Below are positions 1 to 36,792 of a stretch of DNA of 36,792 nt, piece by piece. Under the pieces are notes generated by a model. The model did not search any database. It had not been told where the DNA came from and worked only from the letters and a program-made list of their open reading frames with translations. The first letter of the stretch is position 1, and each line of letters starts with the position of its first letter. The stretch spans positions 1-36,792 of the forward strand of contig JAAYTG010000067.1 of assembly GCA_012518075.1 (NCBI GenBank), written 5' to 3'. The position numbers and the translations under genes are program-made. The stretch is from Clostridiales bacterium. GTDB taxonomy: Bacteria > Bacillota > Clostridia > Caldicoprobacterales > UBA3941.

Positions 1-52
1 CTTGTTTAATAGGAATACTTGGATTTTAACCTTATATTAAGAGATGTTTTAC

Positions 53-60
53 GGAGGTGA
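53..60 (+). promoter_or_regulatory. Ribosome binding site that decides the tgt start
   Basis: GGAGGTGA is a near-perfect Shine-Dalgarno. Its last three bases are an in-frame TGA (58-60) for the tgt frame, so tgt cannot start further upstream. The only codons between this stop and the conserved tgt sequence are CTG (61), GAT (64) and ATT (67). ATT lies about 7 bases after GGAGG, normal spacing; CTG is too close. Bases 1-52 hold nothing I can assign; they are probably the intergenic region or the tail of the preceding gene, which lies outside the window. Confidence 0.8.
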
Positions 61-1179
<1,119 letters not shown>

Positions 1180-1200
1180 TTCTAAATCTAAATTTAGGCT

Positions 1201-1229
1201 TTGCCATATTTAGCCTAGTATTGTATAAT
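1201..1229 (+). promoter_or_regulatory. Sigma-A-type promoter for yajC
   Basis: TTGCCA (1201-1206), a 17-base spacer, then a perfect TATAAT (1224-1229). Transcription would begin near 1236, about 70 bases before yajC. This means yajC does not depend on read-through from tgt. A weak inverted repeat (TAGGCT/AGCCTA) overlaps the -35 region and might end tgt transcripts, but it has no T tract. Confidence 0.7.
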
Positions 1230-1244
1230 TAATTGATAGTATAA

Positions 1245-1266
1245 CTACATATCCGCAGATATGTAG
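1245..1266 (+). promoter_or_regulatory. Perfect 9-bp hairpin at the 5' end of the yajC leader
   Basis: CTACATATC, a CGCA tetraloop and GATATGTAG form an uninterrupted 9-bp stem starting about 9 bases after the predicted transcription start. There is no following T tract, so it is not an intrinsic terminator. A 5'-terminal stem-loop often protects an mRNA from 5'-end-dependent decay; that role is inference. Confidence 0.5.
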
Positions 1267-1306
1267 ATAAAAGAAACAAGAAGTGAAAGCAAAAGGAGGG
1301 AATAAA

Positions 1307-1621
1307 ATGCTATTAAATGTTGGTGCAGGAGCAGTCGAGCCAGGTGCTGGAGGCCTACTAGTCAGTTTATTGCCAATTATACTGATGGTAGCGGTTTTCT
1401 ATTTTATAGTCATTCGTCCACAGAGAAAAAGGGATAAAGAAAATAGGGAGATGCTGGCATCATTAACTGTGGGGGATAATATCACTACAATTGGTGGTAT
1501 TTGTGGCAAGATTACTTCTATTCGAGAAGATATAATCATTATAGAGGTAGGAGCTGACAAGGTTAAATTAGTTTTTGAACGTTGGGCTGTTAGGAGTGTG
1601 GACAAGATTACAGCTGATTAA
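1307..1621 (+). CDS. yajC: Preprotein translocase subunit YajC
   Basis: Small single-span membrane accessory of the Sec translocase, normally associated with SecDF. The 104-residue product has an N-terminal hydrophobic segment (about residues 17-38) ending in the hallmark YFIVIRPQRKR. A cytosolic beta-rich domain follows with the motif VGDNITTIGGICGKI typical of YajC. ATG at 1307 is preceded by AGGAGGG (1294-1300) at ideal spacing. An in-frame GTG at 1283 lies upstream of that SD and is not needed. The gene is flanked by its own promoter and an intrinsic terminator, so it forms a single-gene unit. Its usual partners secD and secF are not found in this window. Confidence 0.95.
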   Translation: MLLNVGAGAVEPGAGGLLVSLLPIILMVAVFYFIVIRPQRKRDKENREMLASLTVGDNITTIGGICGKITSIREDIIIIEVGADKVKLVFERWAVRSVDKITAD

Positions 1622-1627
1622 AAGATT

Positions 1628-1657
1628 GCCTGTTCTAAAAAAAGAGCAGGCTTTTTT
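1628..1657 (+). terminator. Intrinsic terminator after yajC
   Basis: GCCTGTTCT (1628-1636) pairs with AGAGCAGGC (1643-1651) with one G-U pair, loop AAAAAA, followed by six T (1652-1657). It sits 6 bases after the yajC stop. Confidence 0.9.
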
Positions 1658-1771
1658 CGTTTTGGAATATATGGCTCCTAGAATGCATATCTTAGAATGA
1701 GCTTTATTATAGATGAAGAAGCAGAGCATTGGTATAGGCCAGGATCCAAAAATATAGAGGGGATGGGTAGA

Positions 1772-2179
1772 ATGAGAAAGATGCGAAAAACCTCCGGCAA
1801 ACAGCAGCCCGAATCCATTTTACATGATGTAATAGCGGTGCTTAAGAGTTCATTGATAGCTGTTATTATCACCCTAATATGCTTTACTTTATTTGCAGTT
1901 ATAATAAAGGTAGTAGATATGCAGGAAACCGTAATACCGCCCGTAGTTCAGGTAGTGCGGACCCTTAGTATTGCTTTTGGAGGTGTCTTAGCTGCTAGAG
2001 CAAGTAGAAAGATGGGCTGGCTTAAGGGCGGCATCACCGGGGTACTATATATTTTCTGGGCTTTTATTATAAGTTCTTTATTTGGTGGTTCTACCTTTAT
2101 GGGGACCTTGATTTTTTCTGATTTTCTTCTAGGAGCAGTTGCCGGTGCAGTTGGTGGCATTGTTGGGGTAAACATATAA
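1772..2179 (+). CDS. Small four-helix membrane protein, TIGR04086/YrzE-like
   Basis: Predicted 135-residue integral membrane protein of unknown function. A short basic N-terminus precedes four hydrophobic segments at about residues 26-48, 57-76, 84-105 and 112-133; the last is Gly/Ala rich (GAVAGAVGGIVG). Size, topology and place between yajC and scfA match the TIGR04086 family, which is common in Clostridia. I chose ATG 1772 because AGAGGGG lies 9 bases upstream. An open frame continues back to ATG 1697, adding 25 hydrophilic residues, but there is no SD there. ATG 1763 is a second alternative. Family call is from memory of size and context; no function is claimed. Confidence 0.75.
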   Translation: MRKMRKTSGKQQPESILHDVIAVLKSSLIAVIITLICFTLFAVIIKVVDMQETVIPPVVQVVRTLSIAFGGVLAARASRKMGWLKGGITGVLYIFWAFIISSLFGGSTFMGTLIFSDFLLGAVAGAVGGIVGVNI

Positions 2180-2193
2180 TTGAAGCAAAATTC

Positions 2194-2222
2194 TTGCAGA
2201 AAAAGGCTGGCTATTGTATAAT
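2194..2222 (+). promoter_or_regulatory. Sigma-A-type promoter for scfA
   Basis: TTGCAG (2194-2199), 17-base spacer, perfect TATAAT (2217-2222). The predicted start near 2229 gives a 60-base leader for scfA. It lies only 15 bases after the stop of the preceding membrane protein gene. Confidence 0.7.
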
Positions 2223-2288
2223 GAACACAGACAAGTAACAAGCTTTACATATTTAGAGTTAAAGAGTTGATACTGAGGAGGAAGATGG

Positions 2289-2429
2289 ATGAAACATATT
2301 AAGACATTACATAAGGGTAATTTGAAGGAAACCATATTAAAATCAGGGTGTGGTGAGTGCCAGGCTTCTTGTCAGTCAGCCTGCAAGACCTCTTGCACCG
2401 TTGCAAATCAGAGTTGCGAACAGAAATAA
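2289..2429 (+). CDS. scfA: SCIFF peptide, ranthipeptide precursor (six cysteines in forty-five residues)
   Basis: A 46-residue peptide with the unmistakable SCIFF signature: a basic leader of about 18 residues beginning MKHIKTL, then SGCGECQASC, SACKTSC and NQSC. Cysteines are at 21, 24, 28, 32, 36 and 43. In this family the radical SAM/SPASM enzyme ScfB installs thioether cross-links between Cys sulfurs and non-alpha carbons of downstream residues. The product is thought to act in quorum-type or metabolic regulation in Clostridium species. The start is fixed by GAGGAGG about 7 bases upstream. Normally scfB follows directly; here a 520-base gap and recJ follow, so the maturase must be elsewhere or absent. 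Identity is very secure for so short a gene. Confidence 0.95.
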   Translation: MKHIKTLHKGNLKETILKSGCGECQASCQSACKTSCTVANQSCEQK

Positions 2430-2499
2430 TAGATTAAGAACTCATTGAACTTATTACAAAATATTCAAGGAATATATTATACTGAATTAATCTTTGTCG

Positions 2500-2531
2500 C
2501 TTGGTCAGCATGTAGGCTTAACTGGCGCAAG
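2500..2531 (+). other. Imperfect stem-loop downstream of scfA
   Basis: CTTGGTCAG (2500-2508) pairs with CTGGCGCAAG (2522-2531) through nine pairs, one G-U and one bulged G, with a 13-base loop. With the tighter hairpin at 2550-2570 it makes a two-stem structured segment in the scfA 3' region. No T tract follows this first stem. Confidence 0.35.
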
Positions 2532-2549
2532 GGTTAATAACCTTATTAT

Positions 2550-2575
2550 AGCAGTGGCAGGGCTACTGCTATTTT
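2550..2575 (+). terminator. Probable terminator of scfA
   Basis: AGCAGTGGC (2550-2558), loop AGG, GCTACTGCT (2562-2570): a nine-pair stem with one G-U, followed by ATTTTC. The T tract is short, so termination may be partial. It lies 120 bases after the scfA stop. Confidence 0.6.
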
Positions 2576-2618
2576 CATGTAGATAACCTTATCTTTTCTA
2601 CTCGGGAAAGATTTAAAG

Positions 2619-2647
2619 TTGACGGACAAGATCCAAACCAATATAAT
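2619..2647 (+). promoter_or_regulatory. Strong sigma-A-type promoter in the scfA-recJ gap
   Basis: TTGACG (2619-2624), 17-base spacer, TATAAT (2642-2647): 11 of 12 consensus bases at ideal spacing. Transcription would start near 2654, about 300 bases before recJ. That implies either a long structured leader or a separate small transcript ending at the hairpin at 2894-2915. Confidence 0.6.
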
Positions 2648-2661
2648 TATTAGAGTAGACA

Positions 2662-2689
2662 TTGTTATGATTGTATTTTAGTGTATAAT
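2662..2689 (+). promoter_or_regulatory. Second promoter-like element in the scfA-recJ gap
   Basis: TTGTTA (2662-2667), 16-base spacer, perfect TATAAT (2684-2689). It lies in tandem 42 bases behind the first element. In DNA this AT-rich the match could be fortuitous. Confidence 0.4.
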
Positions 2690-2797
2690 TAGATTATACT
2701 TGAGCTAAAATTACATATAACTGCCCTTATTGACTTGACCCATCTGATATTTATAAGGGGTATAATTAGGGGATTACAGGTATTTAGTTGCTAGCCC

Positions 2798-2826
2798 TTG
2801 ACTTTAGATCTACTTAAGGTTTTATT
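2798..2826 (+). promoter_or_regulatory. Third, weaker promoter-like element before recJ
   Basis: TTGACT (2798-2803), 17-base spacer, TTTATT (2821-2826). The -35 is good and the -10 matches 4 of 6. If used, transcripts start near 2833 and include the micro-ORF and the hairpin before recJ. Confidence 0.3.
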
Positions 2827-2865
2827 GCCGGTATCCATTACTTATATGGGTTAAAGGGGAACAAA

Positions 2866-2883
2866 ATGGCTACTGCGAAATAA
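2866..2883 (+). CDS. Five-codon micro-ORF (MATAK) in the recJ leader
   Basis: ATG-GCT-ACT-GCG-AAA-TAA preceded by AAAGGGGA at normal spacing and ending 10 bases before the perfect hairpin at 2894-2915. A well-initiated tiny ORF just before a hairpin is the layout of a translation-coupled attenuator. It could also be chance: no other evidence shows it is translated, and the peptide has no obvious regulatory codons. Confidence 0.2.
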   Translation: MATAK

Positions 2884-2893
2884 GCTTACCAAG

Positions 2894-2916
2894 AAAGCTT
2901 CCTAAGGGAAGCTTTT
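2894..2916 (+). terminator. Terminator-like hairpin immediately before recJ
   Basis: AAAGCTTCC (2894-2902), loop TAAG, GGAAGCTTT (2907-2915): a perfect 9-bp stem followed by TTTTAAAATTTT. AAGCTT also occurs at 2882-2887, so a competing pairing with one stem arm is possible. It lies only 35 bases before the recJ ATG, so it would end transcripts from the upstream promoters or act as an attenuator. Confidence 0.55.
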
Positions 2917-2950
2917 AAAATTTTCAATACAATAGATAAAGGTGAAGTAT

Positions 2951-5479
2951 ATGGCAATATTAGAAGCTATAAAACCTTCTATAGGCGACATAGATACAGT
3001 GACGGATATTCTTAGCAATGCTTTAGGTGTTTCCAGGGTTACCTCCAGGTTATTAATAAATCGAGGGATCCTTGATACAGAGGATGCCAGAGCCTTTTTA
3101 AATCCTTCTTTAGAACAATTATTTGACCCTTTCAAACTGACTGATATGGATAAAGCTGTGTCTAGAATCGAAAAAGCAATATCCTCTAAGGAACATATAA
3201 CCATCTATGGAGATTATGATGTGGATGGGATGACTAGTTGCGCCTTACTTTATAATTTCTTAACAGATAAGGGATGTAAGGTGGATGTATACATCCCCAA
3301 TCGACACAAGGAAGGTTATGGGATTAACTGTAAGGCAATTGAAGAGATTCATAGAAGGGGTACTCATTTGATGGTCAGTGTTGACTGTGGCATCACTTCT
3401 ATATCCCAGGTGGAGTTGGCTAAGGATTTAGGGATTGATGTCATTATTACAGATCATCATCAATGTAGTAGCACCCTTCCCGAAGCCATAGCTGTTATAA
3501 ACCCTGCTAGGAATCCAGAGCTTCATAGAATGCATCCTCTAGCTGGAGTTGGGGTAGCCGGTAAACTGGTACAGGCCATAGAAGGTGTGTCATACCTAGA
3601 GCCTTATTTGGATTTAATAGCATTGGGAACGGTAGCCGATGTTGTTTCTCTTGTTGGAGATAACAGGATACTGGTAGCAAAGGGTTTAGAGAAGATAAAC
3701 AAGTCTCCCTGTCCTGGTATTGAAGCCTTAATAGAGGTCTCTGCTAGCAAGGATTCAGAGATAGATACTGGGAGAATAGCTTTTGGATTAGCTCCCAGAC
3801 TAAATGCTGCAGGTAGAATCGATGATCCCCTTAAAGGCTTTGAACTGTTGACTGCTAGGAAGCTATCTCATGCTATTCCCATAGCAAAAAAGCTAGAGGA
3901 ACAAAACAGGCATAGGCAGGCAATAGAAGCGGAAATCATCCGAGAGGCTGAAGATTTAATTAGGGATTGTGTAAACCTAAGCACAGACAGGATAATAGTC
4001 TTAGGTAAAGAGGGATGGAATCCAGGAATAATAGGTATAGCTGCATCCAAGATTGCTGAGCGTTACTGTAGGCCCTGCATACTTATTTCCATTGAAGAGA
4101 AGATGGCCTCTGGATCGGCTAGGAGTATAAGTGGATTTAACATATACGAAGCCCTAAATTCTTCTTCCCATCTACTGGAAAAGTTTGGTGGCCATGAACA
4201 AGCTGCAGGATTTTCTTTAGTTAAAGAAAACATTCACCAATTGAGGAAGGTTCTCATAGATTACTCTAGCAAAAAAATCAGCGATTCTATGCTAATCCCT
4301 CGATACACCTATGATACGGATCTTAAACCTGGCGATATCACCCACAATTTAGTGAATGAGCTTAAAGCAATGGAACCCTTTGGCATAGGTAATCCATCTC
4401 CCACTTTTCTTTTATCCCATGCAAAGTTAGAGGAGAATCGTAAGGTGGGTAGCAATGGTAAGCATCTTAAGGTATCTGTTGGACTGGGACAGAGATTGTG
4501 GGATGGTATTGCCTTTGGAATGGGTGAACGGGCAGAAACTCTATCTGCCGCCAATCGAGTATCTTTAGTTACAAGATTAGAGAAAAATGAATGGAGAGGT
4601 ATAAGCAAACTACAATTGAATGTTAAACATATAGATGTAGCATTACAGAACAGCCAAGATTGGGAGGATTTTTTATCTTTCTTTCATTTAAAATTTTTTG
4701 ATGCTTTTTTCTATGATTTTATGTATAATAAGCATAATAACCCTGAAGCCTATTCTATTTTACCGGGACTCATGAAACCGGTAAGTATGAATGATGTTAT
4801 CGAGGAATTTAAAAGAACTGGAATTGGCAATCTGGTCCTGGTAAACTCTTTATTTAATAGCCAGAGACTTGCCCAATGTGTATTGGATAATAATTTAAGT
4901 AAAAAGATGATATCCAGCTATGGTCAACCCAACCATTGGGATGGTATTGGTGTGAATATGGTAGTCTTTGCTCCCATATCTAGCAATATAGCTTTCTCAG
5001 ACTACAGGAACATCTATGTCTTTGAAGATGAAATATCCTACTCTTTTATAGATTTTAATCAGATAGGCAATGCCAAGCTCCATAGAATCATAAGCAGGGA
5101 AGAAAGAACAAGGGGGAATAAGGAGTTAAAGGGAAAATACCTAGTTCAACATTCAGATTTTGCTTCCCTTTATAGGTGGCTTCGGTCTCTAACACCTGGA
5201 CGCAGTATCTGGCAGGGTTGGCAAAGCTTAGTTGAAGACTATCAAAGCAAAATGAGTCAGGCTATTAATGGATTTACCATTAGGCTTATGCTAAGGATAT
5301 TTGAAGAGCTCAACTTTATTAAGGTTCAATCTAGTTATAGATTTGTTAGAATCCAGTGCCCTGCCAATCCCTTACATCGTGATCTGGAGGAGAGCTCTTT
5401 ATATAGATATTATAAAAAATGGGTTAATGATATAAAAAACAAAACTAGTTTGGATAAATTTAAGGAGGAAATTTTATGA
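2951..5479 (+). CDS. recJ: Single-stranded-DNA-specific 5'-3' exonuclease RecJ
   Basis: DHH-family nuclease acting in RecF-pathway recombination, base-excision and mismatch repair. The 842-residue product shows motif DYDVDG (88-93), VDCG (144-147), the DHH metal motif (168-170), and the DHHA1 glycine-rich motif [11 protein letters not shown] near residue 415. An OB-like region follows, then a long C-terminal extension from about residue 560 typical of Firmicute RecJ proteins and absent from E. coli RecJ. I chose ATG 2951 (SD AAAGGTGA); an in-frame GTG at 2942 lies within that SD. The stop overlaps the apt start by four bases (ATGA), so recJ and apt are translationally coupled. Confidence 0.97.
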
Positions 5480-5994
5480 ATCTTGCTGACAAAATTAGAA
5501 TAATACCTGACTTCCCCAAAGAAGGAATTAGCTTCAAGGATATAACCACTCTCTTACAGGATAAAGATGCCTATCAACATACTGTTAATACCCTGATTGA
5601 AACATGTAAAGAGCTACGGCCTGATTTTATAGTCGGACCTGAAGCCAGAGGTTTCGTTATTGGAGCACCTCTAGCCTATGGTTTAGGAGTAGGCTTTGTT
5701 CCTGTTCGAAAGCCTGGAAAATTACCCTGTGATACTGTCTTATATGAATACGACTTGGAATATGGTAAGGATGTCCTGGAGATCCATCAAGATGCAATAA
5801 AGCCAGGTCAAAGGGTGGTAATAGCTGATGATTTATTGGCAACTGGTGGAACAGCCCTAGCTACAGCAAAACTTGTAGAAAAGCTAGGCGGTATCGTTGT
5901 AGGGATGTTGTTTGTAATTGAGCTTTCCTATCTAAATGGAAAAGAAAAGCTGAGTGAATATAGGGTAGAAACTTTAGTCGAGTATGAGTCCTAA
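5476..5994 (+). CDS. apt: Adenine phosphoribosyltransferase
   Basis: Salvages adenine to AMP using PRPP; cytosolic. The 172-residue length is standard. The N-terminus reads as in bacterial APTs ([15 protein letters not shown]), and the PRPP-binding motif [14 protein letters not shown] lies near residues 115-128. The SD is AAGGAGG inside the recJ 3' end. recJ-apt-rel is a conserved Firmicute arrangement linking purine salvage with (p)ppGpp metabolism. A short GAGTC/GACTC repeat follows the stop but lacks a T tract; rel is probably cotranscribed. Confidence 0.97.
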
Positions 5995-6043
5995 TTAATG
6001 GCGACTCAGGTTTTATAAAACACTATAAAAGGGCGTATAGGAA

Positions 6044-8221
6044 ATGGCAGAGTTCGATAAAAAATTAAATATGCTAGAAGAAAAAGCACAGCAGCTATAT
6101 GGGGATCAGGGTGTAACAAAGATTAAAGATGCTTACGCCTTTGCTCGTGATGCTCATAAATCCCAGTTAAGATCTTCAGGAGACCCTTATATAATCCATC
6201 CTTTGGAGGTAGCGCTGATACTTATCGATATGGGTTTGGATGTAGATACCATAGTTGCTGGGCTACTTCATGATGTAGTTGAGGATACAGGGGTTCCTAT
6301 TGAGGAACTATCCATGCTTTTTGGAGAGGAAATAGCACGGCTAGTTGACGGCGTAACCAAACTAGGGAAGATAGCTTTTAAGACCAAGGAAGAGCAGCAG
6401 GCTGAAAACTTACGCAAGATGTTTTTGGCCATGGCCAAGGATATAAGGGTAATTATAATAAAGCTGGCTGATCGTCTGCATAATCTTAGAACCCTAGAAT
6501 ACGTTGACGAAGAAAAGCAAAGAGAAAAAGCCTATGAAACTCTGGAAATCTATGCCCCACTAGCCCATAGGTTAGGTATTTTCAAGATCAAATGGGAGCT
6601 GGAAGATACATCTCTTAGATACATAGATCCTAAAGGTTATTATGATTTAGTGGATAGGATTGCCACAAAGCGCAAGGAAAGAGAAGAATACATCCAAGGT
6701 GTTATAAAGACCATTGAGGATAAATTAGATGAAATGGGAATTGAAGCAGAAATCGAGGGACGGCCAAAGCATTTCTATAGCATCTACAAAAAAATGTATA
6801 TGCAGCACAAGGACTTTGAGCAGATATACGATCTCTTAGCGGTAAGGATAATTGTCAATACAGTAAAGGATTGCTATGGAGTATTAGGAGTAGCTCACAC
6901 TCTATGGAAGCCGATCCCTGGAAGATTTAAGGATTATATTGCGGTGCCAAAGCCCAATATGTATCAATCCCTTCACACTACTGTTATTGGGCCTAGGGGT
7001 GAGTTGTTCGAAATCCAGATTAGAACTTGGGAGATGCATCGTACCGCCGAATATGGAATTGCTGCTCATTGGAAGTACAAAGAAGGTAAAAAGAGTTCAT
7101 CGGACTTTGATGAGAAACTGGCTTGGCTGAGACATCTATTGGAATGGCAGAGTGATTTAAAAGATGCAAGAGAGTTTATGGAAACTCTTAAAATTGATCT
7201 TTTCACCGATGAGGTGTTTGTCTTTACCCCAAAAGGAGATGTTATAGATCTACGTAAAGGGGCCACTCCTCTAGATTTTGCCTATGCCATCCATAGCGCT
7301 GTCGGAAACAAGTGTACCGGCGCCAAGGTTAATGGAAGAATAGTATCCTTAGACTATAAGCTCCAGACTGGCGATATAGTGGAAATCCTCACAGCAGCCT
7401 CCAGTAGCGGGCCTAGTCGGGACTGGCTAAATATAGTTAAGACTAGTCAAGCCAGGAATAAGATAAAACAATTCTTTAAAAAGGAGCGTAGGGAGGAAAA
7501 TATAGAAAAGGGCAAGGAGATGTTGGAGAGGGAAGCTAGAAGGCAGGGATACTCCCTTTCTCAGCTTCTTCAAAAAGACTGGTCGGAGTCAGCATGGAAA
7601 AAGTATGGTTTTCATTCTGCTGAGGATATGTACTCGGCCTTGGGCTATGGAGGCATTACCACAAACCAGATCTTATTCAGGCTTATTGATGAATATAAGA
7701 AGGCCAATCAACCAGACGTAGAAGATTTGGCTTCAAAAGGAGAAGTTAGACCCCGAAGGGCTTCAACTTCCAATGATAAAGGCGTTAAGGTAAAAGGTAT
7801 TGACAATATTATGGTTCGGTTTTCAAAATGTTGTAATCCAGTTCCGGGGGACGACATTATTGGCTATATAACCAGAGGTAGGGGCGTATCCATTCACAGG
7901 GCTGACTGTATAAATCTTCAAGATCCTTTGGTGGAAAAACATAGGTTTATCGAAGTCAATTGGGTGGATGAGCATAAGGCTTCATTTAGTTCGGAAATAC
8001 AGATACTAGCTAGGGATAGGGAAATGCTCCTGGCGGACATTACCAAGACAATATCAGATATGAAAATAACGGTTACAGCTATTAACGCCCGGACCACTAA
8101 AAACAAACAGGTAATAATAAATATTATGATGGAGATAAATGATATAGACCAACTAAAGAAGGTCATTAAACAATTTGAAAAAATAGATAAAGTAGTTGAT
8201 GTCTTTAGGGTAAAGGCATAA
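6044..8221 (+). CDS. relA: Bifunctional (p)ppGpp synthetase/hydrolase Rel
   Basis: Makes and degrades (p)ppGpp, the stringent-response alarmone; ribosome-associated. The 725-residue protein has all long-RSH domains in order: an HD hydrolase domain with intact HDVVEDT near residue 75, a synthetase domain about 230-345 ([30 protein letters not shown]), a TGS domain from about 388, a zinc-finger-like segment ([11 protein letters not shown], near 600) and a C-terminal ACT domain (about 650-725). Because the hydrolase motif is intact it is the bifunctional Rel type, not the hydrolase-dead RelA of gamma-proteobacteria. Start ATG 6044 has a modest SD (AAAGGG plus AGGA). dtd follows within 28 bases. 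Confidence 0.97.
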
Positions 8222-8249
8222 ATGCGGCAAAAGTACTGGGAGTGATAAT

Positions 8250-8699
8250 ATGAGAGCTGTTATACAGCGGGTAAGTCAGGCTAAGGTAAAAGTTGGACAA
8301 GATATAGCTGGCCAGATAGATAAAGGTTTCTTGGTTTATCTGGGTGTAGAGAAGGAAGACCAAGAAGAGGACCTAGTCTACATACTGGATAAAACCATTA
8401 ATCTCAGGGTTTTTGAAGATCAGGACGGGAAGATGAATCTGTCCATTGGCCAGGTAGGAGGAAGTATCCTTGCAGTTTCTCAGTTTACTCTCTACGGTGA
8501 CTGTAGGAGGGGGAGAAGGCCCAGTTTTAGCAAGGCTGCAGGCCTTGACAAAGCTGAGGAATTCTATAATAAATTTGTTGATGAAGTTAGAAAAAGAGGC
8601 ATTAATGTGGAGACAGGAGTATTTAGAGCTCATATGGATGTAGAATCAATAAATGATGGTCCGGTCACCATTTTACTTGACAGCAAAAAGACTTTTTAG
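8250..8699 (+). CDS. dtd: D-aminoacyl-tRNA deacylase
   Basis: Removes D-amino acids (and glycine mischarged on tRNA-Ala) from tRNAs. The 149 residues match the family length. The two signature active-site motifs are present: [17 protein letters not shown] (about residues 77-93) and [10 protein letters not shown] near the C-terminus, which carries the Gly-Pro element. The first residues [13 protein letters not shown] are typical. SD GGGAGTGA precedes ATG 8250. The rel-dtd pairing is widespread in Firmicutes. Confidence 0.97.
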
Positions 8700-8720
8700 C
8701 TTTAGGAAGGGAGAAAACAG

Positions 8721-9350
8721 ATGGAAGTAGTGGTAATGCCTGTGGGCTTGTTGGAGGCTAATTCCTACATTATCTATGACCAAGAAGGAAAAGAAGCGGC
8801 TGTTATAGATCCCGGTGGAGACGGGGAGAGTATAATTAATGAGATAAATTCGAGGAAGCTGCAGCTTAAGTATATATTGTTGACTCATGGGCACTTTGAT
8901 CATATAGATGCTGTGGGCTTACTAAAGGATAGGATTGGAGGCCAGATTGCTATTCATAAGGAGGATGCAGATTCCTTAGGGGATAGTCATAAAAACCTAT
9001 CAAGCGCCTTAGGTAGACACTCTATTCAGCCCCAAGCTGACCGCTTGTTGGAGCATGGGGATAGCCTGATGATTGGAAATATTGAACTAAAGGTAATTCA
9101 TACGCCGGGGCACTCTTTGGGCAGCCTCTGCTTCTTGACTGAGGGTGCAGTATTCACCGGTGATACTCTCTTTAGGGGATCTATTGGGAGGACAGACTTT
9201 TCAGGAGGAGATATGGATCAGCTTTTAAACTCTATTAAAGAGAACTTATTGCCATTAGATAAGAAGACCCTAGTTTATCCTGGACATGGACCTAAAACCA
9301 CTATAGGTAATGAGAAAGTGACAAACCCATTTTTGGAAGGATTGATTTAG
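8721..9350 (+). CDS. MBL-fold metallohydrolase, glyoxalase-II-like
   Basis: Metallo-beta-lactamase-fold hydrolase of 209 residues with metal ligands visible in order: THGHFDH (HxHxDH, near residue 55), HTPGHS (near 130), GDTLF (near 150) and PGHGPKT (near 188). This pattern is that of the small YcbL/glyoxalase-II-like hydrolases acting on thioesters or related substrates; the exact substrate cannot be read from sequence. SD GGAAGGGAG precedes ATG 8721. It sits between dtd and hemZ, a conserved Clostridia neighbourhood, and its stop is two bases from the hemZ start. Confidence 0.92.
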   Translation: MEVVVMPVGLLEANSYIIYDQEGKEAAVIDPGGDGESIINEINSRKLQLKYILLTHGHFDHIDAVGLLKDRIGGQIAIHKEDADSLGDSHKNLSSALGRHSIQPQADRLLEHGDSLMIGNIELKVIHTPGHSLGSLCFLTEGAVFTGDTLFRGSIGRTDFSGGDMDQLLNSIKENLLPLDKKTLVYPGHGPKTTIGNEKVTNPFLEGLI

Positions 9351-9351
9351 T

Positions 9352-10839
9352 TTGGCCATATATGTTTTATCAAAAATAGCTGGATACGCAAATGAGTTGG
9401 CCGAGCTAGCACGGGCTTTTTTTCCAGGGACAATAGTAAAGATAGCTGCTGAGGATTCTAATGAGTTTACTGATAAAAGTTTAGTAATAAAATGCCATTA
9501 CAAGCGGACAAAGGGTCATGTAGAGATAAGGATAGAGTATGAGGGAGCCCCAAAGGGTGGCGGTTCATTGTCTCAAGAGCATGAGATAGATGTAAACCTT
9601 TCATCAATTGAAGAAAAAAGGCTGGTAAAAAACTACATGAAGCTTATGCTATATCAGCTCTTGGAGGAGCTTACAGGTCGCTCCTTAGAATGGGGTGCAC
9701 TGACGGGGATTAGACCAACCAAGATTGTCCATGGCCTAATGGATAAAGGCTTGGATAAAGATATGATCATAAAGACCCTCTATGATGATTATAGGGTTAG
9801 CGGCAAAAAAGCCACACTACTTCTTGATATAGCTCAAGTCCAGCGTCCTTATTTTAAGGACAATCACCCAAGGAAGATATCTGTCTATGTAAATATACCT
9901 ATATGTACCACTAAATGCTTGTTTTGTTCCTTTCCTTCGGCGACCATTGACCGTTGTGCTCATTTGATTGACGACTATATACTGGCCTTGGACAAGGAAA
10001 TGAAGGTTTTGTCCCGATTGGCCAGAGAGCAGGAAATGGAAGTAGAGACAGTTTATATAGGAGGAGGCACTCCAACCTCTTTAAATGTAAATCAGTTGGA
10101 GAAGGTATTGAAGGCAGTAGATAAGTATTGGGGTTATCAAGAGTGGAGGGAATATACAGTTGAAGGCGGGAGACCGGATACAATGGATAAGTATATACTA
10201 AGACTCTTAAAGGACTACAATGTTTCCCGTATAAGTATAAACCCCCAATCCATGAACGATAGAACCTTAAGGCTTATAGGCAGAAACCATAGATCAGACC
10301 AAATTGCTAATTGCTTTCATATGGCAAGAGAAGTAGGTTTTGATTCAATTAATATGGATGCAATAGTTGGTTTGCCAGGGGAAGGGGTAGATGAAGCTCT
10401 TCATACCATGGAAGAGATAAAAAAGCTTTATCCTGATAATTTAACTGTTCATACCCTGGCCATAAAGAGAGCATCAAGGCTTAAGGAAAGTATAGATGAT
10501 TTTGAAACTACGGAAGTAAAAGAAGCAGAAGAGATGATGAAAATTTTCTATGATGGTGCTGCTTCTATGGGAATGAGACCCTATTATCTTTACCGCCAAA
10601 AATATATGTTGGGGAACATGGAAAACTTGGGCTTTTCATTTCCTTCAAAGGAGTCTATATACAATATGCAGATTATGGAGGACCAGCAAACTATCTGGGC
10701 ATTTGGAGCAGCTGCAATCACCAAGGTCTGCTATCCAGTGGGGGGTCGTATAGAGCGAGCACCCAATGTTAAAGATATAGAGCAATATATTGATAGAATA
10801 GATGAAATGATAGAAAGAAAAACCAGATTAATTAAATAA
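9352..10839 (+). CDS. hemZ: Radical SAM protein HemZ (coproporphyrinogen dehydrogenase family)
   Basis: Oxygen-independent radical SAM enzyme of the HemZ branch of coproporphyrinogen III oxidase-like proteins; 495 residues. The 4Fe-4S/SAM motif is Cys185-x3-Cys189-x2-Cys192 in CTTKCLFCSFPS, where SFPS is characteristic of HemZ. A glycine-rich YIGGGTPTSL follows. An N-terminal domain of about 170 residues precedes the radical SAM core. It starts at TTG 9352, one base after the upstream stop, with GGAAGG 11 bases before; no nearer start exists. In anaerobes the true substrate of this subgroup is not settled, so the haem role is a family name more than a proven activity. Confidence 0.92.
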   Translation: MAIYVLSKIAGYANELAELARAFFPGTIVKIAAEDSNEFTDKSLVIKCHYKRTKGHVEIRIEYEGAPKGGGSLSQEHEIDVNLSSIEEKRLVKNYMKLMLYQLLEELTGRSLEWGALTGIRPTKIVHGLMDKGLDKDMIIKTLYDDYRVSGKKATLLLDIAQVQRPYFKDNHPRKISVYVNIPICTTKCLFCSFPSATIDRCAHLIDDYILALDKEMKVLSRLAREQEMEVETVYIGGGTPTSLNVNQLEKVLKAVDKYWGYQEWREYTVEGGRPDTMDKYILRLLKDYNVSRISINPQSMNDRTLRLIGRNHRSDQIANCFHMAREVGFDSINMDAIVGLPGEGVDEALHTMEEIKKLYPDNLTVHTLAIKRASRLKESIDDFETTEVKEAEEMMKIFYDGAASMGMRPYYLYRQKYMLGNMENLGFSFPSKESIYNMQIMEDQQTIWAFGAAAITKVCYPVGGRIERAPNVKDIEQYIDRIDEMIERKTRLIK

Positions 10840-10917
10840 TCCCGTCTTATTACTTTTTCCAATAGGGACTTATCCATAAGATTTTTTTAGCTTGCAAAGA
10901 CGGAAAAGGAGGAAATC

Positions 10918-12189
10918 ATGATTACAAGAGCACCAAGGGGCACTAAGGATGTATTGCCAGATGAATCCTACAAATGGCATTATTTAGAGAATATTATACG
11001 TGAAATTACCGATTTATATGGATATAAGGAAGTAAGAACCCCTGTGTTTGAGCATACTGAACTATTTGTACGTGGTGTGGGAGAGACAACGGATATTGTT
11101 CAAAAGGAGATGTATACCTTTTTGGACAAGGGAGAAAGAAGCATAACCTTAAAGCCGGAGGGAACGGCTGGAGCAGTACGTGCATATATAGAACATGGAT
11201 TGCACAGCGTGGCCCAGCCTATTAAAATGTACTATATAACCCCAGTTTTTAGATATGAGAACCCTCAGGCAGGAAGACTTAGGGAACATCATCAGTTTGG
11301 TATTGAGGTTTTTGGAGCCAAAGAAGCTTCACTGGATGCTGAAATTATCACTCTGGCTATGAAGCTATTTGAGAGACTAGGTCTTGAGGGATTAGAGCTA
11401 AACATCAACAGTATAGGATGTCCTCAGTGTCGTCCCAAATACCATGAGGCATTGAAGAATTATTTAGAGGCTCATTTGGATGACCTATGCCCTACCTGTA
11501 ACACCCGATATGGGAAAAACCCCCTCCGTATCTTAGACTGCAAAAACAAGGAGTGCGGTGTAATTGTAGAAGGAGCCCCAATAATCTTAGACTACCTATG
11601 TGAAGATTGTGACACCCATTTTAAGAGGCTTCAGGCATTACTGTCAGCAGCCTCTATTGACTATAAGATAAATCCTATGATTGTTAGAGGTTTGGACTAT
11701 TATAGTAAGACCGTATTTGAGATTATTTCAACCCAAATAGGCGCCCAGGGTACCGTATGTGGTGGAGGAAGATATGATGGCCTTGTTAAGGAATGTGGAG
11801 GCCCTGACGTACCAGGAGCAGGATTTGGTCTAGGACTTGAAAGATTGTTATTGGCCTTAGAAAGCCAGGAGATAGAAATACCTCAAGAATCGGGCAGGGA
11901 TCTTCTCTTTGTCACTATAGGAGAAGAAGCAAGACAAAAGGCCTTTGAGCTCTTGCAGACTATGAGGGCTAACCATATTCTGGCGGATATGGATCACGTG
12001 GGCAGAAGTGTAAAAGCCCAGTTCAAATATGCAGATAAGGCAAATGTTGCCTGGGTTTGTATTCTAGGTGAAGAAGAGCTTAAGAGTAATATGGTTAAGA
12101 TTCGTTCTATGAAAGATGGGAAGGAAGAGTTGATATCCCAGGATCGTATAATAAATTATTTAGATAAGAGAGAAGGAGCGGTGAAGTAA
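10918..12189 (+). CDS. hisS: Histidyl-tRNA synthetase
   Basis: Class II aminoacyl-tRNA synthetase charging tRNA-His; 423 residues. Class II motif 1 region near the N-terminus (PRGTKDVLPDE), motif 2 (YYITPVFRYENPQAGRLREHHQFG, about 105-128) with the conserved arginine, the HisRS motif VRGLDYYSKTVFE (about 260-272) and motif 3 (GFGLGLERLLLALE). A Cys-rich insertion (CPQCRPKY ... CPTCNTRY) resembles that of other Firmicute HisRS. SD AAGGAGG lies 5 bases before ATG. The 78-base leader has no T-box. aspS begins one base after the stop: a two-gene synthetase operon. Confidence 0.97.
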   Translation: MITRAPRGTKDVLPDESYKWHYLENIIREITDLYGYKEVRTPVFEHTELFVRGVGETTDIVQKEMYTFLDKGERSITLKPEGTAGAVRAYIEHGLHSVAQPIKMYYITPVFRYENPQAGRLREHHQFGIEVFGAKEASLDAEIITLAMKLFERLGLEGLELNINSIGCPQCRPKYHEALKNYLEAHLDDLCPTCNTRYGKNPLRILDCKNKECGVIVEGAPIILDYLCEDCDTHFKRLQALLSAASIDYKINPMIVRGLDYYSKTVFEIISTQIGAQGTVCGGGRYDGLVKECGGPDVPGAGFGLGLERLLLALESQEIEIPQESGRDLLFVTIGEEARQKAFELLQTMRANHILADMDHVGRSVKAQFKYADKANVAWVCILGEEELKSNMVKIRSMKDGKEELISQDRIINYLDKREGAVK

Positions 12190-12190
12190 G

Positions 12191-13993
12191 ATGGGAGAAT
12201 CCATAAGAGGACTAAAAAGGACGCATATGTGTGGGGAGCTGACCACCCAAAACCTGGGGCAGACCGCAGTGCTCATGGGTTGGGTGCAAAGGCGGCGTGA
12301 TCTAGGTGGCCTTATATTTGTTACCCTTAGGGACAGGACTGGGATAATACAGCTGGTCTTCGACCAGGAGGATTCAAAAACCCTCTTTGATAAAGCCGCG
12401 ACCTTGCGTAGTGAATATGTAATTGCTTGCAAAGGGGAGGTTATTAGCCGTGCACCTGAAGCCATTAACCCTAATATGGCTACAGGTAGCATAGAGGTAA
12501 AGGCCCAAGAACTTCGAATTCTATCGACTTCGGAGACTCCACCTTTCTACATTGAAGATGATACTAATGTTGGTGAGGCTTTGAGGTATAAGTATAGGTA
12601 CTTAGATTTAAGAAGGCCAGAGATGCAGAAAAACCTTATGATAAGACATAGAATAGCAAGGGTGGTCAGGGATTTTCTCAACGACAAAGGCTTTTTGGAT
12701 ATCGAGACTCCTATGTTAACTAAGAGTACACCAGAGGGAGCTAGGGACTATCTGGTGCCAAGTAGGGTTCATCCAGGTGAATTCTATGCCCTGCCTCAAT
12801 CACCACAGCTTTTCAAGCAATTATTGATGCTGGCTGGTTATGACAGGTATTATCAAATAGTCCGATGCTTTAGGGATGAGGACTTGCGTGCTGATAGGCA
12901 GCCAGAGTTTACCCAGATTGATATAGAGATGTCCTTCGTAGAGCTTGAAGATATACTAGCCCTAAATGAGCAGATGATAGCCCATATATTTAAACAGGTA
13001 TTAGACATAGATATCCCTTTACCTCTAAAGCGGATGACTTACAAAGAGGCTATGGAGAGATTTGGCTCAGACAAACCTGATACCAGGTTTGGTTTAGAAC
13101 TTATGGATGTTAGTCCTTTGGTGGCCGATTCGGACTTTAAAGTATTCTCTGGAGCTGTCAAAAATGGTGGTAGTGTCAGAGCCATCAATGCAAAGGGATG
13201 TGGAGCTAAATTTTCTCGTAGAGAAATCGATGGTTTGGGAGAATACGTTAAAACCTATAGGGCAAAGGGACTAGCATGGATAAATGTTGCCCAGGAGGGA
13301 ATAAAATCCCCTATTGCAAAGTTCTTAAGTCAAGAGGAACTGGAAGCTATTCTAAAGGCCTTAAATGCTGAAACTGGGGACCTACTATTGTTTGTGGCAG
13401 ATGAAGATGAAGTGGTCTTCCAAGCCCTTGGACATTTGAGACTAGAGCTAGCCAAACGATTGGATTTGATTCCAGATGATAAATATGATTTATTGTGGAT
13501 TACGGAATTTCCCCTATTTGAATACGATGAGGAAGAGAGTAGGTATGTGGCCAAACACCATCCCTTCACCTCCCCCATGGATGAGGATTTGCACCTGCTG
13601 GATTCAGAGCCGGAAAAGGTTCGGGCAAAAGCTTATGATATGGTGCTGAATGGGGCTGAAATAGGTGGAGGAAGTATCAGGATACATGACAGCCATATAC
13701 AGGAAAGAATGTTTAAGGCTTTAGGATTTACCATGGAGAAGGCATGGGAGCAATTTGGCTTCTTACTGGAAGCTTTCAAATTTGGTACACCACCCCATGG
13801 TGGAATTGCTTATGGTCTGGACAGGATTGCTGCTATACTAGCCGGCAGGTCCTCTATCAGGGACGTTATCGCATTTCCAAAAGTACAGAATGCATCTGAT
13901 CCTATGACCAATGCTCCTTCACCCGTAGATGAGAAGCAGCTTAAAGAATTGGCAATAAGGGTGGAAAAGAGAGCTGAAGACAAAGAGGTTTAA
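12191..13993 (+). CDS. aspS: Aspartyl-tRNA synthetase
   Basis: Class IIb synthetase of the bacterial type, 600 residues. An N-terminal OB anticodon-binding domain (VLMGWVQRRRDLGGLIFVTLRDR is its signature) is followed by the catalytic core. Motif 2 (YQIVRCFRDEDLRADRQPEFTQID) and motif 3 (GTPPHGGIAYGLDRI) are intact, and the GAD insertion typical of bacterial AspRS lies at about 280-420. Whether it is discriminating or also makes Asp-tRNA-Asn cannot be judged here. The SD AAGGAG lies 12 bases upstream, inside the hisS end, consistent with coupling to hisS. A 60-base gap follows. Confidence 0.97.
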   Translation: MGESIRGLKRTHMCGELTTQNLGQTAVLMGWVQRRRDLGGLIFVTLRDRTGIIQLVFDQEDSKTLFDKAATLRSEYVIACKGEVISRAPEAINPNMATGSIEVKAQELRILSTSETPPFYIEDDTNVGEALRYKYRYLDLRRPEMQKNLMIRHRIARVVRDFLNDKGFLDIETPMLTKSTPEGARDYLVPSRVHPGEFYALPQSPQLFKQLLMLAGYDRYYQIVRCFRDEDLRADRQPEFTQIDIEMSFVELEDILALNEQMIAHIFKQVLDIDIPLPLKRMTYKEAMERFGSDKPDTRFGLELMDVSPLVADSDFKVFSGAVKNGGSVRAINAKGCGAKFSRREIDGLGEYVKTYRAKGLAWINVAQEGIKSPIAKFLSQEELEAILKALNAETGDLLLFVADEDEVVFQALGHLRLELAKRLDLIPDDKYDLLWITEFPLFEYDEEESRYVAKHHPFTSPMDEDLHLLDSEPEKVRAKAYDMVLNGAEIGGGSIRIHDSHIQERMFKALGFTMEKAWEQFGFLLEAFKFGTPPHGGIAYGLDRIAAILAGRSSIRDVIAFPKVQNASDPMTNAPSPVDEKQLKELAIRVEKRAEDKEV

Positions 13994-14055
13994 TTAATGG
14001 ATAATTGGTTAAATATAAGCATATACAAGATTTCGATCATTAGGGAAGGGTGCAG

Positions 14056-14508
14056 ATGAGAGAATTTGGCGAGATTACCGGTATCAAAGATAGGATTGCT
14101 ACTGTTAAGATAAGACGAAAATCTAGCTGCGGTTCTTGCACTGCCTGCGGTATGAAAGAGAACCAAAATGAAGTCATGTTAGAGGTATCTAATGATCTAG
14201 ACGCTAATCTTGGGGATTGGGTAGAATTGGAACTAAAATCCATGTCTGTCCTAAAAGCTTCGGCTATAGTATATCTAATACCCTTAATTGGCCTTATATT
14301 AGGAGTGGCGGGAGGATACGCTATTGCAAATCAGCTTTCACTGGATGCAGAATTATGCGGAGCAGTAGGCGGTATACTAGTCACTGTGCTTTCCTTTATA
14401 GGGATAAGGGCAATGGACCCGATACTAAATAAAAAAGGCAACTATTCCCCCAAGATGGTAACCATTATCAATTTGTCTTTGAAAGGAGAAAATACAGATG
14501 GCAAATGA
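14056..14508 (+). CDS. RseC/MucC-like (SoxR-reducing system) membrane protein
   Basis: A 150-residue protein with a small N-terminal domain carrying a cysteine cluster (SCGSCTACG, Cys-x2-Cys-x2-Cys, near residues 22-30), then two membrane spans (about 68-88 and 97-117) and a short hydrophilic tail. This architecture is the RseC/MucC family, whose members help reduce SoxR or assist Rnf-type electron transfer; here only a membrane redox role can be suggested. ATG 14056 is 5 bases after AGGGAAGGG; an in-frame GTG at 14050 overlaps that SD. The 3' end overlaps trxA by 11 bases, so the two are translated together. Confidence 0.82.
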   Translation: MREFGEITGIKDRIATVKIRRKSSCGSCTACGMKENQNEVMLEVSNDLDANLGDWVELELKSMSVLKASAIVYLIPLIGLILGVAGGYAIANQLSLDAELCGAVGGILVTVLSFIGIRAMDPILNKKGNYSPKMVTIINLSLKGENTDGK

Positions 14509-14827
14509 GAAAGTACTTAATTTGGATTCGGAAAACTTTGAAGAAGAAGTGTTAAACTCCAACCTACCAGTACTAGTAGATTTTTGGGCCTCATGGTGTG
14601 GTCCATGTAAGATGATAGCCCCTATAATTGACCAGCTGGCTGATGATTTTAAAGGAAAGGCCAAGATTGCTAAGGTCAATGTAGACGAAGAGAGGGACCT
14701 TGCATCAAAATACAGAGTTATGAGTATCCCAACCTTAATTCTCTTCAAAGATGGTCAGGTAGTGGATCAGTTGATGGGAGCGCGTCCTAAAGCAGAGCTA
14801 GTAAGCTTTGTACAAAAGGCCTTATAA
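14498..14827 (+). CDS. trxA: Thioredoxin
   Basis: 109-residue disulfide reductase with the classic active site WCGPCK (Cys34, Cys37) and the cis-proline motif SIPTLILFKDG. No signal peptide, so cytosolic. SD AAAGGAG lies inside the end of the RseC-like gene. The 11-base overlap makes a redox pair, a cysteine-rich membrane protein plus a soluble dithiol reductant. No thioredoxin reductase gene is adjacent. Confidence 0.97.
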   Translation: MANEKVLNLDSENFEEEVLNSNLPVLVDFWASWCGPCKMIAPIIDQLADDFKGKAKIAKVNVDEERDLASKYRVMSIPTLILFKDGQVVDQLMGARPKAELVSFVQKAL

Positions 14828-14828
14828 G

Positions 14829-14853
14829 AAAGCTGGATTATACCAGCTTTTTT
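14829..14853 (+). terminator. Intrinsic terminator after trxA
   Basis: AAAGCTGG (14829-14836), loop ATTATA, CCAGCTTT (14843-14850), ending in six T (14848-14853). It starts two bases after the trxA stop. Confidence 0.92.
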
Positions 14854-14878
14854 AAAACCAAAAATTTCATCAAAAGTC

Positions 14879-14907
14879 TTGTAAATTTTGAAAAATCCAC
14901 TTATAAT
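14879..14907 (+). promoter_or_regulatory. Sigma-A-type promoter for glyA
   Basis: TTGTAA (14879-14884), 17-base spacer, perfect TATAAT (14902-14907). The expected start near 14914 gives a 56-base leader. Confidence 0.7.
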
Positions 14908-14969
14908 AGGACTAATAGATACCGAACATTATAAGTGTAATTCTAAAAAATGTATGGAGGTTGCAATCA

Positions 14970-16223
14970 GTGATAAATCTAAAAGAAATCTATAAAAGTG
15001 ATCCGGACGTTGCAAAAGCAATAGAAAAGGAATTTGATAGGCAACAAGGTCATATTGAACTTATTGCTTCAGAAAACTTTGTTAGTTTGCCGGTTATGGC
15101 TGCTATGGGGACTCACCTTACCAACAAATATGCAGAAGGTTACCCAGGACGAAGGTACTATGGAGGCTGCGAATATGTGGATATAGTTGAGGAGTTGGCT
15201 ATAGAGCGGGCAAAGAAGCTCTTTGGTGCTGAACATGCTAATGTTCAGCCACATTCAGGAGCCCAGGCCAATATGGCAGTATATTTTGCTATTTTGAATC
15301 CTGGGGATACCATCCTGGGCATGAACTTAGCCCATGGGGGACATTTGACCCACGGTAGCCCTGTAAACATATCTGGTAAATATTTTGAAATCGTCCCCTA
15401 CGGCGTGGACCCAGAAACCGGATATATAGATTATGATGAACTTAGGAATCTGGCATTGGAGAATAAACCCAAGCTTATTGTAGCTGGGGCCAGCGCCTAT
15501 CCCAGAACCATAGATTTTAAGAGATTTAAAGAGATAGCTGATGAAGTAGGCGCCTATTATATGGTGGATATGGCTCATATTGCAGGATTGGTAGCTGCAG
15601 GTTTGCATCCAAATCCCACCCCCTACGCGGATTTTGTGACGACAACCACCCATAAGACATTGAGAGGTCCTCGAGGTGGTATGATTCTATGCAAGGAAGA
15701 ACATGCAAAGGCTATCGATAGGGCAATATTCCCAGGCACTCAAGGAGGCCCTCTTATGCATGTCATTGCAGCAAAAGCAGTTTGTTTGCTAGAAGCCTTA
15801 CGTCCGGAGTTTAAAGAGTATCAGGAGCAAATAGTTAAGAATGCAAAGAGCTTGGCTAAAGCCCTTAAGGATGAGGGTTTTGAATTGGTATCAGGAGGAA
15901 CAGATACCCATCTAATGACCATAGACCTTAGAAATAAGGGAATAACCGGAAGAGACGCGGAAAGGATTCTGGACAGTGTTAGAATAACCACTAATAAGAA
16001 TACTATCCCTAATGACCCTCAAAGCCCCTTTGTCACCAGTGGTGTTCGCATTGGAACCCCTGCTGTAACCACCAGAGGAATGAAGGCTGAAGAAATGAAG
16101 GATATTGCAAAAGCCATTGCTCTAGCCTTGGAGAACATTGAAGAGAATCGGAATAAGGTATTAAAGATTGTAGAGGATCTATGTGGTAGATTTCCATTAT
16201 ATAAAGATGCACTAGTAAAGTAA
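14970..16223 (+). CDS. glyA: Serine hydroxymethyltransferase
   Basis: PLP enzyme interconverting serine plus tetrahydrofolate with glycine plus methylene-tetrahydrofolate; a main source of one-carbon units. 417 residues. Signatures: IELIASENF near the N-terminus, [18 protein letters not shown], and the PLP-lysine motif [14 protein letters not shown] (about 221-234). I chose GTG 14970 because GGAGG (14956-14960) lies 9 bases upstream; the in-frame TTG at 14961 directly abuts the SD. It is a one-gene unit with its own promoter and terminator. Confidence 0.97.
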
Positions 16224-16235
16224 GCTATATTAAAG

Positions 16236-16259
16236 AGATGGCATAAGCCATCTTCTTTT
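16236..16259 (+). terminator. Intrinsic terminator after glyA
   Basis: AGATGGC (16236-16242), loop ATAA, GCCATCT (16247-16253), then TCTTTT. Twelve bases after the glyA stop. Confidence 0.85.
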
Positions 16260-16401
16260 ATGTGGCAAGCTATATTAGTTTATAGACTTGCATTCTATTG
16301 ATTCGGAGGAAAGTTTCCCCATAAGATATGAGTAAAAAACAAAAGGCATCACCAATGTATTATAATAGATAATAATGGTAAACTTGTGTAGGAGGATTAA
16401 A

Positions 16402-17046
16402 ATGGATATTTTCCAGCTATTATACGATAATAGAGATGAAGAACAAGCAATACCCATGGCAAAATATATGAAAAATCTATTCCCTTTTCTAGGGCTCAAA
16501 AAACCAGAAAGAGCAGTCTTATATAAGGAATTTCTTAAAATAAAGAAAAAGGAAGAGGAAATTGATTGGGATTTTATCTTTAAGTCTTATGATATGCCTG
16601 AAAGAGAATTTCAATATCTAGCAATTGATTACATGAGTATGATTAAGAATAAATTTACACCGGAAGACATGGAAAACATTGAAAAATTATTAGTAACAAA
16701 ATCATGGTGGGATAGTGTAGACTCTCTAAATATCCTTATAGGACACATAGCCATGAAATATCCTGAGGTAAAAGAGAGCATTATATCCAGATGGATTAAA
16801 TCAGATAATATTTGGTTAAATCGCATATCTATTATATTTCAGCTCAAATATAAGGAAAATACTGATACTGAATTTTTAAGCCGCGCAATTATACATAATT
16901 CTAAGACCGATGAATTTTTTATAAACAAAGCTATTGGATGGGCATTAAGAGAGTATTCTAAAACTAATAAAGAGTGGGTTAAGGAATTTATAAAATGCAC
17001 TGAATTATCTAAGTTAAGTGTGAGAGAAGGAAGTAAATATATATAA
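16402..17046 (+). CDS. AlkD-like DNA alkylation repair glycosylase
   Basis: A 214-residue all-helical HEAT-like repeat protein, the size of the AlkD family, which excises N3- and N7-alkylated purines. The family's active-site pattern is visible: SWWDSVD with Trp103 and Asp107 in the same spacing as the Trp/Asp pair of Bacillus cereus AlkD, WLNRIS in the arginine region, and GWALREYSK in the later tryptophan region. SD AGGAGG precedes ATG 16402. The gene and its flanks are visibly more AT-rich, with more AAA, ATA and TTA codons, than glyA or rarA, and it stands alone, which suggests later acquisition. Family call is confident; substrate is inferred. Confidence 0.85.
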   Translation: MDIFQLLYDNRDEEQAIPMAKYMKNLFPFLGLKKPERAVLYKEFLKIKKKEEEIDWDFIFKSYDMPEREFQYLAIDYMSMIKNKFTPEDMENIEKLLVTKSWWDSVDSLNILIGHIAMKYPEVKESIISRWIKSDNIWLNRISIIFQLKYKENTDTEFLSRAIIHNSKTDEFFINKAIGWALREYSKTNKEWVKEFIKCTELSKLSVREGSKYI

Positions 17047-17292
17047 AACAATAAAGACATTTATATAACTGAACATATATGCAACCATTTTGTAGATTTA
17101 ATTATAATTGTAAATAGAGAATACTATAGTCAGGTTGATATTCTCAATGAATAAGAGTAGAAATATATGCAATAAAATTTTGGAGATCTAGTAAGGGGAA
17201 GGGATGTCTTAAGGTAAATACCTTCATATCTATTATATTTTGTCAACTATCAAGAATGTGTTAACATCTTATACATATAGAATAGTTTAAGA
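17047..17292 (+). other. AT-rich intergenic region between alkD-like gene and rarA
   Basis: No coding capacity seen. It contains an inverted repeat GAGAATA/TATTCTC (17117-17123 and 17139-17145, 15-base loop) without a T tract, and a small palindrome AAGGTA-AA-TACCTT near 17212. A -35-like TTGTCA near 17240 has no convincing -10 at the right distance. The promoter of rarA is presumably here but I cannot place it. Confidence 0.5.
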
Positions 17293-17295
17293 AGA

Positions 17296-17357
17296 AAGGT
17301 GGTGAGCTTTAGTGAGAGTTCGGTATTTGCAGCACACTCTCTCACTAAAGATAAGAG
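17296..17357 (+). promoter_or_regulatory. Shine-Dalgarno plus perfect 12-bp inverted repeat before the rarA ATG
   Basis: AAGGTGGTGA (17296-17305) matches the full SD consensus at 9 of 10 bases but lies 52 bases before the rarA ATG. Between them CTTTAGTGAGAG (17307-17318) and CTCTCACTAAAG (17339-17350) form a perfect 12-bp stem with a 20-base loop. With the stem folded, only 1 + 7 unpaired bases separate SD and ATG: ideal spacing. Alternatively the SD serves GTG 17312, 6 bases away, which opens a 32-codon frame ending at 17410 inside rarA, out of frame. The rarA ATG itself has only a poor SD (AAGA). Confidence 0.6.
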
Positions 17358-18665
17358 ATGATAGAGACTATGCCTTTGGCAGCCCGTATGAGACCGGAAA
17401 CATTGGATGAGTTTATTGGACAGAAACATATTGTAGGCAGAGGGAAGCTACTCTATAGGGCCATAAAGGCTGATAGGCTTACCTCGGCTATATTCTACGG
17501 GCCACCGGGTACCGGCAAAACCACCCTTGCCAAAATAATAGCTGGAGAGACCCAGTACTCTTTCAAACAGCTAAATGCGGTATCAGCTGGAGTAAAGGAA
17601 ATAAGAAAAATAGCTGATGAGGCTCAAAACTATCTTCTTAATCCAAAAGGAAGGGTTATTTTATTCTTTGATGAAATTCATAGGTTAAATAAAGGTCAGC
17701 AGGATGCGCTCCTACCCTTCGTAGAAAATGGGACATTTATACTTGTAGGTGCCACCACCGAGAACCCCTATTTTGAGGTGAATAAGGCCCTATTATCCAG
17801 GTCCACTATCTTTAAATTCGAACCTTTAAGAGATGAAGATTTGAAGGCACTCATATACATCTGTATTAATGATAAGGAAAAGGGTTTGGGGAATCAAAAG
17901 ATTGAGATTAAATCTGAAGCCGTGGATCATATTATTCGCATGAGTGAAGGGGATGCTAGGGCAGTACTAAATGCTTTAGAATTAGCTGCCTTGACTACTC
18001 CTGCTAGTGAAGATGGGACAATAGTTATTAACCTTGATGTGGCTCAAGAATGTGTACAGCAAAAGGCTATAAGATACGATAAGGACGGTGATAATCATTA
18101 TGATGTCACAAGTGCCTTTATAAAGAGTATGAGAAACTATATGGAACCTGATGCTGTATTACACTGGCTAGCCCGCTTGATTGAAAGTGGAGAGAAACCA
18201 GAGTTTATTGCTAGAAGGATTATGATAGCTGCTGCTGAGGATGTAGGCCTAGCCAATCCAGCTGCTCTTCAACTTGCAGTGGCTGCATCTCAAGCCGTTG
18301 AGCGTGTAGGATGGCCGGAGAGCAGGATTATATTGGCCCAAGCAGCTTTAATGGTGGCTTGTTCACCAAAATCCAATGCTGTTTGTGTGGGAATTGATAA
18401 GGCCATAGAAGATGTACGAAATAAAAAGATAGGGGAGGTACCTATAAACCTAAGAGATACCCATTATCCCGGATCAGCTGAGCTAGGCCATGGAAGGGGA
18501 TATAAATACTCCCATGACTATCCCATGGCTAGGGCAGTGCAGCAGTATATGCCAGATGAACTCAGAGGTGTACGATATTATTTTCCAAAAAACTCCGGTA
18601 CAGAAGCTAGGATAAAGAAGGGATTAGAACAAATACTAGAGAAAAAAGATAGAAAAAATACTTAA
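17358..18665 (+). CDS. rarA: Replication-associated recombination ATPase RarA (MgsA)
   Basis: AAA+ ATPase that acts at stalled replication forks, related to clamp loaders. 435 residues with Walker A GPPGTGKTT (about 48-56), Walker B FFDEIHRL, sensor 1 GATTENP, and the RarA C-terminal region (GEKPEFIARRIMIAAAEDVGLANP) used for tetramerisation. An in-frame TAA at 17352 forces the start to be ATG 17358 or a later codon. The N-terminus PLAARMRPETLDEFIGQ is typical. Translation initiation is unusual because the strong SD is beyond a hairpin. Its neighbour downstream is the Fe-S operon, reached across a regulatory palindrome. Confidence 0.95.
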   Translation: MIETMPLAARMRPETLDEFIGQKHIVGRGKLLYRAIKADRLTSAIFYGPPGTGKTTLAKIIAGETQYSFKQLNAVSAGVKEIRKIADEAQNYLLNPKGRVILFFDEIHRLNKGQQDALLPFVENGTFILVGATTENPYFEVNKALLSRSTIFKFEPLRDEDLKALIYICINDKEKGLGNQKIEIKSEAVDHIIRMSEGDARAVLNALELAALTTPASEDGTIVINLDVAQECVQQKAIRYDKDGDNHYDVTSAFIKSMRNYMEPDAVLHWLARLIESGEKPEFIARRIMIAAAEDVGLANPAALQLAVAASQAVERVGWPESRIILAQAALMVACSPKSNAVCVGIDKAIEDVRNKKIGEVPINLRDTHYPGSAELGHGRGYKYSHDYPMARAVQQYMPDELRGVRYYFPKNSGTEARIKKGLEQILEKKDRKNT

Positions 18666-18679
18666 GGGGGAAGATGAAA

Positions 18680-18704
18680 AATGTCTAGTAATTTACTAGA
18701 CATT
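18680..18704 (+). promoter_or_regulatory. Perfect 25-base palindrome upstream of the rrf2 promoter
   Basis: Two 12-base arms (AATGTCTAGTAA and TTACTAGACATT) around a central T at 18692. It ends four bases before the -35 hexamer. The core GTCTAGTAAAT carried on the opposite strand of the right arm recurs exactly at 18753-18763, just downstream of the expected transcription start. No T tract follows, so it is more likely an operator than a rarA terminator, though a hairpin in rarA read-through RNA is possible. Confidence 0.6.
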
Positions 18705-18737
18705 AATGTTGACAAAATTGGTCGGGTATGGTATTAT
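18705..18737 (+). promoter_or_regulatory. Promoter of the Fe-S operon with overlapping IscR-type operator
   Basis: TTGACA (18709-18714), 17-base spacer, TATTAT (18732-18737): a near-consensus sigma-A promoter with transcription near 18744. Positions 18705-18729 match 21 of 25 positions of the E. coli IscR type 1 consensus as I remember it, including GAC at 18711-18713 and GTCGGGTAT at 18721-18729. The site covers the -35 and spacer, so binding would block RNA polymerase. The first gene encodes an Rrf2 regulator, so autoregulation is the natural reading. Confidence 0.7.
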
Positions 18738-18752
18738 CCCTTTGTCGATAAA

Positions 18753-18763
18753 GTCTAGTAAAT
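18753..18763 (+). repeat. Third copy of the palindrome half-site
   Basis: GTCTAGTAAAT is identical to the reverse complement of 18691-18701 (right arm of the palindrome) and 10 of 11 to 18683-18693. It lies about 10-20 bases after the predicted transcription start, flanking the promoter on the other side from the palindrome. Confidence 0.5.
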
Positions 18764-18788
18764 CAATCGGGATTGGGAGGTGTTAGTT

Positions 18789-19265
18789 ATGAAACTGTCT
18801 ACTAGAGGCAGATACGGCCTTAGAGCCATGTTTGACTTAGCCTTGAATCAGTCCCACGGGCCTATTCCTCTGAATGAAATAGCAAGGAGGCAGAATATTT
18901 CCGAAGCATACCTAGAGCAACTATTCGCTAGCATGAGAAAGGCCGGACTAGTAAAGAGTGTCCGAGGAGCCCATGGTGGTTATCTGTTAGGGGCATCTCC
19001 CGACAAAATTTATATTGGTCAGATTTTGAGGACTTTGGAAGGCAATATTGCACCGGCTGACTGTGTCAGCGAAGATGATGCAGCTGAATGTTCAGGTGCA
19101 GATGCATGTGTTACCAGGATTGTATGGGAGAGAATTAGAGATAGTATAAGCCAAGTAATAGACTCTATAACCTTACAAGATATGGTCCAGGAGCAAAAAC
19201 TCATAAACCATAGAAAATACAAGGTGGGTCTGGAATACAAGGATACAGTCCAATGCAATAGTTAA
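18789..19265 (+). CDS. Rrf2 family transcriptional regulator, IscR-like
   Basis: 158-residue winged-helix regulator. The N-terminus MKLSTRGRYGLRAMFDLA and the wing VRGAHGGYLL are diagnostic of Rrf2/IscR proteins. Three cysteines (DCVSEDDAAECSGADACV, about residues 90-107) sit in the loop that binds a 2Fe-2S cluster in IscR. Position as first gene before iscS-iscU makes an Fe-S-sensing, autoregulating repressor likely; a CymR-type role in cysteine metabolism is the main alternative, but CymR lacks this cysteine cluster. ATG 18789 has SD GGGAGGTG 6 bases upstream; an in-frame GTG at 18780 overlaps the SD. Confidence 0.93.
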   Translation: MKLSTRGRYGLRAMFDLALNQSHGPIPLNEIARRQNISEAYLEQLFASMRKAGLVKSVRGAHGGYLLGASPDKIYIGQILRTLEGNIAPADCVSEDDAAECSGADACVTRIVWERIRDSISQVIDSITLQDMVQEQKLINHRKYKVGLEYKDTVQCNS

Positions 19266-19281
19266 ACAAGGCAATTGTTTA
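19263..19281 (+). terminator. Weak hairpin between rrf2 and iscS
   Basis: TAAACAA (19263-19269, including the rrf2 stop), loop GGCAA, TTGTTTA (19275-19281), then GATTTTC. All but the loop-closing region is A-T, so it is more plausibly a mild attenuator or processing site than a full terminator. Confidence 0.3.
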
Positions 19282-19308
19282 GATTTTCGTGAAAGGAGTC
19301 TCTTTTAA

Positions 19309-20496
19309 ATGAAGAAGAGCGTCTATTTAGATCATGCGGCAACGACTAATACAAAAAAAGAAGTTTTAGATGAAATGCTGCCCTACTTTGTTGAAGAATA
19401 TGGGAATCCATCCAGCATACATAGTTACGGCAGACAGGCTAAAAAGGCTATTGATAAGGCAAGGGAGAAGGTAGCAAGGGCCTTAAATGCAAGGTTTGAG
19501 GAGATATTTTTTACCGGTGGAGGGACTGAAGCTGATAATTGGGCTATAAAGGGAGTTGCTTTAGCAAACCAAAACAAGGGTAAACATATAATCACCTCTG
19601 CCATAGAACATCATGCTGTATTATTCACTTGTGAGTATTTAGAAAAGAGGGGCTTTGAGGTTACTTATCTTCCAGTAGATTCCTATGGCTTAGTTGATCC
19701 CAAAGAAGTTGAGAAGGCCATAAGGCCAGATACCAGCTTAATCTCCATAATGTTTGCCAACAATGAGATTGGTACTATTCAGCCTATCAAGGAAATCGGG
19801 AAAATAGCCAAGGAAAAGGGTGTGTATTTTCATACCGATGCTGTCCAGGCCATAGGTCAGGTGGATATAGATGTCAATGATATGAATATAGATCTTTTGT
19901 CACTATCGGGTCACAAGATTTATGGGCCAAAAGGGATAGGGGCCTTATATGTACGAAAGGGTACACGGTTAACCCCACTACTGCATGGTGGGACTCAAGA
20001 GCGAAACCGACGTGCTGGTACTGAAAATATTCCTGGCATTATTGGCCTAGGAAAGGCTGTGGAGATTGCTTATGAAAATATGGAGAAGAATAATCAACAT
20101 CTATTGAGATTGAGAGACAGGCTCATAGAGGGCATTATGGAAAGGATTGAAGATGTTACCCTAAACGGTCATCCAACTTCCAGACTCCCTGGTAATGTCA
20201 ATATGAGTTTTAGATATATAGAAGGTGAATCTCTGCTACTTAGTTTGGATATGAAGGGTATCGCAGCTTCTAGTGGCTCTGCATGTACTTCTGGATCTCT
20301 GGATCCATCCCATGTATTGTTGGCCATTGGCCTATCTCATGAAACTGCCCATGGCTCCCTTAGGATGACCTTAGGGGATGACAATACAGACGAGGATATA
20401 GACTATGTCTTAGAGACATTGCCTCCAATTGTAAAAAGGTTGAGAGAAATGTCGCCCTTATTTGTTCAAGAAAAAGGAGGATATCAATATGTATAG
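19309..20496 (+). CDS. iscS: Cysteine desulfurase IscS/NifS
   Basis: PLP enzyme that takes sulfur from L-cysteine as a persulfide for Fe-S assembly and tRNA thiolation. 395 residues. YLDHAATT opens the protein, PLP-binding Lys203 lies in SGHKIYGPKG, and catalytic Cys326 lies in SSGSACTSGSLDPSHVL, the long-loop class I type. SD AAAGGAG precedes ATG 19309. It overlaps iscU by 8 bases. With iscU and mnmA downstream it can feed sulfur to both the scaffold and the tRNA thiouridylase. Confidence 0.97.
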   Translation: MKKSVYLDHAATTNTKKEVLDEMLPYFVEEYGNPSSIHSYGRQAKKAIDKAREKVARALNARFEEIFFTGGGTEADNWAIKGVALANQNKGKHIITSAIEHHAVLFTCEYLEKRGFEVTYLPVDSYGLVDPKEVEKAIRPDTSLISIMFANNEIGTIQPIKEIGKIAKEKGVYFHTDAVQAIGQVDIDVNDMNIDLLSLSGHKIYGPKGIGALYVRKGTRLTPLLHGGTQERNRRAGTENIPGIIGLGKAVEIAYENMEKNNQHLLRLRDRLIEGIMERIEDVTLNGHPTSRLPGNVNMSFRYIEGESLLLSLDMKGIAASSGSACTSGSLDPSHVLLAIGLSHETAHGSLRMTLGDDNTDEDIDYVLETLPPIVKRLREMSPLFVQEKGGYQYV

Positions 20497-20872
20497 CGAT
20501 AAAGTTATGGATCATTTCATGAATCCCCGCAATGTTGGAGAGATGGAAAGCCCTGATGGGGTTGGTGAGGTAGGCAACGCAAAATGCGGTGATATCATGA
20601 GGGTGTCAATAAAAGTAGAAAATGGTATTATAGTTGATGTAAAATTTAAAACCTTTGGGTGCGGTGCAGCTATTGCCACTAGCAGTATGGCTACCGAATT
20701 GGTCAAAGGCAAGACTATAGATGAGGCACTTAAAATAACCAATCAGGCTGTAACTCAGGCTCTTGGTGGACTGCCACCATTAAAGATGCATTGTTCTGTA
20801 TTGGCAGAAGAAGCCATACAAAAGGCTATCCAGGACTATAAGGATAAACAAAAGACCAAGGTGGGTGCATGA
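20489..20872 (+). CDS. iscU: Fe-S cluster assembly scaffold IscU/NifU-N
   Basis: 127-residue scaffold on which clusters are built. The ligands are all present: Cys33 and Asp35 (KCGD), Cys58 (FGCGAAIATSS) and Cys102 (MHCSVLA), with a GLPPLK element before the last cysteine as in chaperone-recognised IscU. ATG 20489 is 8 bases after GGAGG; an in-frame TTG at 20462 would add nine residues without an SD. It overlaps iscS at its 5' end and mnmA (ATGA) at its 3' end. No hscA, hscB or fdx is adjacent, as is usual in Clostridia. Confidence 0.96.
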   Translation: MYSDKVMDHFMNPRNVGEMESPDGVGEVGNAKCGDIMRVSIKVENGIIVDVKFKTFGCGAAIATSSMATELVKGKTIDEALKITNQAVTQALGGLPPLKMHCSVLAEEAIQKAIQDYKDKQKTKVGA

Positions 20873-21963
20873 ATAAGAAAAGAGTCTTGCTAGGCATGAG
20901 CGGTGGAGTGGATAGCTCTGTTGCTGCCTATGTATTGAAGGAAGAGGGATACGAGGTAATAGGAGTAACCATGCAGATTTGGCCTGATCTTCCTGGCCAG
21001 GTTCAAGAAAGGGAAGGTGGATGCTGCTCCCTTTCAGCGGTGGATGATGCTCGCAGAGTAGCGAACCAGCTTGGTATTCCCTTTTATGTAATAAACTTTA
21101 AGGAAGTATTTGAAGAGAAGGTTATAGATTACTTCGTAGACGAATATGTTAGGGGCAGAACCCCTAACCCTTGTATAGCCTGCAATCGCTATATTAAGTT
21201 TGATCATTTTCTAAAGAAGGCTTTGGAACTGGATGCCTTTTATATTGCCACCGGACACTATGCGGCTGCTTCTTATGACAGTCAAAGACAGCGTTACCTA
21301 TTAAAAAAATCTAGTGCAGTAGGCAAAGATCAAACCTATGCCCTATATTCCATGACTCAACACCAGCTTGAGCATACCTTGTTTCCTCTGGGCAGTTATA
21401 CCAAGGAGCAGGTAAGGGATATAGCTAAGAAAATAGGGCTTACTGTAGCTAACAAACCGGACAGTCAAGAGATATGCTTTGTAGATGACGATGACTATGG
21501 AAGGTTTATAGAGGAACGCCTAAATAAGGAGATAAAACCTGGTAACTTTGTGGACACCCAAGGCAATGTGTTGGGTCGCCACAAGGGAATAATCCATTAT
21601 ACCATTGGCCAGCGAAAGGGGTTGGGCATAGCCTTAGGAAAACCCATGTATGTTGTAGCCATAGATCCAGAAAAGGATCTGGTAGTTTTAGGGGACCATG
21701 ATCAGGTCTTTTCAAAGGAAATGATAGTAGATGAGATCAACTTTATTTCTGTTCCCTCCCTAAGGGAACCTACTAGGGTAAGGGTCAAGATCAGGTATAC
21801 TGCGCCTGAAGTTCCAGCCACCCTATACCCAATTAAAGGAAACAAAATCAGGGTTTCCTTTGACAAACCAGAAAGAGCTATCACCCCTGGACAAGCTGCT
21901 GTTTTCTACCAAGATGAATATGTCCTAGGTGGTGGAACAATTGAGACTAGTTTAAACTATTAG
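20869..21963 (+). CDS. mnmA: tRNA-specific 2-thiouridylase MnmA
   Basis: ATP-pyrophosphatase that 2-thiolates U34 of tRNA-Lys, -Glu and -Gln. 364 residues. P-loop GMSGGVDSS (about 9-17), catalytic Cys102 in NPCIACN, ATGHYA, and the second catalytic Cys203 in SQEICFV; both cysteines needed for persulfide transfer are present. The C-terminal half has the usual beta-barrel region. It begins in a four-base overlap with iscU, with AAGGTGG as SD. Cotranscription with iscS supplies its sulfur donor. Confidence 0.97.
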   Translation: MNKKRVLLGMSGGVDSSVAAYVLKEEGYEVIGVTMQIWPDLPGQVQEREGGCCSLSAVDDARRVANQLGIPFYVINFKEVFEEKVIDYFVDEYVRGRTPNPCIACNRYIKFDHFLKKALELDAFYIATGHYAAASYDSQRQRYLLKKSSAVGKDQTYALYSMTQHQLEHTLFPLGSYTKEQVRDIAKKIGLTVANKPDSQEICFVDDDDYGRFIEERLNKEIKPGNFVDTQGNVLGRHKGIIHYTIGQRKGLGIALGKPMYVVAIDPEKDLVVLGDHDQVFSKEMIVDEINFISVPSLREPTRVRVKIRYTAPEVPATLYPIKGNKIRVSFDKPERAITPGQAAVFYQDEYVLGGGTIETSLNY

Positions 21964-21972
21964 TTAACGCTT

Positions 21973-22195
21973 TCATAAAATGGCCGGCTTATAGGAAGTC
22001 AAATTTCCTGTAAGCCGGCTATTTTTATTTAAAGGTAATAGCTTGCGTAAGATATTGAAGGTATTATACAAGACTTCTTTTTCTTTAGCATTTATGTCTA
22101 TAGCAATATAATGCTCATTGATTAAATGAACACCTAACAGGCATGAGCCATATAAACTCGAGCCATGACTTATCTAAATACTTAGCCTTATCCAT
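21973..22195 (-). pseudogene. Possible decayed small gene, minus strand
   Basis: The minus strand carries ATG at 22195-22193 followed by a coding-like run (MDKAKYLDKSWLE). The reading continues in another frame from about 22170 as a 66-codon open stretch without a start, including LINEHYIAIDINAKEKEV and NTFNILRKLLPLN. Composition looks like protein (charged and hydrophobic residues alternate), and a bidirectional hairpin lies at its 3' end. No SD precedes the ATG and one frameshift is needed to join the parts. I do not recognise the family. It may be chance. Confidence 0.3.
21981..22027 (+). terminator. Strong, probably bidirectional terminator after mnmA
   Basis: A long stem pairs 21982-21997 (GGCCGGCTTATAGGAA) with 22005-22020 (TTCCTGTAAGCCGGCT), with two G-U pairs and a 7-base loop, followed by ATTTTTATTT. 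On the opposite strand the same hairpin is followed by CATTTTATG, so it could also end a converging minus-strand transcript. Confidence 0.9.
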
Positions 22196-22265
22196 CCATA
22201 GTTTAATAAAAAATTAGTTGATATACATAATATTTTATAATGATTTTTTGATTTTAGGAGAAACT

Positions 22266-22292
22266 AAGGTCATATTGCTTTTATATGATCTT
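22266..22292 (+). promoter_or_regulatory. 10-bp hairpin in the leader of the PRC-barrel gene
   Basis: AAGGTCATAT (22266-22275), 7-base loop, ATATGATCTT (22283-22292), one G-U pair. It ends 5 bases before the GGGGG SD of the next gene and has only TTT after it, so it may modulate access to that SD or end read-through weakly. Confidence 0.4.
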
Positions 22293-22311
22293 TAGATGGG
22301 GGAATAAATAA

Positions 22312-22842
22312 TTGGGTAGGATTATAAATAGAGATGGGATTTTGGGACTTCCTGTTATTTGCCGAGAAAATGGTAATAGGCTGGGTATAGTGGAGGATAT
22401 ACAATATGATCTGGGAGATAGTAAGGTAGAAGGCTTAATAGTTGCAGCCAGTGGTTTTAGTTCCAGGTTTTTGTTGGTAGACTTTAATAAAATTCAGGCA
22501 TTCGGTCATGCTGCCATAATTGTAGGGAAAGATTCTACTAGAGAAATAAACAAAAAGACAGAAGACAGCATTATTGGTAGAACCATTATTAGGGGTGATG
22601 GCCAAGAATTAGGTCGAATAAGCGATATTATATTTAATTTGGAGAATGGACAGATAGAGGGCTATGAAATATCCAAAGGAGTGATTGATGATCTAATATC
22701 TGGTCGTAATATATTATCAGGGAATTTCAGGCCTCATATAGGTGGAGATGTGATAGTAGTGCCTTCAGAGCAAAAGATTGATCTAAAATCAAATAATCGC
22801 GGGATTTTAAATATACTGTCAGATTCTAATAGGTATTTTTAG
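22312..22842 (+). CDS. Protein with two PRC-barrel domains
   Basis: 176-residue soluble protein made of two PRC-barrel-like units. The first has LPVICRENGNRLGIVEDIQYD (about 9-29) leading to KVEGLIV; the second has IIGRTIIRGDGQELGRISDIIFN (about 85-107) leading to QIEGYEIS. PRC barrels occur in RNA-processing, photosynthetic and sporulation-associated proteins; Firmicute proteins of this two-unit kind (YlmC/YrrD-like) have poorly known roles. It starts at TTG 22312 with GGGGGA 9 bases upstream; no ATG is available in frame nearby. A small YtxH-like gene follows after 21 bases. Confidence 0.8.
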   Translation: MGRIINRDGILGLPVICRENGNRLGIVEDIQYDLGDSKVEGLIVAASGFSSRFLLVDFNKIQAFGHAAIIVGKDSTREINKKTEDSIIGRTIIRGDGQELGRISDIIFNLENGQIEGYEISKGVIDDLISGRNILSGNFRPHIGGDVIVVPSEQKIDLKSNNRGILNILSDSNRYF

Positions 22843-22863
22843 TAAAAACATAAGGAGTGAATC

Positions 22864-23037
22864 ATGATGAAAAACAAATATTTAAACGGTTTTATTGTAG
22901 GTGGCTTAATAGGTGCAGCAACTGCCATGATGGTATCATCAAGGTCAGATCATAAGTTTAGCAAGAAGATGATGGATGGCGGTAAAAACATTGCTGATGC
23001 CGCAACTAGGCTAATACCGGGAATCAAATCAAGATAA
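22864..23037 (+). CDS. 57-residue YtxH-like small membrane protein
   Basis: Starts ATG-ATG after AAGGAGTGA, then KNKYLNGFIVGGLIGAAT, a single Gly/Ala-rich hydrophobic segment (about residues 8-25) as in YtxH family proteins. A basic hydrophilic tail with KKMMDGGKNIADAAT follows, suggesting an amphipathic helix. YtxH-like proteins are stress- or sporulation-linked in Bacillus, function unknown. The SD, clean stop and following terminator make it a real gene despite its length. It is probably cotranscribed with the PRC-barrel gene. Confidence 0.8.
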   Translation: MMKNKYLNGFIVGGLIGAATAMMVSSRSDHKFSKKMMDGGKNIADAATRLIPGIKSR

Positions 23038-23049
23038 AGACAGGTTAAG

Positions 23050-23087
23050 GGAGGCTAGATCAAATTTGCTCTAGTCTCCTATTCTTT
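23050..23087 (+). terminator. Intrinsic terminator after the YtxH-like gene
   Basis: GGAGGCTAGA (23050-23059), 10-base loop, TCTAGTCTCC (23070-23079) with one G-U pair, then TATTCTTTCT. The tail is pyrimidine-rich with interruptions. Confidence 0.7.
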
Positions 23088-23116
23088 CTATTTGAGAGGG
23101 GGAAGACCTTAACTTC

Positions 23117-24169
23117 ATGAAAACAAAGCTGGATAGGAGAATGGTAATCCTTTTATTGGGCATTATTATATTAACCCTAATCCTATGGGGAATCCTTGTC
23201 CAATGGCAAAGGGTGATAAACATAGTTCAGTATATATTTTTTTCTATGGTTATTGCCTATATACTTACGCCTATAAGTAGATGGCTAGAACGGTTTGTAT
23301 CCAGGCCCAAGGCGGTAATTATCCTCTTTATATCCATTTCAATCATTTCTGCAACTTTATTAGTCTTATTTATTCCCTTAATAATAAGGCAGGCTGCAGC
23401 TTTAATAAACAGGTTACCAGCTTTTGTTCGGCAAATACAAGACTTAATTCTAAAGCTACAAAGGGAAATGGAGAGAATAGGTATTCCCTATAGTGTTCAA
23501 ATTACCTTGACAGAATATTTTGATCAGCTAGATCAATGGTTTGCATCTTACCTTAAAGGAAGGATGGACGGGGCAGTAGATGGAATAGGGAGATTTACGG
23601 CTATCTTTACTATACCTGTCCTAAGCTTTTACTTTTTAAAGGATAGGGAATACTTTAGAGGGGTAATTCTAGAATTAATACCTAGCAAAGTCCGGAAGCC
23701 AGTTCTACAGACGGCTACGGAAATCAGCAAGATCCTAGATAGATTTATACGGGGTCAAATGTTAATAGCATTAATAGTGGGTGTTTTGGCTTTCATAGGA
23801 TACCTGATAATTAGATTGCCCTATGCAGCTATAATGGGCCTATTTGCAGGCATATTCGAAATCGTACCCTATTTGGGACCGGTTCTGGGCGCTATTCCCG
23901 CTACCATGATAGCCGTCTTGCATTCTCCATCTAAACTGGTGGCTACCATAGTGGTAGTGATAGTAGTACAACAGCTAGAGAGCAATATATTTACCCCTAA
24001 GATTATGGGTAGTCATGTAGGCTTGCATCCGGTATATATTATAATAGCCCTCTGGGTAGCCGGGACATTTCTTGGCATTATAGGTATGTTTTTTGCCGTA
24101 CCCGCTGTGTTAATATTAAGGGTTATTATAAAAAATATTTATTTTAGCATAGTATCCAATAGTTACTGA
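23117..24169 (+). CDS. AI-2E family (PerM/YtvI-like) membrane transporter
   Basis: 350-residue polytopic membrane protein. Two N-terminal spans (about 8-28 and 33-52), then one near 63-85, a long extracytoplasmic stretch with amphipathic helices (about 90-155), then several C-terminal spans. The family signature region IVPYLGPVLGAIPATMIAV is followed by QQLESNIFTPKIMGSHVGLHP. Members export autoinducer-2, ions or unknown solutes; the substrate cannot be inferred. SD GAGGGGGAAG is about 11 bases before ATG 23117. The gene precedes alaS in many Clostridia, which suggests conserved linkage but not function. Confidence 0.92.
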   Translation: MKTKLDRRMVILLLGIIILTLILWGILVQWQRVINIVQYIFFSMVIAYILTPISRWLERFVSRPKAVIILFISISIISATLLVLFIPLIIRQAAALINRLPAFVRQIQDLILKLQREMERIGIPYSVQITLTEYFDQLDQWFASYLKGRMDGAVDGIGRFTAIFTIPVLSFYFLKDREYFRGVILELIPSKVRKPVLQTATEISKILDRFIRGQMLIALIVGVLAFIGYLIIRLPYAAIMGLFAGIFEIVPYLGPVLGAIPATMIAVLHSPSKLVATIVVVIVVQQLESNIFTPKIMGSHVGLHPVYIIIALWVAGTFLGIIGMFFAVPAVLILRVIIKNIYFSIVSNSY

Positions 24170-24197
24170 TTACGCTTTATGACACTTTAAGGGCTAG

Positions 24198-24226
24198 ATG
24201 GTATTTCTATTTTATCATACCATTTT
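24198..24226 (+). terminator. Probable terminator of the AI-2E family gene
   Basis: ATGGTAT (24198-24204), 12-base loop, ATACCAT (24217-24223) followed by TTTC. Short T tract; 12 bases before the alaS promoter. Confidence 0.5.
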
Positions 24227-24237
24227 CAAGCAATTCA

Positions 24238-24266
24238 TTGACAAAATTCTAATGCTTCTATATAAT
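24238..24266 (+). promoter_or_regulatory. Consensus promoter of the alaS T-box transcript
   Basis: TTGACA (24238-24243), 17-base spacer, TATAAT (24261-24266): perfect in both hexamers and spacing. Transcription is expected near 24273, just before the T-box Stem I. A perfect promoter is usual where control is by downstream attenuation. Confidence 0.92.
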
Positions 24267-24290
24267 AGACACTAGTATATTGCAAATGCA

Positions 24291-24514
24291 GTGATGGGAA
24301 GTAGTAAATCAAACCCAGTTCCTTAGCGAGAAGGGGAAGGTGCAAGCCCTTCGGATATGGTTGGTTGAAGCCGTCCCGGAGCACTACAGCTAAATAGATA
24401 GGCTGTAGCGGTGTAAGCCGTTAGATTAAACCGAGTGATCGAATACTAGTTCGATAACAAGGGTGGTACCGCGTAAATTTACGTCCCTTTTAGCATAAGG
24501 GACGTTTTTATTTT
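24291..24514 (+). promoter_or_regulatory. T-box riboswitch, alanine specific, controlling alaS
   Basis: Stem I opens with GTGATGGGAAGTAGTAA and closes with TCCCGGAGCAC; the specifier loop reads GAAGCCG, giving specifier codon GCC (24370-24372), alanine. The apical part contains AGCGAGAAGG and GGTGCAAGCC, the tRNA-elbow-contacting elements. The conserved T-box AAGGGTGGTACCGCG is at 24459-24473. The terminator follows: ACGTCCCTT (24481-24489) with AAGGGACGT (24497-24505) and a T run to about 24514. Uncharged tRNA-Ala would pair with the T-box bulge and favour the antiterminator. The gene that follows is alaS, which confirms the specifier. Confidence 0.97.
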
Positions 24515-24544
24515 CTTGTTACTTTTAATTGAGGAGGAATCGTT

Positions 24545-27187
24545 ATGGAAAAATTGGGATTAAACCAAATAAGAGATAGTTTTTTAAAGTTTTTTGAAGG
24601 CAAGGGACATTTGCTCCTTCCAAGCTCTTCATTGGTGCCTCAATCCGACAAAAGCCTATTGTTAATAAATTCTGGTATGGCTCCACTAAAAGCTTATTTC
24701 ACGGGGCAGGAAACCCCTCCGAGCCCAAGAGTTACTACATGTCAAAAATGCATCCGAACTCCGGATATTGATATAGTGGGTAAGACGGCTAGACACGGAA
24801 CTTTCTTTGAAATGCTGGGTAATTTCTCGTTTGGGGACTATTTTAAGACGGAAGCCATTACCTGGGCATGGGAATATGTGACTGAGGTGCTAAAACTTCC
24901 ATTAGAAAAGCTGTGGATAACCATCTATCAGGATGACGATGAAGCTTTTGAAATATGGACAAAGGATATAGGGATAGATCCTGATAGGGTTGTACGCATG
25001 GGCAAAGAGGATAATTTTTGGGAGATTGGTGTAGGTCCTTGTGGACCCAGTTCCGAGATATTTTTTGACTGGGGAGAAGGCCATGGCTGCGGTCAAGAGA
25101 CCTGTGCTATAGGATGTGATTGCGATAGATTTGTAGAGTTTTGGAACCTAGTATTCACCCAATTTAACAAAGATGAAGATGGTAACTACCATCCTTTAGA
25201 ACACCCTAGCATAGATACTGGTATGGGTCTTGAAAGAATTGCCGCTATTATGCAGGGAGTACACTCTTTGTTCGAGGTGGATACTATAAAGAATATTATG
25301 GAAGAGGTTAGCCGTATCTCTGGGGTTAAATATGGAGAAAAGGAAAGTAGCGACATTTCCCTTCGTGTTGTCACTGATCATATTAGAGGGACGGTATTCA
25401 TGATCTCTGATGGTATTCTGCCTTCCAATGAAGGAAGAGGCTACGTGCTTAGGAGAATCCTCAGAAGGGCTGCTCGACATGGTAAGTTACTCGGTATTGA
25501 GGATATGTTTTTGTCTGGTCTGGCCCAGGTTGTTATTAGAGAATCAGGAGAGGCTTATCCTGAACTCAAAGATAAAAAGGAGTATATCTTAAAAGTTGTT
25601 CAAATAGAAGAAGAGAGATTTAATGAGACTATAGATCAAGGCCTGTCCATACTTAAAGACTATATAGAGCACATAAAGGAAGAAAACGAACAGAAATTAG
25701 ACGGACAAAGGGCATTCAAGCTTTATGATACCTATGGATTTCCATTAGATCTAACCAAAGAAATTTTGGAAGAAGAGGGATTGAGCCTTGATGAGGAAGA
25801 ATTCAATCAGTACATGAAGGAACAACGGGAACGAGCCAGGGCAGCAAGACATGATACCGACTATATGGGAGGGGATGACCCTATCTATAACCTGTTAGAT
25901 TCCAAGGATACCACCGAGTTTAAGGGTTATGACTTTCTTGATATAGAGAGTCAAATCACAAATATTATAAAGGATAACCAACAGGTTCAATCTACTGGAC
26001 CAGGTGGTGAGGTCTTGATAGTCTTAGATCAAACTCCCTTCTATGCTGAAGGCGGGGGACAGGTAGGAGACAAGGGTATACTGGAAAACCAAAAGGCCAA
26101 GGTGGAGATTGTGGACGTGTACAAGGTATATGACAGCCATATTCTTCATAAAGGTAAGATTATATCGGGGCATATAAATATTAACGACAAGGTACAGGCC
26201 AAGGTTGATAGGGAGAAGAGGCTGGCAACAGCACGAAATCACTCTACCACCCACCTACTCCATAAGGCTTTGCGAAAGGTCTTAGGAGGGCATGTAGAGC
26301 AGGCTGGTTCACTAGTGACCCCATCCAGACTTCGCTTTGATTTCTCTCATTTTGCTCCATTAACAGCAGAGGAAATCGAGAGAATTGAAGAAATAGTCAA
26401 TCAAAAGATTATGGAAAGCATGGAAATAGAGACATTAGAGACCAGCTATGATGAAGCTAAGAACTTAGGAGCTCTGGCTCTATTTGGGGAGAAATATGGT
26501 GATAAAGTAAGAGTTGTAAAGATGGGGGATTTCAGTATTGAACTTTGTGGAGGTACCCATCTAACCAATACGGGACAAGCCGGACTATTTAAGATAATAA
26601 ATGAGACCGGGATAGCCGCTGGCGTTCGAAGGATTGAGGCCGTTACTGGATCAGGAGCTCGCCAGTGGATAAAGGATTTAAATGAACTGGTGGATAATGC
26701 TGCAAATACCCTTAAAACAAATCCCAATGATCTTGTCCAAAAAGCTGAAGGTCTAGTGCAGCAGGTAAAGGAATATGAACAGGAAATTCAACAGCTAAAG
26801 AGACAACTAGCTCAAGGCAATATTGACTCACTGCTGGCCAACAAGGAAAGCGTAGGGGATATATCCTTTGTTACTGCTCGATTAGATCACCAGGACATGG
26901 TCAGTCTACGGGAAATAGCTGACACTTTAAGGGATAGATTAAAATCAGGGGTAGTAGTTTTGGCTTCTGAGCACCAAGAAAAGGTGAATCTTGTGGCCGC
27001 TGCTACCAAGGATGTGGTGGACAAGGGAGCTCACTGTGGTAATCTTATTAGAGAAGTAGCCAAGGTTACAGGTGGTGGCGGTGGTGGACGTCCCAATATG
27101 GCTCAGGCAGGTGGGAAGGATCCATCTAAGATCTCACAAGCCTTGGACAAAGTTAAGGTTTTACTTGAACAACAACTGGGTATCTAG
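24545..27187 (+). CDS. alaS: Alanyl-tRNA synthetase
   Basis: Class II synthetase charging tRNA-Ala, with an editing domain that removes Ser and Gly. 880 residues, normal length. Catalytic core at the N-terminus (RDSFLKFFEGKGHLLLPSSSLVP; GMGLERIAAIMQG), editing-site metal ligands HSTTH (about 565) and CGGTH (about 668), and a C-terminal C-Ala domain with the glycine-rich GGGGGGRPNMAQAGG typical of AlaRS. SD GGAGGAAT precedes ATG 24545. Expression is controlled by the T-box upstream. A small inverted repeat (CTTGTG/CACAAG at 27229-27246) follows but lacks a T tract. Confidence 0.98.
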   Translation: MEKLGLNQIRDSFLKFFEGKGHLLLPSSSLVPQSDKSLLLINSGMAPLKAYFTGQETPPSPRVTTCQKCIRTPDIDIVGKTARHGTFFEMLGNFSFGDYFKTEAITWAWEYVTEVLKLPLEKLWITIYQDDDEAFEIWTKDIGIDPDRVVRMGKEDNFWEIGVGPCGPSSEIFFDWGEGHGCGQETCAIGCDCDRFVEFWNLVFTQFNKDEDGNYHPLEHPSIDTGMGLERIAAIMQGVHSLFEVDTIKNIMEEVSRISGVKYGEKESSDISLRVVTDHIRGTVFMISDGILPSNEGRGYVLRRILRRAARHGKLLGIEDMFLSGLAQVVIRESGEAYPELKDKKEYILKVVQIEEERFNETIDQGLSILKDYIEHIKEENEQKLDGQRAFKLYDTYGFPLDLTKEILEEEGLSLDEEEFNQYMKEQRERARAARHDTDYMGGDDPIYNLLDSKDTTEFKGYDFLDIESQITNIIKDNQQVQSTGPGGEVLIVLDQTPFYAEGGGQVGDKGILENQKAKVEIVDVYKVYDSHILHKGKIISGHININDKVQAKVDREKRLATARNHSTTHLLHKALRKVLGGHVEQAGSLVTPSRLRFDFSHFAPLTAEEIERIEEIVNQKIMESMEIETLETSYDEAKNLGALALFGEKYGDKVRVVKMGDFSIELCGGTHLTNTGQAGLFKIINETGIAAGVRRIEAVTGSGARQWIKDLNELVDNAANTLKTNPNDLVQKAEGLVQQVKEYEQEIQQLKRQLAQGNIDSLLANKESVGDISFVTARLDHQDMVSLREIADTLRDRLKSGVVVLASEHQEKVNLVAAATKDVVDKGAHCGNLIREVAKVTGGGGGGRPNMAQAGGKDPSKISQALDKVKVLLEQQLGI

Positions 27188-27370
27188 TAGATAATAGTAT
27201 GATAAATTCTTTAGTACTGATTTAAGCTCTTGTGCTAGCTCACAAGGTATGGATGGATATAGGATATGATCTTCTATTGATAAGTGAAAGTTAAATAGAG
27301 ATTAGGGTTATAGAATCAGCTGGCACAAGGGATTAGTTTAAGTATAATATGAGGGGAGAAGGTATGTCCT

Positions 27371-27631
27371 ATGAATGATGATTTGCAAAAAACTATGATG
27401 TTTAGTATGGATAAGGAACATAGTGAGACACCCAAGGAGATACTACTCAAAGTGTACGAAGCTTTAAGGGAAAAGGGATATGATCCTGTCCATCAAATAG
27501 TTGGATACCTTATATCTGGTGATCCCACATATATTACCAGTCATCAAAATGCCAGAGCTTTGATTCGACGGTTGGAGAGGGACGAGTTGCTAGAAGAGTT
27601 AATTTTATACTATATTAAATCAAACAGTTAG
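27371..27631 (+). CDS. ireB: IreB family regulatory phosphoprotein (UPF0297)
   Basis: 86-residue protein of the IreB family. In Enterococcus it is phosphorylated by the PASTA kinase IreK and modulates cephalosporin resistance and envelope stress. The family core is clear: [41 protein letters not shown], and a threonine (Thr8) sits in the N-terminal tail where phosphorylation occurs in the studied protein. It starts at ATG 27371 after GGGGAGAAGG. An upstream ATG at 27364 is out of frame. It usually sits next to ruvX and a DUF1292 gene; here an aldo/keto reductase gene separates them. A -10-like TATAAT lies near 27343. Confidence 0.95.
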
Positions 27632-27660
27632 TGAAGAGGAAAGAAGGCCAAAGTTAGAAG

Positions 27661-28608
27661 ATGGAATATAATGAGATAGGACGGACTGGCATAAAGGTTT
27701 CGCAGCTTTGTTTTGGCAGTCTTACAATGGGTCCCTTGCAAAAAAACCTTCCCCTAAGGGAGGGAGCAGACCTAATAAGAAGGGCTGCAGAACAAGGGGT
27801 CAACTTTATAGATACTGCTGATCTATACGATACCTACCCTTATATTAGTGAGGTATTAAATGAATATCCTGATATGATAGTCTCAAGCAAATCCTATGCC
27901 TATGATCAGAGAACTGCCGAGGACACTTTAAATAGATCCCTAAAAGGCATAGGTAGGGATTATATCGATTTCTTTTTATTACACGAACAGGAGGGCTCTC
28001 TCACCCTAAAGGGACACTGGGAGGCCATTGAGTATTTAGGCAAATGTAAAGAAAAGGGATTGGTTAGGGGGATTGGAATCTCCACGCACTATGTAGCAGG
28101 GGTTAAGGCTGCCGCCCTTATACCGGAAATCGACATTATACACCCTATAATCAACTATCGAGGCCTAGGTATTGTGGATGGTACTTTGGAGGATATGGAG
28201 CAAGCTATATCCCTAGCTTGGCATAATGGTAAAGGTATATATGCTATGAAAGCCTTAGGAGGAGGACATCTTATTCCCCATTTGCATAAGGCCTTTGATT
28301 ATATCTTGAATTTTCCATATGTTGATTCTATTGCAGTAGGTATGCAAAGAATAGAAGAAGTAGAAACTAATGTTAAGATTTTTAATGGTAAAGCTCTATC
28401 TAAAGAAGACCTAGAGTCTTTAATGGACTATAAGAGGAAGCTGTTTATTCAGGATTGGTGTACCGGATGTGCTAGATGTGTGAGAAGGTGTCAACAAGAA
28501 GCCCTGAGCATAGGCGAAGACCAGATGGCACAAGTAGATCCTAAAAAGTGCATACTGTGCGGATACTGTGGCACTGTATGCAGAGAGTTAGCCATTAAGG
28601 TTATTTAG
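27661..28608 (+). CDS. Aldo/keto reductase with C-terminal ferredoxin domain
   Basis: 315-residue fusion. Residues about 1-255 are an aldo/keto reductase TIM barrel: NEIGRTGIKVSQLCFGS at the start, catalytic-tetrad candidates Asp and Tyr in DTADLYDTY, Lys in SSKSYAY and His in LLHEQEG. The C-terminus carries two 4Fe-4S motifs, CTGCARCVRRCQQEAL and CILCGYCGTVC. This is the AKR/4Fe-4S family of anaerobes, presumably accepting electrons through the clusters; substrate unknown. It starts ATG 27661 (AGTTAGAAG upstream is a weak SD), 30 bases after ireB. The SD is weaker than its neighbours', suggesting coupling to ireB or low expression. Confidence 0.92.
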   Translation: MEYNEIGRTGIKVSQLCFGSLTMGPLQKNLPLREGADLIRRAAEQGVNFIDTADLYDTYPYISEVLNEYPDMIVSSKSYAYDQRTAEDTLNRSLKGIGRDYIDFFLLHEQEGSLTLKGHWEAIEYLGKCKEKGLVRGIGISTHYVAGVKAAALIPEIDIIHPIINYRGLGIVDGTLEDMEQAISLAWHNGKGIYAMKALGGGHLIPHLHKAFDYILNFPYVDSIAVGMQRIEEVETNVKIFNGKALSKEDLESLMDYKRKLFIQDWCTGCARCVRRCQQEALSIGEDQMAQVDPKKCILCGYCGTVCRELAIKVI

Positions 28609-28666
28609 ATAAAGATCTATAACAGCATAATAGCTATAACAGATTATAATAGGAGGAACAAATATA

Positions 28667-29098
28667 TTGAGGATTTTGGCTATGGATGTAGGGGATAGGC
28701 GAATCGGTATGGCAGTTAGCGATATTATGGGCTGGACAGCTCAAGGAATTGAAACCTTAGAAAGAAGGAATGATAAGTATGATATAGAAAAGATAGCTAA
28801 AGCCATTGACCTCTATAATCCAGAGAAGATAGTTTTAGGTCTTCCTAGAAACATGAACGGCACCATTGGGCCCCAAGGTGAAAAGGTAAAGGAGTTTGGC
28901 CAGCTTTTGAAAGAGGAGGTCTATAAAGGGGAGATAATCTATTGGGATGAGAGATTGACCTCGGTTTTGGCTAATCGTATTATGATAGATGCAGACCTTA
29001 GTAGAAGGAAAAGGAAAAAGAATGTTGATATGATGGCAGCCGTCTTTATATTGCAGAGCTATTTAGATTATATCAATAATCAGAAAAAAGGAGAATAG
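28667..29098 (+). CDS. ruvX: RuvX/YqgF Holliday-junction-resolvase-like protein
   Basis: 143-residue RNase H-fold protein; in E. coli YqgF matures the 5' end of 16S pre-rRNA, and a junction-resolvase role has been proposed elsewhere. Motifs: MDVGDRRIGMAVSD near the N-terminus with the metal-binding Asp, VLGLPRNMNGTIGPQ in the middle, and WDERLTSVLA followed by the late Asp in KNVDMMAAVFIL. It starts at TTG 28667 with AGGAGG 10 bases upstream; no ATG precedes the conserved start. It ends two bases before the DUF1292 gene. Confidence 0.95.
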   Translation: MRILAMDVGDRRIGMAVSDIMGWTAQGIETLERRNDKYDIEKIAKAIDLYNPEKIVLGLPRNMNGTIGPQGEKVKEFGQLLKEEVYKGEIIYWDERLTSVLANRIMIDADLSRRKRKKNVDMMAAVFILQSYLDYINNQKKGE

Positions 29099-29100
29099 GA

Positions 29101-29376
29101 ATGGAAGAACATAACAATATAGTTGAGCTTATAGACGAGGAAGGCAATACCCTATCCTTTGAATATTTGATGACCATTGATTATATGGGAAATGAATACG
29201 TAGCACTGACCCCAGTAGAAGCCTATGATGATCAAGGCTTAGATGGAGATGAAGTTGTTTTTCTAAGGGTGGAGCAGGACGATAATGACAATGACATATA
29301 TGTAAGTATCGGTGACGAAGAAGAGTTGGATGAAATATACCATGTATTCAGTGAAATAATAGAGCAGAATGAGTAA
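29101..29376 (+). CDS. DUF1292 family protein (YrzB-like)
   Basis: 91-residue highly acidic soluble protein with the DUF1292 pattern: IVELIDEEGNTLSFEYLMTI, YVALTPVE, then VVFLRVEQDD and a C-terminal GDEEELDEIYHVFSE. Function unknown. The trio ireB-ruvX-DUF1292 is conserved in Firmicutes. SD AAAGGAG precedes ATG 29101. An intrinsic terminator closes the operon. Confidence 0.93.
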   Translation: MEEHNNIVELIDEEGNTLSFEYLMTIDYMGNEYVALTPVEAYDDQGLDGDEVVFLRVEQDDNDNDIYVSIGDEEELDEIYHVFSEIIEQNE

Positions 29377-29394
29377 TGTCACATCTTATTATTT

Positions 29395-29418
29395 AGAACT
29401 CCCTATGGAGTTCTTTTT
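29395..29418 (+). terminator. Intrinsic terminator of the ireB-DUF1292 operon
   Basis: AGAACTCC (29395-29402), loop CTAT, GGAGTTCT (29407-29414), T run to 29418. Confidence 0.92.
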
Positions 29419-29628
29419 ATATGAAAAAAGTACTATGGTAGGTTATGGCTAAATAAGATATAATTTGAACATATGCGACAAACTTAAGAAAATTCTTCGA
29501 ATTTAATGAAGGATATTTTTATTATATGTCGAATAGAACAGTAAAGGAATAAGATGTTAAAAATATTGTTTAATTTTATCTTTATAGTGATATGAATATA
29601 GAAATTACCTATTGAAGGGGTGATTTAT
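29419..29628 (+). other. Upstream region of the flagellar operon
   Basis: About 210 AT-rich bases. A candidate promoter TTGTTT, 16-base spacer, TGATAT lies near 29569-29596. I find no convincing sigma-D (TAAA, spacer, CCGATAT) match. A short hairpin AAATTC-TTC-GAATTT lies near 29490, and the phrases ATATGCGACAAAC (near 29471) and ATATGTCGAATAGAAC (near 29525) are related to each other and could be a repeated regulator site. No c-di-GMP riboswitch consensus is visible. Confidence 0.35.
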
Positions 29629-30039
29629 TTGGTAGGTAGGATATTTTATAATACTAAGATTCTAGAGAAATCTTTAGACGCTACTTGGAAGAGGAACCAA
29701 GCAATATCCCATAATATTGCTAATGTGGATACCCCAGGTTATAAGAAGAAGGAGGTATCTTTTGAGAAGGAGCTGGCAGATGCTATGGCTGGATATGGCT
29801 TCAAGGGCAAAAGAACTAGGGACAGGCATATCCAAATAGGGAATGTAGCAATAGATGAGATTAATCCTAGAGTAATAGAAGTAGATTCTACAAAAATGCG
29901 TGTAGATGACAATAATGTGGATATTGATACCGAAATGGCCAACCTAGCTACTAATACCATTATGCACTATGCAGCGGTTCAGAAAATTAATGGAGAGCTC
30001 CATAGGCTAAAGAATATAATAAATGAAGGGAGACGGTAG
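29629..30039 (+). CDS. flgB: Flagellar proximal rod protein FlgB
   Basis: Structural subunit of the proximal rod of the flagellar basal body, secreted by the flagellar type III apparatus. 136 residues. The rod/hook N-terminal signature RNQAISHNIANVDTPGYKKKEV (about 22-43) is clear, and the C-terminal part MRVDDNNVDIDTEMANLATNTIMHYAAVQKI is typical of FlgB. I prefer TTG 29629, 8 bases after AAGGGG; a GTG at 29620 overlaps that SD. First gene of the fla operon, followed 3 bases later by flgC. Confidence 0.95.
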   Translation: MVGRIFYNTKILEKSLDATWKRNQAISHNIANVDTPGYKKKEVSFEKELADAMAGYGFKGKRTRDRHIQIGNVAIDEINPRVIEVDSTKMRVDDNNVDIDTEMANLATNTIMHYAAVQKINGELHRLKNIINEGRR

Positions 30040-30042
30040 TTT

Positions 30043-30480
30043 ATGCTTAGATCTATGCAGATTAGCGCCTCTGGCATGACGGTTCAACGTCTGAGGATGG
30101 ATGTTATTGCACAGAATGTTGCTAATATGAATACTACACGAACTGTAAGTGGAGGACCTTACCGTCGAAGACTGGTATCAGTACAAGAAGATGTAGAGCA
30201 TAAACCATTTTCTTATCATTTGGCCAACAGTGTTAATTCCTTTTCGGGTAGAGGAATTAAAGCAAGAGCAATAGTTGAGGATCCTACTCCCTTTAAGCGA
30301 GTTCATGACCCTACACATCCAGATGCTGATGAAGAGGGCTATGTTTTAATGCCTAATGTGGATAATCTAAAGGAGATGGTAGATATGCTATCTGCCACAC
30401 GATCCTATGAAGCAAACGTTACGGCCTTTAATGCTGCTAAAAACATGGCCATTAAAGGATTAGAAATAGGAAGAAGATAG
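30043..30480 (+). CDS. flgC: Flagellar proximal rod protein FlgC
   Basis: 145-residue rod subunit. N-terminus MLRSMQISASGMTVQRLRMDVIAQNVANMNTTRT carries the rod family signature; the C-terminus VDNLKEMVDMLSATRSYEANVTAFNAAK is the FlgC hallmark helix. SD GGGAGACGG precedes ATG 30043. Acts with FlgB and FliE to build the proximal rod on the MS ring. Confidence 0.97.
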   Translation: MLRSMQISASGMTVQRLRMDVIAQNVANMNTTRTVSGGPYRRRLVSVQEDVEHKPFSYHLANSVNSFSGRGIKARAIVEDPTPFKRVHDPTHPDADEEGYVLMPNVDNLKEMVDMLSATRSYEANVTAFNAAKNMAIKGLEIGRR

Positions 30481-30496
30481 GGGGTAAGGATATCAG

Positions 30497-30790
30497 ATGA
30501 GAATTCAAAGTTTGGTTCCAAACGCTACTAATTTGTTAAATAACAACAAGGCTCAGTCTGTAGAGAAGGCCCCTGAATTTAAGGATATCTTAAAGTCTAT
30601 TATATCAGAAACACAGGATCTGAGAGTAAAGGATCAGGCTAATAATGCTATTTTAGCAACTGGACAAATGGACAGTTTAGATAGCATTATGATTGATATG
30701 GAAAAAGCCGACATAGCACTTCAGTTTACTTTGCAGATTAGAAATAAAATCTTGGATGCTTATCAAGAGATTATGAGAATGCAGATATAA
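30497..30790 (+). CDS. fliE: Flagellar hook-basal body protein FliE
   Basis: 97-residue protein joining the MS ring to the rod. Its C-terminal half has the FliE pattern: DSIMIDMEKADIALQFTLQIRNKILDAYQEIMRMQI. The N-terminal half is variable as usual. SD GGGGTAAGG precedes ATG 30497. Position between flgC and fliF is canonical. Confidence 0.96.
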   Translation: MRIQSLVPNATNLLNNNKAQSVEKAPEFKDILKSIISETQDLRVKDQANNAILATGQMDSLDSIMIDMEKADIALQFTLQIRNKILDAYQEIMRMQI

Positions 30791-30841
30791 TAAACATCTA
30801 TAGCTTTGAGCCTATTTGATGTTTTGGGAAGCGAGGATGGG

Positions 30842-32380
30842 ATGACAAGCGCACTAGATTCAATCAAAGAACAACTTAATAATTACTGGAGCAGCTTGGA
30901 AAAACACAAAAAAAGAAACCTGATTATTATGATTGGCCTGATAGTGCTGGTAATTGTATTGGCAACAGTTATGCTCAGCAAGAAGGACTATGTAGTATTG
31001 TATTCTGGACTATCAGATAGTGAAGCAGCGGAAATATATACCAAGCTCAAAGAAACAAATGCACAGCCTAAGATGGAAGGAAGGTCGACTATACTTGTTC
31101 CAGAAGAGCAAGAGGCTGAATTAAGAATGCAAATGACCATGGAAGGCTATCCCAAATCAGGGTTTAACTATGACCTATATCTTGAAGGCAGTAGCTTTGG
31201 TCAAACAGATGATGAGCTACAAAAGAGGTGGATGATCCAGCTTCAAGAACGTCTAGGACAGTCAATACGCTTTCTTGAAGGAGTTGAGGACGCGGTTGTA
31301 ACCATCGCGATGCCCCAATCAGATTCCTTTGTGATTAGGGAGAATGAGGTTCCTGTAACTGCCTCCGTAATTGTTCTACCTAAGAGGGGACATGAGATAA
31401 CTGCTCAACAGGCTAAGAGCATAGAGCAGTTAATAGCAACCAGTGTACCTGGACTAGATAAAGAGAATATATCCATAATAGATACCCAGATGAATATTTT
31501 GAATGTAGAGGAAGCCAGCCAATCCCAAACCGTATCCAATCAATTTCAGATGCAGCAACAGCTGGAGGATAGGATAAAAAGGGAAATAAAGGACCTTTTA
31601 GAGCCGGTTTTTGGATATGGCAGGGTGAAAACCTCTGTGAATGTTCGCTTGAATTTTGATAAAAAGGTGACGGAATCTATAACTTTTGAACCAGTACTAG
31701 ATGACGCAGGCATTATCGTCAGTCAAGAGGTTTTAAGGGAGAGAATGAACAACATTACTGCTGGTGGCATTGCTGGAGAAACCAACAATACTACCCAATA
31801 TCCGGAATATGGTCAGGATGTAGATTCTTCCTCTCAAAAAGATCATCGAATGATTAACTATGAAGTCAACGAAATAAAGGAAAAAATAGAGCAAGAACAG
31901 GGTAGTGTAGAACAGCTTTCTATTGCGGTGGTTATAGACAGTGATGCACTGGACCAGCAAACCATAGAGGGTGTTAGGGAATTGGTAGCAACTGCCATGG
32001 GCACCGACTTAGAGAGAGTAGCAGTACAAAACTGGAAATTCAGTACCGATGCCCAGCAGGATTTGTTAGATGCATTTGATGGTCTACAGGGAAGACAAGC
32101 ATGGATTAGTGGCCCAGCTTTAATTGGGATTATAGGGGGCTTAATTCTCCTTATAATTATAATCCTTATAGCTTATAGAAATAGAGAGAGGACCACTCAG
32201 GAGTTAGCTTTAGAGCTAGATGAGACTATAGAAGAGCCGGAGGAGACCTTTGATCTTGACCACCTTATGGATATAGAAGAAAGCCATCAAGATAGAATTA
32301 AGAAGCAGTTAGATAAATTCGCTGAAGAGCAGCCAGAAGATATTGCCCAGCTGTTGAGGAACTGGCTAAGTGAAGATTAA
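30842..32380 (+). CDS. fliF: Flagellar MS-ring protein FliF
   Basis: Forms the MS ring in the cytoplasmic membrane. 512 residues from ATG 30842. Transmembrane segment 1 at about 27-47 (LIIMIGLIVLVIVLATVML), large periplasmic region with ring-building motifs (VVLYSGLSDSEAAEIYTKL; RWMIQLQERLGQSIRFLEGV), second span at about 429-449, and an acidic C-terminal FliG-binding tail (EDIAQLLRNWL). An in-frame TTG at 30806 gives 12 more residues but has no SD; ATG 30842 has GAGG 5 bases upstream and its N-terminus aligns with typical FliF starts, so I prefer it. Confidence 0.95.
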   Translation: MTSALDSIKEQLNNYWSSLEKHKKRNLIIMIGLIVLVIVLATVMLSKKDYVVLYSGLSDSEAAEIYTKLKETNAQPKMEGRSTILVPEEQEAELRMQMTMEGYPKSGFNYDLYLEGSSFGQTDDELQKRWMIQLQERLGQSIRFLEGVEDAVVTIAMPQSDSFVIRENEVPVTASVIVLPKRGHEITAQQAKSIEQLIATSVPGLDKENISIIDTQMNILNVEEASQSQTVSNQFQMQQQLEDRIKREIKDLLEPVFGYGRVKTSVNVRLNFDKKVTESITFEPVLDDAGIIVSQEVLRERMNNITAGGIAGETNNTTQYPEYGQDVDSSSQKDHRMINYEVNEIKEKIEQEQGSVEQLSIAVVIDSDALDQQTIEGVRELVATAMGTDLERVAVQNWKFSTDAQQDLLDAFDGLQGRQAWISGPALIGIIGGLILLIIIILIAYRNRERTTQELALELDETIEEPEETFDLDHLMDIEESHQDRIKKQLDKFAEEQPEDIAQLLRNWLSED

Positions 32381-32408
32381 TACATGGTAAAAGGTGGGTG
32401 ATAGGGAC

Positions 32409-33422
32409 ATGGCCAGATACAAGGGAGGATTAACCGGCAAGGAAAAGGCAGCAGTTTTATTAGTTTCCTTAGGAACCGAGAGGGCTTCGGAAATCTATAA
32501 GCATCTAAAAGAAGAGGAGATAGAGCAATTAACTTTAGAGATCGCCAATCTAAGAAGGGTAGATAGCGAGGTTAAGGATAGTGTTATAGAGGAATTTTAT
32601 GAGATATGTTTAGCCAAAAATTATATTGCTGAGGGTGGTATAGATTACGCTAAGGAAGTTCTTGAGAAGGCCTTAGGAGGCGACAAGGCATTGGAACTTA
32701 TAAACAAGCTTACATCATCACTTCAAGTTAGACCTTTTGATTTCGCTAGAAAAGCTGACTCTACTCAATTATTGAATTTTATTCAAAATGAGCATCCTCA
32801 AACCATAGCTTTAATTATGGCCTATTTGAGACCTCAACAGGCAGCCTCTATTTTGTCTTCCCTGCCAGAAGAAAAGCAAGCAGAAGTAGCCACAAGGATT
32901 GCCTTGATGGATAGTACATCACCGGAAATCATAAAAGAGGTAGAGAGAGTTTTAGAGAACAAGCTTTCTTCTATGGTAACATCGGATTTCACCACCGCAG
33001 GTGGAATAGAGGCTATCGTAGAAATTCTACTATCTGTGGATAGGGGAACAGAGAAGAATATCATGGAATCTTTGGAAATGAGGGATGGCGAGCTAGCCGA
33101 CGAGATTAAGAAGAGGATGTTTGTATTTGAGGACATTGTAACCTTGGACAATCGTTCGGTCCAGCGGTTCTTGCGTGAAGTCGATAACAGTGATTTAGCT
33201 TTAGCATTAAAGAGCTCCAGCGAAGAGGTTTCAAGGATAATATTCTCAAATATGTCCAAACGTCTTCAAGATATGTTGAAGGAAGATATGGAGTTTATGG
33301 GACCAGTGCGTCTTAGAGATGTGGAAGATGCTCAGCAAAGAATTGTTAATGTAATTAGAAGATTAGAGGATGCCGGGGAGATTGTAGTCTCACGGGGCGG
33401 AGGAGATGAGGTTATTGTCTAG
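32409..33422 (+). CDS. fliG: Flagellar motor switch protein FliG
   Basis: Rotor protein that transmits torque and switches direction. 337 residues from ATG 32409. N-terminal domain LTGKEKAAVLLVSLGTERASEIYKHL, the middle EHPQTIALIMAYLRPQQAA (EHPQ motif), and the C-terminal torque helix region MFVFEDIVTLDNRSVQRFLREVDNSDLALALK with conserved charges. An in-frame GTG at 32394 lies within the SD AAGGTGG and is less likely. The 3' end overlaps fliH by 17 bases. Confidence 0.97.
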   Translation: MARYKGGLTGKEKAAVLLVSLGTERASEIYKHLKEEEIEQLTLEIANLRRVDSEVKDSVIEEFYEICLAKNYIAEGGIDYAKEVLEKALGGDKALELINKLTSSLQVRPFDFARKADSTQLLNFIQNEHPQTIALIMAYLRPQQAASILSSLPEEKQAEVATRIALMDSTSPEIIKEVERVLENKLSSMVTSDFTTAGGIEAIVEILLSVDRGTEKNIMESLEMRDGELADEIKKRMFVFEDIVTLDNRSVQRFLREVDNSDLALALKSSSEEVSRIIFSNMSKRLQDMLKEDMEFMGPVRLRDVEDAQQRIVNVIRRLEDAGEIVVSRGGGDEVIV

Positions 33423-34197
33423 CATATTTAAGTATAACAGGGTGATAGTGAATACAGAGAAGAAAATACTATCGGGCACTCCCGATCTTGAGATCCTCCC
33501 TAGAAAAGATCTTTTTGAGTTAGACAGGCAAGAAATGGATGGAAAATATTCACTGCTAATCAAGAAAGCTAAGCAAGAGGCTGAGAAGATTATTTCTCAG
33601 GCTACTGAAGAAGCAAAGGAGATTAAAGTCGCTGCACAGGCTGAGGCAGCCAAGGAAGTGGAGATAGCTAGGGAAGAGGGCCGCTCTCATGGCTATTCCC
33701 AAGGATATAAAGATGGGTATGAGAAGGGCTGTATAGAGGGGCAGAATAAAGGCAAGCAAGATTATGAGGCTCTAATAAAAGAGGCAGACCAAATAAAGCA
33801 GAGATACCTAGATGATTATGATAAGCTTTATGAAGTCAGTGAAAAGAATATGGTCATGTTAGCGATAGATATTGCCAAAAAAATTATAGGAGATGCTTTA
33901 GGTAAGGATGAGAGGGCATATACAGAATTAGCCTACAATGCTCTTAAACTGGTGCAAGGGCAGCGAAGGGTTCAGCTTAAGGTAAGCAGTCAAGACTTGC
34001 CAGATATATTAAAGAAAAAGGCTTATTTACTTTCCCGATTAAAGGGGATAGATGATATAGAGATAGTAGAAGATGTCCATCTAGATAGGGGAAGCTGCAT
34101 AATTGATACTGGAAGAGGTATAATTGATGGCAGTGTAAAAACTCAAATGGATAAGATAGAATCCATTCTTGCCGAGTTACTAGGCAGCAGTCAATAG
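33406..34197 (+). CDS. fliH: Flagellar export apparatus regulator FliH
   Basis: 263-residue regulator and stator-like partner of the FliI ATPase. A long charged Ala/Glu/Lys coiled coil (about 45-95) runs into a glycine-repeat stretch (EEGRSHGYSQGYKDGYEKGCIEG) typical of FliH, followed by a conserved C-terminal domain (KNMVMLAIDIAKKIIG; DRGSCIIDTGRGIIDGSVKTQ). The start is uncertain: ATG 33406 is only 2 bases from GGAGG, while TTG 33415 is 11 bases away and gives an N-terminus SSIFKYNRVI that looks more FliH-like. Confidence 0.92.
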   Translation: MRLLSSIFKYNRVIVNTEKKILSGTPDLEILPRKDLFELDRQEMDGKYSLLIKKAKQEAEKIISQATEEAKEIKVAAQAEAAKEVEIAREEGRSHGYSQGYKDGYEKGCIEGQNKGKQDYEALIKEADQIKQRYLDDYDKLYEVSEKNMVMLAIDIAKKIIGDALGKDERAYTELAYNALKLVQGQRRVQLKVSSQDLPDILKKKAYLLSRLKGIDDIEIVEDVHLDRGSCIIDTGRGIIDGSVKTQMDKIESILAELLGSSQ

Positions 34198-34212
34198 CAG
34201 GGAGGGACTTGA

Positions 34213-35523
34213 ATGAAAGCCATTGACTTCGACATATACCGCAATACCTTAAATAATATACAAGGTATTTCCTATACTGGGCAAGTCACTCAGGTTATAG
34301 GTCTTACTATCGAATCCCTTGGACCATCAGTCCAGATAGGTGAGGTCTGCTTATTGAATAATTATAATAGGACCCGTACCATAAAAGCTGAAGTTGTAGG
34401 CTTTAAAAATGACAGGGTCTTATTGATGCCTCTGGGAGACGTACAGGGGATAGGGCCTGGGAGCTTGGTAGAGTCAACTCATAGTTCCTTGAAGGTCTCG
34501 GTAGGTGAAGGTTTAGTCGGTAGAATACTGGATGGCCTTGGCAATCCAATGGATGGTAAAGGCCCTATTTTAGACCCTAAATGGGTCCCCATTGACAATT
34601 CACCCCCTAGTCCATTGGACCGTCAAAGAATAACACAGCCTTTGACCCTTGGAATAAAGGCTGTAGATGGGCTTTTAACCTGCGGGAAAGGCCAAAGGCT
34701 AGGTGTTTTTGCTGGAAGTGGTGTAGGTAAGAGTACTCTACTTGGTATGATAGCAAGAAACACCGAAGCTGATATAAATGTAATAGCATTAATTGGCGAA
34801 CGGGGACGAGAGGTTAAGGACTTTATAGAGAAGGATTTAACGGAAGAAGGTCTAAAGCGATCAGTACTGGTGGTAGCTACATCGGACCAGCCGGCATTGG
34901 TGAGAGTTAAAGCTCCCCTAGTAGCAACAGCCATTGCAGAGTATTTTCGAGAGCAGGGCCTAGATACATTATTAATGATGGACTCCCTTACCAGGTTTGC
35001 TATGGCCCAGAGAGAAATTGGATTAGCTATTGGTGAGCCACCTGTAGCTAGGGGCTACACACCTTCTGTTTTAGCGGAATTGCCTAGACTTGTAGAGCGT
35101 GCAGGCAATTCGGCCCAAGGAACTATTACGGCCCTTTATACTGTCTTGGTAGATGGTGATGATTTCAATGAACCTATAAGCGATGCTGTAAGGGGCTTAC
35201 TGGATGGGCATGTAGTCTTGTCTAGGGATCTTGCAAATAGCAATCACTATCCGGCTATAGATATATTAGCCAGTGTAAGCAGGGTTATGCCGGATTTGAT
35301 CGATAATGACCATCTTCAGAGGGCAGGACGCATTAAGAGTTTAATGGCTACATATAGGGAATCCCAGGATTTGATTAATATAGGTGCTTATAACGCAGGT
35401 AGCAATCCACTAATAGATGAGGCCATAGAGAAAATTCCCATGATAAATAAGTTTCTGCAGCAATTGGTTGGTGAGAATTATGATATGGATAGGACTTTGA
35501 AACTGATGGCGGAGATAGTGTAA
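34213..35523 (+). CDS. fliI: Flagellum-specific export ATPase FliI
   Basis: ATPase of the flagellar type III secretion system, related to the F1 beta subunit; 436 residues. Walker A GSGVGKST near residue 169, Walker B LLMMDSLTRFAMAQREIG, and the signature GEPPVARGYTPSVLAELPRLVERAG. SD GGGAGGGA precedes ATG 34213. Stop TAA shares one base with the fliJ ATG. Confidence 0.98.
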   Translation: MKAIDFDIYRNTLNNIQGISYTGQVTQVIGLTIESLGPSVQIGEVCLLNNYNRTRTIKAEVVGFKNDRVLLMPLGDVQGIGPGSLVESTHSSLKVSVGEGLVGRILDGLGNPMDGKGPILDPKWVPIDNSPPSPLDRQRITQPLTLGIKAVDGLLTCGKGQRLGVFAGSGVGKSTLLGMIARNTEADINVIALIGERGREVKDFIEKDLTEEGLKRSVLVVATSDQPALVRVKAPLVATAIAEYFREQGLDTLLMMDSLTRFAMAQREIGLAIGEPPVARGYTPSVLAELPRLVERAGNSAQGTITALYTVLVDGDDFNEPISDAVRGLLDGHVVLSRDLANSNHYPAIDILASVSRVMPDLIDNDHLQRAGRIKSLMATYRESQDLINIGAYNAGSNPLIDEAIEKIPMINKFLQQLVGENYDMDRTLKLMAEIV

Positions 35524-35987
35524 TGAGTATTAAAGGATTTAAGTTCAGTTTGGAAGCGCCACTCAAAGTTAAGAAAATACACAAGACCAAGATGGAGAAG
35601 GAATTGGCTAATGCTAAGGATAAGATGGACGCCGGGAAAAGAATGCTAGATAAGCTACAAAATGAGGAATTACGGCTTTATTCCCGTTTATCAGGCCTTA
35701 TATCTGAAGGCATAAGGGCCAGTGAATTACAAACCCATATCTTATATCTAAAAGATTTGGAGGGAAAGATAGCCCATCAACAATTAGAATATGATAGGCT
35801 ACGCAAAGCATATTTGGGTATACAAAGGGCACTAATAAAAATTTTAAATGAGATTGATATGTTGGACAAAATGAAGGAAGAAAGACTTAAAGAGTATCTT
35901 AAGGAGATAGAGAATAAAGAACAAAAAGAACTGGAAGAAAGGATAAATTATAAATCCTCTGTTCAAGGTGGGATGATGTATGGCTAG
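35523..35987 (+). CDS. fliJ: Flagellar export chaperone FliJ
   Basis: 154-residue protein that is coiled coil almost throughout, with Lys/Glu/Leu heptads, as FliJ proteins are. It resembles the gamma-subunit stalk and works with FliH/FliI. Sequence similarity in this family is weak, so the call rests on composition, length and its position after fliI with a one-base overlap. The downstream gene overlaps by 8 bases. Confidence 0.9.
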   Translation: MSIKGFKFSLEAPLKVKKIHKTKMEKELANAKDKMDAGKRMLDKLQNEELRLYSRLSGLISEGIRASELQTHILYLKDLEGKIAHQQLEYDRLRKAYLGIQRALIKILNEIDMLDKMKEERLKEYLKEIENKEQKELEERINYKSSVQGGMMYG

Positions 35988-36528
35988 AAAAGGTAGAGCT
36001 GGTCTGATTATATTTATAATAATTCTATTCCTACTGATATTTGGGGCCTTGGTCATGGTTTTTAATATAGGGGGTGCTAGAGATTTTGCTTATAGACTTA
36101 TAGGAAGAGATGTAAATCAAGAGAGCGCAGCTAATAAAACTATAGAAGTGGAGCTGGAAAGAGAGAAGGACTCTCTAGAGGCTGAAAAGACAAAACTATC
36201 AGCGCTGAGGACTGATTTAGAGAACTATAAGGCCCAACTAGACAACCGGGAAAAGGAATTGGAAGAAAGAGAGGTGCTTTTACTAGATAAAGAGCAGGAA
36301 GTAGATCGGCTCAATGAGAAGCTCTCAGGGCAATATGAAGATTTAAGGGAACTTATTAAAATCTATGAGAACATGAATGGGGAAGAAGCTGCTGATATTT
36401 TATCCCAAATGGAGGATGTAGATAAAGTTGTCTTGGTAATTAAGAATTTAAAGAAAGAAACCTCCGCCGAGATTCTGGGTTTAATGGATGCAGAAAAGGC
36501 GGCAGATATATTGGATAGGATATATTAG
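35980..36528 (+). CDS. MotE/YlxF-like protein with MgtE N-terminal-like domain
   Basis: 182 residues in three parts. An N-terminal membrane span (about 9-31) follows a short basic MARKGRAG. A long charged coiled coil runs about 50-125. The C-terminal helical domain repeats the MgtE_N pattern twice (EEAADILSQMEDVDKVV and KEKTSAEILGLMD-like, ending KAADILDRIY). This is the architecture of B. subtilis YlxF and rhizobial MotE, the latter a chaperone of the periplasmic motility protein MotC. The place between fliJ and fliK is the same as ylxF. Topology suggests a membrane anchor with an extracytoplasmic coiled coil. The exact job in Gram-positive motility is not established. Confidence 0.85.
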   Translation: MARKGRAGLIIFIIILFLLIFGALVMVFNIGGARDFAYRLIGRDVNQESAANKTIEVELEREKDSLEAEKTKLSALRTDLENYKAQLDNREKELEEREVLLLDKEQEVDRLNEKLSGQYEDLRELIKIYENMNGEEAADILSQMEDVDKVVLVIKNLKKETSAEILGLMDAEKAADILDRIY

Positions 36529-36554
36529 GATTAATAATTATGGGAGGGGGTGCA

Positions 36555-36792
36555 ATGGTGTCAAATTTGGTACAGGTTTTCACAGTAGAATTTGCAAACT
36601 CAAAGAAGGTAAATAATAAAGCTCATAAGGAAAATATCAATTTAGATAAAACTACCCGTAGAAAAGAATTCCAGAGGAGCTTGCAAATAGCCCAAGATTC
36701 TATTTCATCAAAATCAAGCTATTCCTCTCAAAAGAATAAGAAACAAGAAAACACCAAAATTGAAGAAAAGGACCCTGCTATTGATTATGAGA
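36555..36792 (+). CDS. fliK: Probable flagellar hook-length control protein FliK, N-terminal part
   Basis: Open frame of 79 codons from ATG 36555 running off the window end. SD GGGAGGGGG is well placed. The visible part is low-complexity and rich in Lys, Ser, Asn and Gln (SSKSSYSSQKNKKQEN), as FliK N-termini are, so no conserved motif is visible yet. The call rests mainly on its position after the MotE/YlxF-like gene in the fla operon. The conserved FliK C-terminal domain would lie beyond 36792. Confidence 0.65.
   Translation, partial: MVSNLVQVFTVEFANSKKVNNKAHKENINLDKTTRRKEFQRSLQIAQDSISSKSSYSSQKNKKQENTKIEEKDPAIDYE

Follow-up and report, generated by a model that had tools for sequence, protein, structure and literature searches.

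A putative hairpin-bridged ribosome binding site before a clostridial rarA and its dispersed family of leaders, with a likely origin in a transposon end

The window, by which we mean the whole stretch of 36,792 nucleotides analysed here, comes from a Clostridiales bacterium and carries a gene for a MgsA/RarA-type AAA+ ATPase, rarA, preceded by a compact leader whose elements are collected in Table 1. A DNA alkylation repair gene (PF08713, 16375-17046) lies between glyA and rarA in the window, whereas in several relatives (e.g. L016, L018 and L020) the end of glyA is found just 5' of rarA, so the repair gene may have been acquired together with the leader module or next to it. Further downstream in the window a T-box leader (RF00230, 137 bits, 24282-24491) precedes a frame at 24545 that, by eye, is alaS.

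Table 1. Elements of the rarA leader and the gene that follows it (positions in the window)
Feature	Position	Strand	Remark
Upstream block TTAACATCTTATACA	17261..17275	+	Part of the module; 14/15 to TTAACATGTTATACA; begins 32 nt 5' of the SD block
Extended Shine-Dalgarno AGAAAGGTGGTGA	17293..17305	+	Aligns with family AGAAAGGAGGTGA
Hairpin, 5' arm CTTTAGTGAGAG	17307..17318	+	Perfect complement of 17339-17350; covarying in the family
Hairpin loop, 20 nt	17319..17338	+	Total hairpin length varies widely in the family
Hairpin, 3' arm CTCTCACTAAAG	17339..17350	+	Complement of the 5' arm; covarying in the family
TCACTAAAGATAA	17342..17354	+	Identical to the terminal inverted repeat at the right end of both transposons (L069, G324)
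GAGATG	17355..17360	+	Presumed place, by comparison, of the 6-nt core (NNNATG) beside transposon ends
Leader ORF, 32 codons, GTG within the 5' arm	17312..17410	+	Exists; judged non-functional
rarA (MgsA/RarA AAA+ ATPase)	17358..18665	+	Start ATG 17358; PF12002, PF16193, PF00004

A first-pass annotation of this DNA had placed a Shine-Dalgarno (SD) sequence, AAGGTGGTGA (17296-17305), some 52 nt 5' of ATG 17358. Its coordinates are exact, and the match is longer than was claimed, with 13 nt (17293-17305) complementary to the 16S tail and a computed duplex energy of −17.8 kcal/mol. The ATG has no good SD of its own, as had been stated: just 5' of it the computed anti-SD energy is −1.5 kcal/mol. 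The TAA at 17352, in frame with rarA, is also present. Next to the SD stands G 17306, followed by the perfect 12-bp stem and its 20-nt loop, which can be read directly from the sequence, and ATAAGAG (17351-17357) separates the stem from the start codon. When the hairpin is folded, only 1 + 7 nt are left of the 52 nt between SD and ATG; measured from GGAGG, the folded spacing is 11-13 nt, which is above the usual. RNAfold forms the stem and leaves the SD unpaired, and the hairpin alone retains a calculated −7.5 kcal/mol at 60 °C, both of which speak against the temperature switch suggested in the annotation. Over its full 141 nt, the region is not more stable than its own shuffles (z 0.50). No other perfect 12-bp inverted repeat with a loop of 3-30 nt occurs in the window, and five order-1 Markov resamples have none. 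No Rfam family reached its gathering threshold in the window element or in 20 loci with copies of it, and permissive Rfam scans returned only weak matches, far under threshold. As for the upstream block, it may act as a promoter.

The annotation had counted missing conservation of the stem in close relatives as evidence against its idea, and at rarA such conservation is indeed missing: the hairpin is absent in 29 out of 29 relatives. Those genes have ordinary SDs, e.g. GGGGGATAACAAATG in L016 and GGAGGATAACAATG in L018, with best proximal anti-SD energies that average −10.2 kcal/mol (n = 29, the best start being taken in each), and the rarA start codon of L016-L019 is the homologue of ATG 17358. 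A second possible start in the window is ATG 17370, whose proximal SD is weak at −6.9 kcal/mol and thus close to that of the weakest relative, −7.0. These observations could be accommodated by a hairpin that arose by chance, rarA being translated from ATG 17370 or without any SD. Both the absence from the relatives and the unexceptional stability of the whole region would suit such an explanation. We consider it scarcely credible, given that the window leader resembles a whole family of leaders in its upstream block, SD, stem and spacer. Moreover, the first of these was reached by plain blastn before any model of the family existed, which is in itself evidence against a chance hairpin. With the 88-nt leader of the window as query, blastn gave one significant plasmid match, the leader of a gene on a Tepidibacter phage-plasmid (75% over 77 nt, E 4e-4), in which SD, stem, 7 nt and ATG follow in the same order as in the window. 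Hence phages or plasmids can carry the module. On the Tepidibacter phage-plasmid (L045 2573-3679) the module precedes a gene that resembles those for tail sheaths (PF04984 at E 1.8e-6, narrowly below the cut-off). Nothing further was found by blastn against phages; a second plasmid query recovered its own record only, beyond chance-level matches; and of two patterns run on viral_contigs one gave no loci and the other four, in which neither SD nor ATG was correctly placed.

A pattern for the stem alone found 52 loci in the genome collection. Although this pattern makes no selection for SD or ATG, an ATG lies exactly 8 nt past CTAAA in 20 of 82 oriented matches, the next best offset having 8, and SD-like pentamers are concentrated 4-5 nt 5' of the stem. 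A first covariance model, R1, was seeded with 22 sequences: 20 of the 52 loci, picked by eye because they showed an SD and an ATG, together with the copies of the plasmid and the window. A second, R2, was then built from 44 matches. Most copies of the family were found with these models; owing to the choice of seeds, the ATG position and the G·U excess described below are partly selected for. The window copy, being one of the R1 seeds, scores 80.6 bits with R1. Within the class, R1 at E 0.01 has matches in 12 out of 291 genomes, the window genome among them, although two of the 12 (G043 and G049) have weak matches only and no ORF. In genus g76, R2 has matches in 30 out of 68 genomes, with at most six copies each; this genus is taken as Clostridium since its copy L144 is identical to L093 of Clostridium weizhouense. 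At the phylum level R2 matches 3 of 299 genomes, including that of the window, and the two matches outside the class stand before frames of 410 and 347 aa, by eye hydF and SIR2-like. In the copy before the SIR2-like frame (L244, in G408) the stem is unlike the common one and still pairs. Within the order, the window genome holds the sole R2 match (6 family genomes, 30 order genomes), and R1 has one match in the window genome at E < 0.01. As far as genomes were searched, the hairpin would be missing at rarA of the relatives because the module arrived in the window lineage alone.

Two descriptors made no use of the sequence of the stem. The first was hardly above its control (18 of 4377 starts vs 46 of 17516). 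The second, run on 800 kb from three genomes, had four matches among 4537 ATGs and likewise four among 18156 control positions, recovering three of the seven R1 model matches in its stretches. Its fourth match, L231 (about position 1799), is probably a further copy that only the descriptor found, with a diverged stem on the same UUUAG/CUAAA foot.

The copy census was given 89 loci, eight fetched stretches that repeated other loci being excluded, and 108 non-redundant copies were kept once duplicates had been removed. An ATG stands at the end of the model in 102 of these, and a frame of at least 40 aa is opened in 101. Copies combining both features form the filtered set of 98; the ten dropped include L112, which has a different stem and no ORF, and L111, also with no ORF. 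Across the 98 copies the hairpin varies in length from 20 to 88 nt, while the distance from stem foot to ATG stays within 6-9 nt and is 8 nt in 81 of them. Their SDs agree on average with 10.9 positions of the 15-nt tail complement, compared with 7.8 for 167 other frames at the same loci, many of whose starts are merely the first ATG. A block like TTAACATGTTATACA (at least 11/15) precedes 32 of the 98 copies, and 23 have it at the same distance; among shuffles 95 of 1960 contain such a block. Twenty-two copies lie at most 60 nt past a same-strand frame of at least 100 codons. The genes downstream belong to 74 families by blastp clustering, and 96 of 101 proteins were aligned. Their Pfam assignments share no theme, the recurring members being short-chain dehydrogenases, metallo-beta-lactamase-fold proteins, CobW, ThiM, HemB and CbiC. 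The recurrence of the cofactor genes CobW, HemB, CbiC and ThiM, seen in L136, L116, L194, L200, L185, L189, L177, L181, L193, L195 and L199, may be due to chance. Two copies, L139 and L140, stand before broken or very short frames, perhaps decayed genes.

The family also bears on the leader ORF that the first-pass annotation offered as an alternative, in which the SD would drive translation from GTG 17312, repressing rarA or coupling to it. The hairpin would then be a by-product, or it would switch between the two. The ORF exists, at the usual distance from an SD of −17.8 kcal/mol, and its GTG is kept, as part of the stem, in 76 of the 98 copies. In a few copies (the window, L056, L092, L149 and L045) the leader peptides are similar, as is their DNA. 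A functional role did not stand up to comparison: the corresponding codon is not GTG in the other 22 copies (GTA in 16, ATG in two, others in four); among the 76 with GTG the leader has 1 to 32 codons in 74, its frame relative to the gene is spread 31/28/17, and its stop precedes the gene ATG in 50. What is kept is the pairing rather than the reading frame, and we regard a working leader ORF as highly improbable.

That pairing was measured on 88 distinct rows of the alignment with the helix of the model, because RNAfold, when given whole elements, often lets the SD pair weakly with the spacer. In these rows 92.1% of the cells are paired, falling to 45-56% when the partner is slid; double changes occur in 10 of the 12 stem pairs (81 cells); and none of 500 shuffles reaches any of five covariation measures. 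At pairs 2-11 there are 71 G·U cells versus 5 A·C, to which the G·U preference of the model contributes, and this excess is what RNA transcribed from this strand would show. Kinship among copies inflates such covariation tests, and for this reason groups of orthologues matter. Before CobW the arms differ from genome to genome, reading UUUAGUGAGAG/CUCUCACUAAA, UUUAGUAGGAU/AUCUUACUAAA or CUUUAAUGGG/CCCAUUAAGG. A protein search brought up two HemB leaders that R2 had missed (L251 and L254), and their diverged hairpins still fold. The claim that a hairpin bridges a split ribosome binding site had been tied to compensatory changes with constant spacing, and it is in the dispersed family, rather than in rarA of close relatives, that such changes are found.

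Orthologues with and without the hairpin provide a comparison of another kind. For HemB there were 59 matches, of which 30 were fetched as loci and 28 were readable. The four with the hairpin have a distal SD of about −15.6 kcal/mol and proximal anti-SD energies of only −1.3 to −5.6 kcal/mol, against a proximal mean of −9.4 (−7.4 to −13.2) for the 24 without it. For CobW, 25 loci were examined and 20 were readable; proximal energies are −1.5 to −5.5 kcal/mol in the four with the hairpin, which also have a distal SD, and −10.0 on average (−8.2 to −11.7) in the remaining 16. Judged by these sequences, hairpin and proximal SD are mutually exclusive in both groups. In a metallo-beta-lactamase-fold gene, L119 has an 8-bp stem and a 4-nt loop with unchanged flanks, and three orthologues have longer hairpins, which indicates that the apical part is dispensable.

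The origin of the module is suggested by contig L069 of Clostridium muellerianum (6194 nt), which overlaps the starts of contigs L064 and L090 by 127 nt each. Record titles give it a coverage of 265, compared with 127 and 131 for the overlapped contigs, and the overlaps together with the doubled coverage mean that L069 is a repeat probably present twice. It had been a candidate for a third module copy in this species and was rejected as such, being the repeat common to the other two. The repeat ends exactly at ...CTCTCACTAAAGATAA, after which two different genes follow, and it encodes a tandem array of three tyrosine recombinases (PF00589) along with a small gene of the DUF6262 type (PF19776). 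From the recombinases to the right end (4940-6085) there are two frames, perhaps cargo: one of 147 aa that matches nothing in Pfam, and one of 188 aa that contains a partial serine-recombinase domain (PF07508). A second such transposon is present in G324, the only one of 67 genomes of the genus with the third recombinase at E 1e-30; the two are 78% identical (L069 3-4744 vs L311 5026-9785), and their right ends share 53 nt at 91%. Both start with TTATCTTTAGTGA and end with TCACTAAAGATAA, that is, with 13-nt terminal repeats. The right end of the G324 transposon is module copy L164, and the upstream block is found in the right end of L069 and, less well, in that of G324.

The junctions of L069 are informative. 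The contigs on its left end in ...AAAGGTGTGATTAACAG/ATG and ...AGAGGTGCAATTAATAT/ATG, so that the left flanks finish with a ribosome binding site, and the genes on its right begin CAG/ATG and TAT/ATG. All four junctions thus hold a 6-nt core NNNATG, CAGATG and TATATG each occurring on both sides. We would pair left with right flanks in C. muellerianum by their equal cores; joined in this way they yield genes of the ordinary kind, whose proximal SDs reach −11.1 and −9.7 kcal/mol. The G324 insertion has cores AGTACG and TTGACG and no gene start at the junction, and its SD is degenerate. The start codon therefore appears as the landing site in two of three insertions, and there the ribosome binding site would be restored. 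Comparison of the ends and junctions indicates that the hairpin is made of the terminal repeat of the transposon plus an inverted copy of it.

Most copies look different from these complete elements. Upstream of the 108 copies (mostly within 0.5-1.5 kb) we found no left terminal repeat that has a junction of this kind, nor in 19 longer stretches except the one holding the G324 transposon, nor within 2.5 kb upstream in the window. Recombinase homologues are likewise missing from the upstream stretches except in the G324 transposon, and from glyA to the module the window has the DNA alkylation repair gene only and no recombinase genes. The window copy hence looks like the solo right end of a transposon, and we infer the same descent for the other solo copies because end, hairpin and upstream block are identical. 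The order of events may also have been the reverse, with a transposon capturing a pre-existing module as its own end.

A transposon end brings with it the question of whether the inverted repeat acts in DNA only, as a recombinase site or an operator, its place in leaders being incidental and the genes being translated otherwise. The 3' arm and its tail are a transposon terminal repeat, so the repeat had a role in DNA, and insertion alone could fix the distance to the ATG: if NNNATG always comes to stand next to the end, the uniform spacing would be partly built in and would not reflect selection for bridging alone. The case for bridging would then rest on the covariation of solo copies, on a distal SD that stays strong where a proximal one is lacking, and on hairpins that are shorter in some copies although their flanks are the same. 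These same features make a role in DNA alone very doubtful, as solo copies without recombinase genes nearby keep a covarying pairing with G·U and hardly any A·C, hairpin length varies widely, and a distal SD is kept where there is no proximal one.

Regulation could also be layered on the split site, with a protein, small RNA, ligand or temperature opening or binding the hairpin and so switching the gene. An open hairpin would leave SD and ATG about 50 nt apart; the stem foot (UUUAGU/ACUAAA) is far less variable than the upper stem; and the loops share residues across many copies. However, the module serves 74 gene families of no common function with hairpins anywhere between 20 and 88 nt, it is by calculation stable at 60 °C, and the conserved foot has another explanation in the terminal repeat of the transposon, besides being partly imposed by the search models. 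We thus judge general regulation of this kind unlikely, if less so than the other alternatives.

Taking into account: (i) the anatomy of the leader; (ii) the covariation of its stem; (iii) the reciprocity of hairpin and proximal SD, and (iv) the transposon ends lying at two start codons, all of them features of the sequences themselves, we conclude that the segment before rarA is very probably a hairpin-bridged, or split, ribosome binding site, a member of a dispersed family that occurs mainly in Clostridium-type genomes and whose most likely ancestor is a tyrosine-recombinase transposon, of which it would represent the right end. In the proposed mechanism, the 30S subunit would bind the unusually strong SD while the hairpin directly 3' of it remains folded, and ATG 17358, 7 nt past the stem foot, would enter the P site as though 44 nt were missing. 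That the ribosome accommodates the folded hairpin we infer by analogy with the systems discussed below. As to its history, a transposon would insert at a start codon, cutting off the old SD on its left side; the transposon end would bring along an upstream block and a new SD, as well as the hairpin formed by the terminal inverted repeat and its inverted copy; and the window would keep only the right end. We lean, with some reserve, towards a further step in which a transposon that targets start codons mends its target, the hairpin of the right repeat joining the SD of the transposon to the ATG of the gene, and solo ends that remain once the transposon is lost become locked in, as loss of the stem would separate SD from start codon. 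Such lock-in, if true, explains the roughly one hundred solo copies, including that of rarA in the window.

These hundred or so natural copies constitute comparative data on which inserts between SD and start codon are tolerated by the 30S subunit. They also define a class of starts that appear SD-less to gene finders and to calculators of ribosome binding sites. If the transposon link is true, a mobile element has turned its terminal repeat into the translation signal of its target, and could spread through genes without silencing them, the structure being kept since its loss is impossible. The presence or absence of the hairpin in orthologues makes the different readings testable.

To our knowledge, hairpin-bridged ribosome binding sites have been known as single cases, T4 genes 25 and 38 and E. 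coli thrS. The thrS leader is an autoregulated operator. The available text of a review (PMC3014915) bears out the first-pass annotation in citing the two T4 genes as users of bridging hairpins: in gene 38 the hairpin shortens the distance between SD and AUG from 22 to 5 nt, in gene 25 from 27 to 11 nt, and mutations that destabilise it lower initiation. The present module is like them, as far as they are described there, in that a hairpin shortens an over-long gap; unlike those single phage genes, it is homologous before 74 gene families, its SD is longer, the foot of its stem is conserved, and it is likely to derive from a transposon end. The thrS leader, according to the accessible part of PMC3936740, has a ribosome binding site split around a hairpin domain, a comparable mechanism; it is one leader, and in the module the SD itself lies 5' of the hairpin. 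Most likely the module works in the way that experiments have established for T4 genes 25 and 38 (PMC3014915) and that has been concluded for thrS (PMC3936740), a likeness of mechanism for which we claim no shared descent. The leaders in Rfam, such as riboswitches, T-boxes and RNA thermometers, are likewise covarying RNAs of 5' leaders, from which the module differs in having its SD outside the stem and in lacking any Rfam match.

No description of the module or of a transposon of start codons was found in searches of the openly accessible literature, including the available portions of PMC11109978, PMC6429828 and PMC2864571, subscription papers lying beyond this scope. As for the transposon, the available descriptions of Tn554-related transposons, SEs, GInts and RIT elements (PMC3414803, PMC10214605) report several tyrosine recombinases, terminal repeats and a 6-bp footprint, and in those texts there is no mention of insertion at start codons or of a right end with SD and hairpin. 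In the gene content and ends that can be compared with these descriptions, L069 is like such elements, with its three tandem tyrosine recombinases, small fourth gene, 13-nt repeats and 6-nt cores. The hairpin-bridged ribosome binding site itself is thus already known from phage and bacterial genes; what appears to be new is a dispersed family of such sites, together with its likely source in a transposon.
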